This document shows, piece by piece, positions 1-64,000 of a stretch of DNA of 64,000 nucleotides. The stretch spans positions 1,364,001 to 1,428,000 of the forward strand of contig NZ_CP014145.1 of the NCBI RefSeq assembly GCF_001542775.1, read 5' to 3'. The notes under the pieces were generated by a model that worked only from the letters and a program-made list of their open reading frames with translations, did not search any database and was not told the origin of the DNA. The number at the start of each line of letters is the position of its first letter. Positions within the stretch are counted from its first letter, which is position 1. The DNA comes from Microterricola viridarii. GTDB lineage: Bacteria; Actinomycetota; Actinomycetes; Actinomycetales; Microbacteriaceae. The translations under genes were made by a program, and so were the position numbers.

Positions 1-321
1 CGCGATGGTCGCGACAAGGGCTTTGCCGGTGGCGGTCAGGGTGACGAGGGTTGCGCGCCGGTCTCGCGGATGCGGCTCGCGGCTGACGAAACCGTCGGCC
101 ACGAGCGCATCCACCAGCCCGGTGACGTTGCGCGCGCTCACCCTCAGCGACTCTGCAAGTTCGCGCTGCGTGCGCGGCCCGGCGGCCGAGATCACCCACA
201 GCACGGGGGCGCGGGAGCTGGAGATGCCGTGGCGGGCCAGACTCTCGTCCCTGTCGCGCCCGAGGAGCACGGCGAGTTGTTGCATGCGATCGAGCGCACC
301 GAGTGAATCGACATCCGTCAT
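1..321 (-). CDS. MarR-family transcriptional regulator (3' part cut by window edge)
   Basis: 107 codons are visible, read from an ATG at 321 towards base 1; the C-terminus lies outside the window. The protein starts MTDVDSLGALDRMQQLAVLL. It carries a winged helix-turn-helix around residues 50-100, with RTQRELAESLRVSARNVTGL as the recognition helix region and DRRATLVTLTATG as the wing, the classic MarR D-x-R pattern. MarR proteins are cytoplasmic dimeric repressors, often released by small ligands. The start is leaderless: TAGCCT lies 6 bases upstream and no ribosome binding site is seen. A dyad overlapping that -10 suggests autorepression. The gene follows the YidC-like gene by 14 bases on the same strand. 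The ligand and target genes cannot be told from sequence. Confidence 0.9.
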   Translation of the reverse strand, partial: MTDVDSLGALDRMQQLAVLLGRDRDESLARHGISSSRAPVLWVISAAGPRTQRELAESLRVSARNVTGLVDALVADGFVSREPHPRDRRATLVTLTATGKALVATIA

Positions 322-327
322 ATCGTG

Positions 328-348
328 AGGCTACATCACGATGTGGCC
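328..348 (-). promoter_or_regulatory. Leaderless promoter and candidate MarR operator
   Basis: On the minus strand a -10-like TAGCCT (328-333) ends 6 bases before the marR ATG. An imperfect 20-bp dyad, GGCTACATCACGATGTGGCC at 329-348 (two mismatched positions), covers this -10 and runs into the end of the YidC-like gene. A MarR dimer bound here would block polymerase. The dyad is seen directly; its use as an operator is inferred. Confidence 0.45.
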
Positions 349-1115
349 GCATCACTAAAGCGGGTGCCTCTGGCCTCAGCCCGCCGACGCAGGACGGCCC
401 GTTCGCCGAGCGTCCACGTCGTCGTGACGGTGAGGTAGAGCGCCGCCGCCAGGGGGACGATCATGGCGAAGAAGACCGTGATGAACGGCAGCCAGCTCAG
501 CACGCCGCTGATCGCGGCCATGGCGGCCGGAGCCCCGGCCTGGTCCTGCTGCTGCTGCTGCTGCGCGAGCATCACACGGCGCGAGGTGAACGCGACCGCA
601 GCGATCACGGCGAAGAGCCCGAGGAACACGGCAGCACCCGGCCAGAACGCACCGCCGTTCAGGATGGAGAGGAACGACGTGCCGAGCGGCACGCCGAAGA
701 ACGTCTCGCCCAGCAGTGCGTTCGGGTGGCCGTTGATCGTCGGGAGGATGAAAAGGCCGTAGACGAGCGAGAGCACCGGTGCTTGCGCCAGGGCCGGCCC
801 GATGCCGGCGAACGGCGAGGCCTTCTCCTCGGCATACAGCTCCATCGTCGCGCGCTGCAGCTTCTCTGGGTTCTTCTTGTGCCGGCTCTGCAGTTCTCTC
901 AGCTTGGGCGCGAGGCGTAGCCGTGTCACCTCAGCCCGGGCTTGGGACATGCCGATGGGGATCAGGGCGATGCGCACGAGAACGGTCAGCGCGACGATGG
1001 CGAGTGCCATTGCCTGAGCGCCGGCGAGGGGCGCGAAGAGTGAGGCGAGGCCGTTGACGGCCGTTGAGGCGAGTTCGAGCAGCGCCGCAATGGGCGCGAA
1101 GGAATAGAGGTCCAC
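336..1115 (-). CDS. YidC/Oxa1-family membrane protein insertase (short actinobacterial paralogue)
   Basis: 259 residues. YidC/Oxa1 proteins insert membrane proteins from the cytoplasmic side, alone or with SecYEG. The conserved Arg of the hydrophilic groove is seen in the first core helix (R48 in LTVLVRIALIPIGM), followed by a charged cytoplasmic hairpin (about 57-95) and four more hydrophobic stretches. A six-Gln run (about residues 184-189) sits in a cytoplasmic loop. The long periplasmic domain of Gram-negative YidC is absent, as usual for Gram-positive forms. The start is a GTG at 1115 with no clear ribosome binding site. The DUF6412 gene lies upstream and marR downstream on the same strand. 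It is probably not the main YidC of the rnpA/rpmH locus, since those neighbours are absent. Confidence 0.88.
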   Translation of the reverse strand: MDLYSFAPIAALLELASTAVNGLASLFAPLAGAQAMALAIVALTVLVRIALIPIGMSQARAEVTRLRLAPKLRELQSRHKKNPEKLQRATMELYAEEKASPFAGIGPALAQAPVLSLVYGLFILPTINGHPNALLGETFFGVPLGTSFLSILNGGAFWPGAAVFLGLFAVIAAVAFTSRRVMLAQQQQQQDQAGAPAAMAAISGVLSWLPFITVFFAMIVPLAAALYLTVTTTWTLGERAVLRRRAEARGTRFSDAATS

Positions 1116-1146
1116 GATGGGAGGGTCCGATCAGGCAGAGGGATGT

Positions 1147-1193
1147 GTGGTCACATGTGCGCGACCACGCCCGCCGTCCACGAATCCAACGAT
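1147..1193. other. Two small inverted repeats between DUF6412 gene and yidC-like gene
   Basis: GTGGTC (1147-1152) pairs with GACCAC (1163-1168), and CGAATC (1178-1183) pairs with GATTCG (1188-1193) around a 4-base loop. They lie in the 90-base gap upstream of the YidC-like gene. They could be an attenuating hairpin or operator sites; no T-run follows on either strand. Confidence 0.3.
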
Positions 1194-1205
1194 TCGGGGT
1201 GCTGA

Positions 1206-1502
1206 CTACGCGGTCGCCTCTGCCCGGGCCGGGGCCCTGGTGCGCGGCCTGCCCGCGGTGTTCGGGTGTTGCGGCTCGATGATGCTGGAGAGCACCTCAC
1301 GGTGTGCCCGGGAACGCGCGCCGACGCGCAACTCCCCCGCGGTGATGCCGACCGCGAGATAGCGGGCCCCGAGCGCGAAGGCCGCAGCGAGCATCACCGC
1401 CGTCGTGAGCAGCGCGGCATCCGGCGGCGTCTGCAGAACGAGCGCGTACGCGACGAACGCGACGGTCAGTGTGACCGCCAGCCGTTCCTGCAGCGCCTTC
1501 AT
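1206..1502 (-). CDS. DUF6412-type small membrane protein
   Basis: 98 residues from an ATG at 1502. Two hydrophobic segments are predicted (about 6-22 and 27-48: LTVAFVAYALVLQ and AALLTTAVMLAAAFALGARYL), followed by a basic tail rich in Arg and Pro. Actinobacterial DUF6412 proteins are commonly encoded next to a YidC-type insertase, as here, but have no assigned function. A longer upstream reading frame exists, but TAGGCT seven bases before this ATG supports a leaderless start at this point. Confidence 0.7.
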   Translation of the reverse strand: MKALQERLAVTLTVAFVAYALVLQTPPDAALLTTAVMLAAAFALGARYLAVGITAGELRVGARSRAHREVLSSIIEPQHPNTAGRPRTRAPARAEATA

Positions 1503-1509
1503 ACCCGCG

Positions 1510-1515
1510 AGCCTA
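1510..1515 (-). promoter_or_regulatory. -10 element of leaderless DUF6412 gene
   Basis: TAGGCT on the minus strand, 7 bases before the ATG at 1502; no Shine-Dalgarno sequence is present. Confidence 0.45.
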
Positions 1516-1536
1516 CTCGCTGACCCGACGAGACGC

Positions 1537-1863
1537 CTACGCGCGCTTGGCCAGCTTCTCGAGCCGTTCGGCGGATGCCGGCATGCCCAGCTCCCCCAAC
1601 GGATCGTGGCGCCCGGGGCTCGGCCGCCGTTCCTCATCGGGGATCGGGCAGTGCACGAGCACGTTCGACGTTGACTCGTCGATCACATGCTCGCGCATCT
1701 GATGCCCGCAGAGCGGGCAGGTGCGCAGGGCTACCGGGATCTCCTCGACCCCGGCGTCAGAGATCGGCGGCGAGCCGATGGCTTTCTCGACCTGCTTGTT
1801 CACTCGTTCAAAGAATCGCACGAAGGCATTTTCTTCAGCCTGCGTGACATTGTCGCGGCTCAT
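1537..1863 (-). CDS. Conserved hypothetical protein with a small Cys/His cluster
   Basis: 108 residues, not assigned to a named family. The N-terminal half is acidic and probably helical (ENAFVRFFERVNKQVEKA). The middle has C49-P-L-C52-G-H plus H59 and C72, which could bind one zinc ion. The C-terminus is charged and ends in a short amphipathic helix. Its start is leaderless (TAGGAT 6 bases before the ATG). It lies upstream of, and on the same strand as, the DUF6412 gene. Zinc binding is inferred only from residue spacing. Confidence 0.65.
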   Translation of the reverse strand: MSRDNVTQAEENAFVRFFERVNKQVEKAIGSPPISDAGVEEIPVALRTCPLCGHQMREHVIDESTSNVLVHCPIPDEERRPSPGRHDPLGELGMPASAERLEKLAKRA

Positions 1864-1869
1864 GGCGTC

Positions 1870-1875
1870 ATCCTA
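1870..1875 (-). promoter_or_regulatory. -10 element of leaderless hypothetical gene
   Basis: TAGGAT on the minus strand, 6 bases before the ATG at 1863. Confidence 0.45.
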
Positions 1876-1905
1876 CGCCCGGCGGCTCGCCTGGCAATAG
1901 TCCCG

Positions 1906-2625
1906 TTAGATCTCGCCGAAGCCAGACTCGATCAGGGCCGCGAGGGCGTCGACCGCATCGGAGCCGGCCGGATCCTCGGTGGAGAGCACCACGGTCGTTC
2001 CCTTGACCAGGCCCATCGCCATGATGCCGAGCAGGCTGCGTGCGTCCGTGCCATTCACCGTGACCTTCGTGCCGAAGGTGTTGGCGAGCTTGACGAAGTC
2101 CGCGGCCGGACGGGCGTGCAGCCCGTCCTTGTTCACAAGCGTCACCGTGCGGGTGTACCCGCCGCCAGGCTGTTCGGCCACTGGTTCCTCCGCTGCGGCG
2201 GCCACGGCCACCGGGCTGGTGCTGCTCGCGGACTCCGCCGCCTCGACGACGGAGAGCAGCGAAGCGCCCACCTCGCTGGCCACGGCCGCCGCAACACCGC
2301 CCTCAATAAGCGGCGCGTCAACGATGCGGACGGTCTCCCGTACGGAGTCGTCGAGGAAGTCCAGTGCGGTCTCTGCGGTGAGGATTGCCGAGCCGAGGTC
2401 GCAGAGCACGACGACGCCGACGCCCTGGTTCACCGCGGCGATGCCGGCCGAGACCTTGTCGAAGCTTGTCCCGATCCGGCCGTCGTCGGTGCCGCCGGCC
2501 CCCGCCAGCGGCGCGTTCTGTGCCATCTGCCGGGCGAGCTCAAGCAGTCCATCCGTGATCTTCTCGCTGTGTGAGACGTAGACGACGCCGACCCTGGCCA
2601 CGGATTCCGCTCCCTGCCCGGTCAC
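1906..2625 (-). CDS. dhaM: Dihydroxyacetone kinase phosphoryl-donor subunit DhaM
   Basis: 239 residues. DhaM relays phosphate from the PTS to the ADP bound in DhaL. The N-terminal EIIA-Man-like domain has its acceptor histidine at H19 (VVYVSHSEKI). After an Ala/Glu/Pro linker (about 125-156) comes an HPr domain with the active H170 in NKDGLHARPAADF. The truncated Enzyme I domain of E. coli DhaM is absent, so this is the two-domain form. The GTG start at 2625 overlaps the dhaL stop (GTGA), indicating translational coupling in dhaK-dhaL-dhaM. It acts in the cytoplasm and needs general EI and probably HPr encoded elsewhere. Confidence 0.93.
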   Translation of the reverse strand: MTGQGAESVARVGVVYVSHSEKITDGLLELARQMAQNAPLAGAGGTDDGRIGTSFDKVSAGIAAVNQGVGVVVLCDLGSAILTAETALDFLDDSVRETVRIVDAPLIEGGVAAAVASEVGASLLSVVEAAESASSTSPVAVAAAAEEPVAEQPGGGYTRTVTLVNKDGLHARPAADFVKLANTFGTKVTVNGTDARSLLGIMAMGLVKGTTVVLSTEDPAGSDAVDALAALIESGFGEI

Positions 2626-3269
2626 GACCGGGCTCCGGCCGCGGCCTCGGCCGCCCGCAGCAGCAGCGCGCTGGACTGCGCCCCTGGGTCGCGGTGGCCG
2701 ATGGCACGGTCACCGAGGTAGCTGGCGCGGCCCTTGCGGGCCACCAGCGGCTCGGTGGCGGCGGCGCCCGCCTCTGCCGCAGATGCAGCGGCCTGCAGAA
2801 TCTCGTGCACACCCGCGCCGGCGGCCACCGCAGCGGTAGCGGCGTCGACGGCGGGAGTCCACGCATCAATCATCGTCTTGTCGCCCGGCTCCGCCTTGCC
2901 TCGCAGCACGATCCCGTCTCGGGCGGCCGTCAGCGCGGCCACCAATGCCGGCCCGTCCAACTCGGTCGCCGATCCAGCAGCGAGGGCGGCCTTGAGGAAG
3001 GCCGTCCCATACAGCGGGCCGGCTGCACCACCGACAGTGGAGATCAAGGTCGTCGCGACCACCTTCAGCACGTCGCCGGGCGTGGCGTCATCCGCCAGCC
3101 CGTCGAGGTGCTCCAACACGGCTTGGAAGCCCCTGTCCATGTTCTCGCCGTGGTCGCCGTCGCCGATCTCCCTGTCCAGCGTGATCAGTGCAACACGATT
3201 CTCGGCGAGCACCTCGGCGGCCGTGACGATCCAGGCGCGTGCCCATGCGGCGTCGACGCTGTCGGCCAT
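2622..3269 (-). CDS. dhaL: Dihydroxyacetone kinase ADP-binding subunit DhaL
   Basis: 215 residues. DhaL holds a tightly bound ADP that DhaM rephosphorylates and transfers the phosphate to dihydroxyacetone on DhaK. The Mg-ADP aspartate cluster is visible near the N-terminus in LDREIGDGDHGENMDRGF, and the helical barrel glycine motif in STVGGAAGPLYGTAF. The start was chosen at MADSVDAAW (3269), whose ATG overlaps the dhaK stop (TAATG). A longer upstream frame would run into dhaK and looks spurious. Confidence 0.93.
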   Translation of the reverse strand: MADSVDAAWARAWIVTAAEVLAENRVALITLDREIGDGDHGENMDRGFQAVLEHLDGLADDATPGDVLKVVATTLISTVGGAAGPLYGTAFLKAALAAGSATELDGPALVAALTAARDGIVLRGKAEPGDKTMIDAWTPAVDAATAAVAAGAGVHEILQAAASAAEAGAAATEPLVARKGRASYLGDRAIGHRDPGAQSSALLLRAAEAAAGARS

Positions 3270-4270
3270 TACCGTCCCCACCGCAGCGCAGCGGTCTGCA
3301 CCGGTGCATCCCACAGCTCGGTCAGCTCGGCGTCGAGCTTCAGCACCGAGATGGACGCACCCTGCATCTCCAGCGAGGTAGTGAAGTTGCCGACCAGCGA
3401 TCGGGTCACCTTCACGCCGCGCTCGGCGAGCAGCTCTGCCGCCCTGCGGTAGACGATGTAGAGCTCGACCTGGGGCGTGCCGCCCATGCCGTTGACCAGC
3501 AGTAGCGCCTCTTCGCCCGCCTCAAACGGCATGTCCTCCAGGATCGCTCCGAGCAGGCGGTCGACGATGGCGTCGGCCGGCTCCAACTTGATCCGCTCGC
3601 GGCCCGGTTCGCCGTGGATACCGATGCCGATCTCGATCTCATCGTCGGCGAGGGTGAAACTCGGCTCTCCGGCGTGCGGCACAACGCAGGGCGTCAGGGC
3701 AACGCCCATGGTGCGCACCCGCGAGTTCACGGTGGCCGCGACGGCCGCGACGGCGGCCAGGTTGTCGCCACGTTCGGCCGCTGCCCCGGCGATCTTCTCG
3801 ACCAACACGGTGCCGGCGACGCCGCGCCGTCCGGCCGTGTACAGCGAGTCCTTGACAGCGACGTCATCGTCGACGATGACGGAGACCACCTCGATTCCCT
3901 CTGCACCGGCGAGGTCGGCGGCCGTCTCGAAGTTCAGCACGTCTCCGGTGTAGTTCTTGACGATGTGCAGCACGCCAGCGCCACCGTCGACTGCCTTCGT
4001 CGCGGCCACAATCGGGTCGGGGGTCGGCGAGGTGAAGACCGGGCCGGGCACGGCGGCATCGAGCATGCCGAAGCCGACGAAGCCGGCGTGCAACGGCTCA
4101 TGGCCGCTCCCGCCGCCGCTGACGATTCCGACTTTCCCGGAGCGCGGGGCATCCGCACGAACGACGAAAACGGGGTCGAGTTCGGCGCGCACGATGTCAC
4201 TGTGCGCCTGTGCGAAGCCACTCACCGCCTCGGCGACGACGTTCTTCGGATCGTTGATGAGCTTCTTCAC
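3269..4270 (-). CDS. dhaK: Dihydroxyacetone kinase substrate-binding subunit DhaK
   Basis: 333 residues from a GTG at 4270, preceded by an AAGGAAAG ribosome binding site; the family's usual start ([12 protein letters not shown]) falls exactly there. DhaK binds dihydroxyacetone covalently through a histidine, here H219 in GIGIHGEPG. Other conserved parts are [15 protein letters not shown] and [17 protein letters not shown]. It is the first gene of dhaKLM and converts dihydroxyacetone to its phosphate for glycolysis. The divergent glpFK pair suggests a shared role in using C3 polyols. Confidence 0.95.
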
Positions 4271-4488
4271 AAGCTTTCCTTCCGTCGGAGGCCTCCGCGC
4301 GTCGAGGCGGCGAAGACGAATCACTCGGCTACTCAGCCCAAACTACGGCCTAAACGCGCTGGGCGGTAGCCCGAAGCAACGTTTCAGACTGGTCATTCCC
4401 AACGGGGCCGCCCGCCGCTATGTTGATAGGCATTGGAGCGTTGCAACGCCCTTACTTGGCCGCGCAGCGACGAACAAGAAAGGTCAAC
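4271..4488. promoter_or_regulatory. Divergent dhaK/glpF promoter region with perfect 12-bp palindrome
   Basis: 218 non-coding bases between two divergent operons. GCGTTGCAACGC at 4438-4449 is a perfect palindrome about 40 bases before the glpF start and is a candidate operator. TTGATA (4423-4428) resembles a -35 but has no good -10 partner. No regulator gene is adjacent, so the binding protein is unknown. Confidence 0.4.
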
Positions 4489-5265
4489 GTGGACAATCTC
4501 GGAGTTCTCTTCCTGTCGGAGCTGCTCGGCACAGCGATGCTCGTGCTTCTCGGCTGTGGCGTCGTCGCAAACGTCGCACTCGCCAAGAACAAGGGTCTCG
4601 GTGGCGGCTTCCTCATGGTGAACATCGGCTGGGGCCTCGCGGTCTTCGCCGGTGTCATCGTCGCCTACGCATCCGGCGCGCACATCAACCCGGCCGTCAC
4701 CCTCGGCCTCGTCGCCAACGGCGCCACCGAGTTCGGCAACGCCGCGCTCGGCACAACGGTCGCAGTCAATGCGGTCTCGGTCCTGGCCTACATTGCCGCC
4801 CAGCTGATCGGAGCCATTATCGGCGCCGTCATCGTCTGGCTGGCGTACAAGCAGCACTTCGACGAGGAGCCCGAGCCGGCCAACAAGCTCGGTGTCTTCT
4901 CCACCGGCCCTGCCATCCGCTCTTACGGCTGGAACCTCGTCACCGAGATCATCGGCACGTTCGTGCTGGTGTTCGTGGTGATCGCGTTCGGCGGTGGCCG
5001 GCAAGGCGACGGCGGCCTCGCCGCACTCGGCGCCCTCCCCGTTGCCCTCCTCGTTATCGGAATCGGCGCCTCCCTCGGTGGCCCGACCGGATACGCGATC
5101 AACCCGGCCCGTGACCTCGGCCCGCGCATCGCGCACTTCCTGCTGCCGATCAAGGGCAAGGGCAGCTCCGACTGGAGTTACTCCTGGGTGCCCATCGTCG
5201 GCCCGATCATCGGCGGCATGCTCGCCGGCTGGTCGGCCCTGGTGCTCCTGCCAATCCTCACCTAA
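4489..5265 (+). CDS. glpF: Glycerol facilitator (aquaglyceroporin) GlpF
   Basis: 258 residues in six membrane spans with the two pore motifs HINPAVT and AINPARD. The Asp after the second NPAR is typical of glycerol-conducting members. It lets glycerol enter by facilitated diffusion. The start was taken as the GTG at 4489, with AAAGG upstream; the longer ATG frame begins inside the intergenic region and adds a non-membrane stretch. glpK follows 86 bases later, after a strong hairpin, so glpK may depend on read-through or its own promoter. Confidence 0.92.
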   Translation: MDNLGVLFLSELLGTAMLVLLGCGVVANVALAKNKGLGGGFLMVNIGWGLAVFAGVIVAYASGAHINPAVTLGLVANGATEFGNAALGTTVAVNAVSVLAYIAAQLIGAIIGAVIVWLAYKQHFDEEPEPANKLGVFSTGPAIRSYGWNLVTEIIGTFVLVFVVIAFGGGRQGDGGLAALGALPVALLVIGIGASLGGPTGYAINPARDLGPRIAHFLLPIKGKGSSDWSYSWVPIVGPIIGGMLAGWSALVLLPILT

Positions 5266-5271
5266 GCCCCT

Positions 5272-5311
5272 AGGGCCGACTCGGCCTCGCCGAGTCGGCC
5301 CTTCTTCTTTT
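5272..5311 (+). terminator. Intrinsic terminator between glpF and glpK
   Basis: A perfect 13-bp stem (AGGGCCGACTCGG, 5272-5284, with CCGAGTCGGCCCT, 5290-5302) with a 5-base loop is followed by TCTTCTTTT. It probably reduces expression of glpK relative to glpF. Confidence 0.85.
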
Positions 5312-5351
5312 GCCGTCATCCGCATCAACACCCTCCCGAAGGAGCAACCCC

Positions 5352-6866
5352 ATGGCCGACTACGTTCTCGCCATTGACCAGGGCACCACCAGCTCGCGTG
5401 CCATCATCTTCAACAAGGCCGGGTCGATCGTCTCGACCGGCCAGCTCGAGCACGAGCAGATCTTCCCGCAGGCCGGCTGGGTCGAACACAATGCCACCCA
5501 GATCTGGGACAACGTGCGCGAGGTGATCGGCCAGGCACTTGCCAAGGCGAACCTCACCCGGCACGACATCGCCTCGATCGGCATCACGAACCAGCGCGAG
5601 ACTGCCGTGGTGTGGAACAGGAACACGGGCCGCCCGGTCTACAACGCCATCGTCTGGCAGGACACCCGCACCCAGCCCATCGTCGACAGGCTCGCCGCCG
5701 ACGGTGGCGTCGAGCGCTTCAAGCAGCAAGTCGGCCTGCCGCTGGCCACCTATTTCTCCGGCACCAAGATCGTCTGGATCCTGGAGAATGTGCCAGGCGC
5801 CCGCGAGGCGGCGGATGCCGGCGAGCTCATGTTCGGCACCACCGACAGCTGGGTGCTCTGGAACCTGACCGGCGGCGTCAACGGCGGCGTGCACGCCACC
5901 GACGTCACCAACGCCAGCCGCACGCTGTTCATGGACTTGGAGACCCTGCAGTGGGATGACGCGATCCTCGCAGCCTTCGACGTGCCGCGCTCGATGCTGC
6001 CGGAGATCCGCTCCTCCTCCGAGGTGTACGGGGTTGCCGACGAGCACTCGCTCCTGCGCGAGACGCCGATCGCCGGCATCCTGGGCGACCAGCAGGCCGC
6101 CACCTTCGGCCAGGCCGCGTTCGACACCGGTGAGTCCAAGAACACCTACGGCACCGGTAACTTCCTCATCTTCAACACGGGTGAGGAGATCGTTCACTCC
6201 AAGAACGGCCTGCTCACCACGCTCGGCTACAAGCTGGGCGACGCGAAGCCGCACTACGCACTGGAGGGCTCCATCGCCGTGACCGGGTCGCTGATCCAAT
6301 GGCTGCGCGACAACCTCGGGCTGTTCTCATCGGCGGCCGAGGTCGAGGCGCTGGCGAAGACGGTCGACGACAACGGCGGGGCCTACTTCGTGCCCGCGTT
6401 CTCCGGCCTGTTCGCCCCGTACTGGCGAGCGGATGCCCGCGGTGCGCTGGTCGGCCTCACCCGCTACGTGAACAAGGGCCACATCGCCCGCGCCGCGCTG
6501 GAGGCCACGGCCTTCCAGACCCGCGAGGTACTGGACGCGGTCAACGCAGACTCAGGCGTGGACCTGACGGAGCTGAAGGTGGACGGCGGCATGATCGCCA
6601 ACAACCTGCTGATGCAGTTCCAGGCCGACATCCTGGGCGTACCGGTGGTGCGCCCCGTCGTGGCGGAGACGACGGCGCTCGGCGCCGCCTACGCGGCCGG
6701 ACTGGCCGTCGGCTTCTGGAGCGGGCTCGACGACCTGCGCGCCAACTGGCAGGAGGACAGCCGGTGGACCCCGCAGATGGACAAGGCCGAGGCCGACCGT
6801 CTGCTGCGCAACTGGAAGAAGGCCGTCACGAAGACCCTCGACTGGGTCGACGACGACGTGAAGTAG
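5352..6866 (+). CDS. glpK: Glycerol kinase GlpK
   Basis: 504 residues, usual family length. It phosphorylates glycerol to glycerol 3-phosphate with ATP in the cytoplasm. FGGY-family features: [12 protein letters not shown] phosphate loop at the N-terminus, [22 protein letters not shown], and the adenosine-site [11 protein letters not shown]. The start at 5352 has GAAGGAG upstream. It pairs with glpF for glycerol uptake. No glpD is in the window, so the next step (glycerol 3-phosphate dehydrogenase) must be encoded elsewhere. It is convergent with trpD, 21 bases away. Confidence 0.96.
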
Positions 6867-6887
6867 CGCGCGTTCGGGTCGGGGCGT

Positions 6888-7940
6888 CTATCCCTTGGAC
6901 GCCTCGACCCACCGGGCGAGTTTGGCCGCCGCGGCACCGGAGTCAATGACTTCGGCCGCGACGGCCATTTTCGTGCTGAAGCGCTCCAAGATGTTGACCT
7001 GGCTCTGGGCCGGGTCGTTGGCGAGCTCGAACGAGACCAGGCCGGCCGCGGCGTTCAACAGAACGATGTCGCGCACGGGCCCCTGCTCGCCCTGCAGCAC
7101 GCGGTGCACGACGGTGGCGTTGTGCTCGGCGTCGCCGCCGAGCAAGTCGCTCATCTTGGCCCTCTTGATGCCGAGGTCACGCGGGTCGATGTCGTGCTCG
7201 GTGACCAGACCCCGGGAGACCTCCCAGACGTGGCTGTGGCCGGTGGTCGTGAGTTCGTCGAGCCCGTCATCGCCGCGGAAGACGAGCGCCGTCGCTCCCC
7301 TGGTCTGGAAGACACCGACAAACAACGGAACGCGGTCGAGCTGGGCGACGCCGACGGCGGATGCCTCTGGCCTGGCCGGGTTGCAGAGCGGGCCGAGGTA
7401 GTTGAACACCGTCGGGATGCCCAACTCGCTGCGCACGGCGCCGGCGTGCCGGAATCCCGGGTGGAAGGCTGCCGCGTATGCGAAGGTGATGCCGGACTCG
7501 AGCAGGATCTCCGCCACGCGGTCGGCTGACAGGGTGAGGTCAATGCCGAGGGCCGCCAGCACGTCGGATGAACCGGATGCCGAGCTTGCCGCACGATTGC
7601 CGTGCTTGATCACGGGCACCCCGCTGGCCGCACAGACAATGGCGGCCATCGTCGACACGTTCACGGTGCCGAAGCGGTCACCGCCGGTGCCGACGATGTC
7701 TAGCGCCATGGAGTCGACCTCGAGGGGCACAGCGTGGTCGAGGATCGCGTCGCGGAAGCCCACGATCTCGTTCACCGTCTCGCCCTTGGCGCGGAGCGCG
7801 ATGAGGAATGCGGCGATCTGGGCCTGGCTGGCCTCCCCCATCATGACCTGGTCCATGCACCATGCTGCGTCGGCAATACTCAGGTCTTCGCCGTTCAGCA
7901 GGGAGGTGAGAACGGATGGCCACGTCTGAATCTCAAGCAT
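6888..7940 (-). CDS. trpD: Anthranilate phosphoribosyltransferase TrpD
   Basis: 350 residues. It transfers phosphoribosyl from PRPP to anthranilate, the second step of the tryptophan branch. The PRPP-binding GTGGD motif and the KHGNRAASSASGSSDVLAALG segment are both present and intact. It stands alone, away from other trp genes, as is common in actinobacteria. The start at 7940 is leaderless, with TAGGAT six bases upstream. Confidence 0.95.
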   Translation of the reverse strand: MLEIQTWPSVLTSLLNGEDLSIADAAWCMDQVMMGEASQAQIAAFLIALRAKGETVNEIVGFRDAILDHAVPLEVDSMALDIVGTGGDRFGTVNVSTMAAIVCAASGVPVIKHGNRAASSASGSSDVLAALGIDLTLSADRVAEILLESGITFAYAAAFHPGFRHAGAVRSELGIPTVFNYLGPLCNPARPEASAVGVAQLDRVPLFVGVFQTRGATALVFRGDDGLDELTTTGHSHVWEVSRGLVTEHDIDPRDLGIKRAKMSDLLGGDAEHNATVVHRVLQGEQGPVRDIVLLNAAAGLVSFELANDPAQSQVNILERFSTKMAVAAEVIDSGAAAAKLARWVEASKG

Positions 7941-7946
7941 GTGCCA

Positions 7947-7952
7947 ATCCTA
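7947..7952 (-). promoter_or_regulatory. -10 element of leaderless trpD
   Basis: TAGGAT on the minus strand, 6 bases before the trpD ATG; no Shine-Dalgarno sequence in between. Confidence 0.5.
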
Positions 7953-8087
7953 GAAGGAATGATTCACTGCGAATACACGGCTACTCACCACGTATTCTCA
8001 GCGTTCTGGGGTTGAAACTAAGGCTCGCCTAACCAAAAAATAGGCGACAGACCGCTCTGAATGGGAAAACCCTGCGAGTATTTCGGC

Positions 8088-8093
8088 CATAAT
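8088..8093 (+). promoter_or_regulatory. -10 element of ctaE-qcrCAB
   Basis: CATAAT ends 6 bases before the GTG at 8100. The intervening GGAGGA looks like a Shine-Dalgarno sequence but directly abuts the start codon, too close to work for this GTG. A leaderless transcript starting at the GTG is the simplest reading. Confidence 0.45.
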
Positions 8094-8099
8094 GGAGGA

Positions 8100-8735
8100 G
8101 TGACGAGCACTTCAATTACGCAGCCGGCCAGCGCCCCTGCCATTAACCGGCCCAATACCGTAGCGGTGGGTACCATCGTGTGGCTCGGCAGCGAAGTCAT
8201 GTTCTTCGCCGGCCTCTTCGCCATCTACTTCACTTTGCGCTCTACGAGCCCCGAGCTGTGGGAGTTCGAGACCGCGCGTCACAACTTCCCATTCGCGCTC
8301 GTGAACACGCTGATCCTGGTCGCGTCTTCGTTCACGTGCCAGTTCGGTGTGTTCGCAGCCGAGCGGATGCAGGCGAGGTCCACAGGATGGAAGCCCACGC
8401 AGTGGGGCACCGTCGAGTGGTTCTTCCTCACCTTCGCTCTGGGCGCCATCTTCGTGTCCGGCCAGATCTTCGAGTACGCCACGTTGGTGTCTGAGGGCAT
8501 CTCGCTCTCCTCCAACGCCTACGGCTCGGCGTTCTACCTCACGACCGGCTTCCACGGCATCCACGTGACGGCTGGACTCTTCGCCTTCTTGCTGGTCATC
8601 GGTCGATTCTTCGCGGTGCAGAACCGCAACTTCGGCCACCGCGAGGCCACCAGCGCCATCGTGGTCTCTTACTACTGGCACTTCGTTGACGTTGTCTGGA
8701 TCGGGCTCTTCCTGGTCATCTACGTTCTCAAATAG
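8100..8735 (+). CDS. ctaE: aa3-type cytochrome c oxidase subunit III CtaE
   Basis: 211 residues, short form with five predicted membrane spans, typical for actinobacteria. Subunit III stabilises the oxidase core and its proton uptake. Conserved parts are [31 protein letters not shown] at the N-terminus (here split by wording, residues about 15-45), [12 protein letters not shown] and [14 protein letters not shown]. The GTG at 8100 was chosen because it matches the usual N-terminal length and the promoter spacing. It is first in ctaE-qcrC-qcrA-qcrB, which encodes most of the bcc-aa3 supercomplex. Confidence 0.93.
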
Positions 8736-8759
8736 GAATACAGGAGCGGATTACTTCTC

Positions 8760-9572
8760 ATGACCGAGAGCACAAAGCCCAAGGTTCGCGCAGCGCGCAA
8801 GACTGGGCGCCGGCACCCGCTGGCCACCGTCGCACTGCTGGCGATCGGCTTGGTATTCACAGGCGGCGCCTACACCGCCTTCAGCGCGAGCACCGCGTCG
8901 GCTGAAACCGACATCACCTCGCAGCAGACCATCGACGAGGGCAAGAAGCTGTTCCAGGCGAACTGCGCCACTTGCCACGGCCTCGAGGCCCAGGGCACCG
9001 GCGACGGTCCCAGCCTGATCGGCGTCGGCGCTGCCGCCGTCGACTTCCAGGTCGGTACCGGCCGCATGCCGATGCAGATGCACGGCCCGCAGGCCGAGGT
9101 CAAGCCGGTTCAGTTCACCGATGAGCAGATCAAGGCCCTCGCCGGCTACGTCGCCTCGCTGGCTCCCGGCCCCGCGATCCCCGCTCCCGAGCTCGTCGAC
9201 GGCGGCGGCAACGCGGCCAACGGCGCCGAGCTGTTCCGCATCAACTGCGCCATGTGCCACAACGTGGCCGGAGCCGGTGGAGCACTCACCGAGGGCAAGT
9301 ACGCCCCGAACCTCTCGGAAGTCACCGGAACGCACATCTACGAGGCCATGGTTACCGGCCCGCAGAACATGCCCGTCATCAGCGACTTGAACGTCAGCCC
9401 TGAAGACAAGCGCGACATCATCACCTACATCAAGTACATGCAGGACAACCGGTCCCCCGGCGGTTTCGAGCTCGGTTCGCTCGGCCCCGTCGCAGAGGGT
9501 TTGTTTATCTGGATCTTTGGTCTCGGCACGATTGTCGCCCTGACCGTGTGGATCACGGCAAAGTCCAACTGA
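8760..9572 (+). CDS. qcrC: Dihaem cytochrome c subunit QcrC of the bc1 complex
   Basis: 270 residues. An N-terminal membrane anchor (about 21-43) is followed by two cytochrome c domains with haem sites C69-A-T-C72-H and C163-A-M-C166-H, and a C-terminal membrane span (about 243-262). In actinobacteria this dihaem subunit replaces the mobile cytochrome c and passes electrons directly to oxidase CuA within the bcc-aa3 supercomplex. It faces the outside of the membrane. AGGAG lies upstream of the ATG; the gap to ctaE is 24 bases. Confidence 0.95.
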   Translation: MTESTKPKVRAARKTGRRHPLATVALLAIGLVFTGGAYTAFSASTASAETDITSQQTIDEGKKLFQANCATCHGLEAQGTGDGPSLIGVGAAAVDFQVGTGRMPMQMHGPQAEVKPVQFTDEQIKALAGYVASLAPGPAIPAPELVDGGGNAANGAELFRINCAMCHNVAGAGGALTEGKYAPNLSEVTGTHIYEAMVTGPQNMPVISDLNVSPEDKRDIITYIKYMQDNRSPGGFELGSLGPVAEGLFIWIFGLGTIVALTVWITAKSN

Positions 9573-9610
9573 TCTACGCACAGCAATGAAACAGCGTGAA
9601 AAGGAGAACC

Positions 9611-10690
9611 ATGGCACAGGACGATAACGGCGGTAAGGACTTGACCGCTGCCGATTCGTCGGGCCTCGCCCACGCGGAGGAATCCGCAGGCCTCGCCGTC
9701 ATCGCGCGCGACGCCTTGACCGACCCGGGACTGCCGCCGCACCACGAGCGCATCACGGACATCGATCCGAAGGCTGAGAAGCGCGCAGAGCGCACCGTCT
9801 ACACACTCTTCTACCTGTCGATCGTCGGCAGCGTCTGGGCGGTCGCCGCCTACATGCTGTTCCCGATGGAGTCGAACAACGTCGGAGACGTGCGACTGAA
9901 CAACTTGTTCATCGGACTCGGCATCACACTCGGGCTTCTGGCGCTCGGCATCGGTGCCGTGCACTGGGCCAAGGCGCTCATGTACGCCAAGGAAGGCATC
10001 GACGTCCGCCACCCCACCCGGGGTACGGAGGAGACCAGGGCTCGCGCCGTGGAGATCTTCCAGGAGGCCAACGAGGAATCCGGCTTCGGCCGTCGCACCC
10101 TGATCCGCAACACGTTGATCGGTGCACTTGTCGCTTTCCCGCTGCCGGCCGTCGTGCTGTTCCGTGGTCTCGCACCGCAGGACCAGAACCCCGTAGAGCT
10201 GCTCTCCCACACCTTGTGGGCCAAGGGCACTCGCCTGGCGCTGGACCCCAGCGGCGCACCGATCAAGGCCTCCGACGTCACCCTCGGCAGCTCCTTCCAC
10301 GTGATCCCCGAGGGCCTCACGGACCTCAGCCACGGCGAGGGCTACCTCGAGGAGAAGGCCAAGGCAGTTGTTCTGCTCATGCGCCTCAAGCCGGAAGACC
10401 TGCACGAGCTGCCGGAGCGCAAGGACTGGTCGTACGACGGCATCGTCGCGTACTCCAAGATCTGCACCCACGTCGGATGCCCCGTCGCGCTGTACGAGCA
10501 GCAGACGCACCACCTGCTCTGCCCCTGCCACCAGTCGCAGTTCGACGTCTCCAACCACTGTGAGGTCATCTTCGGACCGGCCGCACGCGCGCTGCCACAG
10601 CTGCCGATTGCTGTGGACGCCGAGGGTTACCTCATCGCGCAGAGCGACTTCACTGAACCCGTCGGCCCGAGCTTCTGGGAGCGTCATTGA
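9611..10690 (+). CDS. qcrA: Rieske iron-sulfur subunit QcrA of the bc1 complex
   Basis: 359 residues. The actinobacterial form has three N-terminal membrane spans (about 65-85, 98-118, 165-185) before the Rieske domain. The 2Fe-2S ligands are C285/H287 (CTHVGC) and C304/H307 (CPCH). It takes electrons from quinol to the QcrC haems. The start at 9611 has AAAGGAGAACC upstream; an ATG five codons earlier is less well placed. Its stop overlaps the start of qcrB. Confidence 0.95.
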   Translation: MAQDDNGGKDLTAADSSGLAHAEESAGLAVIARDALTDPGLPPHHERITDIDPKAEKRAERTVYTLFYLSIVGSVWAVAAYMLFPMESNNVGDVRLNNLFIGLGITLGLLALGIGAVHWAKALMYAKEGIDVRHPTRGTEETRARAVEIFQEANEESGFGRRTLIRNTLIGALVAFPLPAVVLFRGLAPQDQNPVELLSHTLWAKGTRLALDPSGAPIKASDVTLGSSFHVIPEGLTDLSHGEGYLEEKAKAVVLLMRLKPEDLHELPERKDWSYDGIVAYSKICTHVGCPVALYEQQTHHLLCPCHQSQFDVSNHCEVIFGPAARALPQLPIAVDAEGYLIAQSDFTEPVGPSFWERH

Positions 10691-12318
10691 GCACCGCAAC
10701 TACCACGAGCGCCCCGAACTCCACGGAGTCGGCGGCGAAGAAGCCCGGTGGTTTCACGGCCGCCGCAGCCAACTACATTGACGAGCGCACCAGCGTTTCC
10801 GGTGCCGTCAAGGAGTTCGGTCGCAAGATCTTCCCCGACCACTGGTCGTTCCTGCTTGGTGAGGTCGCGCTCTTCGCGTTCGTCGTCATCCTGCTCTCCG
10901 GTTCGTTCCTGACGTTCTTCTTCCAGGCCTCCATGGTTGAGGTGCACTACGACGGCTCCTACGTGCCGCTCAAGGGTGTGCCGATGTCCGTGGCGATGTC
11001 CTCGACGTTGGACATCTCGTTCGACATCCGCGGTGGTCTCCTGATGCGTCAGATCCACCACTGGGCTGCGCTGCTGTTCGTCGCCTCCATCGGCCTGCAC
11101 ATGCTGCGCATCTTCTTCACCGGTGCGTTCCGCAAGCCGCGTGAGCTCAACTGGGTCATCGGCTTCGTGCTGTTCATCCTGGCCATGGCCGAGGGCTTCA
11201 CCGGCTACTCGCTCCCGGATGACCTGCTCTCGGGCAACGGCCTCCGGATCATTGACGGAATCATCAAGGGCATCCCGGTTGTCGGAACCTGGATCTCGTT
11301 CCTGCTGTTCGGTGGCGAGTTCCCCGGAGACCAGATCGTCGGGCGCCTCTACACCCTGCACATCCTGTTGCTGCCCGCGATTGTCGTGTTGTTCATCGCG
11401 CTGCACCTCGTGTTCGTCGTCGTGCACAAGCACACGCAGTACCCCGGTGCCGGCAAGGATGAGCGCACGGTCGTCGGCTACCCGATCCTCCCCGTGTACA
11501 CGGCCAAGGCCGGTGGGTTCTTCTTCATCGTCTTCGGCATCATCGCGCTGATCGCCTCGCTGTTCACGATCAACCCGGTCTGGAACTACGGCCCGTACGA
11601 CCCGTCACCGGTGTCGGCCGGTACCCAGCCTGACTGGTACATCGGTTTTGCCGATGGTGCGCTGCGTCTGGTTCCGCCGGGCTGGGAGTTTGTGCTGTTC
11701 GACCGCACCTGGTCGTTCAACATCCTCGCCCCGCTGATCGTCATCGGTATCTTCATCGTGCTGGTTCTGATCTACCCGTTCATCGAGGCCTGGATCACCG
11801 GAGACAAGCGCGAGCACCACGTGCTTGACCGCCCGCGCAACGCCCCGACCCGCACCGCCATCGGTGCAGCCGGTGTCACGTTCTACGCGGCCATGTGGGC
11901 AGCGGCCAGCTCCGACCTCATCGCGACGCACTTCAAGCTCACGATGGAGGGCGTCATCCACAGCCTCCAGGCGATGCTGATCCTTGGCCCGTTCGTGGCG
12001 TACTTCATCACGAAGCGCATCTGCATCGCGCTGCAGAAGAAGGATCGCGAGATCGTTCTGCACGGCTTCGAGTCCGGCCGCATCGTCAAGCTGCCCGGCG
12101 GCGAGTTCATCGAGGTGCACGAACCCCTCGACGAGTACGAGCGCTGGCGCCTGGTCGACTACACCGACTACAAGCCGCTGATGATCCGTCCGAACGCCAA
12201 GGGCAAGATCACCGCAGGGCAGCGCCTGCGGGCCGGCCTTTCGCGCTGGTTCTTCGAAGACCGCATCTCCCCCGTCACCAAGACGGAGATCGAGCAGTCG
12301 CACGGAGACCACCACTAA
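10687..12318 (+). CDS. qcrB: Cytochrome b subunit QcrB of the bc1 complex
   Basis: 543 residues. It carries haems bL and bH and the quinol oxidation site. The spans contain RQIHHWAALLFVASIGLHMLR and ALHLVFVVVHKHTQ with the haem histidines, and the Qo-site motif is seen as GPYDPSP (the PEWY region is replaced by PDWY). The C-terminal cytoplasmic extension beyond the last span is typical of actinobacteria. The start is an unusual TTG that overlaps the qcrA stop codon (ATTGA), implying translational coupling. A strong hairpin terminator follows. Confidence 0.95.
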   Translation: MSTATTTSAPNSTESAAKKPGGFTAAAANYIDERTSVSGAVKEFGRKIFPDHWSFLLGEVALFAFVVILLSGSFLTFFFQASMVEVHYDGSYVPLKGVPMSVAMSSTLDISFDIRGGLLMRQIHHWAALLFVASIGLHMLRIFFTGAFRKPRELNWVIGFVLFILAMAEGFTGYSLPDDLLSGNGLRIIDGIIKGIPVVGTWISFLLFGGEFPGDQIVGRLYTLHILLLPAIVVLFIALHLVFVVVHKHTQYPGAGKDERTVVGYPILPVYTAKAGGFFFIVFGIIALIASLFTINPVWNYGPYDPSPVSAGTQPDWYIGFADGALRLVPPGWEFVLFDRTWSFNILAPLIVIGIFIVLVLIYPFIEAWITGDKREHHVLDRPRNAPTRTAIGAAGVTFYAAMWAAASSDLIATHFKLTMEGVIHSLQAMLILGPFVAYFITKRICIALQKKDREIVLHGFESGRIVKLPGGEFIEVHEPLDEYERWRLVDYTDYKPLMIRPNAKGKITAGQRLRAGLSRWFFEDRISPVTKTEIEQSHGDHH

Positions 12319-12330
12319 GGTGTCACCCTG

Positions 12331-12372
12331 AGAGGGGCGTTGGAGACGTGAAAACGTCGCCAACGCCCCTCT
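12331..12372 (+). terminator. Terminator of ctaE-qcrCAB
   Basis: A 19-bp stem with one mismatch (AGAGGGGCGTTGGAGACGT with its complement ending at 12372) and GAAA loop lies 12 bases after the qcrB stop. A short T-containing tail follows. Confidence 0.8.
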
Positions 12373-12413
12373 TGCTTTCCCCTCTCACGAATCGGCTTTC
12401 CGGAGGACCCGTC

Positions 12414-13267
12414 ATGACCCTGCCCAGTCTCGCTGCCTGGCTGCGCTGCCCACAGTGCGCGGAGCCGCTCACCCCCGGGAGCCGCTCGCCCTGGCCTGTG
12501 CATCCGGCCACAGCTTCGACGTAAACAAGCGCGGATTCGTGAACCTGGTGTCGGCCGGCAGCAAGATGATCGGCGACTCCCCCGCCATGCTCGACGCCCG
12601 CTCCGAGTTCCTCGGCGCCGGGCACTACGCGCCCGTGCGCGACGCCCTCGTGGCCGCAGTCGTCGCCAGTGGGGACACCCCGCGCCGCGTCGTCGAGGCG
12701 GGGTGTGGCACCGGCTACTACCTCGAGGGCGTCCTCGCCGGACCGGCAGCAGGCTCTGCCGCCCTCGCAATGGACATCTCACCGCACGCGGTGGCGCGTG
12801 CCGTGCGAGGTGCCCGGGCGCTCCCCAACGGGCCAGGCGGTACCGTCGACGGCCTTGTCGCCGACATCTGGCGCCCCCTGCCGCTGCGCGACGCCAGCGC
12901 GGAGCTGCTGTTCACCGTCTTCGCCCCGCGCAATCTTCCCGAGTTCCACCGGGCCCTCACAGCGCAGGGCCGGTTGATCGTCGTCGTGCCGAGCGTGCGG
13001 CACATCTGGCAGCTCCGGGAATCCGGCCAGGCCCTCGACATTCCTGCAGAGAAGGCCGAGCGACTCACGGCCGAGGCCGCCCCCTTGTTTGACCAGACCT
13101 CCCGCGCAGGAGTCGAGTATGACATCGTGCTCTCCCCCACCGACGCAGCCAAGCTCGTGGGCATGGGGCCGTCCTCCCACCACGCCGGCCAGTCCGCCGG
13201 CGACGCAGAGCCGGTAGACATTGCCGTCACCGTGAGCGTCGACGTTCTCACCTTCACGGCACGCTAG
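12414..13267 (+). CDS. rRNA guanine-N1 methyltransferase, RlmA type (reading frame broken by one missing base)
   Basis: The start at 12414 (GGAGGACCC upstream) encodes MTLPSLAAWLRCPQCAEPL, the zinc-ribbon start of RlmA proteins. The rest (ACASGHSFDVNKRGFVNLV, then the SAM motif VVEAGCGTGYYL) lies in another frame. Together they restore C-P-Q-C plus C-x3-H zinc ligands and 284 residues. The frames join at 12472-12480, where one G appears to be missing from CCCCCGGGGAG. RlmA enzymes methylate a guanosine in 23S rRNA helix 35 at N1, and some give resistance to macrolide-type drugs. As written the gene would yield only a short peptide or a version lacking the zinc ribbon (from 12455). A sequence error is the favoured cause. 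Confidence 0.8.
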
Positions 13268-13653
13268 ACAGCCGCGACCCTCACGGTCGTCTCGGCAGCG
13301 ACGCTGCTGCTGGCCGGCTCGCGCACGCTCGGCTCGCTGATCGCCAGCGACAGTCGGGGCTCCCCGCGGTGCTGAGGCCGCGTTCTGTGACCTGCGCTGG
13401 CCCCTAGTCGCTGGCCCCTCATCGCTGTCGTGCTCCTGCTGGCGCGATCAACATTGAGGTGCAGTCGGCCGACCTCGACCAGCAGCTGGCCGCACTCGAC
13501 CCAGGCGCCGAGCACCTCGTCTACTGCCGCTCCGGCACCCGCTCGGCACAGGCGATCGCCCGGTTTGGTCGTCGTCACTGGGTAGCCGCGGGACGAGATC
13601 CGCTGGCACAGAAATCCCCTGGCACTGAAGGCACAGAAAAGGCCCCATCCTGA
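13268..13653 (+). pseudogene. Remnant of a secreted rhodanese-like protein
   Basis: Two in-frame fragments are recognisable but lie in different frames. At 13271-13325 there is a signal-peptide-like stretch ending LLLAGS, where a lipobox would read LAGC. At 13441-13600 there is the end of a rhodanese domain: GAINIEVQSADLDQQLAAL and the active-site loop VYCRSGTRSAQAIA with its catalytic Cys. The central DVRTPxE region is missing. Rhodanese-like proteins transfer sulfur or bind thiols. With pieces deleted, this copy is not expected to work. The identification rests on the active-site loop; the lipoprotein part is weaker. Confidence 0.5.
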
Positions 13654-13671
13654 CGATCCAAGATGGGGCCT
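13640..13671 (-). terminator. Terminator of ctaC-ctaD-ctaF
   Basis: A perfect 10-bp stem, AGGCCCCATC/GATGGGGCCT, is followed by TTTTC when read on the minus strand, 18 bases beyond the ctaF stop. Confidence 0.75.
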
Positions 13672-13689
13672 GCCTGTGTTGCGTGTTGC

Positions 13690-14106
13690 TTAGCGGGCGA
13701 AGAGTCCGCGGTAGTACTCGTAGACCCAGCCAACAATGCTGACGGCCAAGATACCGACGCCGATGAAGCAGATCCAGAAGCCAGCGGCCAGACCGAGCAT
13801 GAACAGCGTCAGAGAGGCGGCGACCATGACCGGCCACCAGCTCCACGGGCTGAAGAAGCCGAGCTCGGCGTCGCCATCATCGATGTTCGAGTCGAGACGG
13901 TCCTCGGGCAGTTCACCGCCCTGGGCCGCGTAGACGCGGTCCAGGTAGAAGGCGATGAAGCCGGTGAGAACACCACAGAGGGCGATCGCGATGGTGCCCA
14001 CCCACTCGAGGTGACCGAAGTCGATGACAGACCAGACGCCGTAGATCGCAGCGACGACGACGAAGAAGACCGTCAGGATCCAGAGAAGAACGGAATTGAC
14101 GCGCAT
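13690..14106 (-). CDS. ctaF: Cytochrome c oxidase subunit IV CtaF (actinobacterial)
   Basis: 138 residues with four predicted membrane spans (about 4-24, 34-55, 86-106, 108-128). This small subunit is specific to actinobacterial aa3 oxidases and is needed for a stable bcc-aa3 supercomplex. The motif FFSPWSWWPVMVAASL is typical. Its ATG overlaps the ctaD stop (TAATG), so it is translationally coupled. Confidence 0.93.
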   Translation of the reverse strand: MRVNSVLLWILTVFFVVVAAIYGVWSVIDFGHLEWVGTIAIALCGVLTGFIAFYLDRVYAAQGGELPEDRLDSNIDDGDAELGFFSPWSWWPVMVAASLTLFMLGLAAGFWICFIGVGILAVSIVGWVYEYYRGLFAR

Positions 14107-15833
14107 TACTTGATCCTCTCCGTGCCGGCGTCGAAGGTGGGCGCATCGGGTGCGTCCTTAGCCGGACCGATACCAATCGGCAGGGCTGCCTCGGGGTGGT
14201 TCAGGTCGAAGGCGGGGCGCTCAGAGCGGATCCGCGGGATCGACGTGAAGTTGTGACGCGGCGGCGGGCACGAGGTGGCCCACTCCAGCGATCCGCCGTA
14301 ACCCCAGGGGTCGTTGACGGTGACCTTCGGAGCGTTACGCGCGGTGATGTACACGTTCAGGAAGAACGGGATCATCGAGGCGGCAAGCACCATAGAGCCG
14401 ATGGTGGAGAGCTCGTTCATCCAGGTGAAGCCATCGCTCGGCAGGTAGCTGGCGTAGCGGCGGGGCATGCCCACAACGCCGAGCCAGTGCTGCACGAGGA
14501 AGGTCGTGTGGAAGCCGAGGAACAGCAGCCAGAAGTGCCACTTGCCCAGACGCTCGTTGAGCATCTTTCCGGTCCACTTGGGCCACCAGAAGTAGAAGCC
14601 ACTGAACATGGCGAACACGACGGTGCCGAAGACGACGTAGTGGAAGTGGGCGACGACGAAGTAGGTGTCAGAGACGTGGAAGTCCAGCGGCGGCGAAGCC
14701 AGGATGACACCGGTGAGGCCACCGAAGGTGAAGGTCACGAGGAAGCCGATGGCCCAGAGCATGGGCGTCTCGAAGGTCAGCGACCCTCGCCACATGGTTC
14801 CGATCCAGTTGAAGATCTTCACACCCGTCGGAACCGCGATGAGCATTGTCATCAGCGAGAAGAACGGCAGCAGCACGGAGCCGGTGACGTACATGTGGTG
14901 AGCCCACACGGTCACGGACAGTGCGGCGATCGCGATCGTCGCGTAGACCAGGGTCTTGTATCCGAAGATCGGCTTGCGGCTGAACACCGGGAAGACCTCG
15001 GAGACAATGCCGAAGAACGGCAGCGCGATGATGTACACCTCGGGGTGACCGAAGAACCAGAACAGGTGCTGCCACAGGATGACGCCACCATTGGCCGGGT
15101 CATAGATATGCATGCCGAAGACGCGGTCACCAGCGGCTGCCAGCATGGCTGCGGCGAGAACCGGGAAGGCCATCAGGACGAGGATCGAGGTGACCAGCGT
15201 GTTCCAGGTGAAGATCGGCATACGGAACATCGTCATGCCCGGGGCGCGCATCGTGATGATGGTGGTGATGAAGTTCACCGCACCGAGGATCGTTCCGAAA
15301 CCGCTCAAGCCGAGGCCGAGCATCCAGAGGTTGCCGCCAAGACCCGGCGAGAACGTCGTCGACGCCAGGGGCTGGTAGGCGAACCATCCGAAGGATGCCG
15401 CACCCTGCGGGGTGAGGAATCCGGCGACCGCCATGAGGCTACCGAAGCTGAACAGCCAGTAGGCGAACGCGTTCAGACGCGGGAACGCGACATCCGGCGC
15501 ACCGATCTGCAACGGCATGAGCACATTGGCGAAACCGGCGAACAGGGGCGTCGCGAACATGAGCAGCATGATCGTGCCGTGCATGGTGAAGAGCTGGTTG
15601 TACTGCTCCTTGGTGGCCACGATCTCGAGGCCCGGAGCGAACAGCTGCGCGCGGATGATGAGGGCCATCACGCCGCCGATGCAGAAGTAGATGAACGAGG
15701 TGATCAGGTACAGGTACCCGATGACCTTGTGGTCGGTGGAGGTGATCCACTTGACCAAGATGTTGCCCTTGCGCTCGACCTTCGGTGCGCCGAATGGCGC
15801 CGAGGTCGGTGCGGGTGCTGTGGTGGTGCTCAT
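14106..15833 (-). CDS. ctaD: Cytochrome c oxidase subunit I CtaD
   Basis: 575 residues, twelve membrane spans. It holds haem a and the haem a3-CuB site where O2 is reduced. Visible landmarks are [13 protein letters not shown] at the N-terminus, HGTIMLLMF with the haem a ligand, [19 protein letters not shown] with the CuB His and cross-linked Tyr region, [10 protein letters not shown], and [13 protein letters not shown] with the haem ligands. The ctaC stop lies three bases upstream of its start, so ctaC-ctaD-ctaF form one operon, convergent with the qcr operon. Confidence 0.97.
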
Positions 15834-15836
15834 GGC

Positions 15837-16724
15837 CTAGTGTTCCTCCTTGAGCTCGGGCGCCCCGGTACCCGGCAGGTTCTGGTTGCGGTCGAATTCG
15901 AAGCCGAGCTGGCCTTCCTGACCGGCGTCGCGCAGGGACTGGATGTAGTCGTCGTACTTGGCCTGAGAAACGACCTCGACGTTGAAGAGCATGAGCGAGT
16001 GGTACTCGCCACACAGCTCGGCACACTTGCCCTTGTAGGTGCCCTCCTTGGTGGGGGTCACGTACATGTAGTTGGACTTGCCGGGGAACATGTCCTTCTT
16101 GTACAAGAAGTCGATGACCCAGAAAGAGTGGATGACGTCGCGGCTGTCGAGACGGATCTCGATCTTCTTGTCCACCGGGAGCACGAGGGTCGGCAGAGCC
16201 GCCTCGTCGATCGCGCCGGGCTCTCCGCCATCTGCAGGCTGGGCCTGGATGCCGGGAGAGTAGACGTCCTCATCCGTGTAGTTGAAGTCCCATGCCCACT
16301 GCTTGGCCATGACCTGCACCTTGACATCGGGCTCGGCGTACGGTGCCTCGATTGCCGCCTGGTCACGCGCGGTGAAGGCGAAGAAGCCCAGCACGAGGAT
16401 CAGGGGCACGATCGTGTAGAAGATCTCGATCGGCATGTTGTAGCGCAGCTGGACGGGGAGACCCGTCTGACCCTTGCGACGGCGGTAAACGATGACGGCC
16501 CAGATGATGAGCCCCCATGTGATGAGGCCCACAATGAGCAGGACGATCCAGGATGTGGTCCACAGACCAGACACCATTGAGGTGTTCGACGTGACAGGGT
16601 TTTCACCCTCCACGAATCCGGGGAGAAAACCGTTGAGCTGTGCCTGGGTACACCCGGCAAGAACTACGGCTAACGTCGCTGCGATTGGAATTGCAGCCCA
16701 TCGGAGTCGGCGATTGTTGCGCAC
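15837..16724 (-). CDS. ctaC: Cytochrome c oxidase subunit II CtaC
   Basis: 295 residues. A lipoprotein signal (VLAGC, C25) and two membrane spans (about 56-78 and 98-118) precede the external cupredoxin domain. The CuA ligands are H199, C234, C238, H242 and M245 in KCAELCGEYHSLML. It accepts electrons from QcrC. The start is a GTG at 16724 with AAAGGTCACC upstream. It is first in ctaC-ctaD-ctaF. Confidence 0.96.
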   Translation of the reverse strand: MRNNRRLRWAAIPIAATLAVVLAGCTQAQLNGFLPGFVEGENPVTSNTSMVSGLWTTSWIVLLIVGLITWGLIIWAVIVYRRRKGQTGLPVQLRYNMPIEIFYTIVPLILVLGFFAFTARDQAAIEAPYAEPDVKVQVMAKQWAWDFNYTDEDVYSPGIQAQPADGGEPGAIDEAALPTLVLPVDKKIEIRLDSRDVIHSFWVIDFLYKKDMFPGKSNYMYVTPTKEGTYKGKCAELCGEYHSLMLFNVEVVSQAKYDDYIQSLRDAGQEGQLGFEFDRNQNLPGTGAPELKEEH

Positions 16725-16877
16725 CGGTGACCTTTCGGGAGACTCGAAGACGCTTCACAGGGAAGTGCCATTGACCGTTTCTACCCTACTCCGCTCTGGC
16801 CCGCACATTGTGCATTTACACTGCCTTACCCCGGCCAATTCCCAAGAAACCCGGGTAGAAGTCGCTTAAAACACCTT

Positions 16878-16905
16878 GGGAGGACATCCGCTTGGATGCC
16901 CTCCC
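16878..16905 (-). terminator. Terminator of erpA
   Basis: A 12-bp stem with one mismatch (GGGAGGaCATCC/GGATGcCCTCCC) and 4-base loop. Read on the minus strand it is followed by AAGGTGTTTT, about 45 bases beyond the erpA stop. Confidence 0.65.
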
Positions 16906-16951
16906 GAGGAAGATGCGTTATAACTCGCGCCGACTGTGGCGCTGGAGACGC

Positions 16952-17305
16952 TTAGTGGAACGAGTCGCCGCAGGCGCAGCTGTCGCCGGCGTTGGGGTTG
17001 TCGATGGTGAAACCCTGCTTCTGGATGGTGTCCTCGAAGTCGATCGAGGCGCCGTCCAGGTAGGGCACGCTCATCTTGTCGACGATGACCTCGACGCCGT
17101 CGTAGTCGACGACCGCGTCACCGTCGAGCATGCGCTCGTCGAAGTAGAGCTGGTAGATCAGGCCGGAACAGCCACCGGGCTGCACGGCAACGCGCAGGCG
17201 CAGGTCGTCGCGCCCTTCCTGCGTGAGCAGGCTCTTCACCTTGGCGGCGGCCGCCTCTGAGAGACCGACCTTGTGCTCGATCGTCGGTGTGCTTGTCTCG
17301 GTCAT
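16952..17305 (-). CDS. erpA: Iron-sulfur cluster insertion protein ErpA (HesB/IscA family)
   Basis: 117 residues. A-type carriers take an Fe-S cluster from the SUF machinery to target proteins. The three conserved cysteines are C46 (GGCSG) and C110/C112 (SCACGDSFH). The start at 17305 has GGGAGCAGC upstream. Its position near the oxidase and Rieske genes fits, but does not prove, a role in maturing respiratory Fe-S proteins. Confidence 0.93.
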   Translation of the reverse strand: MTETSTPTIEHKVGLSEAAAAKVKSLLTQEGRDDLRLRVAVQPGGCSGLIYQLYFDERMLDGDAVVDYDGVEVIVDKMSVPYLDGASIDFEDTIQKQGFTIDNPNAGDSCACGDSFH

Positions 17306-17315
17306 GCTGCTCCCT

Positions 17316-17345
17316 GTTTCTGAGGCCCAAGTTTCTGAGGCCCAA
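17316..17345. repeat. 15-bp tandem duplication in erpA upstream region
   Basis: GTTTCTGAGGCCCAA occurs twice head to tail immediately upstream of the erpA ribosome binding site. It looks like a small slippage duplication in the leader. Confidence 0.85.
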
Positions 17346-17416
17346 TGGGCGTCGGGGACCTGGTGGTCTTGAAATCTACTGAGATTCTACCTGCGTCAAC
17401 CCCGAAGGGCCTGTGC

Positions 17417-18856
17417 TCATTCCCGGGCGTTCAGACGGGCCAGCAGCAGGGCCTCGCTGAGCACGGCCCGCTTGAAGACGCCGAGGTGCAGCGACTCGTT
17501 CGGGCTGTGCGCGCGGGAGTCCGGGTCTTCGACGCCGGTGACCAGGATCTCGGCCTGTGGGAACTCGCGGACGAGGTCAGAGATGAACGGGATGGAGCCA
17601 CCAATGCCCGTGTCGACGGGCTCGACACCCCAGGCATCGGCCATTGCCTGCTTGGCCTCACGGACGGCCCAGCCGCTGGTGTCGACCAGGAAGGCCTCCC
17701 CCATGTCCACCTCGGTGATCGTGAGCTCTGCACCCCACGGGGCGTTAGCCAGCAGGTGCGCCTCGAGGGCGGCGAAGGCCTCGGCAGCCGGCTGGCCGGG
17801 AGCCACGCGGGAGCTGATCCGCACGCTGATCACCGGGGCGAGCGTGTTGGAGGCGTTGGCGACGCTCGGGGCGTCGATGCCGGTGACGGTGACGGTCGGC
17901 TGAGCCCAGATGCGGCTGAGGATGCTGCCCCGGCCGATCGGCGAGACGCCGGGCAGCAGGCCGGTCTCGGCGCGCAGCTGCTCCTCGGAGTAGGCGGGGG
18001 TGACGGTCTCGTGGCTCGTCAGGCCGGCGACTGCGACGGCACCGTCCGCATCGTGCATGCTGGCCAGCAGGCGGATCGTGGCGAGCATGGCATCTGGAAC
18101 GGCGCCGCCGAACATGCCGGAGTGGGAGGCGTGCTCGAGGGTGCGCACGGTCAGCTTGAACGTGACGTTGCCGCGGAGGGCGACGGTGAGCGCCGGGGTG
18201 TCGATGTCCCAGTTGCTCGAGTCGGCGACGACGATGGCGTCTGCCTTCAACGCCTCACGGTTGTCGACGAGGAAGTTCGCGAAGGAGCGGGAGCCGAACT
18301 CCTCCTCCCCCTCGATGAACAGCGCGATGCCGAGGTCGAAGTCCTCGCCGACGGCCTCGATCAGGGCCCGGACGGAGGCCACGTGCGCCATCACACCGGC
18401 CTTGTCGTCGGCGGCGCCGCGGCCGTACAGCCGGTCCCCGCGGACAACGGGCTGGTACGGCTCGGAGTCCCAGTCGGCGTCGTTGCCGGGGGGCTGGACG
18501 TCGTGGTGGGCGTACAGCAGCACGGTGGGCCGGCCGTTGCGGGCCGCCCGGGTGGCGAGCACAGCCGGCTGGCCGAGTTCGCCGGCATCCGAATCGCCCG
18601 GCTCCCCCGCGATCGCGGAGCGCTTGATCTCGACGGTCTCGAACACGCCGAGCCCGCGCACCAGATCGGCGACGGCGTCCGCGCTGGCAGCGACGTGGGC
18701 GGGGTCGAAGGCCGACCAAGCCACCGAGGGGATGCGTACGAGGCTGGAGAGCTCGGCGATGGTGCGGGGAAGGTCGAGTTCGACGGCTTCCCGCACCGCC
18801 TCCTCAATCTGGGCTTGGCTGTGAGTGTTGGGGTGCGTCTGCGTACTGTCGCTCAT
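17417..18856 (-). CDS. M20-family metallodipeptidase
   Basis: 479 residues. The zinc-site motifs are all present: LLYAHHDVQPPG (first His and Asp), GRGAADDKAG (bridging Asp) and EGEEEFGS (catalytic Glu pair). It should cleave dipeptides or related amides in the cytoplasm; the substrate is not evident. The start was placed at MSDSTQTHPN (18856) because TAAGAT lies seven bases before it. The longer frame would run through the divergent DUF3043 gene. Confidence 0.9.
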   Translation of the reverse strand: MSDSTQTHPNTHSQAQIEEAVREAVELDLPRTIAELSSLVRIPSVAWSAFDPAHVAASADAVADLVRGLGVFETVEIKRSAIAGEPGDSDAGELGQPAVLATRAARNGRPTVLLYAHHDVQPPGNDADWDSEPYQPVVRGDRLYGRGAADDKAGVMAHVASVRALIEAVGEDFDLGIALFIEGEEEFGSRSFANFLVDNREALKADAIVVADSSNWDIDTPALTVALRGNVTFKLTVRTLEHASHSGMFGGAVPDAMLATIRLLASMHDADGAVAVAGLTSHETVTPAYSEEQLRAETGLLPGVSPIGRGSILSRIWAQPTVTVTGIDAPSVANASNTLAPVISVRISSRVAPGQPAAEAFAALEAHLLANAPWGAELTITEVDMGEAFLVDTSGWAVREAKQAMADAWGVEPVDTGIGGSIPFISDLVREFPQAEILVTGVEDPDSRAHSPNESLHLGVFKRAVLSEALLLARLNARE

Positions 18857-18894
18857 GCGGCTAATCTTAAGGCAACTGACTTCAAGGACTTGAT
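18857..18894. promoter_or_regulatory. 38-bp overlapping divergent promoters (dipeptidase/DUF3043)
   Basis: On the minus strand TAAGAT (18864-18869) sits 7 bases before the dipeptidase ATG. On the plus strand TAATCT (18861-18866) is -10-like, with AAGGA before the GTG at 18895. The two elements overlap, so the genes probably compete for polymerase. Confidence 0.4.
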
Positions 18895-19482
18895 GTGGCA
18901 AAGAACCAGGCCGGCAACGGCAGCGACCCTGTAATGAGCGACGTACCCACCGAGGAAGCCGCTCCACTCGTTGGCAAGGGCGCGCCAACCCCCACCCGCA
19001 AGCAGCAGGAGGCGGCAAACCAGCGCCCGCTCGTTGCCGGCGACCGCAAGGAGGCCGCCAAGTCGGCGCGCGCCAAGCAGGCCGAGGCACGTGAGCGTGC
19101 CCGCATCGGCATGGCCAACGGCGAGGAAAAGTACCTGCCGGCCCGCGACCGTGGCGCGCAGAAGCGTTACGTGCGCGACTACGTCGACGCCCGCTTCAGC
19201 ATCGGTGAGTTCATGATCCCTGTCATGTTCCTCGTGATCATCCTCACCTTCATCCCGAGCCCCACGGTGCAGACCTACGGCATCCTCGCGCTCTGGGCGT
19301 TCTTCCTCGTCGCCGTCGTCGACAGCGTCATCCTGGGCTTCACAATCACCCGCAAGCTCGCGGCCAAGTTCGGCAAGGACAAGGTCGAGAAGGTGCGCTG
19401 GTACGCCGCCATGCGCGCGCTGCAGCTGCGCGCCATGCGCCTGCCGAAGGCCCAGGTCAAGCGCTTCCAGTTCCCCGAGTAG
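18895..19482 (+). CDS. DUF3043 membrane protein
   Basis: 195 residues. The first 95 are charged and Lys/Ala-rich, probably cytoplasmic (PTPTRKQQEAANQRPLV, AKSARAKQAEARERARIGM). Two membrane spans follow (about 103-122 and 126-146), then a basic amphipathic C-terminus. DUF3043 is widespread in actinobacteria without a known function. It starts with GTG (AAGGA upstream) and ends in a strong bidirectional terminator. Confidence 0.88.
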   Translation: MAKNQAGNGSDPVMSDVPTEEAAPLVGKGAPTPTRKQQEAANQRPLVAGDRKEAAKSARAKQAEARERARIGMANGEEKYLPARDRGAQKRYVRDYVDARFSIGEFMIPVMFLVIILTFIPSPTVQTYGILALWAFFLVAVVDSVILGFTITRKLAAKFGKDKVEKVRWYAAMRALQLRAMRLPKAQVKRFQFPE

Positions 19483-19497
19483 GGTTCGGACACACGA

Positions 19498-19534
19498 AAA
19501 GAGGCGGTCGCTCACAGCGACCGCCTCTTTTTCT
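19498..19534. terminator. Bidirectional terminator between convergent genes
   Basis: A perfect 15-bp stem AAAGAGGCGGTCGCT with a 3-base loop; T-runs follow on the plus strand and A-tracts mirror them on the minus strand. It can serve both the DUF3043 gene and the phosphatase-like gene. Confidence 0.88.
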
Positions 19535-19538
19535 GTTC

Positions 19539-20693
19539 CTAGCGGGCGAAGGCCCCGAGGCGCACCAGCGGGATGCGCATCTCCTCGTCGCTGAGCGAGC
19601 CGTGCTGGCCGATCATGGTGCGGCCGGAGCGGGTGATGTCACGGGAGTCGTAGTACGCCACCAGTTTGCGGGCGGCCACGATCACGTCGCCGATGCGCGA
19701 CTCTGCACGCGGGTCGACATCGCCGAACAGCCCGTCGGCGATCACCTCTGCCCGCGTCGACACCCACACCCTGTCCCCCTCGACGCTGCGCCAGCTCTCG
19801 GCGAGCTCGTCGGCCGCGGATGCCCGCACGGCCGGTTCCAGCTCGGGGTCCAGGTACAGCTGCAGGCAGCGCGGCTCGCCGCCGACGTGGCGCACCCCGG
19901 CGATGAGCTCTGGCACGGTGTCGTAGAGCACGTGCTTCTCAACGGGCACGTCAACGATGCCGTGGTCGGCCGTCAGCAGCACACCGACGCCCTTGCGGAG
20001 TCCGCCGGCGAATGCGGCGACCGCGGCGTCCAGCTTCTCCAGCTCGCCCAACCACTTGTCTGATTCCCAGCCCCTGGCGTGGGCGGCCATGTCCAGCTCG
20101 GCGACGTAGAGGTAGATGATCGCCCGTTCCGTGCTGTCGATCACGCGCTGGGCGGCGGCGAAGCGCTCCTCGAGCGTGTCGGCGCTGACGTACTGCGCGC
20201 CGCGCAGCACAGCGTGGGTGAGCCCGGAGTCTGCGTAGCGCGCGGTGCCGATCGCGAAGGCGGGCACCGCGGCATCCTGTGCCTGCTCGAACACGGTGCG
20301 CCGCAGCTGCCAGCTTTCCGGCCGCATCTGGGCGTCCCAGCCCTTCAGCTGGTTGACCAGGCGGTCGTTGTCGGCGTCCAGAACGCTGTAGCCGACCAGG
20401 CCGTGCTCGCCGGGGGCGCTGCCGGTGGTGAGCGTGGCGATCGCGGCCGCCGTGGTGGCCGGGAAGACGCCCTCGATGACGTCGCTCTTGGCCAGGCGGG
20501 AGGCAAGGAACCGGGCGTGCCCGGAACGGCTGCGCAGAGCCGCGGCGCCGAGGCCGTCGACGAGCAGCACAACCGCGTGGGAGCTCTGTGGCAGGCTCAG
20601 CGCGTTCGGCTCGGCGAGCACGCTCTGCAGGCAACTTTGGAGAACATCGGCAAGGCGGGGGCCGCGCGAAATGCGGGCAGGTAGCATGGGCAT
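19539..20693 (-). CDS. Alkaline phosphatase/nucleotide pyrophosphatase superfamily protein
   Basis: About 384 residues. It belongs to the type I phosphodiesterase/alkaline phosphatase fold. The N-terminal metal site is [14 protein letters not shown], the nucleophile Thr region is [30 protein letters not shown], and the second metal site is [10 protein letters not shown]. No signal peptide is seen, so it should be cytoplasmic. The start is uncertain: ATGs at 20711, 20693 and 20687 are possible and none has a clear ribosome binding site. The substrate is unknown. It is divergent from parC. Confidence 0.8.
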
Positions 20694-20790
20694 CGCGCCC
20701 AAGTCTGGCATATGCACACCCGACACGCTCAGGCGGCGCACAGCCCCGAATTCAGGTGCGGCACGCCGCCCGGCACACGAGAAACCACGG

Positions 20791-23271
20791 ATGACCCGCA
20801 ACAGTTCGAACACCACAGCCTCTGGTTCCGACTTCACCGAGCGCATCGAAGAGGTCGACGTCGCCACCGAGATGCAGGGCTCGTTCCTCGAGTACGCCTA
20901 CTCGGTGATCTACTCGCGCGCCTTGCCCGACGCGCGCGACGGACTGAAGCCGGTGCAGCGCCGCATCCTGTACCAGATGGCTGAGATGGGCCTGCGCCCC
21001 GACAAGGGCCACGTCAAGTCGGCCCGCGTCGTCGGCGAGGTGATGGGAAAGCTGCACCCGCACGGCGACACCGCCATCTACGACGCCCTGGTGCGCATGG
21101 CGCAGTCGTTCACCCTGCGCGTGCCGCTGGTGGACGGGCACGGCAACTTCGGCTCGCTGGATGACGGCCCCGCCGCGCCGCGCTACACCGAGGCTCGCCT
21201 TGCCGCCCCCGCCCTGGCCATGACCGAGGGCCTCGACGAGGACGTCGTCGACTTCGTTCCCAACTACGACAACCAGTTCATGCAGCCGGACGTGCTACCG
21301 GCCGCCTACCCGAACCTGCTCGTGAACGGTGCCAGCGGCATCGCCGTCGGCATGGCCACGAACATGGCCCCGCACAACCTGATCGAGGTCATCGGCGCCG
21401 CCCGGCACCTGCTCGCCCACCCGAACGCGACCCTCGACGAGCTCATGGAGTTCGTGCCGGGCCCCGACCTGCCCACCGGCGGCACCATCGTCGGCCTCTC
21501 CGGCATCAAGGACGCTTACACGACCGGCCGAGGCAGCTTCAAGACGCGCGCCCGGGTAAGCGTCGAGGCGATCACGGCCCGCAAGACCGGTCTCGTGGTC
21601 ACCGAGCTGCCCTACCTCGTCGGGCCTGAGAAGGTCATCGAGAAGATCAAGGACGGCGTCAACTCCAAGAAGATCAACGGCATCTCGGATGTCACCGACC
21701 TCACCGACCGCACCAACGGCTTGCGGCTCGTCATCGGCATCAAGACGGGCTTCAGTCCGGATGCCGTTTTGGAGCAGCTCTACCGTCTGACGCCTCTCGA
21801 GGACTCCTTCAACATCAACGCCGTCGCTCTGGTCGATGGCGGCCCACAGACGCTCGGGCTGCGCGAGCTCCTGCTCGTCTACGTCGACCACCGCATCAAG
21901 GTCGTCACGCGCCGCTCGGAGTATCGCCTCGCCCGCCGCCGCGAGCGGCTCCACCTCGTCGAGGGCCTACTCGTCGCGATCCTCGACATCGACGAGGTCA
22001 TCCAGGTGATCCGCGGCAGCGACGACACCGCGCAGGCCCGCACCCGCCTGATGGAGGTGTTCGAGCTCAGCCTCATCCAGACCGACTACATCCTGGAACT
22101 GCAGCTGCGCCGACTCACCCGCTTCTCCCGCATCGAGCTCGAGGCCGAGGCCGACGAGCTGCGCGCCGAGATCGAGGAGCTCGTGAAGCTGCTTGGCAGC
22201 AAGGCCGCCATCAAGGCCCTCGTCTCGCACGAGCTGGCCGAGGTCGCCGACCGGTTCGGCACCCCACGGCGCACCCTGCTTACGGATGCCCGGCCGAGCA
22301 TCGCCGGCGCAGCCGCCAAGCGCGCCGCCGCCATCCTCGAGGTCGCCGACGTGCCCTGCCGCGTCTTCCTCAGCACCACCGGGCGCATCGCCCGCGTCGA
22401 CCTGCCCGTCGGCGAGGAGGGCCAGGCCAGCATCACTCCCCCGGCCCGGCGCAGCAAGCACGACGCCATCCGCAGCACAATCGACACAACGAGTCGTTCA
22501 GAGATTGGTGCCGTAACGAGCCTCGGCCGACTGATCCGGTTCACCCCGGTCGACCTGCCGATGCTGCCGCCCACCTCTGTGCAACTGGCGGCCGGCGTGA
22601 AGGTGGCCGACTACCTCACGCTGCCCAACAAGGCAGAAAAGGTGCTCGCGCTGGTCTCGCTGGACTCCGACCGCTCCATCGTGCTCGGCACCAAGCAGGG
22701 CGTCGTCAAGCGCGTGGCGGTCGGCGCCTACCCGAACAAGCCCGACTTCGAGGTCATCGGGCTGAAGCCCAAGGACGAGGTCGTCGGCGCTGTGCAGGGC
22801 GGCGAGGAGGACGAGCTCGTCTTCATCACGTCCGACGCCCAGCTGCTGCGCTTCGCCGCGGCATCCGTGCGCCCGCAGGGATGCCCGGCCGGCGGCATGG
22901 CCGGCATCAACCTGGGGGCTGGCGCCCACGTCATCGCCTTCGCCAGCATCCCCGCGGATGACGTCGAGGAAGCCATCGTCGTCACCGTCGCCGCCGGCAG
23001 CGAGACGCTGCTCGGCATCGACCCGGGCAGCGCGAAGGTCAGCGACTTCGGCGAGTTCCCTGCCAAGGGTCGGGCGACCGGCGGCGTGCGTGCGCAGCGC
23101 TTCCTGAAGGGCGAGGACCAGCTCACCGTCGGCTGGGTCGGCGCCCCGCCCGCGCTGGCCGTCGGCCCCGACGGGGCGACCCGCCCGCTGCCGGACGGCG
23201 GCGCCAAACGGGACGCCTCCGGCGCGCCCCTGGACTCCGTGATCGGCTCGATCGGCCACCAGATCCGCTAG
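20791..23271 (+). CDS. parC: DNA topoisomerase IV subunit A ParC
   Basis: 826 residues. It cuts and rejoins double-stranded DNA to decatenate chromosomes. The catalytic tyrosine is Y132 ([10 protein letters not shown]). The quinolone region is [21 protein letters not shown], with Thr at the position of E. coli GyrA Ser83 and Asp at that of Asp87. The C-terminal domain lacks the GyrA-box motif (QRRGGKG), which argues for ParC rather than GyrA. parE lies 3.6 kb away on the other strand, separated by an accessory cassette. The start at 20791 was chosen because the conserved N-terminus follows; the ribosome binding site is weak. Confidence 0.9.
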
Positions 23272-23800
23272 CTCCTTCGCGGCGCCCAGCGCGGCCGCGA
23301 CGTCGCCGCCAAGCGCCACTTCGTGGCTCTCTGCGCCACCTCAGCTGGCGCAGAGAGCCGCGAAGTGGCGCAACGGGAACCGAGACTCGTCGCCATGGCC
23401 AACCACTTTCCTGCAACGGCAGACGGTCTTGTTTTGAGCCGCGAGGCGGAATCGGTAGGGCTGCACGCACCGCTTTCGCTGTATCGCGCGCGGGTGTTGG
23501 CAGTCGGACACCAGCGCCGCACACCGGTTCTTGCGGGCTTCTCGGCGACCGTGCTCTGACCGCCTGCCGTTCCCGGGAAACGCGCGAGTGAAAGCAGTCG
23601 TCGACAGAGGCACGAGCGATGCCGACAGCCCGTTCGAGACGGTCAGCCGGGTTCAGATCGAGGCGGGTCTCCCCGTGACACGTCGCCCTCGCCGAATGGG
23701 CTGAGTGGGCGCCAGACACGGGCTTGACGGGTTGGGGCGCCGGGTGCATTCTCGGGGTGGGGCCGGGGCGCTGCGCCGCGGCCGACGAGGAGCAGGCGGC
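23272..23800. other. 529-bp gene-free stretch after parC
   Basis: It contains the 59-bp palindromic repeat copy 1 (23313-23371) and otherwise no convincing gene. Short frames (for example 23395-23559 on the plus strand) have no recognisable domain or good start. The last 15 bases carry the GAGGAG site of the LuxR gene. Confidence 0.6.
23313..23371. repeat. 59-bp palindromic repeat, copy 1
   Basis: Arms of 26 bases (one G-T type mismatch) flank the spacer CCTCAGC. The arms begin GCGCCACTTCG and end CGAAGTGGCGC. A second copy of identical length and spacer is at 26781-26839. It lies 41 bases after the parC stop and could act as a transcription terminator or a REP-like element. Confidence 0.85.
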
Positions 23801-25447
23801 ATGCCCGAGCGGACGGATCTGGGGGCAGGGCTCGTCGCCTTCGCCGAGCGACGCTGGGACGACGCCTGCACGCTGCTCGGCGGCGCCGAAGCCGCGGCTC
23901 CGTTGCTTCTCGACCAACTGGAGATGCTGGCGCGTGCGGCCGCACTCTGCGGGAGGGACGACGAGGCCTTCGACGCGCTGGCCCGCACCTACCACGGCTA
24001 TCTCGCCGTGGAAGCGCCGACGGATGCCGACGAGCTGCGCGCGGCCAGGGCCGCATTCTGGCTCGGCTACCGGCTGGGCTCCCTACATGAGCGCGGCCGC
24101 TCGCACGCCTGGCTCGCCCGGTCCGCCGAGTTGGCAAACCGTCACCCGGGCGCCGTGGAACACGGGTACCTGCTGCTGCCCGGCATCCACCACTTGCTGC
24201 ACCTCGGCGACGCGGCGGGCTCGGCCGCCACAGCTGCCGAGGCGGTGGCCATTGGCTTCCGCCACAGTGACGCTGAGTTGCAAGCGCTGGGCACGCAGCT
24301 GCGGGGTCGGGCGTTGCTCGCCGACGGGCTGCTTGATGCGGCCGTCGACGCCTTTGGCGAGGCCATGCTGCTGGCCGCGGACGACTCCGTCACCGAACTC
24401 CCCCGCGGCCTGGTCTACTGTTCCGTGTTGGACGGCTGCCAACAGGCCTTCGCCGTCGAACGCGCGCGCGAGTGGGCCGAGGTACTGAGCGATTGGGCCC
24501 TCGCGCAACCCCAGCTGCTGCTGTTCACCGGCCGTTGCCGGGTGCATCGGGCCGAGCTGCTCTGCCTCGGCGGTGCCTGGCAGGCAGCCCTCGCCGAGGC
24601 CGAGACGGTGATCGCCAACCCACGGGCCGAGGCGCATGAGCTCGGTGCAGCGAACTACCAGCGTGGCGAGATCTACCGGCTGCGCGGCGAGTTCGCGTTG
24701 GCGGAGGTCGCCTACCGCGACGCTAACGACTGCGGGCACGACCCGCACCCTGGGCTCGCCCTGCTCCGCCTCGCCGAGGGGAGGGCGGATGACGCCGCCG
24801 CCGGTATCGGCCGCGTGCTCGCCACGACCGAGCAGTCGCTGTCGCGCGCCCAAGTGCTGCCAGCGGCCATCGAGATTGCGCTGACACGCGGCGCGATCGC
24901 GGATGCCGCCGCGTTGTCGGCCGAACTCGACCGCATCGCGCAGGCCCACCCAAGCACGCTGCTCGAGACGCTGGCCGTTCAGGCCAGCGGGCTGCTGGCC
25001 TTGGCCGATGGGCGTCCGGCCGACGCCCTGCCGCAACTGCGGAGGGCCCAGTCCGCCTGGGTGGACCTCGACTCGCCCTACTACGTCGCACGGGTGCGGA
25101 CGCTTCTCGGCGAGTGTCTGTCGGCGCTGGGCGACGGTGAGGGCGCCCGGTGGGAGCAGACCGCCGCCGAGGCGGCCCTGGTCCGGCTCGGGGCAGCACC
25201 GGATCTGGCGCGACTCCGCGCTGGCCGCCCGGCCGCCGACAGCCGGCAGTACGCCATCACCCCGCGTGAACTGCAGGTGCTGCGGCTCGCTGCATCCGGC
25301 CTCACCAACAAGGCCATCGCGACCGAGCTGCAGGTGAGCACGCGCACGGTCGACCGGCACATGAGCGAGCTGATGCGCCGGATCGGCGTGTCGTCGCGGG
25401 TGGCGGCCACCGCCTACGCCTACGAACACGGCCTGCTCGGCGGCTAG
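23801..25447 (+). CDS. LuxR-family regulator with TPR-like sensor region
   Basis: 548 residues. About 470 residues of Ala-rich helical repeats (TPR-like) precede a C-terminal LuxR helix-turn-helix (about 485-540: ITPRELQVLRLAASGLTNKA, then ELQVSTRTVDRHMSELMRRI). No ATPase P-loop is present, so it is not a full MalT/LAL type. The start at 23801 follows GAGGAGCAGGCGGC. It lies 134 bases upstream of a flavin monooxygenase gene in the same direction and may control it. The ligand is unknown. Confidence 0.85.
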   Translation: MPERTDLGAGLVAFAERRWDDACTLLGGAEAAAPLLLDQLEMLARAAALCGRDDEAFDALARTYHGYLAVEAPTDADELRAARAAFWLGYRLGSLHERGRSHAWLARSAELANRHPGAVEHGYLLLPGIHHLLHLGDAAGSAATAAEAVAIGFRHSDAELQALGTQLRGRALLADGLLDAAVDAFGEAMLLAADDSVTELPRGLVYCSVLDGCQQAFAVERAREWAEVLSDWALAQPQLLLFTGRCRVHRAELLCLGGAWQAALAEAETVIANPRAEAHELGAANYQRGEIYRLRGEFALAEVAYRDANDCGHDPHPGLALLRLAEGRADDAAAGIGRVLATTEQSLSRAQVLPAAIEIALTRGAIADAAALSAELDRIAQAHPSTLLETLAVQASGLLALADGRPADALPQLRRAQSAWVDLDSPYYVARVRTLLGECLSALGDGEGARWEQTAAEAALVRLGAAPDLARLRAGRPAADSRQYAITPRELQVLRLAASGLTNKAIATELQVSTRTVDRHMSELMRRIGVSSRVAATAYAYEHGLLGG

Positions 25448-25581
25448 CAGCAACCAGACCAGTGCGTGGCGCACATTACCCATGCCGCATCGCGCGGGAT
25501 GGCGGGAACCACCGAGGCGGCGGCACGCGGACCCGAGTTAACGTGAGCGGAGACCGGCACGAAACCGGCCGATCGGATCGC

Positions 25582-26709
25582 ATGATGACACTCTCACACC
25601 CCCCACTCCCCGCAGACGCCTCGGTTGATGCGCGGCCGCCGACCGCGCTCCACGACGTTCTCGTGATCGGCGGCGGCCAGGCCGGGCTCGCCGTCGCGCA
25701 CCGGCTGGGCCAGCACAGCGTTCGCTACCTTGTGCTCGACGCTGCCGAGCAGATCGGTGATGCCTGGCGAGCCCGCTGGGACAGTCTGCGGCTGTTCACC
25801 CCGGCCCGCTACGACGGGCTGGACGGCCTGCCGTTCCCGGCTGCCCCGACGAGTTGGCCGCGCAAGGACGAGATGGCCGACTACTTGGAGCTCTACGCGC
25901 AGCAGTTCGCGCTGCCCGTGCAGAGCGGGGTGCGCGTTGACAGCCTGAGGCGTGACGGCGACGGCTTCGTGGCGCACAGCGCCGACGCCGACTACCGTGC
26001 CCGCGCGGTCGTCGTGGCGATGAGCAGCCACCAGACGCCGCGGGTGCCGGAGTTCGCTGCGGAGCTCGCGCCGGGCATCCGTCAGCTGGATGCCGCTTCC
26101 TACCGGAACCCGGACCAACTGCCGCCCGGCCCGGTCTTGGTGGTCGGTGCCGGAAACTCCGGCGCCGAGATCTCAAAGGAACTCTCCGCAACCCACACCG
26201 TGATGCTGTCCGGGCGCGAGGTGACCGAGATCCCGCTCGGCTTCACGAGCCCACTCAACCGGCACCTGCTCGTGCACCTACTGAACAGAGTTGTGTTCCC
26301 GCACCTGCTCTCGGTGCGAACGCCACTCGGCCGCCGCGCCCGGGCCGCCCACGGAACGGTGCCACTGATCAGGGTGAAGTCGGCGGAGCTTGGCCGCCTC
26401 GGGGTGCGCCGCGTGGGACGGGTGGCCGGCACGCGCGACGGCCTCCCGGTGCTCGCCGACGGCAGCGTGGCGGTGGCCGCCAGCGTGATCTGGTGCACGG
26501 GGTACGACCCCGGCTTCTCGTGGATCGAGCTGCCCGCGTTCGATCCGGACGGTGCTCCGGCGCACACGCGGGGAATCGTGCCTGCGGTGCCCGGGCTGTA
26601 CTTCGTCGGGTTGGAGTTCCTCAGCTCCCTGTCTTCGGCCATGGTGCACGGCGTCAGCGCCGACGCCAACCGCGTCGCCGACGCGGCCGTAGCCGGACTC
26701 GGGATGTAA
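25582..26709 (+). CDS. Flavin-dependent monooxygenase / NAD(P)-binding oxidoreductase
   Basis: About 375 residues. An FAD-binding Rossmann motif (VIGGGQAGLAVAHRL) is near the N-terminus and an NADPH-binding motif (VVGAGNSGAEISKEL) near residue 180, with the FMO/YUCCA-like ending WCTGYDPGFSWIELP. It resembles CzcO/indole-acetate type flavoproteins that hydroxylate small nucleophilic substrates; the real substrate cannot be told. The start at 25582 was chosen because an earlier ATG adds a low-complexity stretch. With the upstream LuxR gene it forms a two-gene cassette between parC and parE. Confidence 0.82.
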   Translation: MMTLSHPPLPADASVDARPPTALHDVLVIGGGQAGLAVAHRLGQHSVRYLVLDAAEQIGDAWRARWDSLRLFTPARYDGLDGLPFPAAPTSWPRKDEMADYLELYAQQFALPVQSGVRVDSLRRDGDGFVAHSADADYRARAVVVAMSSHQTPRVPEFAAELAPGIRQLDAASYRNPDQLPPGPVLVVGAGNSGAEISKELSATHTVMLSGREVTEIPLGFTSPLNRHLLVHLLNRVVFPHLLSVRTPLGRRARAAHGTVPLIRVKSAELGRLGVRRVGRVAGTRDGLPVLADGSVAVAASVIWCTGYDPGFSWIELPAFDPDGAPAHTRGIVPAVPGLYFVGLEFLSSLSSAMVHGVSADANRVADAAVAGLGM

Positions 26710-26721
26710 GCCGGTCCGGCC

Positions 26722-26783
26722 GTGCAGAGCGGCCGTGCAGAGCGGCCGTGCAGAGCGGCCGTGCAGAGCGGCCGTGCAGAGCG
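26722..26783. repeat. 13-bp tandem repeat, about five copies
   Basis: GTGCAGAGCGGCC repeats at 26722, 26735, 26748 and 26761, with a partial fifth copy at 26774. It begins 12 bases after the monooxygenase stop and runs directly into palindromic repeat copy 2. Confidence 0.92.
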
Positions 26784-26839
26784 CCACTTCGTTGCCTGCT
26801 GCGCCACCTCAGCTGGCGCGGAGGGGCACAAAGTGGCGC
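26781..26839. repeat. 59-bp palindromic repeat, copy 2
   Basis: Same length, ends (GCGCCACTT...AAGTGGCGC) and central CCTCAGC as copy 1, but the arms have about six mismatches in their middle. It lies between the convergent monooxygenase and parE genes and may terminate both. Confidence 0.82.
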
Positions 26840-26842
26840 ACG

Positions 26843-28927
26843 CTAGACGTCGATGCGGTCGCGGGAGAGCGTCTCGGAGCTGTCGACGATGAACTCCTTG
26901 CGCGGGGCGACGTCGTTGCCCATCAGTAGCTCGAACACGCGGCCGGCGTTCTCTGCATCGTTCATGCTCATGCGGCGGAGCGTGCGGTGGCGCCGGTCCA
27001 TCGTGGTGGTCGCCAGCTGATCGGCATCCATCTCGCCGAGGCCCTTGTAGCGCTGGATCGGGTCCTGGTAGCGCTTGTTCTGCTTCTTCAGCCCGGCCAG
27101 GACGCCCTGCAGCTCGGCCTCCGAGTAGGTGTAGATCGTCTCGTTCGGCTTCGAGCCCGGGTTCATCACGACGACCCGGTGCAGCGGCGGAACGGCCGCG
27201 TAGACCCGTCCCTCCTCGATCATCGGGCGCATGTAGCGGAAGAACAGGGTGAGCAGCAGCGTGCGAATGTGGGCGCCGTCGACGTCGGCGTCGCTCATGA
27301 TGATGACCTTGCCGTAGCGGGCGGCCGAGAGGTCGAAGCTGCGCCCGGAGCCGGCTCCGATCACCTGGATGATGGCCGCGCACTCGGCGTTGCCGAGCAT
27401 GTCGGCGACGCTGGCCTTCTGCGTGTTCAGGATCTTGCCGCGGATCGGCAGCAGCGCCTGGTGCTCACTGTCGCGGGCCACCTTGGCGGTGCCGAGGGCG
27501 GAGTCTCCCTCGACGATGAACAGCTCGCTGTTGGCAACGTCGTTGGAGCGGCAGTCGGCGAGCTTGGCCGGCAGCGAGGAGCTCTCCAGCGCATTCTTGC
27601 GACGTTGGGTCTCCTTGTGGGCGCGGGCGGAGATACGCGACTTCATCTCGGCCACGACCTTGTCGAGCACGAGGGCAGACTGTGCCTTGTCGTCGCGCTT
27701 GGTCGACGCGAATCGGGCGGCCATGCTCTTGGCGACGACGTTGGCGACGATGGCGCGCACGGCGGGTGTGCCGAGCACCTCCTTCGTCTGGCCCTCGAAC
27801 TGTGGCTCGGGCAGGCGCACCGTGATGACGGCGGTCAAGCCGGCCATCACGTCGTCCTTCTCCAGCTTGTCGTTGCCCGCTTTCAGCCGGCGCGCGTTCA
27901 GCTCGACCTGCTGTCGCAGGAACTTGAGCAGTCCTTGGTCGAAGCCGAGCTGGTGGGTGCCGCCCTTGGGCGTGGCGATGATGTTGACGAAGCTCTTCAC
28001 GACGGTGTCGTAGCCGGTGCCCCAGCGCAGGGCGATATCGACCTCGCAGTCGCGCTGCAGCTCGGTCGGCAGCATGGCGCCGTGCTCGTTCAGCACGGGA
28101 ACGGTCTCGGTGAAGTGCCCGGTGCCGTTCAGCCGCCAGGTGTCGGTGAGCGGGGCGTCCGTGGCCAGGTGCTCGACGAACTCGGAGATGCCGCCCTCGA
28201 ACTGGAACGAGGTGGTGTGCGGCTCCTCGCCGGTCAGGTCGATGATGTCGAGGGCCAGCCCGGGAACCAGGAAGGCAGTCTGCCGGGCACGGGAGAGCAG
28301 GTCCTCGACCTGGAAGCCTGCACCCTTAGTGAAGATCTGCCGGTCGGCCCAATAGCGGATGCGGGTTCCGGTGACGCCCTTGGCCGTCTTGCCGATGACG
28401 CGCAGCTCGCTCTTCTTCTCGAAGGGCGTGAACGTGGCATCCGGGCTCGGGTTCTTCGGGTCGGCGTCGGCGAAGATGCCGGGCTCCCCGCGGTGGAAGG
28501 ACATCGCCCAGGTCTTGCCGCCACGGTCGACCTCGACGTCGAGGCGCTCGGAGAGGGCGTTCACGACGGAAGCGCCGACACCGTGCAGACCGCCGGATGC
28601 CGCATAGGAGCCGCCGCCGAACTTGCCGCCGGCGTGCAGCTTGGTGAAGACCACCTCGACGCCGCTCAGCCCGGTCTTGGGCTCGACGTCGACGGGGATG
28701 CCGCGCGCCTTGTCGCGCACCTCCACGCTGCCGTCCGGGTGCATCACGATGGCGATCTCGGTGCCGTGCCCAGCGAGGGCCTCATCGACGGAGTTGTCGA
28801 TGACCTCCCAGAGGCAGTGCATCAGGCCGCGCGAGTCGGTGGAACCGATGTACATGCCCGGGCGTTTGCGCACCGCTTCGAGACCCTCGAGAACGGAGAG
28901 ATGGCGGGCGGAATAGTCAGAACTCAC
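26843..28927 (-). CDS. parE: DNA topoisomerase IV subunit B ParE
   Basis: About 694 residues. It is the ATPase partner of ParC. GHKL ATP-site motifs are EVIDNSVDEAL, DKARGIPVD and GLHGVGASVVNALS. The TOPRIM domain has VEGDSALG and DADVDGAHIRTLLL. The C-terminus ends in the conserved PRKEFIVDSSETL segment. The GTG at 28927 was preferred, giving MSSDYSARHLSVLEGL; a TTG nine bases earlier is the alternative. TAGGCT (28936-28941) is a possible -10 eight bases upstream of the GTG, so this start may also be leaderless. Confidence 0.92.
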   Translation of the reverse strand: MSSDYSARHLSVLEGLEAVRKRPGMYIGSTDSRGLMHCLWEVIDNSVDEALAGHGTEIAIVMHPDGSVEVRDKARGIPVDVEPKTGLSGVEVVFTKLHAGGKFGGGSYAASGGLHGVGASVVNALSERLDVEVDRGGKTWAMSFHRGEPGIFADADPKNPSPDATFTPFEKKSELRVIGKTAKGVTGTRIRYWADRQIFTKGAGFQVEDLLSRARQTAFLVPGLALDIIDLTGEEPHTTSFQFEGGISEFVEHLATDAPLTDTWRLNGTGHFTETVPVLNEHGAMLPTELQRDCEVDIALRWGTGYDTVVKSFVNIIATPKGGTHQLGFDQGLLKFLRQQVELNARRLKAGNDKLEKDDVMAGLTAVITVRLPEPQFEGQTKEVLGTPAVRAIVANVVAKSMAARFASTKRDDKAQSALVLDKVVAEMKSRISARAHKETQRRKNALESSSLPAKLADCRSNDVANSELFIVEGDSALGTAKVARDSEHQALLPIRGKILNTQKASVADMLGNAECAAIIQVIGAGSGRSFDLSAARYGKVIIMSDADVDGAHIRTLLLTLFFRYMRPMIEEGRVYAAVPPLHRVVVMNPGSKPNETIYTYSEAELQGVLAGLKKQNKRYQDPIQRYKGLGEMDADQLATTTMDRRHRTLRRMSMNDAENAGRVFELLMGNDVAPRKEFIVDSSETLSRDRIDV

Positions 28928-29145
28928 GACAGCCAAGCCTAGTTACTCTGCAGCCCTTCTCCTGCGCGCGAAACACGCTCAAACCGCGCCGGATCGGGCC
29001 TAGGTCACGACTTGGGCGTCAATGCCTACGCGGTGAGCGAAATAGTGTCGGGATTGGGCATGGAAGGGGCCTCTGCGTGCTTACATGGAGTGTCAGCAGA
29101 TGTTGTGCGGACACCATGCATATCGGTTCGATGGAGGAGGAGCCC

Positions 29146-29382
29146 ATGTCACAGATCACCAGCCCGAGCGGTGCGGTCGACGAGCTCGAGACCCCACACC
29201 AGCTGACGGCCCTTGACCGTTGCGACGCGTGTGGCGCACAGGCCTACATTCGCGTCGTGGTTTCGAGCGGCGAGCTGCTGTTCTGCGCCCACCACGGCCG
29301 CAAGCACCAGGAGAAGCTCTCTGCCCTCGCGCACAGCTGGCACGACGAGTCCAGCCGTCTTCTCGAGGACAACGCCCGCTAA
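29146..29382 (+). CDS. DUF7455-type small zinc-ribbon protein
   Basis: 78 residues from an ATG at 29146 with a strong GGAGGAGG site. A C-x2-C pair (DRCDACGAQAY) and C-x2-H (FCAHHGRKH) suggest one bound zinc. The protein is small and acidic at both ends and widely conserved in actinobacteria near the primary sigma factor, without a known function. Confidence 0.85.
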   Translation: MSQITSPSGAVDELETPHQLTALDRCDACGAQAYIRVVVSSGELLFCAHHGRKHQEKLSALAHSWHDESSRLLEDNAR

Positions 29383-29402
29383 GCCAAACTCAGTATCGAG
29401 AG

Positions 29403-30179
29403 CTATTCGCTCTCAAGCCCGAGCCGCACCGCAATCTGATTGCGTGCGGCTCGTGCTATTTCATCAACGGATGCCGCGCGCTCCCCGCGCACGTACTCGA
29501 GACCTGCCCGACGGAACACGCGCCCGAGGAGCTCGTCGGCCAAGCCGGGGTTCTTGGCCAGCACCGGACCGTGCAGGTGGGTGCCGAAGACGTCGCCCAT
29601 GACGACGCCCTCCTGGCCGGAGTCGCGGCCGTTACCGCTGCCGAAGAGCACCCGCCCGAGCGGGGAGGCCTCTGCGTGGTTGTAGTCGCGGGCGTGGTTC
29701 TCGAAACCGACGAGCCGGCCGAACTTGGTCTTGACGACGAGGTCGTCGGTGACGCGCGCCCCGCGGGGCACCGCACGGCCCGGCAAGATGCCGATGCCCT
29801 CGATCGCCCGTGCGGGGGCGCCGTTCGCCCCGGCCAGTTCGATGCCGTGGCTGAGCAGCTCCCAGCCGGTGCCGACGGCGAGGATCGGGACCCCCTCAGT
29901 GCCCCAGCGCCGCAGCTCTTCGAGCAGGGTGCGCAGCTTGTCGCGGGCGACCTCCAGCTCGTTGTCTGAGCCGGAGCCGATGACGACGGCGTCGACGCGG
30001 TCGGGCAGCTCAGCGGCATCCTCAACCTTGACGACCCGGGCGGTGGCGCCGGCCCACTCGGCCCGGCGGGCCAGGACGCGGGCGTTCTCTGCGTCGCCGT
30101 TGCTGTTCAGCAGGCTGGGGAACAGCGAGACGAAGGTGAGCTCTGGGCCGGTCTGCTGCGGGCGCTGGGCGTCGCTCAT
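29403..30179 (-). CDS. GatD-like glutamine amidotransferase without its catalytic cysteine
   Basis: 258 residues, homologous along its length to GatD, which frees ammonia from glutamine for MurT during amidation of the D-Glu alpha-carboxyl in lipid II. Conserved parts are VGFENHARDYNHAE, VLFGSGN and VFGTHLHGPVLAKN with catalytic-type H203. The nucleophile position, normally C-x-G-Y/F-Q in this loop, reads ILAVGTGWELL: Gly (G103, codon GGC) replaces Cys and Glu replaces Gln. It should therefore not hydrolyse glutamine. Its ATG overlaps the murT stop (ATGA), so it is still kept in one operon sigA-murT-gatD. It may now be structural or have a new role. Confidence 0.85.
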   Translation of the reverse strand: MSDAQRPQQTGPELTFVSLFPSLLNSNGDAENARVLARRAEWAGATARVVKVEDAAELPDRVDAVVIGSGSDNELEVARDKLRTLLEELRRWGTEGVPILAVGTGWELLSHGIELAGANGAPARAIEGIGILPGRAVPRGARVTDDLVVKTKFGRLVGFENHARDYNHAEASPLGRVLFGSGNGRDSGQEGVVMGDVFGTHLHGPVLAKNPGLADELLGRVFRRAGLEYVRGERAASVDEIARAARNQIAVRLGLESE

Positions 30180-31449
30180 TCTGGTGCCTCCACGGCGCTC
30201 AGCCCGAGGTGCGCGCGGGTGCGGCGCATCGAGTCGGCGGAAAAGATGACGGTCTTGACGCCGCGGGACGGCTCCGGCATGGCCAGGAACTCGTCGACGG
30301 CCTTGCCGAGGTCGTGCTCGATGCGGCCGATCTGCACATTGTCGTAGCTGAGCTGCAACGCCAACTCGTCGGCCTTGGAGCCGGAGACGATGTCGACCCG
30401 GCCAAGGCCGGAGGTGTCGACGGGCCAGAAGTAGCTGGGATCGCGCACATCGGATCCGACGGCGAACAGGATCTGCTCGGTGTCGGGGTCGAGGTGGTCG
30501 ATGTTCAGCTGGAAGCTGGCCGGGTTCTGCACCAGTACGAACTCCACGGTGGTTCCCCGCACCTGGAGCGTCTCACCGCGCCCGAAGACGGGCGGGATGG
30601 AGCCGATCGTCGAGACGGCGATCGCCGGGTCGAAGCGGCCCCGAGCACGGCCCGGGCGGCAGCCAGGGCAGCGGCAGCGTCGACGGCGTAGTGGGTGCCG
30701 CGGGCAGGCAGCCGCACGGGTGTCGGTGCCCCGCCGTCGATCGTCACCTCTGTGCTGCGGCCGGAGACGGCGCGCACCAGCACGCCGGCCTCTGACGGCA
30801 TCCGGCGCGCCGTCATGGCGGCCAGGCCGAGCCCGCGCGGGTTCGCCTCCAGCACGTCAGCGCTGACGCCGAAGCGTGGCGTGTCGACGGTGCCGCGCAG
30901 GCGCGTCACGATCTGCTCGAGGAAGGCGTCGTCGGCGTTCACCACGACGGCCTGCGTTGCACGCAAGGCGATCTTCTCCAGCATGGCCGCGACCATCTCG
31001 GAGTCGTGGAACCGGTCGATCTGGTCGACCATGACGTTGGTGAGCAGTACGACCTTGGGCTTCAAGGCGTCGGCGATGAGGGCGCCGTGGCCCTCGTCCA
31101 TCTCAAGGACGGCGATGTCACCGGCGATCTTGCCGGTGAGGCTCGCCTCCTCCAGCAGTGCCGAGGTGAGGCCCTGCGAGATGTTGGCCGTCGACGGGTT
31201 GGTGAAGACCCGCTTGCCGTGCCCGCGCAGGGCTGCCACCAGCATCTTGGTCGTCGTGGACTTGCCACTGGACCCGGTGACGATGACGAGTCCCTCCGGG
31301 AAGGAGTTCAGCGTCTCGGTCAGGAATCCCGGGGCAATTTTGTTGACGACCAGCCCGGGGACGGCCGATCCCCCGCCGGGCTTGCGCAGGCGCGCAAGAA
31401 CCCGGACGCAGCGACCAATCAGGATCGCCGGGGCGTAACGGATTCCCAC
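30176..31449 (-). CDS. murT: MurT-like lipid II ligase lacking the zinc ribbon (frame broken by one missing base)
   Basis: When one missing G is restored at 30639-30644 the gene gives 424 residues. It is a Mur-ligase-fold ATPase: P-loop VTGSSGKSTTTKML (58-70), NPSTANISQGL, and TNVMVDQIDRF. The C-terminal DUF1727 domain follows the break (TTVEFVLVQNPASFQLNI, YDNVQIGRIEHDLGKA). In S. aureus MurT a four-Cys zinc ribbon sits in the central domain; here the matching region (about 190-250) has no cysteine at all. The only Cys is C14. The GTG start at 31449 is 4 bases after the sigA stop. It partners the GatD-like protein downstream. Confidence 0.85.
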
Positions 31450-31453
31450 CGGC

Positions 31454-32775
<1,322 letters not shown>

Positions 32776-33000
32776 TCGAGCACCTCTCAGTCGGGCGAGC
32801 GGCGGAACGCCCCCACAGGGGCCGTCACCACTCGTTGACGTTCCTTTTATGGCGGAGCCGGAAAAGGACATTACGAGGACCCATGTCAAGTCTTGGTCTG
32901 TTTCCTGAGCGCGATCTTAGGAAACCCAAGTCAAGAACGGGTCCGTCTTTGATTATTGCACGGATTCGCCCGGCGGGATGTCACTTGCTCCGGCTCGGCG

Positions 33001-34332
33001 TCATCCACGCGGCCGACGGGGCCACCGTCGAGACAATGCAACCCAAATGGGGGCCACTTCTATTCCCTCGTCCTGGTGCAGTTTGCGGCGGGTGCGGCGG
33101 CGCGCGCGCAGCATCATCACGACGCCGACGCCGATCACCAGGTACTGCACGAGGAAGGCGATGCGGAACGATTCCAGGGAGTAGAGAGCGCTCGGCTCCC
33201 CCGACGCCACGCGGGCGTGATCGAGAAGGTCCAGGATCGCGCCGATCAGGAAGATCATCACGAAGCTGGAGAGGAAGCCGCCGATGTTGACGATGCCGTT
33301 GGCCGAGCCGAGGCTGCGCAACGGGTTGAACGTGCGCGCGAAGTCGAGTCCGATCAGCGAGCCCGGGCCGCCGATGCCCAGCACGATGACCAGCAGGCAG
33401 ATCAGCCAGAACGGCGGCTCCCCCGGCCAGAGCAGCACGGTGCTCCAGGCCGCTGCGATGGCGAAGACGATTCCGAGCACCAGGTTGCTGCGACGCAGCG
33501 GGAAGCGCGCCGTCAGCAGCCCGATGATGGGGCCGGCCACCATTCCGGTGCCGACGAGCACCAGAAGCATGGCTGCGGCCGTCTGCTCGCTGTAGCCGAG
33601 GCCGAAGACGAGGAAGGGGATGCCCCAGAACATCGCGAACACCGTGCCGGCGGACTGCGACACGTAGTGCGCCCAGAACCCGAGCTGTGTGCCCGGGCGC
33701 TTCAGTGCAGCGCGCAGGTGCGTGATCGCATCGCGCAGCGAGGAGGCGCGGTGCCACTCCTCGGAGCCGCGCGGCCGGTCGCGCAGGGCGATGATGCCGA
33801 GGAACAGCGCCAGCACCGACGCGGATGCCGCAGAGAGGAACGCCGGCGTCCAGCCGAAGTTGTGCAGCACCCAGGCCAGGGGCACGGCGGAGAGCGCCTG
33901 GCCGACCTGCCCGATGTTTCCGGCCCACTGCGAGAGCTGGGGAACGATCGGCCCGGAGAACCATGAGCTGATCAACCGGATCAGCGAGATGAAGATGGCC
34001 GCGTCTCCTGCGCCGACCAGGATGCGCCCGGCGACGGCGAGGGTGAGGCTCGGCGCGAACGCCATGATCAGCTGCCCGACCAGCATGAACGCCGTGCCGG
34101 AGAGAATCAGCGCGCGCGGGCCGAAGCGGTCGATGAGCACGCCGACCGGGATCTGCATGGCCGCATAGACGAGGAGCTGCACGACGGCGAGGCTGGAGAG
34201 CGCAGCGGCCGAGGCATCGAACCGATCGGCCGCGGCCACGCCGGCGATGCCGAGCGAGGTGCGCTGCATGACAGCAATGAGGTAGACGAATGCGCCGACG
34301 CTAAAAATCAACCAGGCCCGACGAGAATTCAC
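33001..34332 (-). CDS. Major facilitator superfamily transporter
   Basis: 443 residues with twelve predicted membrane spans. The loop 2-3 motif is QIPVGVLIDRFGPRALI. It belongs to the anion/cation-symporter-like branch, but the substrate is not evident. The C-terminus carries a basic tail (RARRRTRRKLHQDEG). It starts with a leaderless GTG at 34332 (TAGGCT six bases upstream) and ends 225 bases from the sigA start. Confidence 0.85.
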   Translation of the reverse strand: MNSRRAWLIFSVGAFVYLIAVMQRTSLGIAGVAAADRFDASAAALSSLAVVQLLVYAAMQIPVGVLIDRFGPRALILSGTAFMLVGQLIMAFAPSLTLAVAGRILVGAGDAAIFISLIRLISSWFSGPIVPQLSQWAGNIGQVGQALSAVPLAWVLHNFGWTPAFLSAASASVLALFLGIIALRDRPRGSEEWHRASSLRDAITHLRAALKRPGTQLGFWAHYVSQSAGTVFAMFWGIPFLVFGLGYSEQTAAAMLLVLVGTGMVAGPIIGLLTARFPLRRSNLVLGIVFAIAAAWSTVLLWPGEPPFWLICLLVIVLGIGGPGSLIGLDFARTFNPLRSLGSANGIVNIGGFLSSFVMIFLIGAILDLLDHARVASGEPSALYSLESFRIAFLVQYLVIGVGVVMMLRARRRTRRKLHQDEGIEVAPIWVALSRRWPRRPRG

Positions 34333-34338
34333 TGATCT

Positions 34339-34344
34339 AGCCTA
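34339..34344 (-). promoter_or_regulatory. -10 element of leaderless MFS gene
   Basis: TAGGCT on the minus strand, 6 bases before the GTG at 34332. Confidence 0.45.
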
Positions 34345-34384
34345 GCCAGCGGCGCGGGCCCTCCCACGCCACCTGCCCGTCGCG

Positions 34385-35314
34385 CTAAGGCGCCAGCGGG
34401 GGTTCTCCGTCGTTGTGGCGCTTGAATGCGAGGAATTTCTCCAGCTCCGCGGCGATCTCATCGGCGCTGGGCAGCTCGCCGTCCTCGTCGGTGAGCGGCG
34501 ACCGCAGGGTGGTTCCAGCCATGTAGCTGTCGTGGCGCTCCTCGAGCACCCCGACCAGCTTGGCGAGCTCCCCATTTTCCGCCACCTGCGCGTCGATCTT
34601 GCCGAGGAACTCGCGGTTGGCCTCACGTAGCCGGTCGGTCGGGAAGATCAGCCCCGTCGCAGCGCTGACGCTCTCCAGCGCCGAGATCGCGGCGGCCGGG
34701 TACTCGGTGTCGGCGAGGTAGTGCGGGATCAGCAGGATGAAGCCCACCGTCGGCCGGCCCTGCTCGGCCAGGCGGTACTCCACCAGGTGAAGCGCGTTGG
34801 CCGGCACCTGGGTGTGCGGCCGCCAAACGGACATCGCCGAGGTGAGGTCGTCCCGGTTGCCGCTGACGGTGACACCGATCGGGCGCGTGTGCGGAACGGG
34901 CATCGGGATGGAGTGCACCCACGTCGTGCTGGCGACCCCGAACCGATCGACCAGGTCGAGCAGGGCCTGGCTGAACTGCTCCCACCGGAAGTCAGGCTCG
35001 AAACCGGCCAACATGAGGAAGGGCTGGCCGAGCTCGTCGCGGGCCAGGTGCACACGCAGCGCCGGTGGCTGGTAGTCGGTGAGGTGGTCCTCGTCGAAGT
35101 AGATGATGGGGCGCCGCGACCGGTAGTCCAGCAGGAGATCGGCGTCGAACTCGGCGACGACAACGTGGTTGATGGTGCCGAGCAGGTACTCCGTGAACTG
35201 TCCGACCGCACCGCCGGCGTCGGCGAAGCCGGTGAGGCCAGCAACGAGGTGCAGGCCCTCGGGCACGCTGGCCGCATCCGGGGTCAATCTATACAGTTCA
35301 CTCGCGTCGCGCAT
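34385..35314 (-). CDS. PAC2-family protein (proteasome-assembly-chaperone-like)
   Basis: 309 residues. The PAC2 fold is recognised from VAGLTGFADAGGAVGQFTEYLL, IYFDEDHLTDYQPPALRVHL and the GVTVSGNRDDLTSAMSVWRP region. In eukaryotes PAC2 helps assemble proteasomes; actinobacterial members have no settled function. The C-terminal 60 residues are acidic and probably helical. Its start is leaderless and lies 93 bases from divergent pepA. Confidence 0.82.
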   Translation of the reverse strand: MRDASELYRLTPDAASVPEGLHLVAGLTGFADAGGAVGQFTEYLLGTINHVVVAEFDADLLLDYRSRRPIIYFDEDHLTDYQPPALRVHLARDELGQPFLMLAGFEPDFRWEQFSQALLDLVDRFGVASTTWVHSIPMPVPHTRPIGVTVSGNRDDLTSAMSVWRPHTQVPANALHLVEYRLAEQGRPTVGFILLIPHYLADTEYPAAAISALESVSAATGLIFPTDRLREANREFLGKIDAQVAENGELAKLVGVLEERHDSYMAGTTLRSPLTDEDGELPSADEIAAELEKFLAFKRHNDGEPPLAP

Positions 35315-35320
35315 AGCCTC

Positions 35321-35326
35321 ATGCTA
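35321..35326 (-). promoter_or_regulatory. -10 element of leaderless PAC2 gene
   Basis: TAGCAT on the minus strand, 6 bases before the ATG at 35314. Confidence 0.5.
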
Positions 35327-35395
35327 TTCGTGCCAGCAGCCGCCGGAGCCGCGCGGCGGCCATGCCGTGAGCGAACACCGTATTCCCATCGCAAC

Positions 35396-35401
35396 TAGCA
35401 T
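35396..35401 (+). promoter_or_regulatory. -10 element of leaderless pepA
   Basis: TAGCAT, 6 bases before the ATG at 35408; the same hexamer and spacing serve the divergent PAC2 gene. Confidence 0.5.
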
Positions 35402-35407
35402 TGGTGC

Positions 35408-36972
35408 ATGACTTTCTCCCCCGCCCTCGTCAGCACTGAACCCGCCAGCACCTCCGACGCCGATGTGCTGTTGCTTGCCGCCGTCAACGTGGACGGCGCC
35501 GCGTTCATGCGCGCCCCGGCGGAGTTCGCCGAGCTGGACGAGCAGCTCGCAGCGCTCGGGTTCACCGGCGCGGCCGAGCAGCTCGTGCGCATCCCGGCAT
35601 CCGTCGGCCAGGCCAAGAGCATCGCCATCGTGGGCCTCGGCAAGACCGTCAACACCGAGAGCCTGCGCGGGGCGACCGCAGCCGCCGTGCGCCGACTGAC
35701 AGGCGTCGAGAGCGTCGCTATCGCCATCCCCGTCGCGGATGCCGCAGAGGCGGCGGCCGTGCTGGAGGGCGCCGGCATCGGCAGCTACTCCTTCACCGAG
35801 TACCGCACCACCACCCTGGAGCGGACGAAGACCCCGGCAACGCAGCTCACCGTGCACCTGGAGCAGCACGCTCCCGCGGATGCGGATGCGGTGGACGAGG
35901 ACGACGCCGATGACCTGCCCGCCGCCCTGGACCTCGACGTAGAGGCCCTGATCGCCCGCGCCGACGTGCTCAGCGAGGCCTTCGCCCTGGTCAAGGACCT
36001 CGTCAACACCCCGCCGTCTGACCTGTTCCCGGCCAGCATGGCCGAGCGCGCGCAGGCCGCAGCGGCCGGCCTCCCGGTCGAGCTGGAGATCTGGGACGAG
36101 GCAGAGCTCGCCAACGACGGCTTCGGTGGAATCCTCGGCGTCGGCCAGGGGTCCTCTCGCCCGCCGCGCCTGGTCAAGGTCAGCTACTCCCCGAGCCGGT
36201 CGCCGGCGCGGCCGATCCCAAGCACCTGGCCCTGGTCGGCAAGGGCATCACCTTCGACACCGGCGGGCTCTCGCTGAAGCCCGGCGCGGGCATGATCGGC
36301 ATGAAGTACGACATGACCGGCGCGGCCACCGTGCTCGCCATCACGCTCGCCGCCGCGAAGCTGGCGCTGCCCGTGCGGGTGACGGCGTGGATGTGTCTGG
36401 CCGAGAACATGCCTTCCAGCACGGCGACACGCCCGAACGATGTGCTGCGCATCCGCGGCGGCCAGACCGTTGAGGTGCTGAACACGGATGCAGAGGGCCG
36501 CCTCGTGCTCGCCGACGGAATCGTGGCGGCATCCGAGGAACAGCCCGACGCCATCGTCGACGTTGCCACCCTCACCGGCGCCCAGATTGTGGCGCTTGGC
36601 AACCGCTACTCTGCCGTCATGGGCGACGACTCGCTGCTGGCCCGTGTGCTGCAGGCGGCCGGTGCGGCCGACGAGAAGGTCTGGCCGATGCCATTGCCTG
36701 AGGAGCTGCGCGCCACCATCGACTCGGATGTCGCCGACATCGCCAACGCGAACATGGGCAGCCGCGCCGGAGGCATGCTGCTGGCCGGCGTGTTCTTGGA
36801 AGAGTTCGTGGGCCTGCGGGCCGACGGCGAGACCAAGATCCCGTGGGCGCACCTGGACATCGCAGGATCTTCGCACAATGAGGGTGCAGCCTACGGCGCG
36901 ACCGGCGCTGGACCAACCGGCGTGACCCTGCGAACCCTGCTCAAGCTGGCCGAGGAGTATGCGCGCCCGTAG
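35408..36972 (+). CDS. pepA: Leucyl aminopeptidase, M17 (frame broken by one missing base)
   Basis: 521 residues when one G is restored in CCCCGGAG at 36189-36194. The upstream frame ends soon after GQGSSRPPRLVKVSYSP; the downstream frame resumes with HLALVGKGITFDTGGLSLKP. Metal and catalytic motifs are intact after the break: KGITFDTGGLS, NTDAEGRLVLADG and ANMGSRAGGMLLAG. M17 enzymes release N-terminal residues with two metal ions, usually as hexamers in the cytoplasm. Nothing else in the gene looks degraded, so an error in the sequence is more likely than a true pseudogene. Confidence 0.88.
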
Positions 36973-37001
36973 TAGGCTCGTATGGGCAAGAAACGCTTGC
37001 C
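36973..37001 (+). promoter_or_regulatory. lpd promoter and 5' hairpin
   Basis: TAGGCT (36973-36978) directly follows the pepA stop. A start about seven bases on would place GGCAAG/CTTGCC (36985-37001) as a hairpin at the very 5' end of a roughly 90-base leader. Such end hairpins can protect mRNA; the role here is inferred. Confidence 0.35.
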
Positions 37002-37075
37002 AACATGCCTGCTCGCTGGCCACAACGCCACGGAGCAGAACAGGCCGATCGTCCTGATGCAAAGGGAGTAACTGA

Positions 37076-38449
37076 GTGTCCGAGCAGAATTTTGACATTG
37101 TCGTTCTCGGTGGAGGAAGCGGCGGCTACGCAGCCGCACTGCGAGCTGTACAGCTCGGCTTCACCGTGGCCCTGATTGAGAAGGACAAGCTCGGCGGCAC
37201 ATGCCTGCACCGCGGCTGCGTTCCAACCAAGGCGTTGCTGCACACCGCCGAGGTGGCCGACGTCGCACGCGACTCGGCCAAGTACGGTGTCCTCGCCTCC
37301 CTCACCGGTATCGACATGTCGGCGGTCAACGCGCACCGCGACGGAATCGTCACAAGCAAGTGGAAGGGCCTGCAGGGCCTGATCAAGGCTCGCGGCATCA
37401 CCGTGATCGAGGGCGAGGGCCGCCTGGTCTCCCCCACGACCGTTCAGGTCGGCGCGGACAACATCATCGGCAAGCACGTCATCCTCGCCACGGGTTCCTA
37501 CTCGCGCTCACTCCCGGGCCTGGAGCTCGGCGGCCGCGTGATCACCAGCGAGCAGGCCCTCAAGCTTGACTACGTTCCCAAGAAGGTCGCCGTGCTCGGC
37601 GGCGGCGTCATCGGCGTCGAGTTCGCCAGCGTCTGGAAGTCCTTCGGCGCCGACGTCACCATCATCGAGGCCCTCCCGCACCTGGTGCCCAACGAGGAAG
37701 AGTCGATCTCGAAGCAGCTCGAGCGCGCCTTCCGCAAGCGCGGCATCGAGTACTCGCTCGGCGTGCGCTTCCAGAGCGTCACCCAGAACGAGAGCGGCGT
37801 CGTCGTCACCCTCGAAGACGGCAAGACCATCGAGGCCGAGCTGCTGCTCGTCGCCGTCGGTCGCGGCCCGGCAACCGCCGGCCTCGGTTTCGAAGAGGTC
37901 GGCATCACCATGGACCGCGGCTTCGTCATCGCGAACGAGCGCCTCGCCACCAACGTTCCCGGCGTGTACGCCATCGGCGACATCGTCCCCGGCCTGCAGC
38001 TCGCACACCGCAGCTTCCAGCAGGGCATCTTCGTCGCCGAGGAGATCGCGGGCCTGAACCCGATCATCGTCGACGACATCAACATCCCGAAGATCACCTA
38101 CTGCGACCCCGAGGTCGCCTCCGTCGGCTACTCCGAGGCCAAGGCAACCGAGAAGTTCGGTGCAGACCAGGTGACCAGCTACGAGTACAACCTCGGCGGC
38201 AACGCGAAGTCCTCGATCCTCGGCACCGCCGGATCGGTCAAGGTCGTCCGCGTCAACGACGGCCCCGTCGTCGGCGTCCACATGATCGGCGCCCGTGTTG
38301 GCGAGCTGATCGGTGAGGCCCAGCTCGTCGTGAACTGGGAGGCATACCCCGAGGACATCGCGCCGCTGATCCACGCGCACCCGACCCAGAACGAGGCCAT
38401 GGGCGAGGCATTCCTCTACCTGGCCGGCAAGCCGCTGCACGCGCTTTAA
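37076..38449 (+). CDS. lpd: Dihydrolipoyl dehydrogenase (E3)
   Basis: 457 residues. It reoxidises dihydrolipoyl groups of 2-oxoacid dehydrogenases, passing electrons to NAD. FAD motif VVLGGGSGGYAAALRA, redox disulfide GGTCLHRGCVPTKALLH, NAD motif VAVLGGGVIGVEFASVW and the C-terminal active-site HAHPTQNEAMGEA are all present. The start is a GTG at 37076 with AAAGGGAG upstream. sucB follows 61 bases later. Confidence 0.95.
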   Translation: MSEQNFDIVVLGGGSGGYAAALRAVQLGFTVALIEKDKLGGTCLHRGCVPTKALLHTAEVADVARDSAKYGVLASLTGIDMSAVNAHRDGIVTSKWKGLQGLIKARGITVIEGEGRLVSPTTVQVGADNIIGKHVILATGSYSRSLPGLELGGRVITSEQALKLDYVPKKVAVLGGGVIGVEFASVWKSFGADVTIIEALPHLVPNEEESISKQLERAFRKRGIEYSLGVRFQSVTQNESGVVVTLEDGKTIEAELLLVAVGRGPATAGLGFEEVGITMDRGFVIANERLATNVPGVYAIGDIVPGLQLAHRSFQQGIFVAEEIAGLNPIIVDDINIPKITYCDPEVASVGYSEAKATEKFGADQVTSYEYNLGGNAKSSILGTAGSVKVVRVNDGPVVGVHMIGARVGELIGEAQLVVNWEAYPEDIAPLIHAHPTQNEAMGEAFLYLAGKPLHAL

Positions 38450-38510
38450 GCGCCGCGCGCCCCGACTGCAATAAGCTCAGAATGAATAACGCTTTGAAGG
38501 AGACAATCGC

Positions 38511-39935
38511 ATGAGCGAATCCGTCAGCCTCCCGGCACTCGGTGAGAGTGTCACAGAGGGTACGGTCACCCGTTGGTTGAAGAACGTGGGCGACCGCGTC
38601 GAGGTCGATGAGCCGCTGCTCGAAGTCTCGACCGACAAGGTCGACACCGAGATCCCGTCGCCGATCGCCGGCGTGATCGAGGCGATCCTCGTCCAGGAGG
38701 ACGAGACCGTCGAGGTCGGCACCGCGCTCGTCACCATCGGTGACGGTTCCGCCGCGGCCGCGGCCCCCGCCGAGGCTCCGGCCCCGGCTGCCGCACCCGA
38801 GCCCGTGGCTGCTCCGGCACCCGCCGCTGCTCCCGCACCCGTTGCAGCCCCCGCACCCGTTGCAGCCCCGGCACCCGTTGCGGCCCCGGCACCTGTTGCC
38901 GCGCCTGCTCCTGCCGCCCCGCAGGCACCGGCCTACACGCCGGCACCCGCCGCACCCGTCTACACGCCGGCTCCCCCGGCAGCCGCTCCGGCAGCTGCAC
39001 CCGCCCCGGCTGCTGCTCCGGCAGCGTCCAGCGGATCGCACGCCTCCACCAGCGGCTACGTGACCCCGATCGTGCGCAAACTCGCGAACGAGCAGGGTGT
39101 CGACCTCAGCACGCTCACCGGCACCGGTGTCGGTGGCCGCATCCGCAAGCAGGATGTGCTCTCGGCACAGGCTCCTGCCGCAGGCGCTGCTGCAGCCGCT
39201 CCCGTCGTCGAGGTCTCGCCGCTGCGCGGCACCGTCCAGCCGATGTCGCGTCTGCGCAAGGTTGTTGCAGAGCGCGCCGTCATCTCGATGAACTCGACCG
39301 CACAGCTGACCACCCTGGTCGAGGTTGACGTCACGCGCGTCGCCCTGCTGCGCGACCGGGTCAAGGCGGAGTTCCTGGCCAAGACCGGCAACAAGCTCTC
39401 CTTCATGCCGTTCTTCGCTCTGGCCGCCGCCGAGGCGCTCAAGGCGTACCCGGTGATCAACGCCACCGTCGACGGTGACTCGATCGTCTACCCGGACCAC
39501 GAGAACCTCAGCATCGCCGTGGACACCGAGCGCGGCCTGCTCACCCCCGTGGTGCGCGACGCAAGCTCGCTGAACATCGCCGAGCTCGCTGCCCAGATCG
39601 CTGATCTGGCCGGCCGCACCCGCGAGAACAAGCTCAAGCCCGACGAGCTGGCCGGCGGCACGTTCACGCTGACCAACACCGGTTCGCGTGGCGCGCTGTT
39701 CGACACCCCGCTGGTGTTCCTGCCTCAGGTTGCCATCCTCGGCACCGGTGTCGTCGTCAAGAAGCCCGTCGTCGTCAGCGACAACGGCATTGACGCGATC
39801 TCGATCCGCTCGATGGTCTACCTCGCCCTCTCCTACGACCACCGCATCGTCGATGGCGCAGACGCGGCCCGCTTCCTCACCACGGTGAAGGCGCGCCTCG
39901 AGGGTGCAGCGTTCGAATCGCAGCTCGGCTACTAA
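38511..39935 (+). CDS. sucB: Dihydrolipoyl acyltransferase (E2), probably 2-oxoglutarate dehydrogenase type
   Basis: 474 residues. Domain order: one lipoyl domain (1-77, lipoylation Lys in [14 protein letters not shown]), a long Ala/Pro linker (about 80-180), a peripheral-subunit-binding domain ([20 protein letters not shown]), then the catalytic domain ending [16 protein letters not shown] with catalytic His. GAAGGAG precedes the ATG. It pairs with lpd. The acyl specificity (succinyl or acetyl) is not certain, since many actinobacteria use one E2 in both complexes. Its last bases overlap the convergent pseudokinase gene by 4 bases. Confidence 0.9.
38835..38906 (+). repeat. 18-bp in-frame tandem repeat in the sucB linker
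   Basis: Four copies of a unit close to GCACCCGTTGCAGCCCCG encode APVAAP repeats in the flexible linker between lipoyl and binding domains. Copy number could vary between strains without breaking the frame. Confidence 0.85.
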
Positions 39936-41503
39936 TAGTCGAAGAGCTCACGTAGACGCCAACCGGCCTCGCCCCTGATCATCAGGAGCGAGGCCGGTTT
40001 CGTTTTGGCCCCTGCTCCGCGGAGCGCGATCAGGGCCGCGCCGCCGTTCTGCTCGACCAGGCCGAGCGCGTCCAGGTCGTAGGGGTCGGGCAGCAACACG
40101 GTGCCGTCCAACTGGGCCTGCCGGATGTCGGCTGCATCCGCCGCGGCCAGCGGGCCTCCGGTGTCGAGCACGTCATCCAGGCAGAGCAGCGACGACTGCC
40201 GGAAGCAGTCCTCGCGCGCCGCCAGCAGGCCGGCTGCCGCCATCACCGGATCGGCTTCGAGCGCTGCATCGGCCGTCTGCAGCGGCTCAGTCTCGACCTC
40301 TGGCGGGCCGGGGGCCACCGGAGCGGTTGGCGCGGGTGTCGCCGCCGCCTGACTGCCCGGCGACCCGGGCGGGAGCAGCGTGATGGCCAGCGCGAACAGT
40401 CCGGCAGCCACCGCCGCCGACACCATGATCGGCCGCCGATGCGCACCGACACGGCGCCGCACCATGGACCGCAGGGCATCCAGTCGCTCCCCCAGCTTGC
40501 CCGGCAGGGCCCAGCCAGCCCAGAGCACGGCCGGCGGCCGATCCGGCTCATCGCCGTCCAGCGCGATCAGCGATGTTGTTCTCGGGTGCACGTCCGTCGC
40601 TGGCTCCCCCGTGAGTCGCATCGGCATGGCAGGCTGCACGGTGCTGGAGGTGTCGGGCGGTTCGGTCGCCAGCCGCACCGGCAGCGGCCGGGCGAGAGCG
40701 AACAACCGGCGCTCCAGCTCGGCCGCGCACGGCAGGAAAGGGTGCGCGGCGACACGCTCGTCGAACCAGTCCAGCATCTCCTGCGCTTCGTGCGGGGCGG
40801 CGCTGCCACGGTCCACGCACGCGCAGACCGCCCGCGCGATGCTCGCCAGGGCGGCATACTCCGCGCGCAGAGTGCTCGTGCGTTGCGCGCCGGCGGGCAG
40901 CGGTCGTGCACCGGACCAGCCGCACAGATGCGTGCGCCCTGCGGTATCGAAACGTACCGTGGCCGGGCCGAGGGCGCCGTGGCTCCACCCCTTCCGATGC
41001 AGCGCATCGAGGCTGACGACCAACGGGGCCAGGATCGTGACCGCCTCGCCGGCCCGGATCTGCGTGCGCCGCCGCAACAACTCTGCCAACGTCGGCCCGT
41101 CGTCTCGCTGCATCACGAGGCAGACGCGGCCGTCCGACAGCGTTGCGACGTCGTGAAGTTCGGCCCCGACACCCGCAGGCAGCGCGCCGAGAAGCGCGAT
41201 CTCCCGGTCCACCCGCTCCCGCTCGGCATCCGCGTGGAAGACGCGCAGCGCGACCGTGCTGATGCCCGCAGCGCCAGCGCCCGTGCCAGCCGCATGCGCG
41301 CTGCCATCCGCATGGCCGAGGTAGACGGTGGCGCTCTGCCCGAACGCCAGGCGCCGCAGCACGCGGTAGCCGGCGATGATGGCTGGCTCGGTCGCCGCAG
41401 CGGCACCGTCCGAGCCGGGCACGGGTGTGGCCGGGCCCCGTCTCTCTGCCCCACGCCGCATCCGTCTCACAGGCATATCCTGCGCCGGAATCGCCCTGCG
41501 CAC
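39932..41503 (-). CDS. Membrane-anchored protein kinase-like protein, predicted pseudokinase
   Basis: 523 residues. A kinase fold covers about 42-260 ([20 protein letters not shown] as glycine loop), a membrane span lies at 359-378, and an external Ala/Pro linker and C-terminal domain follow. Catalytic residues are missing: the VAIK lysine is Arg (VALRV, R87), the HRD loop reads SHGAL (174-178) and the DFG site reads CGW. It should not phosphorylate proteins. Its start is uncertain (GTG at 41503, ATGs at 41476 and 41461). It occupies the place between sucB and the DUF4191 gene where lipB-lipA lie in many actinobacteria. Confidence 0.75.
39961..39999 (+). terminator. lpd-sucB terminator inside the opposing gene
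   Basis: A perfect 12-bp stem AACCGGCCTCGC/GCGAGGCCGGTT with a 15-base loop is followed by TCGTTTT. It lies within the coding 3' end of the pseudokinase gene, 25 bases after the sucB stop. Confidence 0.72.
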
Positions 41504-41601
41504 CGCCCCAAAGCTGGGCCTGTGCAGAACCCGTCACCCGCGGATCCTTGTGCACAACACATCGACCTGCCGGTGCGGTCACCGGGGGCCCGCCGACTCG
41601 G

Positions 41602-41607
41602 TATTCT
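41602..41607 (+). promoter_or_regulatory. -10 element of leaderless DUF4191 gene
   Basis: TATTCT, 7 bases before the ATG at 41615; no Shine-Dalgarno sequence. Confidence 0.5.
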
Positions 41608-41614
41608 AGAGAGC

Positions 41615-42322
41615 ATGGCACGTAGCTCGGAGAAGTCTTCCACCCCCAAGCAACCTGGTCGCTTCAAGCAAATGTGGCAGGTCTTCCAAATGACCCGCCG
41701 CTACGACTCGAGCGCGCAGTGGCTCATGCTGCTCGGTTTCCTCGCCCCAATCATCGTGGGCGTTGTACTCGGAATCGTGCTGGGCAACGGCAACGGTTTC
41801 ACAATCGCCCTCTGGGTGGTCGCCGGCGTGCTCGCCGGCGTCCTGATCGCCCTGATCATTCTCGGCCGCCTGGCCGAGAAGGCGGCGTACTCTCAGATCG
41901 AGGGCCAGCCGGGTGCTGTCGGAGCCGTGCTGCGCAGCTCGCTGCGCCGCGGCTGGATCGGCAGTGAGATGCCCGTCGCCGTCAACGCCAAGACACAGGA
42001 TGCCATCTACCGCGCCGTCGGCCGCGGCGGCGTCGTGCTCATCGCCGAGGGCGCCACCTCGCGCACCTCGCGCATGCTCGAGGACGAGAAGCGCAAGATC
42101 ACCCGCATCCTTCCGAACGTGCCCGTCGAGTTCATCACCGTCGGCCGTGGCGACGACCAGGTTCCGCTGCACAAGATCCCCCGCCGCCTGTCCAGCATCA
42201 AGAACACGCTGAGCAAGGCCGAGGTGCTCGCCATCAACAACCGTCTGAGCTCGCTCGGCACCCAGCTGCCCATCCCCAAGGGCATCGACCCGTTCAAGGT
42301 GCGCCCGCAGCGCGGCCGCTAG
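41615..42322 (+). CDS. DUF4191 membrane protein
   Basis: 235 residues. A basic N-terminus (KSSTPKQPGRFKQMWQVFQM) is followed by two membrane spans (about 38-60 and 66-88) and a soluble basic C-terminal domain (ARRGGVVLIAEG-like, RKITRILPNVPVEFITVGRG). In actinobacteria the family is found next to lipA; here lipA and lipB are absent. Its function is unknown. A strong terminator follows. Confidence 0.88.
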   Translation: MARSSEKSSTPKQPGRFKQMWQVFQMTRRYDSSAQWLMLLGFLAPIIVGVVLGIVLGNGNGFTIALWVVAGVLAGVLIALIILGRLAEKAAYSQIEGQPGAVGAVLRSSLRRGWIGSEMPVAVNAKTQDAIYRAVGRGGVVLIAEGATSRTSRMLEDEKRKITRILPNVPVEFITVGRGDDQVPLHKIPRRLSSIKNTLSKAEVLAINNRLSSLGTQLPIPKGIDPFKVRPQRGR

Positions 42323-42334
42323 CCACTAACCCCC

Positions 42335-42372
42335 GAGAGACGGATGCCGCTGTGCTGCGGCATCCGTCTCTC
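42335..42372 (+). terminator. Terminator of DUF4191 gene
   Basis: A perfect 15-bp stem GAGAGACGGATGCCG with an 8-base loop, followed by TCTCGTTAAT, 12 bases after the stop. Confidence 0.75.
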
Positions 42373-42452
42373 TCGTTAATGGGCTCGCGCCCGCCGGTGT
42401 CCAGCCGGAACGGCGGGTACACAGCAGTCAGCAGGCCGACGGCAGGATCTGC

Positions 42453-42599
42453 CTAACCGAGTGCGGCAGCACGGTAGGCCGGGAACCGCACGGCGGCGAT
42501 CCACTCGCCGAGCATGCTGGTCTTGCCGAAACAGGCCGGGCAACGGCCAACGCGCGCGGCGACGGCACGAACAGCTTCGTGGCCAGCAGCGGCGTCACC
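42453..42599 (-). pseudogene. Possible remnant of a MalT/LuxR-type ATP-dependent regulator
   Basis: In the 311-base gap between DUF4191 and RDD genes the minus strand encodes VTPLLATKLFVPSPR and, in a shifted frame, FGKTSMLGEWIAAVRFPA before a stop. These resemble the start and the Walker A region of MalT-like regulators with the part between deleted. The fragments are short, so chance similarity is possible. Apart from this and the terminator nothing else is seen in the gap. Confidence 0.3.
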
Positions 42600-42633
42600 G
42601 TGAGCTCACGCCAGCGGTGGGCCGCTCCCCCGC

Positions 42634-43086
42634 TCAGGCGCGGATCAGCACCGTTCCGGCGACCTTGTCGTGGAAGCCGCGCTGGTCGGAGTCCCAGACC
42701 AAAGCGGGGATCACGATCACCAGCAGCACGGTGCGCACCAGCACCCGCCAGAGCGCGGGCTTCTGGCCGTCCAACCCGATCAGCCGCATCCCGAACAGGC
42801 GGTGGCCGATGCTCCCGCCGAGGGTCGGGATGGCCAGCAGCTGCAACAAGGCAAAGAGGCCAATCGTGTAGAACGAGTAAGCCAGAGACTCGTAGGGCGC
42901 GAGGAACAGCGAGATGCCCATGGCGATTGCCCAGTCGACGGCGATGCCGCCGATGCGGCGCCCGGCGCGGGCAACCGAGTTCTGGCCCTCGTTGGGCAGG
43001 CCCAGGCGCTCCCCCGGCCAGCGGCTGGGCGGCAGTTGGCCGAAAGTGCTCCGCTCGGCGGGACGGGGGCTGCGTGAAGAAGACAT
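42634..43086 (-). CDS. RDD-family membrane protein
   Basis: 150 residues. The RDD domain shows RAGRRIGGIAVDWAIAMG (Arg and Asp of the family name), a middle span, and GGSIGHRLFGMRLIGLDG. Two to three membrane spans are predicted. Function is unknown; proposed roles include transport. The start at 43086 is leaderless (TAGACT seven bases upstream). It lies 138 bases from divergent glnA. Confidence 0.85.
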   Translation of the reverse strand: MSSSRSPRPAERSTFGQLPPSRWPGERLGLPNEGQNSVARAGRRIGGIAVDWAIAMGISLFLAPYESLAYSFYTIGLFALLQLLAIPTLGGSIGHRLFGMRLIGLDGQKPALWRVLVRTVLLVIVIPALVWDSDQRGFHDKVAGTVLIRA

Positions 43087-43093
43087 CGGCCCC

Positions 43094-43099
43094 AGTCTA
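43094..43099 (-). promoter_or_regulatory. -10 element of leaderless RDD gene
   Basis: TAGACT on the minus strand, 7 bases before the ATG at 43086. Confidence 0.5.
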
Positions 43100-43224
43100 C
43101 CGATCGGCTGGCCGCGTAACATGCTCGAAACATTCGCGACATTCACGAGTAATTCACCGGCCGTAGCCTCAAGGCAGGTTGCGCGGAGTAGCCGTACCGG
43201 TTCCAAATCTGGGAGAATTCCGAC

Positions 43225-44649
43225 ATGTTTAGCGATTCATCTGAGGTGCTCAGCTTCATCAAGGAGACCGACGTCAAGTTCCTTGACATTCGGTTCACCG
43301 ACCTGCCTGGCGTGCAGCAGCACTTCAACATCCCGGCAGCCACTGTCGATGAGGAGTTCTTCACCGTCGGCCAGATGTTCGATGGCTCCTCGATCCGCGG
43401 TTTCGCGTCGATCCACGAGTCGGACCTGCAGCTGATCCCCGACGTCACCACCGCCTACATCGACGTGTTCCGCAAGGAGCGCACCCTGGTGATGCTGTTC
43501 GACATCTACAACCCGCGCAACGGCGAGATCTACTCCAAGGACCCGCGTCAGGTCGCCCGCAAGGCCGAGAAGTACCTCGCATCCACCGGCATAGCCGACA
43601 CCGCCTTCTTCGCCCCCGAGGCGGAGTTCTACATCTTCGATGACGTGCGCTACGAGGTCAACCAGCACACGAGCTTCTACTCTGTGGACTCCAGCGAGGG
43701 CGCCTGGAACTCGGGCAAGCAGATCGAGGGCGGCAACCTCGCCAACACGACCCCCTACAAGGGCGGCTACTTCCCGGTCAGCCCGGTCGACCAGCACGCC
43801 GACCTGCGCGACGACATCAGTCTCAAGCTGATCGACGCCGGCCTGATCCTCGAGCGCAGCCACCACGAGGTCGGCACCGCCGGCCAGGGCGAGATCAACT
43901 ACCGCTTCGACACCATGGTGCACGCGGCCGACGACATCCTGAAGTTCAAGTACATCGTCAAGAACACCGCACACCAGTGGGGCAAGACGGCCACCTTCAT
44001 GCCGAAGCCGCTGTTCGGTGACAACGGCTCGGGCATGCACACCCACCAGTCGCTCTGGAACGACGGCAAGCCGCTGTTCTACGACGAGAACGGTTACGCC
44101 GGCCTGAGCGACATCGCCCGCTGGTACATCGGCGGCCTGCTCAAGCACGCCCCCGCCGTGCTCGCCTTCACCAACCCGAGCGTCAACTCCTTCCGTCGCC
44201 TGGTCCCCGGCTTCGAAGCCCCGGTCAACCTGGTCTACTCGGCCGGCAACCGCTCCGCCTGCATCCGCATCCCGATCACCGGCTCCAACCCGAAGGCCAA
44301 GCGCATCGAGTTCCGCGTTCCGGATGGCGCAAGCAACCCGTACCTCGCGTTTGCCGCCCAGCTGATGGCCGGCCTCGACGGCATCAAGAACCGCATCGAG
44401 CCGCACGAGCCCGTCGACAAGGACCTCTACGAGCTGCCGCCCGAGGAGGCCAAGTCCATCCCGCAGCTGCCCGGCTCACTGGAGGCCGCGCTCGACGCGC
44501 TCGAGGCCGACCACGACTTCCTGCTGCAGGGCAACGTGTTCACGCCCGAGCTGATTGAGACCTGGCTCGACTACAAGCGCGAGCACGAGATCAAGCCGCT
44601 GCAGGCTCGCCCGCACCCGTTCGAGTTCGAGCTCTACTACGGCGTCTAA
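43225..44649 (+). CDS. glnA: Glutamine synthetase type I GlnA
   Basis: 474 residues. It makes glutamine from glutamate, ammonia and ATP. Active-site parts are [37 protein letters not shown] and the NRSACIRIP segment. The adenylylation tyrosine is present in [10 protein letters not shown], so GlnE (encoded nearby) can regulate it. The start at 43225 has GGGAGAATT upstream. A strong terminator follows. Confidence 0.96.
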
Positions 44650-44667
44650 GCGTCAACCGAAGCACAA

Positions 44668-44703
44668 CAGAATGGCCCGCACCGAGAGGTGCGGGCCATT
44701 CTG
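44668..44703 (+). terminator. Terminator of glnA
   Basis: A perfect 16-bp stem CAGAATGGCCCGCACC with GAGA loop, followed by CGTTTCT, 18 bases after the glnA stop. Confidence 0.82.
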
Positions 44704-44838
44704 CGTTTCTGGCGGCTGCGCGCGCGTGGCGACGGCGGAGGGCACGTGGCGGAACATCAACATCCCCTGAGCGTTCGTTGTCGGTGACGCGGAAGGGGTG
44801 TAGACCTGAATGCAAGATCGACCGAATCGGAGAGAATC

Positions 44839-44985
44839 ATGCCTGACAAGTCGCCTCACGACCACCACGGCAAGAAGCCGCCGGCCAAGACGCTCAAGGA
44901 GAAACGCGCCGCGAAGCACGCCAAGCTGCACGACCCGATGCTTGACATGAACTCCGCGTCCGACGCGGTGAACAAGAACAAGTAG
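44839..44985 (+). CDS. Small Lys/His-rich hypothetical protein (48 residues)
   Basis: 48 residues beginning MPDKSPHDHHGKKPPAKTLK and ending DAVNKNK, with TCGGAGAG before the ATG. It is strongly basic, without a membrane span or known motif; the first third is Lys/Pro/His-rich and the middle (LKEKRAAKHAKLHDPML) may be helical. It lies between the glnA terminator and convergent glnE. Its reading frame, start site and composition support a real gene, but no function is known. Confidence 0.65.
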   Translation: MPDKSPHDHHGKKPPAKTLKEKRAAKHAKLHDPMLDMNSASDAVNKNK

Positions 44986-44998
44986 CCTTGCGACCGGC

Positions 44999-47900
44999 TC
45001 AGCCGGTGCTGGGCGTGCCCCGTTCCGGCACGCCGTAGAACTCACGCTCGAAGACGGCACGCGCCCGCCGTGTCACGGCGAGGTAGTCCTCGTCGAGCTG
45101 GTTGGCTGCGCCTGGCGGGTAGTTCAACAGACGGGCGACGCCCTCGAGTTGGATGCGGTCCCGCGGCAACATGTCACTGGTGCGGTTCGTCCAGAGAGTC
45201 ATGGCGGAACGGGCGCGGGATGCCAGCAGCCAGGCGGCCCGGAGCATCTCGGCATCCGCGGGGCTGACCAGCCCGGCATCCGTCGCCGCGTGCAAAGCAC
45301 TCAACGTGGACGGGGTGCGCAGGGTTGCCGTGGACGCGCCGTGCTGCAGCTGCAACAACTGCACGAACCACTCCACGTCGCTGAGCGAGCCCCGGCCGAG
45401 CTTGAGGTGGCGCAGCGGGTCCGCGCCCTGCGGCAGCCGCTCACTTTCGACCCTGGCCTTGATCCGCTTGACCTCGCGCACGGCGCTCTCCGGCACCTCA
45501 GCCGGGTAGCGCACGGTGTCGGCGGCGGCCATGAAGTCGGCCAGCAGCGCCTCGTCGCCGGCGGAGCCGCGGGCACGCAGCAACGCCTGCGCCTCCCAGG
45601 TGAGCGACCAGCGCGCGTAGTACGCCTTGTAGGAGTCGAGTGAGCGCGTGGCGGCGCCGTTCTTGCCCTCGGGGCGCAAACCGATGTCGAGGTCGAGCGG
45701 CAGACGGCTGTCCTCGCTCAGGCGGTTCAGGCCGGCGACGATGAACTGGGCGCGTTTCTGCGCCTGCTCCGGCTCCAGCCCGGCTGCCCGGTAGACGTAC
45801 ATGACGTCGGCGTCCGAGCCGAAGCCGAGCTCCTGCCCGCCGAAGCGGCCCATCGCGATGACGGCGAACTCGATGCCGTCGTGCACGGCGCCGCTCTCGG
45901 TGGCCGTGAGCGGGCCACGGATGGCACGCACCAGGCCATCGATCAGGTTCTCGGTCACGTCGCTGAGGCCCTGGCCGAGCTCCTCGACGCTGCAGAGGTC
46001 CAGGGTTGCCGAGAAGGCGAGCCGCAGCACCTCGCGCCGGCGGATGCCGCGCAGCACAGCGGCCGCGGCATCCGGGCTCTCATGCCGCGCCAGCACGGCC
46101 CGGGTCTCCTCGGCCAGGGAGGCGCGGCTGCGCGGGCGCAGCTCCTCTTCGGTCTCCAGCCAGGCAACGGATTCGGGGGTGAGTTCGAGCAGTTCGCCGA
46201 TGAACCGGGAGCCGGAGAGCACCCGGGTGAGCCGTTCGGCGGCGCCGGAGGAGTCGCGCAGCATGCGCAGGAACCAGTGCGTTCCGCCCAAGCCGTCGCT
46301 CAGCCGGCGGAAGGCGAGCAGCCCATAGTCGGGGTCGGCGCCGTCGGCGAACCACTGCAGCATGACCGGCAGCAGGTGCCGTTGGATGGTGGCACGGCGG
46401 GAGACGCCGGCGGTGAGCGCGGCGATGTGGGCGAGCGCGCCGCGCGGGTCAACGAAGCCGATGGCCGCCAGGCGTGCCTCGGCCTGGGCGCTGGTCAGGT
46501 TGAGGCCCTCGACGGGCAGCGCGGCGACGGCCGAGAGCAGCGGCCGATAGAACAGTCGCTCGTGCAGGCCGCGCACTCGGTGCTTGGCGGCCGCCCGCAG
46601 CGCGCTGAGCTCGTTCGCGCTCGACGCCAGGCCGCTCGCCCGCGCCAGAACGCGCAGGGCGTCCTCGTCGCGCGGCATCAGGTGGGTGCGGCGCAGACGC
46701 TGCAGTTGCAGGCGGTGCTCGAGCAGGCGCAGCATCCGATAGTCCCGCGCGAACTCGGCCGCTTCGGCCCGCCCGATGTAGCCGGCCTCCGCCAACGCCA
46801 CCAGGGCGGGCAGCGTCCCGCCGGCCCGCACGGACTCGTCCGCTTGGCCGTGCACCAGCTGGAGCAGCTGCACGGTGAACTCGATGTCACGCAGGCCGCC
46901 AGGGCCGAGCTTGAGCTGCACGTCGACCTCGTCGTCGGGAATGTGGGCGGTCACCCGCTCCCGCATGCGCTGCACGGACTCGACGAAGCCCTCCCTGTCC
47001 GAGCTGTTCCAGACGGCGGGTGCGAGCGCGCTCACGTAGCGCTCCCCCAACTCGAGGTCACCGGCCAGCGGGCGGGCCTTCAGCAGGGCCTGGAACTCCC
47101 AGTTCTTGGCCCAGCGCTCGTAATAGGCGAGGTGGGATTCGAGGGTGCGCACCAGCGCGCCGTCTTTGCCCTCCGGGCGCAGGTTGGCGTCGACCTCCCA
47201 GAGCGCGGGCTCGATCAGGGGCTCGGCAATGCCGCGCATGGTGAGCATGGCCAACCGGGTGGCGATCTCAACGGCGCGCGGGCCTTCGACGCCGTCTACG
47301 GCATCCGCGATGAAGATCACGTCGACGTCGCTCACATAGTTGAGCTCGTGCGCACCGGCCTTGCCCATGCCCATGATGCTGAACCGGGTGGCCTCCACCT
47401 GTGTGGCGTCGAACAGCCCGAAGGCGGGTGAGCCGTCGGATGTCACCGCGCGGCGGGCCACAGCGAGCGAGGCGTCCAGGGTTGCTCCGGCGAGGTCGGC
47501 CAGGGCCCCGGCCACGGCGTCGACGCCCGCGACCGGGTCATCTTGCTCGAGGTCGAACGCGGCCAGCCGGGTCAGCCACCAGCGATAACGCACCCGCATC
47601 CGCTGCCAGGCGGCCTCATCGCCGCCGGCGCTCCCCAACGCGCTGCCGGCGACGGCGTCGAGCATGTCGGCACCCAGCTCGGCGGCGCCCGGCGGCTCCT
47701 GCAGCGGCTCCGCCAGGGCGGAGAGAGCGGCCGGCTGGCGCAGGAAGAACTCGGCCAGACCCTCGGATGCCCCGAGTACCCGGATCAGGCGCGCGGAGGT
47801 CTCGGGCTCGGCCAGCAGGGCACCCGCCTCGTCCGGCGCCTGCCGGAGCAGCGCGATCAGGTTGCGGAGGGCGCCGTCGGGGTCGGCGGCACGCCCGAGA

Positions 47901-48028
47901 TCGGCGAGGAATCCGCGCGGGTCCGCCCCGCTCAGTTCCGCGAACTCGGCGAGGCCGGTCGCGGCCGCGCCAAGCTCAAGGAATCCGGCGCGGGCGAGTT
48001 CGGTCAGGCTGAAGCGTTCGGCAGCCAT
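44999..48028 (-). CDS. glnE: Bifunctional glutamine synthetase adenylyltransferase/deadenylase GlnE
   Basis: 1009 residues. It switches GlnA off by adenylylating its Tyr and on again by removing AMP. Two nucleotidyltransferase halves are seen, one with YVSDVDVIFIAD and one with GFGSDADVMYVYR. Each is followed by a helical domain with a matching motif (GPGGLRDIEFTVQLLQL and GRGSLSDVEWFVQLLQL). It lies 12 bases after glnA2 on the same strand and is convergent with the glnA side, the order known from mycobacteria and streptomycetes. Confidence 0.95.
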   Translation of the reverse strand: MAAERFSLTELARAGFLELGAAATGLAEFAELSGADPRGFLADLGRAADPDGALRNLIALLRQAPDEAGALLAEPETSARLIRVLGASEGLAEFFLRQPAALSALAEPLQEPPGAAELGADMLDAVAGSALGSAGGDEAAWQRMRVRYRWWLTRLAAFDLEQDDPVAGVDAVAGALADLAGATLDASLAVARRAVTSDGSPAFGLFDATQVEATRFSIMGMGKAGAHELNYVSDVDVIFIADAVDGVEGPRAVEIATRLAMLTMRGIAEPLIEPALWEVDANLRPEGKDGALVRTLESHLAYYERWAKNWEFQALLKARPLAGDLELGERYVSALAPAVWNSSDREGFVESVQRMRERVTAHIPDDEVDVQLKLGPGGLRDIEFTVQLLQLVHGQADESVRAGGTLPALVALAEAGYIGRAEAAEFARDYRMLRLLEHRLQLQRLRRTHLMPRDEDALRVLARASGLASSANELSALRAAAKHRVRGLHERLFYRPLLSAVAALPVEGLNLTSAQAEARLAAIGFVDPRGALAHIAALTAGVSRRATIQRHLLPVMLQWFADGADPDYGLLAFRRLSDGLGGTHWFLRMLRDSSGAAERLTRVLSGSRFIGELLELTPESVAWLETEEELRPRSRASLAEETRAVLARHESPDAAAAVLRGIRRREVLRLAFSATLDLCSVEELGQGLSDVTENLIDGLVRAIRGPLTATESGAVHDGIEFAVIAMGRFGGQELGFGSDADVMYVYRAAGLEPEQAQKRAQFIVAGLNRLSEDSRLPLDLDIGLRPEGKNGAATRSLDSYKAYYARWSLTWEAQALLRARGSAGDEALLADFMAAADTVRYPAEVPESAVREVKRIKARVESERLPQGADPLRHLKLGRGSLSDVEWFVQLLQLQHGASTATLRTPSTLSALHAATDAGLVSPADAEMLRAAWLLASRARSAMTLWTNRTSDMLPRDRIQLEGVARLLNYPPGAANQLDEDYLAVTRRARAVFEREFYGVPERGTPSTG

Positions 48029-48040
48029 CGGCGACGCGGT

Positions 48041-49396
48041 CTAGAGAATCTCGAGGTTGTTGCGCAGCTCGAACGGCGTCACCTGGTTGCGGTACTCACG
48101 CCACTCTTTGCGCTTGTTCAACAGCACATAGTTGAACACCTGCTCGCCCAGCGTCTCGGCGACGAGCTCTGACTCCTCCATGTACTGGATGGCGTGGTCG
48201 AGGCTGGCCGGCAGCTGCGCGTATCCGAGGGCGCGGCGCTCGGCGTCGCTCAGGCTCCAGACGTTGTCCTCGGCCTCCTCTGGCAGCTCGTACTCCTCCT
48301 CGATGCCCTTGAGGCCTGCGGCCAGCATCAGCGAGTACGAGAGGTACGGGTTCGCGGCGGAGTCGATGGCGCGGTACTCGATGCGCGCGCTCTGCCCCTT
48401 GTTCGGCTTGTACAGCGGAACGCGGATGAGTGCGGATCGGTTGTTGTGGCCCCAGCAGACGAAGCTCGGCGCCTCGGCGAGGGCCGCGTCGTCGGAGCTG
48501 CCCCAGAGCCGCTTGTAGGAGTTGACGAACTGGTTGGTGACGGCCGTGATCTCGGGCGCGTGCTTGAGCAGGCCGGCGATGAAGTGGCGCCCGGTCTTGG
48601 AGAGCTGGTACTGCGCGCCGGGCTCGTAGAAGGCATTGGAGTCGCCCTCGAACAGCGACATGTGCGTGTGCATGCCGGAGCCGGGGTGGTTCGAGAAGGG
48701 CTTCGGCATGAACGTGGCGTAGACGCCCTGCTCGATGGCGACCTCTTTGATGACGGTACGGAACGTCATGATGTTGTCGGCCGTGGTCAACGCGTCGGCG
48801 TAGCGCAGGTCGATCTCGTTCTGGCCGGGGCCGGCCTCGTGGTGGCTGTATTCCACCGAGATACCGAGGTCCTCCAGCATCCGCACGGAGCGACGGCGGA
48901 AGTCGTGGGCGGTGCCGCCGGGAACGTTGTCGAAGTAGCCGGCCGAATCGACCGGGACAGGTCCGTTCTTGCCGTACTTCGACGACTTGAGCAGGTAGAA
49001 CTCGATCTCGGGGTGCGTGTAGAAGGTGAAGCCGCGGTCGGCCGCCTTCGCCAGGGTGCGCTTGAGCACGTTGCGTGGGTCGGAGACCGCAGGTTCGCCG
49101 TCCGGCGTCGTGATGTCGCAGAACATGCGGGCGGTCGGGTCGACGTCACCGCGCCACGGCAGGATCTGGAAGGTACTGGGGTCGGGGAAGGCGAGCAGGT
49201 CCGACTCGTAGGTGCGGGTGAGACCCTCGATCGCGGAACCGTCGAAGCCGAGGCCCTCCGTGAACGCGCCCTCTACCTCGGCCGGGGCGATGGCCACCGA
49301 CTTCAGCGTGCCGACAACGTCGGTGAACCACAGGCGGATGAATTTGACCCCCCGTTCCTCGATGGTCCGAAGAACGAAGTCACGCTGCTTGTCCAT
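48041..49396 (-). CDS. glnA2: Glutamine synthetase paralogue GlnA2
   Basis: 451 residues. Glutamine synthetase fold with HPEIEFYLLKSSKYGKNG, HHEAGPGQNEIDLR, GSGMHTHMSLFEGD and NNRSALIRVP. The adenylylation tyrosine is missing: the matching loop reads EEAEDNVWSLSDAERR. GlnE should therefore not control it. Actinobacterial GlnA2-type paralogues vary in activity; some are reported as polyamine-related or non-essential. AAAGGGCATGA precedes the ATG. It is co-transcribed with glnE. Confidence 0.9.
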   Translation of the reverse strand: MDKQRDFVLRTIEERGVKFIRLWFTDVVGTLKSVAIAPAEVEGAFTEGLGFDGSAIEGLTRTYESDLLAFPDPSTFQILPWRGDVDPTARMFCDITTPDGEPAVSDPRNVLKRTLAKAADRGFTFYTHPEIEFYLLKSSKYGKNGPVPVDSAGYFDNVPGGTAHDFRRRSVRMLEDLGISVEYSHHEAGPGQNEIDLRYADALTTADNIMTFRTVIKEVAIEQGVYATFMPKPFSNHPGSGMHTHMSLFEGDSNAFYEPGAQYQLSKTGRHFIAGLLKHAPEITAVTNQFVNSYKRLWGSSDDAALAEAPSFVCWGHNNRSALIRVPLYKPNKGQSARIEYRAIDSAANPYLSYSLMLAAGLKGIEEEYELPEEAEDNVWSLSDAERRALGYAQLPASLDHAIQYMEESELVAETLGEQVFNYVLLNKRKEWREYRNQVTPFELRNNLEIL

Positions 49397-49462
49397 TCAT
49401 GCCCTTTCTCGCTGGCTTCCAGAGTAGTGCTTCACCGCGTCCGCGGCTGTAACCGCGCTGGC

Positions 49463-49468
49463 TAGACT
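49463..49468 (+). promoter_or_regulatory. -10 element of leaderless panB
   Basis: TAGACT, 6 bases before the ATG at 49475. Confidence 0.5.
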
Positions 49469-49474
49469 GGCGCT

Positions 49475-50329
49475 ATGTCAGAGCAATCAGCCGAAGTCGT
49501 CAACCCCTATGGCAGTTCCAACACTGCCGGCCAGAAGCGGGTGCGCACCCGGCACTTCCAAATTGCCAAGGACACCGGCGTCAGGATCACCGGGCTGACC
49601 AGCTACGACCAGCTCACCGCTCGCATCTTCGATGAGGCCGGCATCGACTTCCTCCTGGTCGGCGACTCGGCCGGCAACAACGTTCTCGGCTATGACACGA
49701 CCCTGCCGGTGACCGTCGACGAGCTGATCCCGCTCACCCGGGCCGTGGCCCACGCCGCGAAGCGAGCGCTCGTCGTGGCAGACATGCCGTTCGGCTCCTA
49801 CGAGGTGAACGCGGACGAGGCGCTGCACACAGCGATCCGCTTCATGAAGGAGGCCGGCGCGCACGCCGTCAAGCTCGAGGGCGGTGCGCGCAGCGCCGAG
49901 CAGATCCGCCGTATCGTGCAGGCCGGCATCCCGGTCATGGCGCACATCGGTTTCACCCCGCAGAGTGAGCACGGCCTGGGCGGCCACATGATCCAGGGCC
50001 GTGGGGCCGGCGCCGAGCAGCTGCTGCGCGACGCCCTCGCGGTTCAGGATGCCGGCGCATTCGCCGTCGTGCTCGAGATGGTGCCGGCAGCCTCCGCCGC
50101 GGCAGTCACCGCCGAGCTCAGCATCCCGACCATCGGCGTTGGCGCCGGGCCGGACGTCGACGGCCAGCTGCTGGTCTGGACCGACTTCGCCGGCATGGGC
50201 GATGGCCGCGTGCCGAAGTTCGTGCGCCAGTACGCCAACGTGCGCCAGGTCCTGCTCGACGCCGTCACCGAGTTCCGCGGCGACGTCGACTCCGGCGCCT
50301 ACCCGGCGCCAGAGCACAACTACGAGTAG
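49475..50329 (+). CDS. panB: 3-methyl-2-oxobutanoate hydroxymethyltransferase PanB
   Basis: 284 residues. It makes ketopantoate for pantothenate and CoA synthesis. Typical parts are ITGLTSYDQLTARIFDEAGI, LVGDSAGNNVLGYDTTLPVT (Mg ligand Asp), KLEGGARSAEQI, MAHIGFTPQSEHGLGGH and the catalytic Glu region VLEMVPA. The first 30 residues are an extension. It is leaderless. Confidence 0.95.
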   Translation: MSEQSAEVVNPYGSSNTAGQKRVRTRHFQIAKDTGVRITGLTSYDQLTARIFDEAGIDFLLVGDSAGNNVLGYDTTLPVTVDELIPLTRAVAHAAKRALVVADMPFGSYEVNADEALHTAIRFMKEAGAHAVKLEGGARSAEQIRRIVQAGIPVMAHIGFTPQSEHGLGGHMIQGRGAGAEQLLRDALAVQDAGAFAVVLEMVPAASAAAVTAELSIPTIGVGAGPDVDGQLLVWTDFAGMGDGRVPKFVRQYANVRQVLLDAVTEFRGDVDSGAYPAPEHNYE

Positions 50330-50377
50330 CGCTCGGGCGGGCGCCCGCTCCGGTTGCCGCTCAGAGTGGCAGTCAGG

Positions 50378-50566
50378 CTAGCGGGCGTCGCGGGCGTCTT
50401 CGTCGTCCCACTTCTCCGAGTTCTCGCGCAACTTCTCAAGCGCGTGCGCCGCGGCCTCCTGCGTGGGGAACGGGCCCACGCGGTCGAGTGAGGGCGAGGC
50501 GTATCCGAATTCCACGGCGCCGGTTCGCATGTTGTACCAGAACTGTTTGTCTCCACGCTCGGTCAT
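50378..50566 (-). CDS. Small SPOR-like protein
   Basis: 62 residues from an ATG at 50566. The sequence [13 protein letters not shown] and [20 protein letters not shown] resembles short actinobacterial SPOR-domain-annotated proteins. SPOR domains bind denuded peptidoglycan, but this one has no signal peptide. Its role is unknown. Its start codon is only 12 bases from the divergent map start, and its -10 (TAGGAT) overlaps that start. Confidence 0.72.
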
Positions 50567-50579
50567 AAGCTTGATCCTA
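50566..50579. promoter_or_regulatory. Interlocked divergent leaderless promoters (SPOR-like/map)
   Basis: Plus strand TAAGCT (50566-50571) is 7 bases before the map ATG at 50579. Minus strand TAGGAT (50574-50579) is 7 bases before the SPOR-like ATG at 50566. Each -10 shares a base with the other gene's start codon. Only 12 bases separate the two start codons. Confidence 0.55.
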
Positions 50580-51454
50580 TGCCTAAGGATTCCGCCGGTC
50601 ACCTGATTCCCGGGCGGCTCTCGCCCCAGCGTGCCGTTCCCGCCCACATCCCCCGCCCCGAATACGTCGGCAAGGCCGCCCCGGCCGAGTACACCGGGGA
50701 CAACGTGTACACGCCGGAGCAAATCGAACTGATCCGCGAGTCCGGCCGCATCGCCGCCGACGCGATCGCCGCGGCGGGCGCCATCATCGCCCCGGGCGTG
50801 ACCACCGAGCAGCTGGATGCCGTCGTGCACGAGTACCTGCTTGACCACAACGCCTACCCCTCCACGCTCGGCTACCGCGGGTACCCGAAGTCCAGTTGCA
50901 CCTCGGTCAACGAAGTCATCTGCCACGGCATCCCCGACGACACCGTGCTGGAAGACGGTGACATCGTCAACATCGATGTCACCGCGTTCCGAAACGGCAT
51001 GCACGGTGACCTGAACCACACCTTCATCGTCGGCGAGGGCAGCGAGGAGGCCCGTCTCCTGGTTGAGCGCACCCGCGAGGCGCTGGCCCGGGGCATCAAG
51101 GCGGTCGCCCCCGGCCGCGAGGTCAATGTCATCGGCCGCACCATCGCCTCCTACGCGAAGCGATTCGGCTACGGCGTGGTGCGCGATTTCACCGGCCATG
51201 GGGTCGGCTCCGCCTTCCACAGCGGCCTGATCATCCCGCATTACGACTCCGCGCCGGAGTACAACGACGTGATGGTGCCTGGCATGGTTTTCACGATCGA
51301 GCCGATGCTCACCCTCGGCGGCCACGAGTGGGATCTGTGGGCAGACGACTGGACGGTCACGACTCGCGACAAGAGCCTCACCGCCCAGTTCGAGCACACC
51401 CTCGTCGTCACGGAGCGCGGTGCCGAAATCCTCACTGTGTCGAGCACCGAGTAG
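50579..51454 (+). CDS. map: Methionine aminopeptidase, type I
   Basis: 291 residues. It removes N-terminal methionine from new proteins. The metal ligands are in [20 protein letters not shown] (two Asp), [11 protein letters not shown] (His), [10 protein letters not shown] (Glu) and [12 protein letters not shown] (Glu). The first 40 residues form an actinobacterial N-terminal extension with Pro-rich sequence. It is leaderless. ppgK follows 10 bases after its stop. Confidence 0.95.
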
Positions 51455-51457
51455 ATT
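51452..51457 (+). promoter_or_regulatory. -10 element of leaderless ppgK
   Basis: TAGATT overlaps the map stop codon and ends 7 bases before the ppgK ATG at 51465. Confidence 0.45.
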
Positions 51458-51464
51458 CGTTCTC

Positions 51465-52268
51465 ATGACTGAACAGCGCCCGGCCCCTGCCCGCACAGCC
51501 ATCGGAATCGACATCGGCGGAACCGGCATCAAGGGCGCCGTCGTCGACGTCGTCACCGGCGAGCTGCTCTCCGACCGGCGCAAGGTCGCGACCCCGGGCG
51601 GCGGCCGACCGGGCGACATCCTCGAAGCGACCGATCGCATGCTCGACGGCCTCCGCGAGGAGTTCGGCGCACTGCCGGTCGGCGTCTGCTTCCCCGCCAT
51701 CGTCAAGGGCGGTCGCACCCTCTCTGCCGCGAACATCTCGCACGAGTGGATCGGCCTGCCCGCAGAGGCCATGTTCGAGGCCCGCCTCGAGGTGCCCATC
51801 CATTTCGTCAATGACGCGGATGCCGCCGGCCACGCCGAGGTGCGCTTCGGCGCGGCCAAGGGCCGCTCCGGTGTCGTGCTACTCACCACGCTGGGCACCG
51901 GCATCGGCTCCGCGCTGCTGCACGACGGCAGGCTGGTGCCGAACACCGAGCTCGGCCACCTGGAGCTTGACGGCCAGGGGGCGGAGAAGGGCGCCGCCTA
52001 CTCGGCCAAGGAACGCGACTCGTTGAGCTGGGAGCAGTGGGCAGCACGTCTGCAGCGCTACTACACCCACTTGGAGCTGCTCTTCTCCCCCGACCTCTTC
52101 ATCGTCGGCGGCGGTGTCTCCAAGCACCACGCCGAATTCCTGCCGTTGCTCGACCTCAAGACGCCGATCGTGCCCGCCGTGCACCGCAACAACGCCGGCA
52201 TCCTCGGCGCCGCCGACCTCGCCGCTGCCGGCCACGGCACTGGCAAGCACACCGCACCGACCGCGTGA
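51465..52268 (+). CDS. ppgK: Polyphosphate glucokinase PpgK (ROK family)
   Basis: 267 residues. It phosphorylates glucose using polyphosphate or ATP. The ROK phosphate motif is GIDIGGTGIKGAVVD, the catalytic Asp is in FVNDADAAGHAE, and LLTTLGTGIGSALLHDG and NTELGHLELDG follow the actinobacterial PpgK pattern. The start at 51465 was chosen over an earlier in-frame ATG inside map. Its stop overlaps the next gene's GTG. Confidence 0.92.
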   Translation: MTEQRPAPARTAIGIDIGGTGIKGAVVDVVTGELLSDRRKVATPGGGRPGDILEATDRMLDGLREEFGALPVGVCFPAIVKGGRTLSAANISHEWIGLPAEAMFEARLEVPIHFVNDADAAGHAEVRFGAAKGRSGVVLLTTLGTGIGSALLHDGRLVPNTELGHLELDGQGAEKGAAYSAKERDSLSWEQWAARLQRYYTHLELLFSPDLFIVGGGVSKHHAEFLPLLDLKTPIVPAVHRNNAGILGAADLAAAGHGTGKHTAPTA

Positions 52269-53671
52269 CCGGCACCGTGAGCGTCGCCCGCATCGACGCG
52301 CTCTTCCACGAACACCTCGCCCGTGGTGCGGCGCCGTCCGCCGCCTGGGGCGTCTTCGACGCGGAAGGCCTGCAGCACAGCCAGCAGTCCGGTGTCGCGG
52401 CCGATGCGGCGTTCCGCATCGCGTCCTGCACGAAGAGCTTCACCGCGGCCGCGCTGCTGAGCCTGCGCGACGAGGGCCTGCTCGGGCTGGATGACCCGAT
52501 CACCCGCTTCATCCCCGGCCTCAACCTCGACGGCTTGCCCTCAGCGGGCTCGGCCGTGCCGACCGTGCGCATGCTGCTCACCATGTCGGCCGGACTGCCA
52601 ACGGACGACCCCTGGGCCGACCGGCAAGAGAGCCTGTCTGCGGCGGAGTTCGACTCCGTGCTTGCCGCCGGCGTGCGCTTCGAGTCCGAGCCGGGCACCC
52701 GCTTCGCCTACTCGAACCTCGGCTACGCCATGCTCGGCCGCGTGATCGAGGTTGCCGCCGGCCTGCCGTACCGCCGCGTCGTCGAGGAGCGCCTGCTCGA
52801 GCCGCTCGGCCTGAACGGCACTGGCTTCGATACGAGTGTTGCCGCATCCGGCGGCATCGTCACCGGGTTCCGCCGCCATGCCGGCTCCTGGGAGCCCCTG
52901 CCCTTCACCGGCCCCGGCGCCTTCTCGGCGATCGGCGGGCTGTTCAGCACGGTCGCCGATCTGGCCCGCTGGGCCGGCTGGCTGGCATCCGCATTCACCT
53001 CGGAGGGCGCGGATGCCGCCGGCGGCATGCTCAGCGCCGCGAGCCGACGCGAGATGCAGCAGCTGCACCGCCTCGACCAGAGCATGACCGCACACCCGAC
53101 CGGGTACGGCTACGGCCTGTTCGTTGAGCAGTACTCGCCGACCTCCCGGGTCGTGTCGCACTCCGGCGGCTACCCCGGATTCTCTGCGCACATGCGCTGG
53201 TCGCTGGAACGCGGCGTCGGTGTGATCGCATTCGAGAACGCCACCTACTCGCGCGTCTCTGCGGTCGCGACAACCGTCTGCGACCAGTTGCTCGCAGAGC
53301 CCGCCATTCTGGTGCCGGCTCCGGCGCCCGTGCTGTGGCCCGAGACCCGCACTGCCCAGCTGGCCGTCAAGGCGTTGTTGGCCGCGTGGGCCGGGGGCGC
53401 GGATGCCCCGCTCGACCCCGCGCTCTTCTCGGAGAACGTCGCCCAAGACGAGCCGATCGGGCGCCGCGCCGCCGCCGTGCGCCGGGCGGTTGCCGACATC
53501 GGAGGGCTGACGGATGGCGCGCAGTCGGCCGGACGTTCCGACGGCCCCGCCCACCTGGTCTGGTTCCTGCAGGGTAGAAGCGGACGCCTGCGCGTGGAGA
53601 TCCGGCTCACCCCCGAGGCCCGGCCGCGCGTGCAGACGCTGCTCGTCTCCATCGATCTGGCAGGCCGCTAG
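52265..53671 (+). CDS. Serine hydrolase, beta-lactamase/S12 family
   Basis: 468 residues. It has the class C-like triad: S-C-T-K (SxxK, FRIASCTKSFTAAAL), YSN (FAYSNLGYAML) and HSGG (VVSHSGGYPGF). A further about 120 residues follow the catalytic domain. No signal peptide is seen, so it is probably cytoplasmic; an esterase or peptidase role is more likely than drug resistance. It starts with GTG that overlaps the ppgK stop (GTGA), so the two are translationally coupled. Confidence 0.85.
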   Translation: MTGTVSVARIDALFHEHLARGAAPSAAWGVFDAEGLQHSQQSGVAADAAFRIASCTKSFTAAALLSLRDEGLLGLDDPITRFIPGLNLDGLPSAGSAVPTVRMLLTMSAGLPTDDPWADRQESLSAAEFDSVLAAGVRFESEPGTRFAYSNLGYAMLGRVIEVAAGLPYRRVVEERLLEPLGLNGTGFDTSVAASGGIVTGFRRHAGSWEPLPFTGPGAFSAIGGLFSTVADLARWAGWLASAFTSEGADAAGGMLSAASRREMQQLHRLDQSMTAHPTGYGYGLFVEQYSPTSRVVSHSGGYPGFSAHMRWSLERGVGVIAFENATYSRVSAVATTVCDQLLAEPAILVPAPAPVLWPETRTAQLAVKALLAAWAGGADAPLDPALFSENVAQDEPIGRRAAAVRRAVADIGGLTDGAQSAGRSDGPAHLVWFLQGRSGRLRVEIRLTPEARPRVQTLLVSIDLAGR

Positions 53672-53690
53672 CGGCGTAAACCTGCGCGCG

Positions 53691-54570
53691 CCGCAGGCTG
53701 TGGTTTCCGCGGATCCGCTCAGGGCTTCGGTCGCAAGCTCCCTCAAGCCAACGGGAGAGGGTGACGGTCCCTATTCTCCCGTCGGCTGAGCGAGGAACGA
53801 GCGAAGCCCCGGAGCCAACCAGTCGCTGCCCTCACCAACCCGTTGGTCGAGTAGGCGCGCCAGCGCCGTATCGAGACCCGGTAAGCGCGCAGCGGATGCC
53901 GCAGGCTGCAGTTTCCTCGGATCCGCTCGGAGCTTCGGTCGCAAGCTCCCTCAAGCCAACGGGAGAGGGCACCAACCCGTTGGTCGAGTAGGCGCGCCAG
54001 CGCCGTATCGAGACCCGGCCGGCATGTCTCGCGGATGCCGCAGGCGGCAGTCTCCGCGGACCCGCTCGGGGCTTCGGTCGCAAGCTCCCTCAGCCGCCGG
54101 GAGAGGGCACCAACCCGTTGGTCGAGTAGGCGCGCCAGCGCCTTCTCGAGACCCGGCCAGCGCGTGACGCGGATGCCGCATGCGCAGTGCCCGCGGACCC
54201 GCTCAGGGCTTCGGTCGCACGCTCCCTCCAGCCAACGGGAGAAGGCGGTGCGCCGTCGTCCCGCTCCTCGTTCCCCAACCTGTTGGTCGAGTAGGCGCGC
54301 CAGCGCCGTATCGAGACCCGGCCGGCGTATCTCGCGGATGCCGCAGGCTGCGGTTTCCGCGGATCCGCTCAGGGCTTCGGTCGCAAGCTCCCTCAAGCCA
54401 ACGGGAGAGGGTGACGGTCCCTATTCTCCCGTCGGCTGAGCGAGGAACGAGCGAAGCCCCGGAGCCAACTCACACCCGTTGGTCGAGTAGGCGCGCCAGC
54501 GCCGTATCGAGACCCGGCCAGCAGCGTGTGACGCGGATGCCGCAGGCTTCGGTCTCACGCTCCCTCAGGC
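53691..54570. repeat. Composite two-part repeat array
   Basis: Element B, 41 bases, starting GTTGGTCGAGTAGGCGCGCC and ending TATCGAGACCCGG, occurs at 53841, 53978, 54116, 54281 and 54477. Element A begins CCGCAGGCTG and contains GCTCAGGGCTTCGGTCGCAA and CCAACGGGAGAGGG. It occurs before each B and in a partial sixth copy near 54540. The copies at 53702-53819 and 54352-54469 are identical over 118 bases. Similar TCGAGTA/TATCGAGAC repeats are common between genes in Microbacteriaceae. Confidence 0.9.
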
Positions 54571-54692
54571 CAGCGGGGAAGGGCGTGGCGCCGAGCTCCC
54601 GCTCGCCAGCGGGACGGGGTGCCACGCCGCGGGAATCGCAGGCGAGCTTCGGCCGCTGAGCGGGTTGAAACGGTGCCCGCGTGCACGGGTGT

Positions 54693-54732
54693 TGTGAGGA
54701 TTCTGCTGGCGACTGTAAGGAAGCTGTGAGGA
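54693..54732 (+). promoter_or_regulatory. Phased direct repeats, candidate KdpE sites
   Basis: TGTGAGGA (54693), TGTAAGGA (54714) and TGTGAGGA (54725) are spaced 21 and 11 bases apart, that is two and one helical turns. They lie about 100 bases before the first kdp gene. OmpR-family regulators such as KdpE bind direct repeats of this kind. Confidence 0.5.
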
Positions 54733-54831
54733 CGCTGGCGCGCCCGACTGCCCCGGTGTGAACTATGGCTGTGGCCGCGGGCCACGGCCAGGCGGGCAAC
54801 CGCCAGGCATCGCCTGATCGGGAGTCTGCTC

Positions 54832-54915
54832 GTGCTCGACATCGTCTTCATCGGAGGCATCGTGGCGCTCATCGCGCTTATCGCCCTCATCGCTCGGGGG
54901 GTGGAGAAGCTGTGA
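54832..54915 (+). CDS. Kdp leader membrane peptide (27 residues)
   Basis: 27 residues starting with GTG after a GGGAG site. The sequence is one membrane span (IVFIGGIVALIALIALIA) followed by RGVEKL. Its stop overlaps the kdpF GTG start (GTGA), so it is translated with kdpF. Short peptides of this form occur upstream of kdpF in other actinobacteria. It may be an extra small Kdp subunit or a coupling device. Confidence 0.68.
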   Translation: MLDIVFIGGIVALIALIALIARGVEKL

Positions 54916-55019
54916 TCGGCGTCGAACTTCGCGGCATCCTCGACCTGCTGAGCGCCGCCCTCGCCATCGCCGCTCTCGGCTACCTGGCATACGCACTGCT
55001 GCACCCGGAGAGGTTCTAG
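54912..55019 (+). CDS. kdpF: Potassium-transporting ATPase subunit KdpF
   Basis: 35 residues, one membrane span (LLSAALAIAALGYLAYALL) ending HPERF, the family hallmark. It stabilises the KdpABC complex. The GTG at 54912 overlaps the leader peptide stop; its own stop abuts the kdpA ATG. Confidence 0.85.
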   Translation: MIGVELRGILDLLSAALAIAALGYLAYALLHPERF

Positions 55020-56696
55020 ATGCCGCCGCTTGTGCTCTTCGCCCTGCAACTCCTCACCGTTGCACTCGTGCTTGCCGTGTTGTACCGCCCGCTCGGCGAC
55101 TACATGGCCGGCGTCTACACCACGACGAAGCACCTGCGCGTCGAGAAGGGGATCTACCGGGTAATCGGCGTCAACCAGGACGCCGAGCAGACCTGGCCGA
55201 TCTACTTCCGGAGCGTGCTCGCATTCTCGGCGGTCGGCATCCTCGCCGTCTATGGACTGCAGCGCCTGCAGGGCTTCCTGCCCTTCGCGCTCGGGCTGCC
55301 CGCCGTCAGCGAACAGCTTTCGTTCAACACGGCGATCTCGTTCGTGACGAACACCAACTGGCAGTCCTATTCGCCGGAGGCGACGATGGGCTACAGCGTG
55401 CAGCTGCTCGGGCTCGCCGTACAGAACTTCCTCTCGGCCGCGGTCGGCATCGCCGTCGCCATCGCCCTGGTCCGCGGCCTCGCCCGCACCGTCAGCCCCA
55501 CCCTCGGCAACTTCTGGGTCGATCTGGTGCGCGGCTCGCTGCGCATCCTGCTGCCGTTCGCCGCCCTCGCCGCGATCGTGCTGATCGTCGGCGGGGTCAT
55601 CCAGAACTTCTCTGGCTTCCAGGATGTCGGCACACTCGCCGGCGGAACCCAGTCGATCCCCGGCGGCCCGGTCGCCTCGCAGGAGGCCATCAAGCTGCTC
55701 GGCACCAACGGCGGCGGATTCTTCAATGCGAACTCCGCGCACCCGTTCGAGAACCCCACCGCCTGGATCAACGTGGTGCAGGTTCTGCTCATGCTGATGA
55801 TCCCCTTCGCGCTGCCGCGCACCTTCGGCCGGATGGTCGGTGACAACCGTCAGGGCTATGCGATCCTCGCAGCGATGGGCACGTTCTTCGTGCTCTCCGT
55901 CTCTCTCATGACCGCCCTAGAGCTGGGTGCCCGCGGAACGGCCCCCATGCTGGCCGGCGGTGCCATGGAGGGTAAGGAGCAGCGCTTCGGCGAACTCGGC
56001 TCCACCCTGTTCGGCACGACAAGCACGCTCACCTCCACCGGCGCCGTCAACTCCATGCACGACAGCTACACGGCGCTCGGCGGCGGCACGGCGATGCTCA
56101 ACATGATGCTCGGCGAGCTCGCCCCCGGCGGCGTCGGCTCGGGGCTCTACGGCATGCTCATCATCGCGGTCATCGCGGTGTTCATCGCCGGCCTCATGGT
56201 CGGTCGCACCCCGGAGTACCTGGGCAAGAAGCTCGGCGCCCGCGAGATCAAGCTGGCCAGCCTGTACATCTTGACCACGCCGACCCTGGTGCTCGCTGGC
56301 ACGGCGCTCAGCTTCGGGATCCCGGTTGTGCGCGACTCGGTGGTCGGCACGTCGATCTGGAACCCCGGTCTGCACGGCTTCTCCGAGGTGCTCTACGCGT
56401 TCACCTCCGCCGCGAACAACAACGGCTCAGCCTTCGCCGGTCTCACCGCGAACACCCCCTGGTTCAACACCGCCTTGGGCGTTGCGATGCTGCTCGGCCG
56501 CCTGTTGCCGATCCTGTTCGTGCTGGCCCTGGCCGGATCGCTGGCCGCTCAGGCCAAGGTCCCGGTCACCGCCGGCACCCTCCCCACCCACCGGCCGCTC
56601 TTCGTCGGCCTCCTCTGCGGCACGGTGCTCATCGTCTCCGCCCTCACCTACTTCCCGGTGCTCGCACTGGGTCCCCTCGCGGAAGGACTGCGCTAG
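55020..56696 (+). CDS. kdpA: Potassium-transporting ATPase potassium-binding subunit KdpA
   Basis: 558 residues. It is the K+ channel-like subunit with four selectivity-filter repeats. Visible are [51 protein letters not shown] and [13 protein letters not shown]. About ten membrane spans. The ATG directly follows the kdpF stop; kdpB starts 3 bases after its own stop. Confidence 0.96.
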
Positions 56697-56699
56697 ACC

Positions 56700-58855
56700 A
56701 TGTCAACGACAACCGAGCAACGGCTGGCAACCCCGCCACACCGTCACAAAGACACCGCAGCGCCCTTCGGCTTCCGTCAGCTGCTCGCCGCCCTGCCGGG
56801 CGCACTGCGGAAGCTGCACCCCAAGCAGATGTGGCGCAACCCCGTCATGTTCATCGTCGAGGTCGGCGCGGCGCTCACCACACTGATGGCGATCGCCGAG
56901 CCATTCACCGGCGGGCCGGCCGAATCCGGCGGCAGCGCCATGGCGCCATCGTTCACCGCGGCCATCGCTATCTGGCTCTGGCTCACCGTTCTCTTCGCCA
57001 ACCTCGCCGAGTCCGTCGCAGAAGGCCGCGGCAAGGCGCAGGCCGAGAGCCTGCGGGCCACCCGCACCAGCACCATCGCCAACCGGGTCACCGGGTACGA
57101 CGAGATAGCAGACCCGGGCGCGCTGACAGCGGCAACGGATGCCGTGGCATCCGCCGAACTCGGGCTCGGCGACGTCGTCACCGTGACTGCAGGCGAGCTG
57201 ATCCCCGGCGACGGCGACATCATCTGGGGCATCGCATCGGTCGACGAGTCGGCCATCACCGGCGAATCCGCCCCCGTCGTGCGGGAATCCGGCGGCGACC
57301 GCAGCGCCGTCACCGGCGGCACCCGGGTGCTCTCGGACCGCATCGTCGTGCGTATCACCAGCAAGCCGGGCGAGACCTTCGTCGACCGGATGATCCGTCT
57401 GGTCGAGGGCGCCAGCCGCCAGAAGACCCCGAACGAGATCGCACTGAACATTCTGCTGGCGACGCTCTCGATCATCTTCGTGGTCGTCGTGATCACGATC
57501 GGCCCGATGGCCGGCTATTCGGATGCCGCCCCCAGCGTGCCCGTTCTCATCGCCCTGCTGGTCTGCCTGATCCCGACCACGATCGGCGCACTACTCTCGG
57601 CCATCGGCATCGCCGGCATGGACCGGTTGGTGCAGCGCAACGTGCTCGCCCTCTCCGGGCGGGCCGTTGAGGCCGCCGGCGACGTGACGACCCTGCTGCT
57701 CGACAAGACCGGCACCATCACCTACGGCAACCGCCAGGCCGCGGAGTTCATCCCCGTCGGCGGGGCCAGCACCGCCAGCCTGGTGTCGGCCGCCCACACG
57801 GCCTCCCTCGCCGACCCGACGCCAGAGGGCAGCTCGATCGTGCGCCTCGCCGAGCAGATGGAGCCTGGCCTCGCCGACCGCGACCAGCCTTCCGGCGTGG
57901 TTGTGCCTTTCACGGCGCAGACCCGCATGAGCGGTGTCGACTACCCCGACGGCGCGAAACTGCGCAAGGGCGCCGGCTCCATGGTCGCGGCCTGGGCTGC
58001 AGAGCACGGGCCGCTCGACCCCGACGTCGGTGCGGAGCTCCAGGCGGCCGTCGACCGCGTCTCCGAGGCCGGCGGCACGCCGCTCGTCGTCGCCGAACGC
58101 TCCGCCGGCGGGCAGGCCCGAATCCTCGGCGTCATCTACCTCAAGGACGTCGTCAAGACCGGCCTCGTCGAACGTTTCGCGGAACTGCGCCGGATGGGCA
58201 TCCGCACCATCATGATCACCGGTGACAACCCGCTGACGGCCAAGGCGATCGCCGCCGAGGCCGGCGTCGACGACTACCTGGCCGAGGCGACCCCGAAGAC
58301 AAGATGGCCCTGATCAAACGGGAGCAGGCTGGCGGCAACCTCGTCGCCATGACCGGCGACGGCACCAACGACGCCCCCGCGCTGGCCCAGGCCGATGTCG
58401 GTGTCGCCATGAACACGGGCACGTCGGCGGCGAAGGAGGCCGGCAACATGGTCGACCTTGATTCGGACCCGACCAAGCTCATCGACATCGTGCGTATCGG
58501 CAAGCAGCTGCTCATCACCCGCGGCTCGCTGACCACGTTCTCGATTGCCAACGACGTCGCCAAGTACTTCGCGATCATCCCGGCCATGTTCGCCGGTGCC
58601 TTCCCCGGCCTGGAGGCACTGAACGTGATGGGCCTCAGCTCGCCCGGGTCCGCGATCCTCTCCGCCGTGATCTTCAACGCGATCATCATCGTGATCCTGA
58701 TACCGCTCGCCCTCCGCGGCGTGCGATACCGGGCCGCGTCCGCCTCCCAGATCTTGCGGCGCAACCTGCTGATCTACGGCCTCGGCGGCGTCATTGCACC
58801 CTTCATCGGCATCAAGCTCGTCGACCTCGTCGTCAGCCTGCTGCCCGGCTTCTAA
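56700..58855 (+). CDS. kdpB: Potassium-transporting ATPase subunit KdpB (frame broken by one missing base)
   Basis: 718 residues when one G is restored at 58291-58296 (CCCCGGAAG read as CCCCGAAG). P-type ATPase motifs occur on both sides of the break. Upstream are TGES (AITGESAPV) and the phosphorylation site [10 protein letters not shown]; downstream is [17 protein letters not shown] and the last three membrane spans. The first frame ends at 58313, after EATPKTRWP where EATPEDK is expected. As written the protein would lose its hinge and C-terminal spans and the Kdp pump would not work. All partner genes are intact, which argues for a sequence error. Confidence 0.9.
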
Positions 58856-58880
58856 CCCTCAGCTCTAGAAAGGCGAACCC

Positions 58881-59495
58881 ATGCCCGCAACTCGCGGCAC
58901 CCTGCGCCAATACGGCGTGGCCGTGCGAACACTGCTCGTGTTCACGCTGCTCCTCGGCGTGCTCTACCCCCTCGTCATCACCGGCATCGGGCAGCTCGCG
59001 CTGCCCGGCCAGGCCAACGGCTCGCTCGTCAGCATGAACGGCAAAACCATCGGCTCCGCCCTCATCGGGCAGTCATTCACGGATGCCTCAGGAAAGGCGT
59101 TGCCGCAATGGTTCCAGTCCCGGCCCTCCGCCGCCGGCAGCGGGTACGACGCTGCCGCCTCCAGCGGCAGCAACTGGGGCCCCGAGAACGCCGACCTCGT
59201 GGCCGCGATCGGCAGCCGCCAGGCGGCCATCGAGAAATCCGACGGGGCAGCGCTGGCCGCGATCCCGCCGGACGCCGTCACCGCCTCCGCCTCCGGCCTC
59301 GACCCGCACATCAGTCCGGAGTACGCCCGCCTGCAGGTGAACCGCGTGGCGGAGGCCCGCGCACTGGACCCCGCCGCGGTCGCGAAACTCGTCGAGTCTA
59401 TGATTCAGGGACGGGATCTCGGCTATCTCGGTGAGCCAACCGTCAACGTGCTGGCCCTGAACAGGGCGCTGGCCGGAATGGATTCGAAGAACTAG
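58881..59495 (+). CDS. kdpC: Potassium-transporting ATPase subunit KdpC
   Basis: 204 residues with one N-terminal membrane span (about 12-34) and an external domain. Family features are GSALIGQSF, FQSRPSAAG, SGSNWGPEN and SASGLDPHISPEYARLQVNR. It helps couple ATP use to K+ binding. GAAAGGCGAACCC precedes the ATG. Its stop overlaps the kdpD GTG. Confidence 0.95.
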   Translation: MPATRGTLRQYGVAVRTLLVFTLLLGVLYPLVITGIGQLALPGQANGSLVSMNGKTIGSALIGQSFTDASGKALPQWFQSRPSAAGSGYDAAASSGSNWGPENADLVAAIGSRQAAIEKSDGAALAAIPPDAVTASASGLDPHISPEYARLQVNRVAEARALDPAAVAKLVESMIQGRDLGYLGEPTVNVLALNRALAGMDSKN

Positions 59496-61984
59496 TGTCG
59501 CGAGGTCGTTTGCGGGTGTTGCTGGGTGCCGCACCCGGTGTTGGCAAGACCTTCACCATGCTGGAGGAAGCTCGTCGGCTGCGCATGGCCGGCAAGGACG
59601 TCGTCATTGCGCTCGTGGAGACCCACGGCCGCGAGGGCACGGCCGCGATGCTGGACGGCTTTGAAACCGTGCCGCGGGTGAGCCGGGAGCACCGCGGTGT
59701 GACGCTGGACGAGATGGACCTGGATGCCGTGCTGGCGCGGCATCCGCAGATCGCACTCGTCGACGAGCTCGCCCACACGAACGCGCCGGGCGGCCGCAAC
59801 GAGAAGCGCTGGCAAGACGTGGACGAGCTGCTGGACGCCGGCATCGACGTCTACTCGACGGTGAACATCCAGCACATTGAATCCCTGAACGACGTCGTGC
59901 AACAGATCACGGGCGTGCCGCAACGGGAGACGATCCCGGATGCCGTGCTGCGCAGCGCTAACCAGATCGAGGTCATCGACCTCGCCCCGCAGGCCCTGCG
60001 TGACCGCCTCGCCGAGGGCCAGGTGTACCCGGCCACCCGCATCGACGCGGCGCTCTCGAACTACTTCCGACTCGGCAACCTCACCGCGCTGCGGGAGCTG
60101 GCGCTGCTCTGGCTGGCCGACGAGGTCGACAGCTCGCTGCAGAAGTACCGGGCAGAGCACGGCATCGACGCCAAGTGGGAGGCGCGCGAACGCGTTGTCG
60201 TGGCCCTCACCGGCGGGCCGGAGGGCGACGTGCTGCTGCGTCGGGGCGCGCGCATCGCGGCCCGCTCGGCGGGCGGCGAGCTGCTCGCGGTGCATGTGAC
60301 CAGCCACGACGGCCTGCGAGCCGCGCACCCGGAGGCTCTGGCGCGCCAGCGCGCCCTCGTCGAACAGCTCGGCGGCAGCTACCACCAGGTGATCGGCAAC
60401 GACATCCCGTCGGCGTTGGTCGAATTCGCCAAGGCCAGCAATGCAAGCCAGCTGGTGATCGGGGTGAGCCGACGCAGCCGCCTGTTGGCACTGCTCAGCG
60501 GTCCGGGGATCGGGCAGACGGTGATCCGGGAATCCGGCGACATCGACGTGCACATCGTGGCCCACTCGCACGCGGGCCTGCGCTTCGCGCTGCCCCGGCT
60601 GACCGGAGGCCTCACGCGGCAGCGCCGATTGACCGGCTTCGCGATCGCGCTTCTGGTCGGCCCGGTCCTGACCTGGGGGCTCGCTGCGACCAGCTCGATC
60701 GAGTCCCTGGCCAGCGATGTGCTCGCGTTCCAGCTGCTCGTGGTGGTGGTCGCGCTGGTCGGCGGGTTCTGGCCGGCCATGTTCGCCGCCGTGCTCTCTG
60801 GCCTCAGCCTCGACTTCTTCTTCGTGGCCCCCCTCTACACGATCACGATCGCGCATCCGCTGCACCTGCTCGCCCTCGGCCTGTTCATGCTCGTGGCCGC
60901 CCTGGTCAGCCTCGTCGTCGACCAGGCAGCCAAACGCAGCAGCCTGGCCACGCGCGCCGCAGCCGAGTCCGAGCTGCTCGCCACCATCGCCGGCGGCGTG
61001 CTGCGCGGCGAGGACTCGCTGCAGGCCCTCATCTCGCGCACTCGCGAGGCGTTCGCACTGAACGGCGTGCGGCTGCTGGCCGGCGATGAGGTGCTCTACT
61101 CCGACGGCGAGCCGGCAGACGCCGAGCACACCACGCTGCTGCCCGTCGGAGAGCGGGCCACCCTCGAGCTCTCCGGCCGCGATCTGGAGGCCAGCGACCG
61201 ACGCCTGCTTGCCGTCATCGTGGTGCAGATCGACGCAGCCCTCGAGCACAACGCCCTCACCGCCACCGCGCAGGAGATCGGCCCGCTCGCCGAGACCGAC
61301 CGCGTGCGCAGCGCCCTGCTGGCCGCCGTCGGGCACGACCTGCGCCGACCGCTCGCGTCGGCCACGGCCGCCGTCACAAGCCTGCAGTCGCACGACATCT
61401 CTCTGAGCGAGGCCGACCGCACCACCCTGCTGGAGACGGCGCAGGAGAGCCTCGTCGCCCTCGCGGCGCTCGTGACGAATCTGCTCGACGTGAGCCGGGT
61501 GCAGGCCGGTGTGCTCGCCGTGACGCTGGCCGATGTGGAGATCGACGACCTGCTGCCGTCGGCCCTCGACGAGCTCGCGCTGCATCCGGGCGCCATCAAC
61601 ATCGAGATGCCGGTCGAGCTGCCGTCGGTGCGCGCCGACGCGGTGCTGCTGCAGCGCGTGATCGTGAACCTCGTCGCCAACGCGGTGCGCTTCTCCCCCG
61701 TCGAGCGGCCGCCATCCCTCTCCGCCAGCGAGTTCGGCGGGTCGGTGCAGTTGCGGGTGACCGACCACGGCCCCGGGATTCCGTCCGAGCGGAAGGATGA
61801 GATGTTCGTGCCGTTCCAACGCCTCGGCGACACCGACAACCTCACCGGCATCGGCCTCGGCCTGGCCCTGGCCAAGGGCTTCGTCGAGGGCATGGGCGGC
61901 ACGCTCGAGGCCGACGACACTCCAGGAGGCGGACTCACCATGGTGGTCACCTTGGCAGCCTCCACCGAACAATCTGCGGAATGA
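59495..61984 (+). CDS. kdpD: Sensor histidine kinase KdpD
   Basis: 829 residues. The N-terminal KdpD domain has GAAPGVGKTFTMLEEARRL and the sensing motif VDELAHTNAPGGRNEKRW. A USP-like domain follows (about 225-350), then four membrane spans (about 385-480), a GAF-like region, the His box (VGHDLRRPLAS) and ATPase boxes NLVANAVRFSP, DHGPGIP and GIGLGLALAKGF. It senses K+ limitation and phosphorylates KdpE. The GTG start overlaps the kdpC stop by one base. Confidence 0.95.
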   Translation: MSRGRLRVLLGAAPGVGKTFTMLEEARRLRMAGKDVVIALVETHGREGTAAMLDGFETVPRVSREHRGVTLDEMDLDAVLARHPQIALVDELAHTNAPGGRNEKRWQDVDELLDAGIDVYSTVNIQHIESLNDVVQQITGVPQRETIPDAVLRSANQIEVIDLAPQALRDRLAEGQVYPATRIDAALSNYFRLGNLTALRELALLWLADEVDSSLQKYRAEHGIDAKWEARERVVVALTGGPEGDVLLRRGARIAARSAGGELLAVHVTSHDGLRAAHPEALARQRALVEQLGGSYHQVIGNDIPSALVEFAKASNASQLVIGVSRRSRLLALLSGPGIGQTVIRESGDIDVHIVAHSHAGLRFALPRLTGGLTRQRRLTGFAIALLVGPVLTWGLAATSSIESLASDVLAFQLLVVVVALVGGFWPAMFAAVLSGLSLDFFFVAPLYTITIAHPLHLLALGLFMLVAALVSLVVDQAAKRSSLATRAAAESELLATIAGGVLRGEDSLQALISRTREAFALNGVRLLAGDEVLYSDGEPADAEHTTLLPVGERATLELSGRDLEASDRRLLAVIVVQIDAALEHNALTATAQEIGPLAETDRVRSALLAAVGHDLRRPLASATAAVTSLQSHDISLSEADRTTLLETAQESLVALAALVTNLLDVSRVQAGVLAVTLADVEIDDLLPSALDELALHPGAINIEMPVELPSVRADAVLLQRVIVNLVANAVRFSPVERPPSLSASEFGGSVQLRVTDHGPGIPSERKDEMFVPFQRLGDTDNLTGIGLGLALAKGFVEGMGGTLEADDTPGGGLTMVVTLAASTEQSAE

Positions 61985-61994
61985 TGGCAACACT

Positions 61995-62696
61995 ATGAAG
62001 ATCCTGATCGCCGACGACGACCCGCAAATCCTTCGGGCGCTGCAGATCACCCTGTCCGCACACGGCTACGAGGTTGTCGTGGCCCGTGACGGCAACGAAG
62101 CCGTCGCCCTGGCTGCGACGCAACGCCCCGATCTGTTGGTCGTGGACCTCGGGATGCCGCAGCTGACCGGCCTCCAGGTGATCGAGGCGGTGCGCGGCTG
62201 GAGCTCGGCCCCGATCCTCGTGGTCTCCGGCCGCAGCGACTCGGCCGACAAGGTGGACGCCTTGGACGCCGGCGCCGACGACTACGTGACGAAGCCGTTT
62301 GCCGTGGACGAGCTGCTCGCGAGGATCCGAGCGCTCACCCGGCGCACGCCCACCGCCAGCGATGAGCCCGTCATCCGTTTCGGCAACATCACGGTCGACC
62401 TGGCCGCGCGCCAGGTGACCAGGCGACTCGACGGACAGCAGACGGACGAGATCGTGCGGCTCACCCCGACCGAGTGGCAGGTGCTGGAGGTGCTTGTGCG
62501 GAACCCTCGCCGCCTGGTGACCCGCCAGGTGCTCTTGACCGAGGTGTGGGGTCCGCAGTACACGAACGACACGGGCTACCTGCGGCTCTACCTCTCGCAG
62601 CTGCGCAAGAAGCTGGAGCCGACGCCCTCAGAGCCACGATATCTCGTGACCGAGTCAGGGATGGGCTACCGCTTCAACCCGGACGCCGACTCCTAG
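61995..62696 (+). CDS. kdpE: Response regulator KdpE
   Basis: 233 residues. The receiver domain has ADDD at the N-terminus and the phospho-acceptor D51 (LLVVDLGMPQLTG), with Lys in YVTKPFAVDEL. An OmpR-type winged helix follows (LTPTEWQVLEVLVRNPRRLV, RLYLSQLRKKLEPTP). It should activate kdpFABC, probably through the phased repeats at 54693-54732. It starts 10 bases after the kdpD stop. Confidence 0.95.
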   Translation: MKILIADDDPQILRALQITLSAHGYEVVVARDGNEAVALAATQRPDLLVVDLGMPQLTGLQVIEAVRGWSSAPILVVSGRSDSADKVDALDAGADDYVTKPFAVDELLARIRALTRRTPTASDEPVIRFGNITVDLAARQVTRRLDGQQTDEIVRLTPTEWQVLEVLVRNPRRLVTRQVLLTEVWGPQYTNDTGYLRLYLSQLRKKLEPTPSEPRYLVTESGMGYRFNPDADS

Positions 62697-62719
62697 CTCC
62701 ATTCCAGAGCAGTGCGGGG

Positions 62720-63508
62720 TCAGCTCGCCGCCAGCGCTGCGCACTGGCCGAGGGCCCGGCCACCGACGACGTTCAGCGGTTCACCGGGGAACAGGCCTCC
62801 CGTCACCGTGGGGGTCACAGCGAAGCAGCTCAGGTTCTTTCCGACGTTGTTCTGCACGACGAAGGCTCCGTGCGCACCGGGGTCGGTGTCGGTCACGGCG
62901 ATCTTCAGCAGGGTCAGGTTCGCGCCGATCTTGTTGAACAGGATGCCCACCCAGTTCGTGGTCTGACCGACCAGGCTGACGTTGCGGGTGATTGTGTTGT
63001 TCTTGATCGACCAGGGGATCTCTGAGCCCCCGCCCAACGCCGAGACGTTGCCACGGACCGTGATGCCATTCAGCAGCAGCGTTCCCGTGTTCACCGCGGT
63101 GACATCACCATTCACGGTGATCGTCGAGTGCCCTGTCGGGTCGACCATGCACTCGTGCCCCGAGTTGCCGACGAGGGATGCCGGCTGGCAACCAAGCCCG
63201 AGCAGCGCGCCAGACACCGAGTTCACGTTGCGGCCGACGGTGATGGTCGATGGCGCGCTCTGCGCGTCCAGCACCGCGCCCTTCTTCAGGGTGATGCTGC
63301 CACTGACGGTGATCACGGCCCCGGACGGAACGCTGCACGCCCCGGTGACGGTGATGTCGGAATAGGAACCAGACACGATTTCGCCGCCGGCACACGTCAC
63401 CGGTTTGGCGCCGTGGCCCGTGCCAGCCAGTGCCGGTGCGGCGGAGAGCATCATCGCCCCCGCGACAACGACGACCCCCACGATCTTCAATCGAATGTCC
63501 ATACTCAT
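62720..63508 (-). CDS. Secreted hypothetical protein, probable beta-helix
   Basis: About 262 residues. A signal peptide (IVGVVVVAGAMMLSAAPALA, cleavage after ALA) is followed by a Thr/Val/Gly/Asn-rich repeat sequence. Recurrent ITVxGxx and NxTLxxIxV turns (SYSDITVTGACSVPSGAVIT, LLLNGITVRGNVSALGG) suggest a right-handed beta-helix. Four cysteines in the mature part may form disulfides. No enzyme motif was recognised. The start at 63508 has AAAGGGTGG upstream. It is convergent with kdpE. Confidence 0.75.
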   Translation of the reverse strand: MSMDIRLKIVGVVVVAGAMMLSAAPALAGTGHGAKPVTCAGGEIVSGSYSDITVTGACSVPSGAVITVSGSITLKKGAVLDAQSAPSTITVGRNVNSVSGALLGLGCQPASLVGNSGHECMVDPTGHSTITVNGDVTAVNTGTLLLNGITVRGNVSALGGGSEIPWSIKNNTITRNVSLVGQTTNWVGILFNKIGANLTLLKIAVTDTDPGAHGAFVVQNNVGKNLSCFAVTPTVTGGLFPGEPLNVVGGRALGQCAALAAS

Positions 63509-63724
63509 CAACCACCCTTTCGCCTGCGATCGGCTGGGCAGATGTGCCACGAGCGAGCGGCGCATGAGTCGGCGAACCCGCAGATCAGGATCGAGGTGAC
63601 GCCCCAGCGTTTGCGTCCCAGGCGCGCTGCAACCCGACGTTGGCGCGTTCCACGGGCAACGTACTCCCGTTTCGCGTGCCAGAACATGGGGGCGCTCCCT
63701 GTGATCGCCAGGGGAAGTGCAGGG

Positions 63725-64000
63725 CGAATGGGCCGGCTATTACGCCGGGTTCTGTCCCTGCCGCACCGAGGTGCGGCGCTGGACGGCCATCTATCTTGGG
63801 ACTACGTTGCCGCAGCCCTCTAGCGGTCTACCCGAGAACGCGACGAGCAGCCGCATCGTTCTCTGTCTGACCTTGCTCCGGACGAGGTTTACCGAGCAGA
63901 TCAGGTCGCCCTGATCCCTGGTGGTCTCTTACACCACCGTTTCACCCTTACCCCGAGCAAAGCCCGGGGCGGTCTGTTTTCTGTGGCACTGTCTCGCGGG
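63725..64000 (-). ncRNA. rnpB: RNase P RNA (class A), 3' part
   Basis: Read on the minus strand, the region holds the universal RNase P RNA signatures ACAGAAAACAGACCGCC, GGTAAGGGTGAAACGGTG, TAAGAGACCACCAG and the terminal TGACAGAACCCGGC-like block (GGGACAGAACCCGGCGTAAT). The RNA processes the 5' ends of tRNAs. The 5' part lies beyond the window end. The exact 3' end is uncertain by about 10 bases. Confidence 0.93.

Follow-up and report, generated by a model that had tools for sequence, protein, structure and literature searches.

Between an rpoD-type sigma factor gene and a parE/gyrB-type topoisomerase gene, Microterricola viridarii carries a MurT-GatD pair whose GatD-like member has no glutaminase nucleophile, which raises the question of what reaction such a pair could still serve. 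We examined the pair in a stretch of 64,000 nucleotides (the window, positions 1,364,001 to 1,428,000 of contig NZ_CP014145.1) and compared it with its relatives in the Microbacteriaceae and in other families of the order. The features discussed below are collected in Table 1.

Table 1. Positions of the MurT-GatD pair, its diagnostic residues and its neighbours, numbered from the first letter of the window.
Feature	Position	Strand	Basis
parE/gyrB-type topoisomerase, downstream border of the slot	26843..28936	-	
DUF7455 protein between gatD and parE, often in the neighbourhood	29077..29382	+	
gatD, GATase_3-fold partner without glutaminase nucleophile (258 aa)	29403..30179	-	
His203 codon (GTHLHGP), retained	29571..29573	-	translation, alignment
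Gly103 codon ggc, at nucleophile Cys position (GTGWE)	29871..29873	-	alignment, family column
murT part 2, in a different frame: MurT C-terminal domain; overlaps gatD start by 4 bases	30176..30562	-	
DVRDPSYFWPVD: NDxYADG (DNAAD) loop short by three residues, triad Asp retained	30416..30451	-	
QNPASFQLNID, signature in place of KNPAGFRxxL of MurTs with a Cys-bearing GatD	30497..30529	-	
murT part 1: Mur ligase middle domain; final ~40 codons out of frame relative to relatives	30505..31449	-	
murT frame break, approximate position; absent in four congeners and in locus L170	30620..30650	-	
MurT P-loop GSSGKST	31255..31275	-	
rpoD-type sigma factor, upstream border of the slot	31454..32686	-	

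The GatD-like open reading frame of the window scored 69.7 bits against PF07685 in a Pfam search and aligned with the GatD of Staphylococcus aureus (6gs2) with an E-value of 9.5e-26. In this alignment G103 lies opposite the nucleophile Cys, as the initial annotation had proposed, and the C-x-G-x-Q nucleophile motif of the MurT-GatD isoglutaminyl synthase is absent. The catalytic-type His of the HGP motif, which the same annotation had read as retained, is indeed present as H203. The scores against the NCBIfam equivalog models were 109.2 bits against a cut-off of 450 and 92.9 bits against a cut-off of 400 for GatD, and 77.4 bits against a cut-off of 800 for the first part of MurT. A search of the same genome for a second intact murT-gatD pair found none; MurT_C has a single match genome-wide, and PF07685 has three further, weaker matches elsewhere in the genome.

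The MurT-like gene of the window is split over two frames. The first part contains the Mur ligase middle domain with its P-loop (PF08245, 53.3 bits) and the second part, in another frame, contains the MurT C-terminal domain (PF08353, 30.9 bits) with the triad Asp, a residue of the DPS motif that is invariant in 41 relatives. The P-loop and the C-terminal domain were therefore described correctly at the outset, but the frame break that separates them was missed. In four genomes of the same genus (L007-L010) and in Microterricola pindariensis (L170) the gene is a single open reading frame, and the break in the window could reflect either an error of sequencing or a genuine lesion.

The Cys-to-Gly change in GatD is real and is a trait of the family. 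Among the 299 Microbacteriaceae genomes searched, 232 had a GatD match, and the protein was read in 79 family rows picked to span the genera rather than at random (L026 and L053 represent one gene). The nucleophile column of the 79 rows contains Cys in 7, Gly in 56, Ala in 11, Ser in 2, Thr in 2 and Asn in 1. GatD is accordingly Cys-less in 72 of the 79 family rows and in 0 of the 43 rows that represent other families of the order. The order search had yielded matches, many of them weak, in 136 of 248 genomes; the 43 rows comprise 23 of its loci and 20 more from outside the family. The His was kept in 61 of the 79 rows within the family and in 42 of the 43 outside it. In a MurT tree of 120 rows, several of them long, all 71 Cys-less rows fall on one side of a single branch (SH-aLRT 99; 0 of 500 shuffles gave a value as low), while the seven family rows that retain the Cys group with the other families. 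A second tree, from which six long rows were removed and to which three divergent rows were added, recovered a Cys-less clade of 68 rows with an SH-aLRT of 100. The main Cys-less MurT clade has one origin. Two genomes, G225 and G050, have one Cys-less and one Cys-bearing pair each, on different contigs (L043-L044 and L074-L075). A contig binned as Acidobacteria (L125) has a Cys-less pair of the Microbacteriaceae type near parE and is probably misbinned. The distribution section of PMC6085368 describes the operon as universal in Actinobacteria, with no mention there of a Cys loss.

The loss of the Cys is accompanied by changes in MurT. The NPAG stretch is the binding place of the incoming amino acid in other Mur ligases. 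In both main types of Cys-less MurT (types 1 and 2), NPASxQLNxD replaces the (K)NPAGFRxxL of MurTs that have a Cys-bearing partner, (LPA)RGxHYAxDA replaces GxYNxxNA, and three residues of the NDxYADG (DNAAD-type) loop are gone, whereas the P-loop and the triad Asp stay; the P-loop and other Mur positions are invariant over 41 sequences of the Cys-less clade. The DNAAD motif of S. aureus MurT, which is suggested to contact the stem peptide (PMC6113224), has no full counterpart in the window protein. MurT and the Mur ligases remain the nearest relatives of the window protein in sequence and in fold, the fold search leaving MurT tied with other Mur ligases (rows within 1 Z). The window pair thus differs from the MurT-GatD isoglutaminyl synthases of S. 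aureus, S. pneumoniae and M. tuberculosis by the missing nucleophile Cys and DNAAD-type loop, by its altered NPAG and GxYN motifs and by scores far under the equivalog cut-offs, and glutamine cannot be its nitrogen donor by the known mechanism.

The initial annotation had placed the missing four-Cys zinc ribbon of MurT alongside the loss of the GatD Cys. By motif search the absence is real and nothing special: none of the family loci L001-L075 has CxxC...CxxC, not even the four whose GatD is intact, and outside the family only 4 of 43 MurTs paired with a Cys-bearing GatD have it. Since the other 39 of these 43 lack it too, the ribbon does not define a functional pair, which is consistent with its presence in a subset of MurTs only (PMC6113224). 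We consequently dropped its loss from the explanation, most Cys-bearing pairs read in the order being without the motif.

The Cys-less pair has a fixed chromosomal address. The usual arrangement in Microbacteriaceae is rpoD-murT-gatD-parE, and we refer to the interval between rpoD and parE as the slot. Among loci L036-L075, rpoD and/or parE is in the same stretch for 33 of 36 Cys-less loci, and neither is in the stretch of the four Cys-bearing pairs. A single pattern scan on codons for NPxSxQLNxD returned 93 stretches, of which 80 are listed as named loci; this set covers only species that bear the signature, and 78 of the 80 have rpoD and/or parE. The named loci include Agromyces, Clavibacter, Cryobacterium, Herbiconiux, Leifsonia, Mycetocola, Okibacterium, Plantibacter and Subtercola. 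The Cys-less pairs found off the slot are L042, L043 and L052. Two of these, L042 (G145) and L052 (G111), are second copies in genomes that also have a slot pair, and L043 is the Cys-less pair of G225. A slot-type MurT follows rpoD even in the reduced genome G013 (L266), whose contig of 927303 bases has the length expected for Tropheryma whipplei.

A minority of genomes have a different enzyme at this address. For 20 genomes without a strong MurT match, the 14 kb that follow rpoD were read (8 kb for one of them), and slot contents were counted from gene calls and clustering, with Pfam searches on part of them (PF01996, PF14397 and the racemase families). Fifteen of the 20 (L267-L286) contain, after rpoD and before parE, a gene resembling the F420-0:gamma-glutamyl ligase CofE (PF01996). 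In three of the remaining five there is a divergent MurT; L285 is devoid of these ligases, and L282 carries racemase genes alone. A MurJ gene is present in one of the 20 slots. Across the 299 family genomes, a profile of the F420-ligase-like protein matched 49 at E<=1e-30, 46 of them at E<=1e-100, and the MurT profile matched 243 at E<=1e-20, with 21 of the 243 being weak (1e-28 to 1e-49). The 46 and the 243 do not overlap in a single genome, where 37.4 would be expected (hypergeometric P about 1e-44, uncorrected for relatedness), and 10 of the 299 genomes have neither ligase. Weak F420-ligase matches (E 1e-38 to 1e-48) coexist with a MurT-profile match in G049, G112 and G134; the F420-ligase matches of G049 and G134 are located off the slot. 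Both kinds of ligase occur within 12 genera, among them Agromyces, Marisediminicola and Microbacterium, the Cys-less pair itself having been read in nine; the swap has therefore happened repeatedly. The F420-ligase-like kind is found in the Paramicrobacterium genomes and in half of the Microbacterium genomes that have either ligase, including Microbacterium terrae (G195).

An ATP-grasp gene is also frequent in the slot, being found in 15 of the 20 genomes without a strong MurT match, and it could be the real bridge ligase in such loci. It also adjoins a MurT pair in L072, L270 and L277. As the ATP-grasp gene can thus coexist with MurT, the substitute for the Cys-less pair is the F420-ligase-like protein. 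The divergent MurTs of G029, G026 and G107 (L270, L275, L277) are only 22-29% identical to the others compared and sit at the end of a very long branch, apart from all other rows of the tree. Their GatD partners have FTHNA for the Cys motif and Ile for the His of the HGP motif, and the sequences suggest that this second pair with a dead glutaminase likely arose separately.

In some genomes the slot also has racemase and diaminobutyrate genes. An alanine racemase gene is present in the slot of 10 of the 20 genomes without a strong MurT match; in Paramicrobacterium humi (G001, L279) a slot racemase accompanies both the F420-ligase-like and the ATP-grasp gene. Two of the 20 contain a diaminobutyrate transaminase (TIGR02407, 603 and 602 bits, cut-off 552). 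Next to a Cys-less MurT, a racemase was found in 25 loci, all with type 2 MurT and four of them representing the same genome twice; it lies directly beyond gatD in all 25 and between gatD and parE in all 21 for which parE is in reach. The window genome, whose MurT is of type 1, has two racemase genes, neither of them in the slot. As a possible marker of a wall containing diaminobutyrate (DAB), the TIGR02407 transaminase gave no clear picture: it was found in 10 of 25 genomes, out of step with the genera expected to have DAB. The MurT type found no support as a marker of the diamino acid. Clavibacter, with type 2, is described as B2gamma (PMC9603630). Agromyces, with type 1, is a DAB genus as well.

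In group-B peptidoglycan the D-Glu alpha-carboxyl carries the bridge, and in Clavibacter this bridge is described as a D-DAB that runs from D-Glu to D-Ala (PMC9603630). The wall of Subtercola is B2gamma (PMC5945732), and the Cys-less pair is present in both Clavibacter and Subtercola (L137, L158). Paramicrobacterium, whose genomes have the F420-ligase-like gene, is described as B2 with D-Orn (PMC10757982). These wall types were taken from papers on a handful of genera and not from the genomes analysed here; for Microterricola, none was found in the open-access literature searched. The relation between the Cys-less pair and a group-B wall is not one-to-one, given that the Paramicrobacterium genomes and half of the Microbacterium genomes with either ligase have the F420-ligase-like kind. 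Leucobacter is described as cross-link type B with DAB (PMC4804768), yet G291, whose GatD is nearest to Leucobacter records, has only a Cys-bearing pair off the slot (L067), an rpoD-parE interval of about 0.5 kb without a ligase gene (L257) and no match to the F420-ligase-like profile. An intact Cys-bearing pair outside the slot was seen in the Leucobacter-like genomes (L067, L219, L222, L223; L257). Since Leucobacter is of type B without a slot ligase, either there must be another route to the bridge, or the slot is tied to the bridge less closely than proposed here. The open-access titles and abstracts searched name no enzyme for the first step of the 2->4 cross-bridge in group-B peptidoglycan, nor do they name this MurT/GatD trait of the Microbacteriaceae.

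We propose that the Cys-less pair probably serves as the ligase module in a cross-bridge island that Microbacteriaceae have between rpoD and parE, judging from its sequence and its gene neighbourhood. MurT would still work as a Mur ligase and use ATP to phosphorylate the D-Glu alpha-carboxyl of a lipid-linked, or perhaps nucleotide-linked, precursor, and an amine would then attack the acyl phosphate. Because a Cys-less GatD cannot split glutamine by the known mechanism, this amine would not be enzyme-made ammonia; it would most likely be a free amino acid, either the interpeptide D-diamino acid (D-Dab, D-Orn or D-Lys) or the glycine that in some types precedes it. CofE-type enzymes form an amide with an amino acid and not with ammonia. 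In the simplest account the F420-ligase-like enzyme, like MurT, would attach the bridge amino acid at the D-Glu alpha-carboxyl. GatD may stay as a structural partner that completes the active site of MurT, for which a Cys-to-Gly GatD of S. aureus offers a precedent. The C94G substitution in that protein abolished glutamine-dependent amidation and left ammonia-dependent amidation unaffected (PMC3266927), and GatD was still required for the ammonia-dependent reaction (PMC3266927, PMC6085368). By this precedent, a MurT that draws its amine from solution can work with a Cys-less GatD. The initial annotation had already suggested a cross-bridge ligase derived from an amidase. That suggestion has gained indirectly from the spread of the Cys loss through the family, from the constant position of the pair, from its mutually exclusive replacement by a different amide ligase and from the racemase and diaminobutyrate genes of the slot; its zinc-ribbon argument turned out to be irrelevant, and the MurT frame of the window itself is broken. 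The retention of His203 and of the triad Asp speaks against the cross-bridge reading, as a pure scaffold would not need them.

The amino acid joined by the pair could also be glycine alone. In some B types a Gly separates D-Glu from the diamino acid, and an ATP-driven, tRNA-free addition of Gly to D-Glu was reportedly described in Micrococcus in the 1960s. The pair might accordingly add glycine to the D-Glu alpha-carboxyl and leave the diamino acid to another enzyme, such as the ATP-grasp protein, whose gene adjoins either kind of ligase. We consider this division of labour unlikely, since the slot racemases point to a D-amino acid and since the Clavibacter bridge is described as D-DAB alone (PMC9603630) while the Clavibacter stretches have the pair without an ATP-grasp gene.

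Another reading keeps the Cys-less pair an amidase, one that uses free ammonia, GatD being a mere channel or cap and MurT making D-isoglutamine from cellular NH3. The S. aureus MurT and GatD C94G do amidate with ammonia, as seen at pH 8.5 (PMC3266927), and the retained His203, triad Asp and HGP interface motif would fit such a function. It would not account for the derived motif changes common to the Cys-less clade, for the replacement of the pair by an F420-ligase-like enzyme or for the racemase and diaminobutyrate genes in the slot. Furthermore, the D-Glu alpha-carboxyl in group B is taken by the bridge (PMC9603630), leaving little to amidate. We therefore give a free-ammonia amidase only a slim chance.

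Relatives of the F420 ligase act on a cofactor, and the slot enzymes may be imagined to modify a different small molecule, be it a cofactor or a wall polymer, instead of peptidoglycan. An F420-ligase-type gene of Streptococcus pyogenes is described in a wall-modification operon whose chemistry is unknown (PMC13059722). Such a substrate appears improbable to us, considering that the slot MurT is nearest to MurT and the Mur ligases in sequence and fold and that some slots contain an alanine racemase, a diaminobutyrate transaminase and, once, MurJ. Finally, the broken murT frame of the window and an in-frame stop inside five GatD matches, among the family matches listed, might suggest that the pair is a decaying relic, but we regard this as barely credible and discarded it in view of the intact congener frames, the 41 sequences of the clade in which the P-loop and other Mur positions do not vary, and the conserved slot.

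If the pair is a cross-bridge ligase, it would differ from known enzymes that build peptide bonds on wall precursors. Compared with MurC-MurF and the pseudomurein peptide ligases, its MurT would have the D-Glu alpha-carboxyl as acceptor and it has a GatD partner; the N-terminal part of the protein is short, as in MurT. Aslfm-type ATP-grasp ligases add a D-amino acid to a peptidoglycan precursor independently of tRNA, but they differ from the pair in fold and in acceptor, which for Aslfm is the L-Lys side chain. The slot version of the CofE family occupies the place that the Cys-less MurT has elsewhere, the two being mutually exclusive in the genomes searched, and belongs to an unrelated family; it scores 27.9 bits against TIGR01916 (F420_cofE), under the cut-off of 180.65. 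Caution is warranted with automatic names in this region, as public records label slot genes coenzyme F420-0:L-glutamate ligase, and a GatD that lacks the glutaminase residue still scores as a glutamine amidotransferase domain.

Taken over the family, the gene content of the rpoD-parE interval raises a wider possibility, to which we give close to an even chance: the interval may be where group-B cross-bridges are made, and three amide ligases of separate ancestry, namely the Cys-less pair, the divergent pair with its dead glutaminase and the F420-ligase-like enzyme, may replace one another at the same step of group-B cross-bridge formation, beside racemases for D-diamino acids. An ammonia-channelling amidase would then have been turned into an amino-acid ligase, perhaps twice, with the glutaminase kept as a shell. 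The comparison provides a short list of candidate bridge-ligase genes and a slot in which to inspect them in most Microbacteriaceae genomes, and the genera that contain both kinds of ligase constitute a natural experiment.
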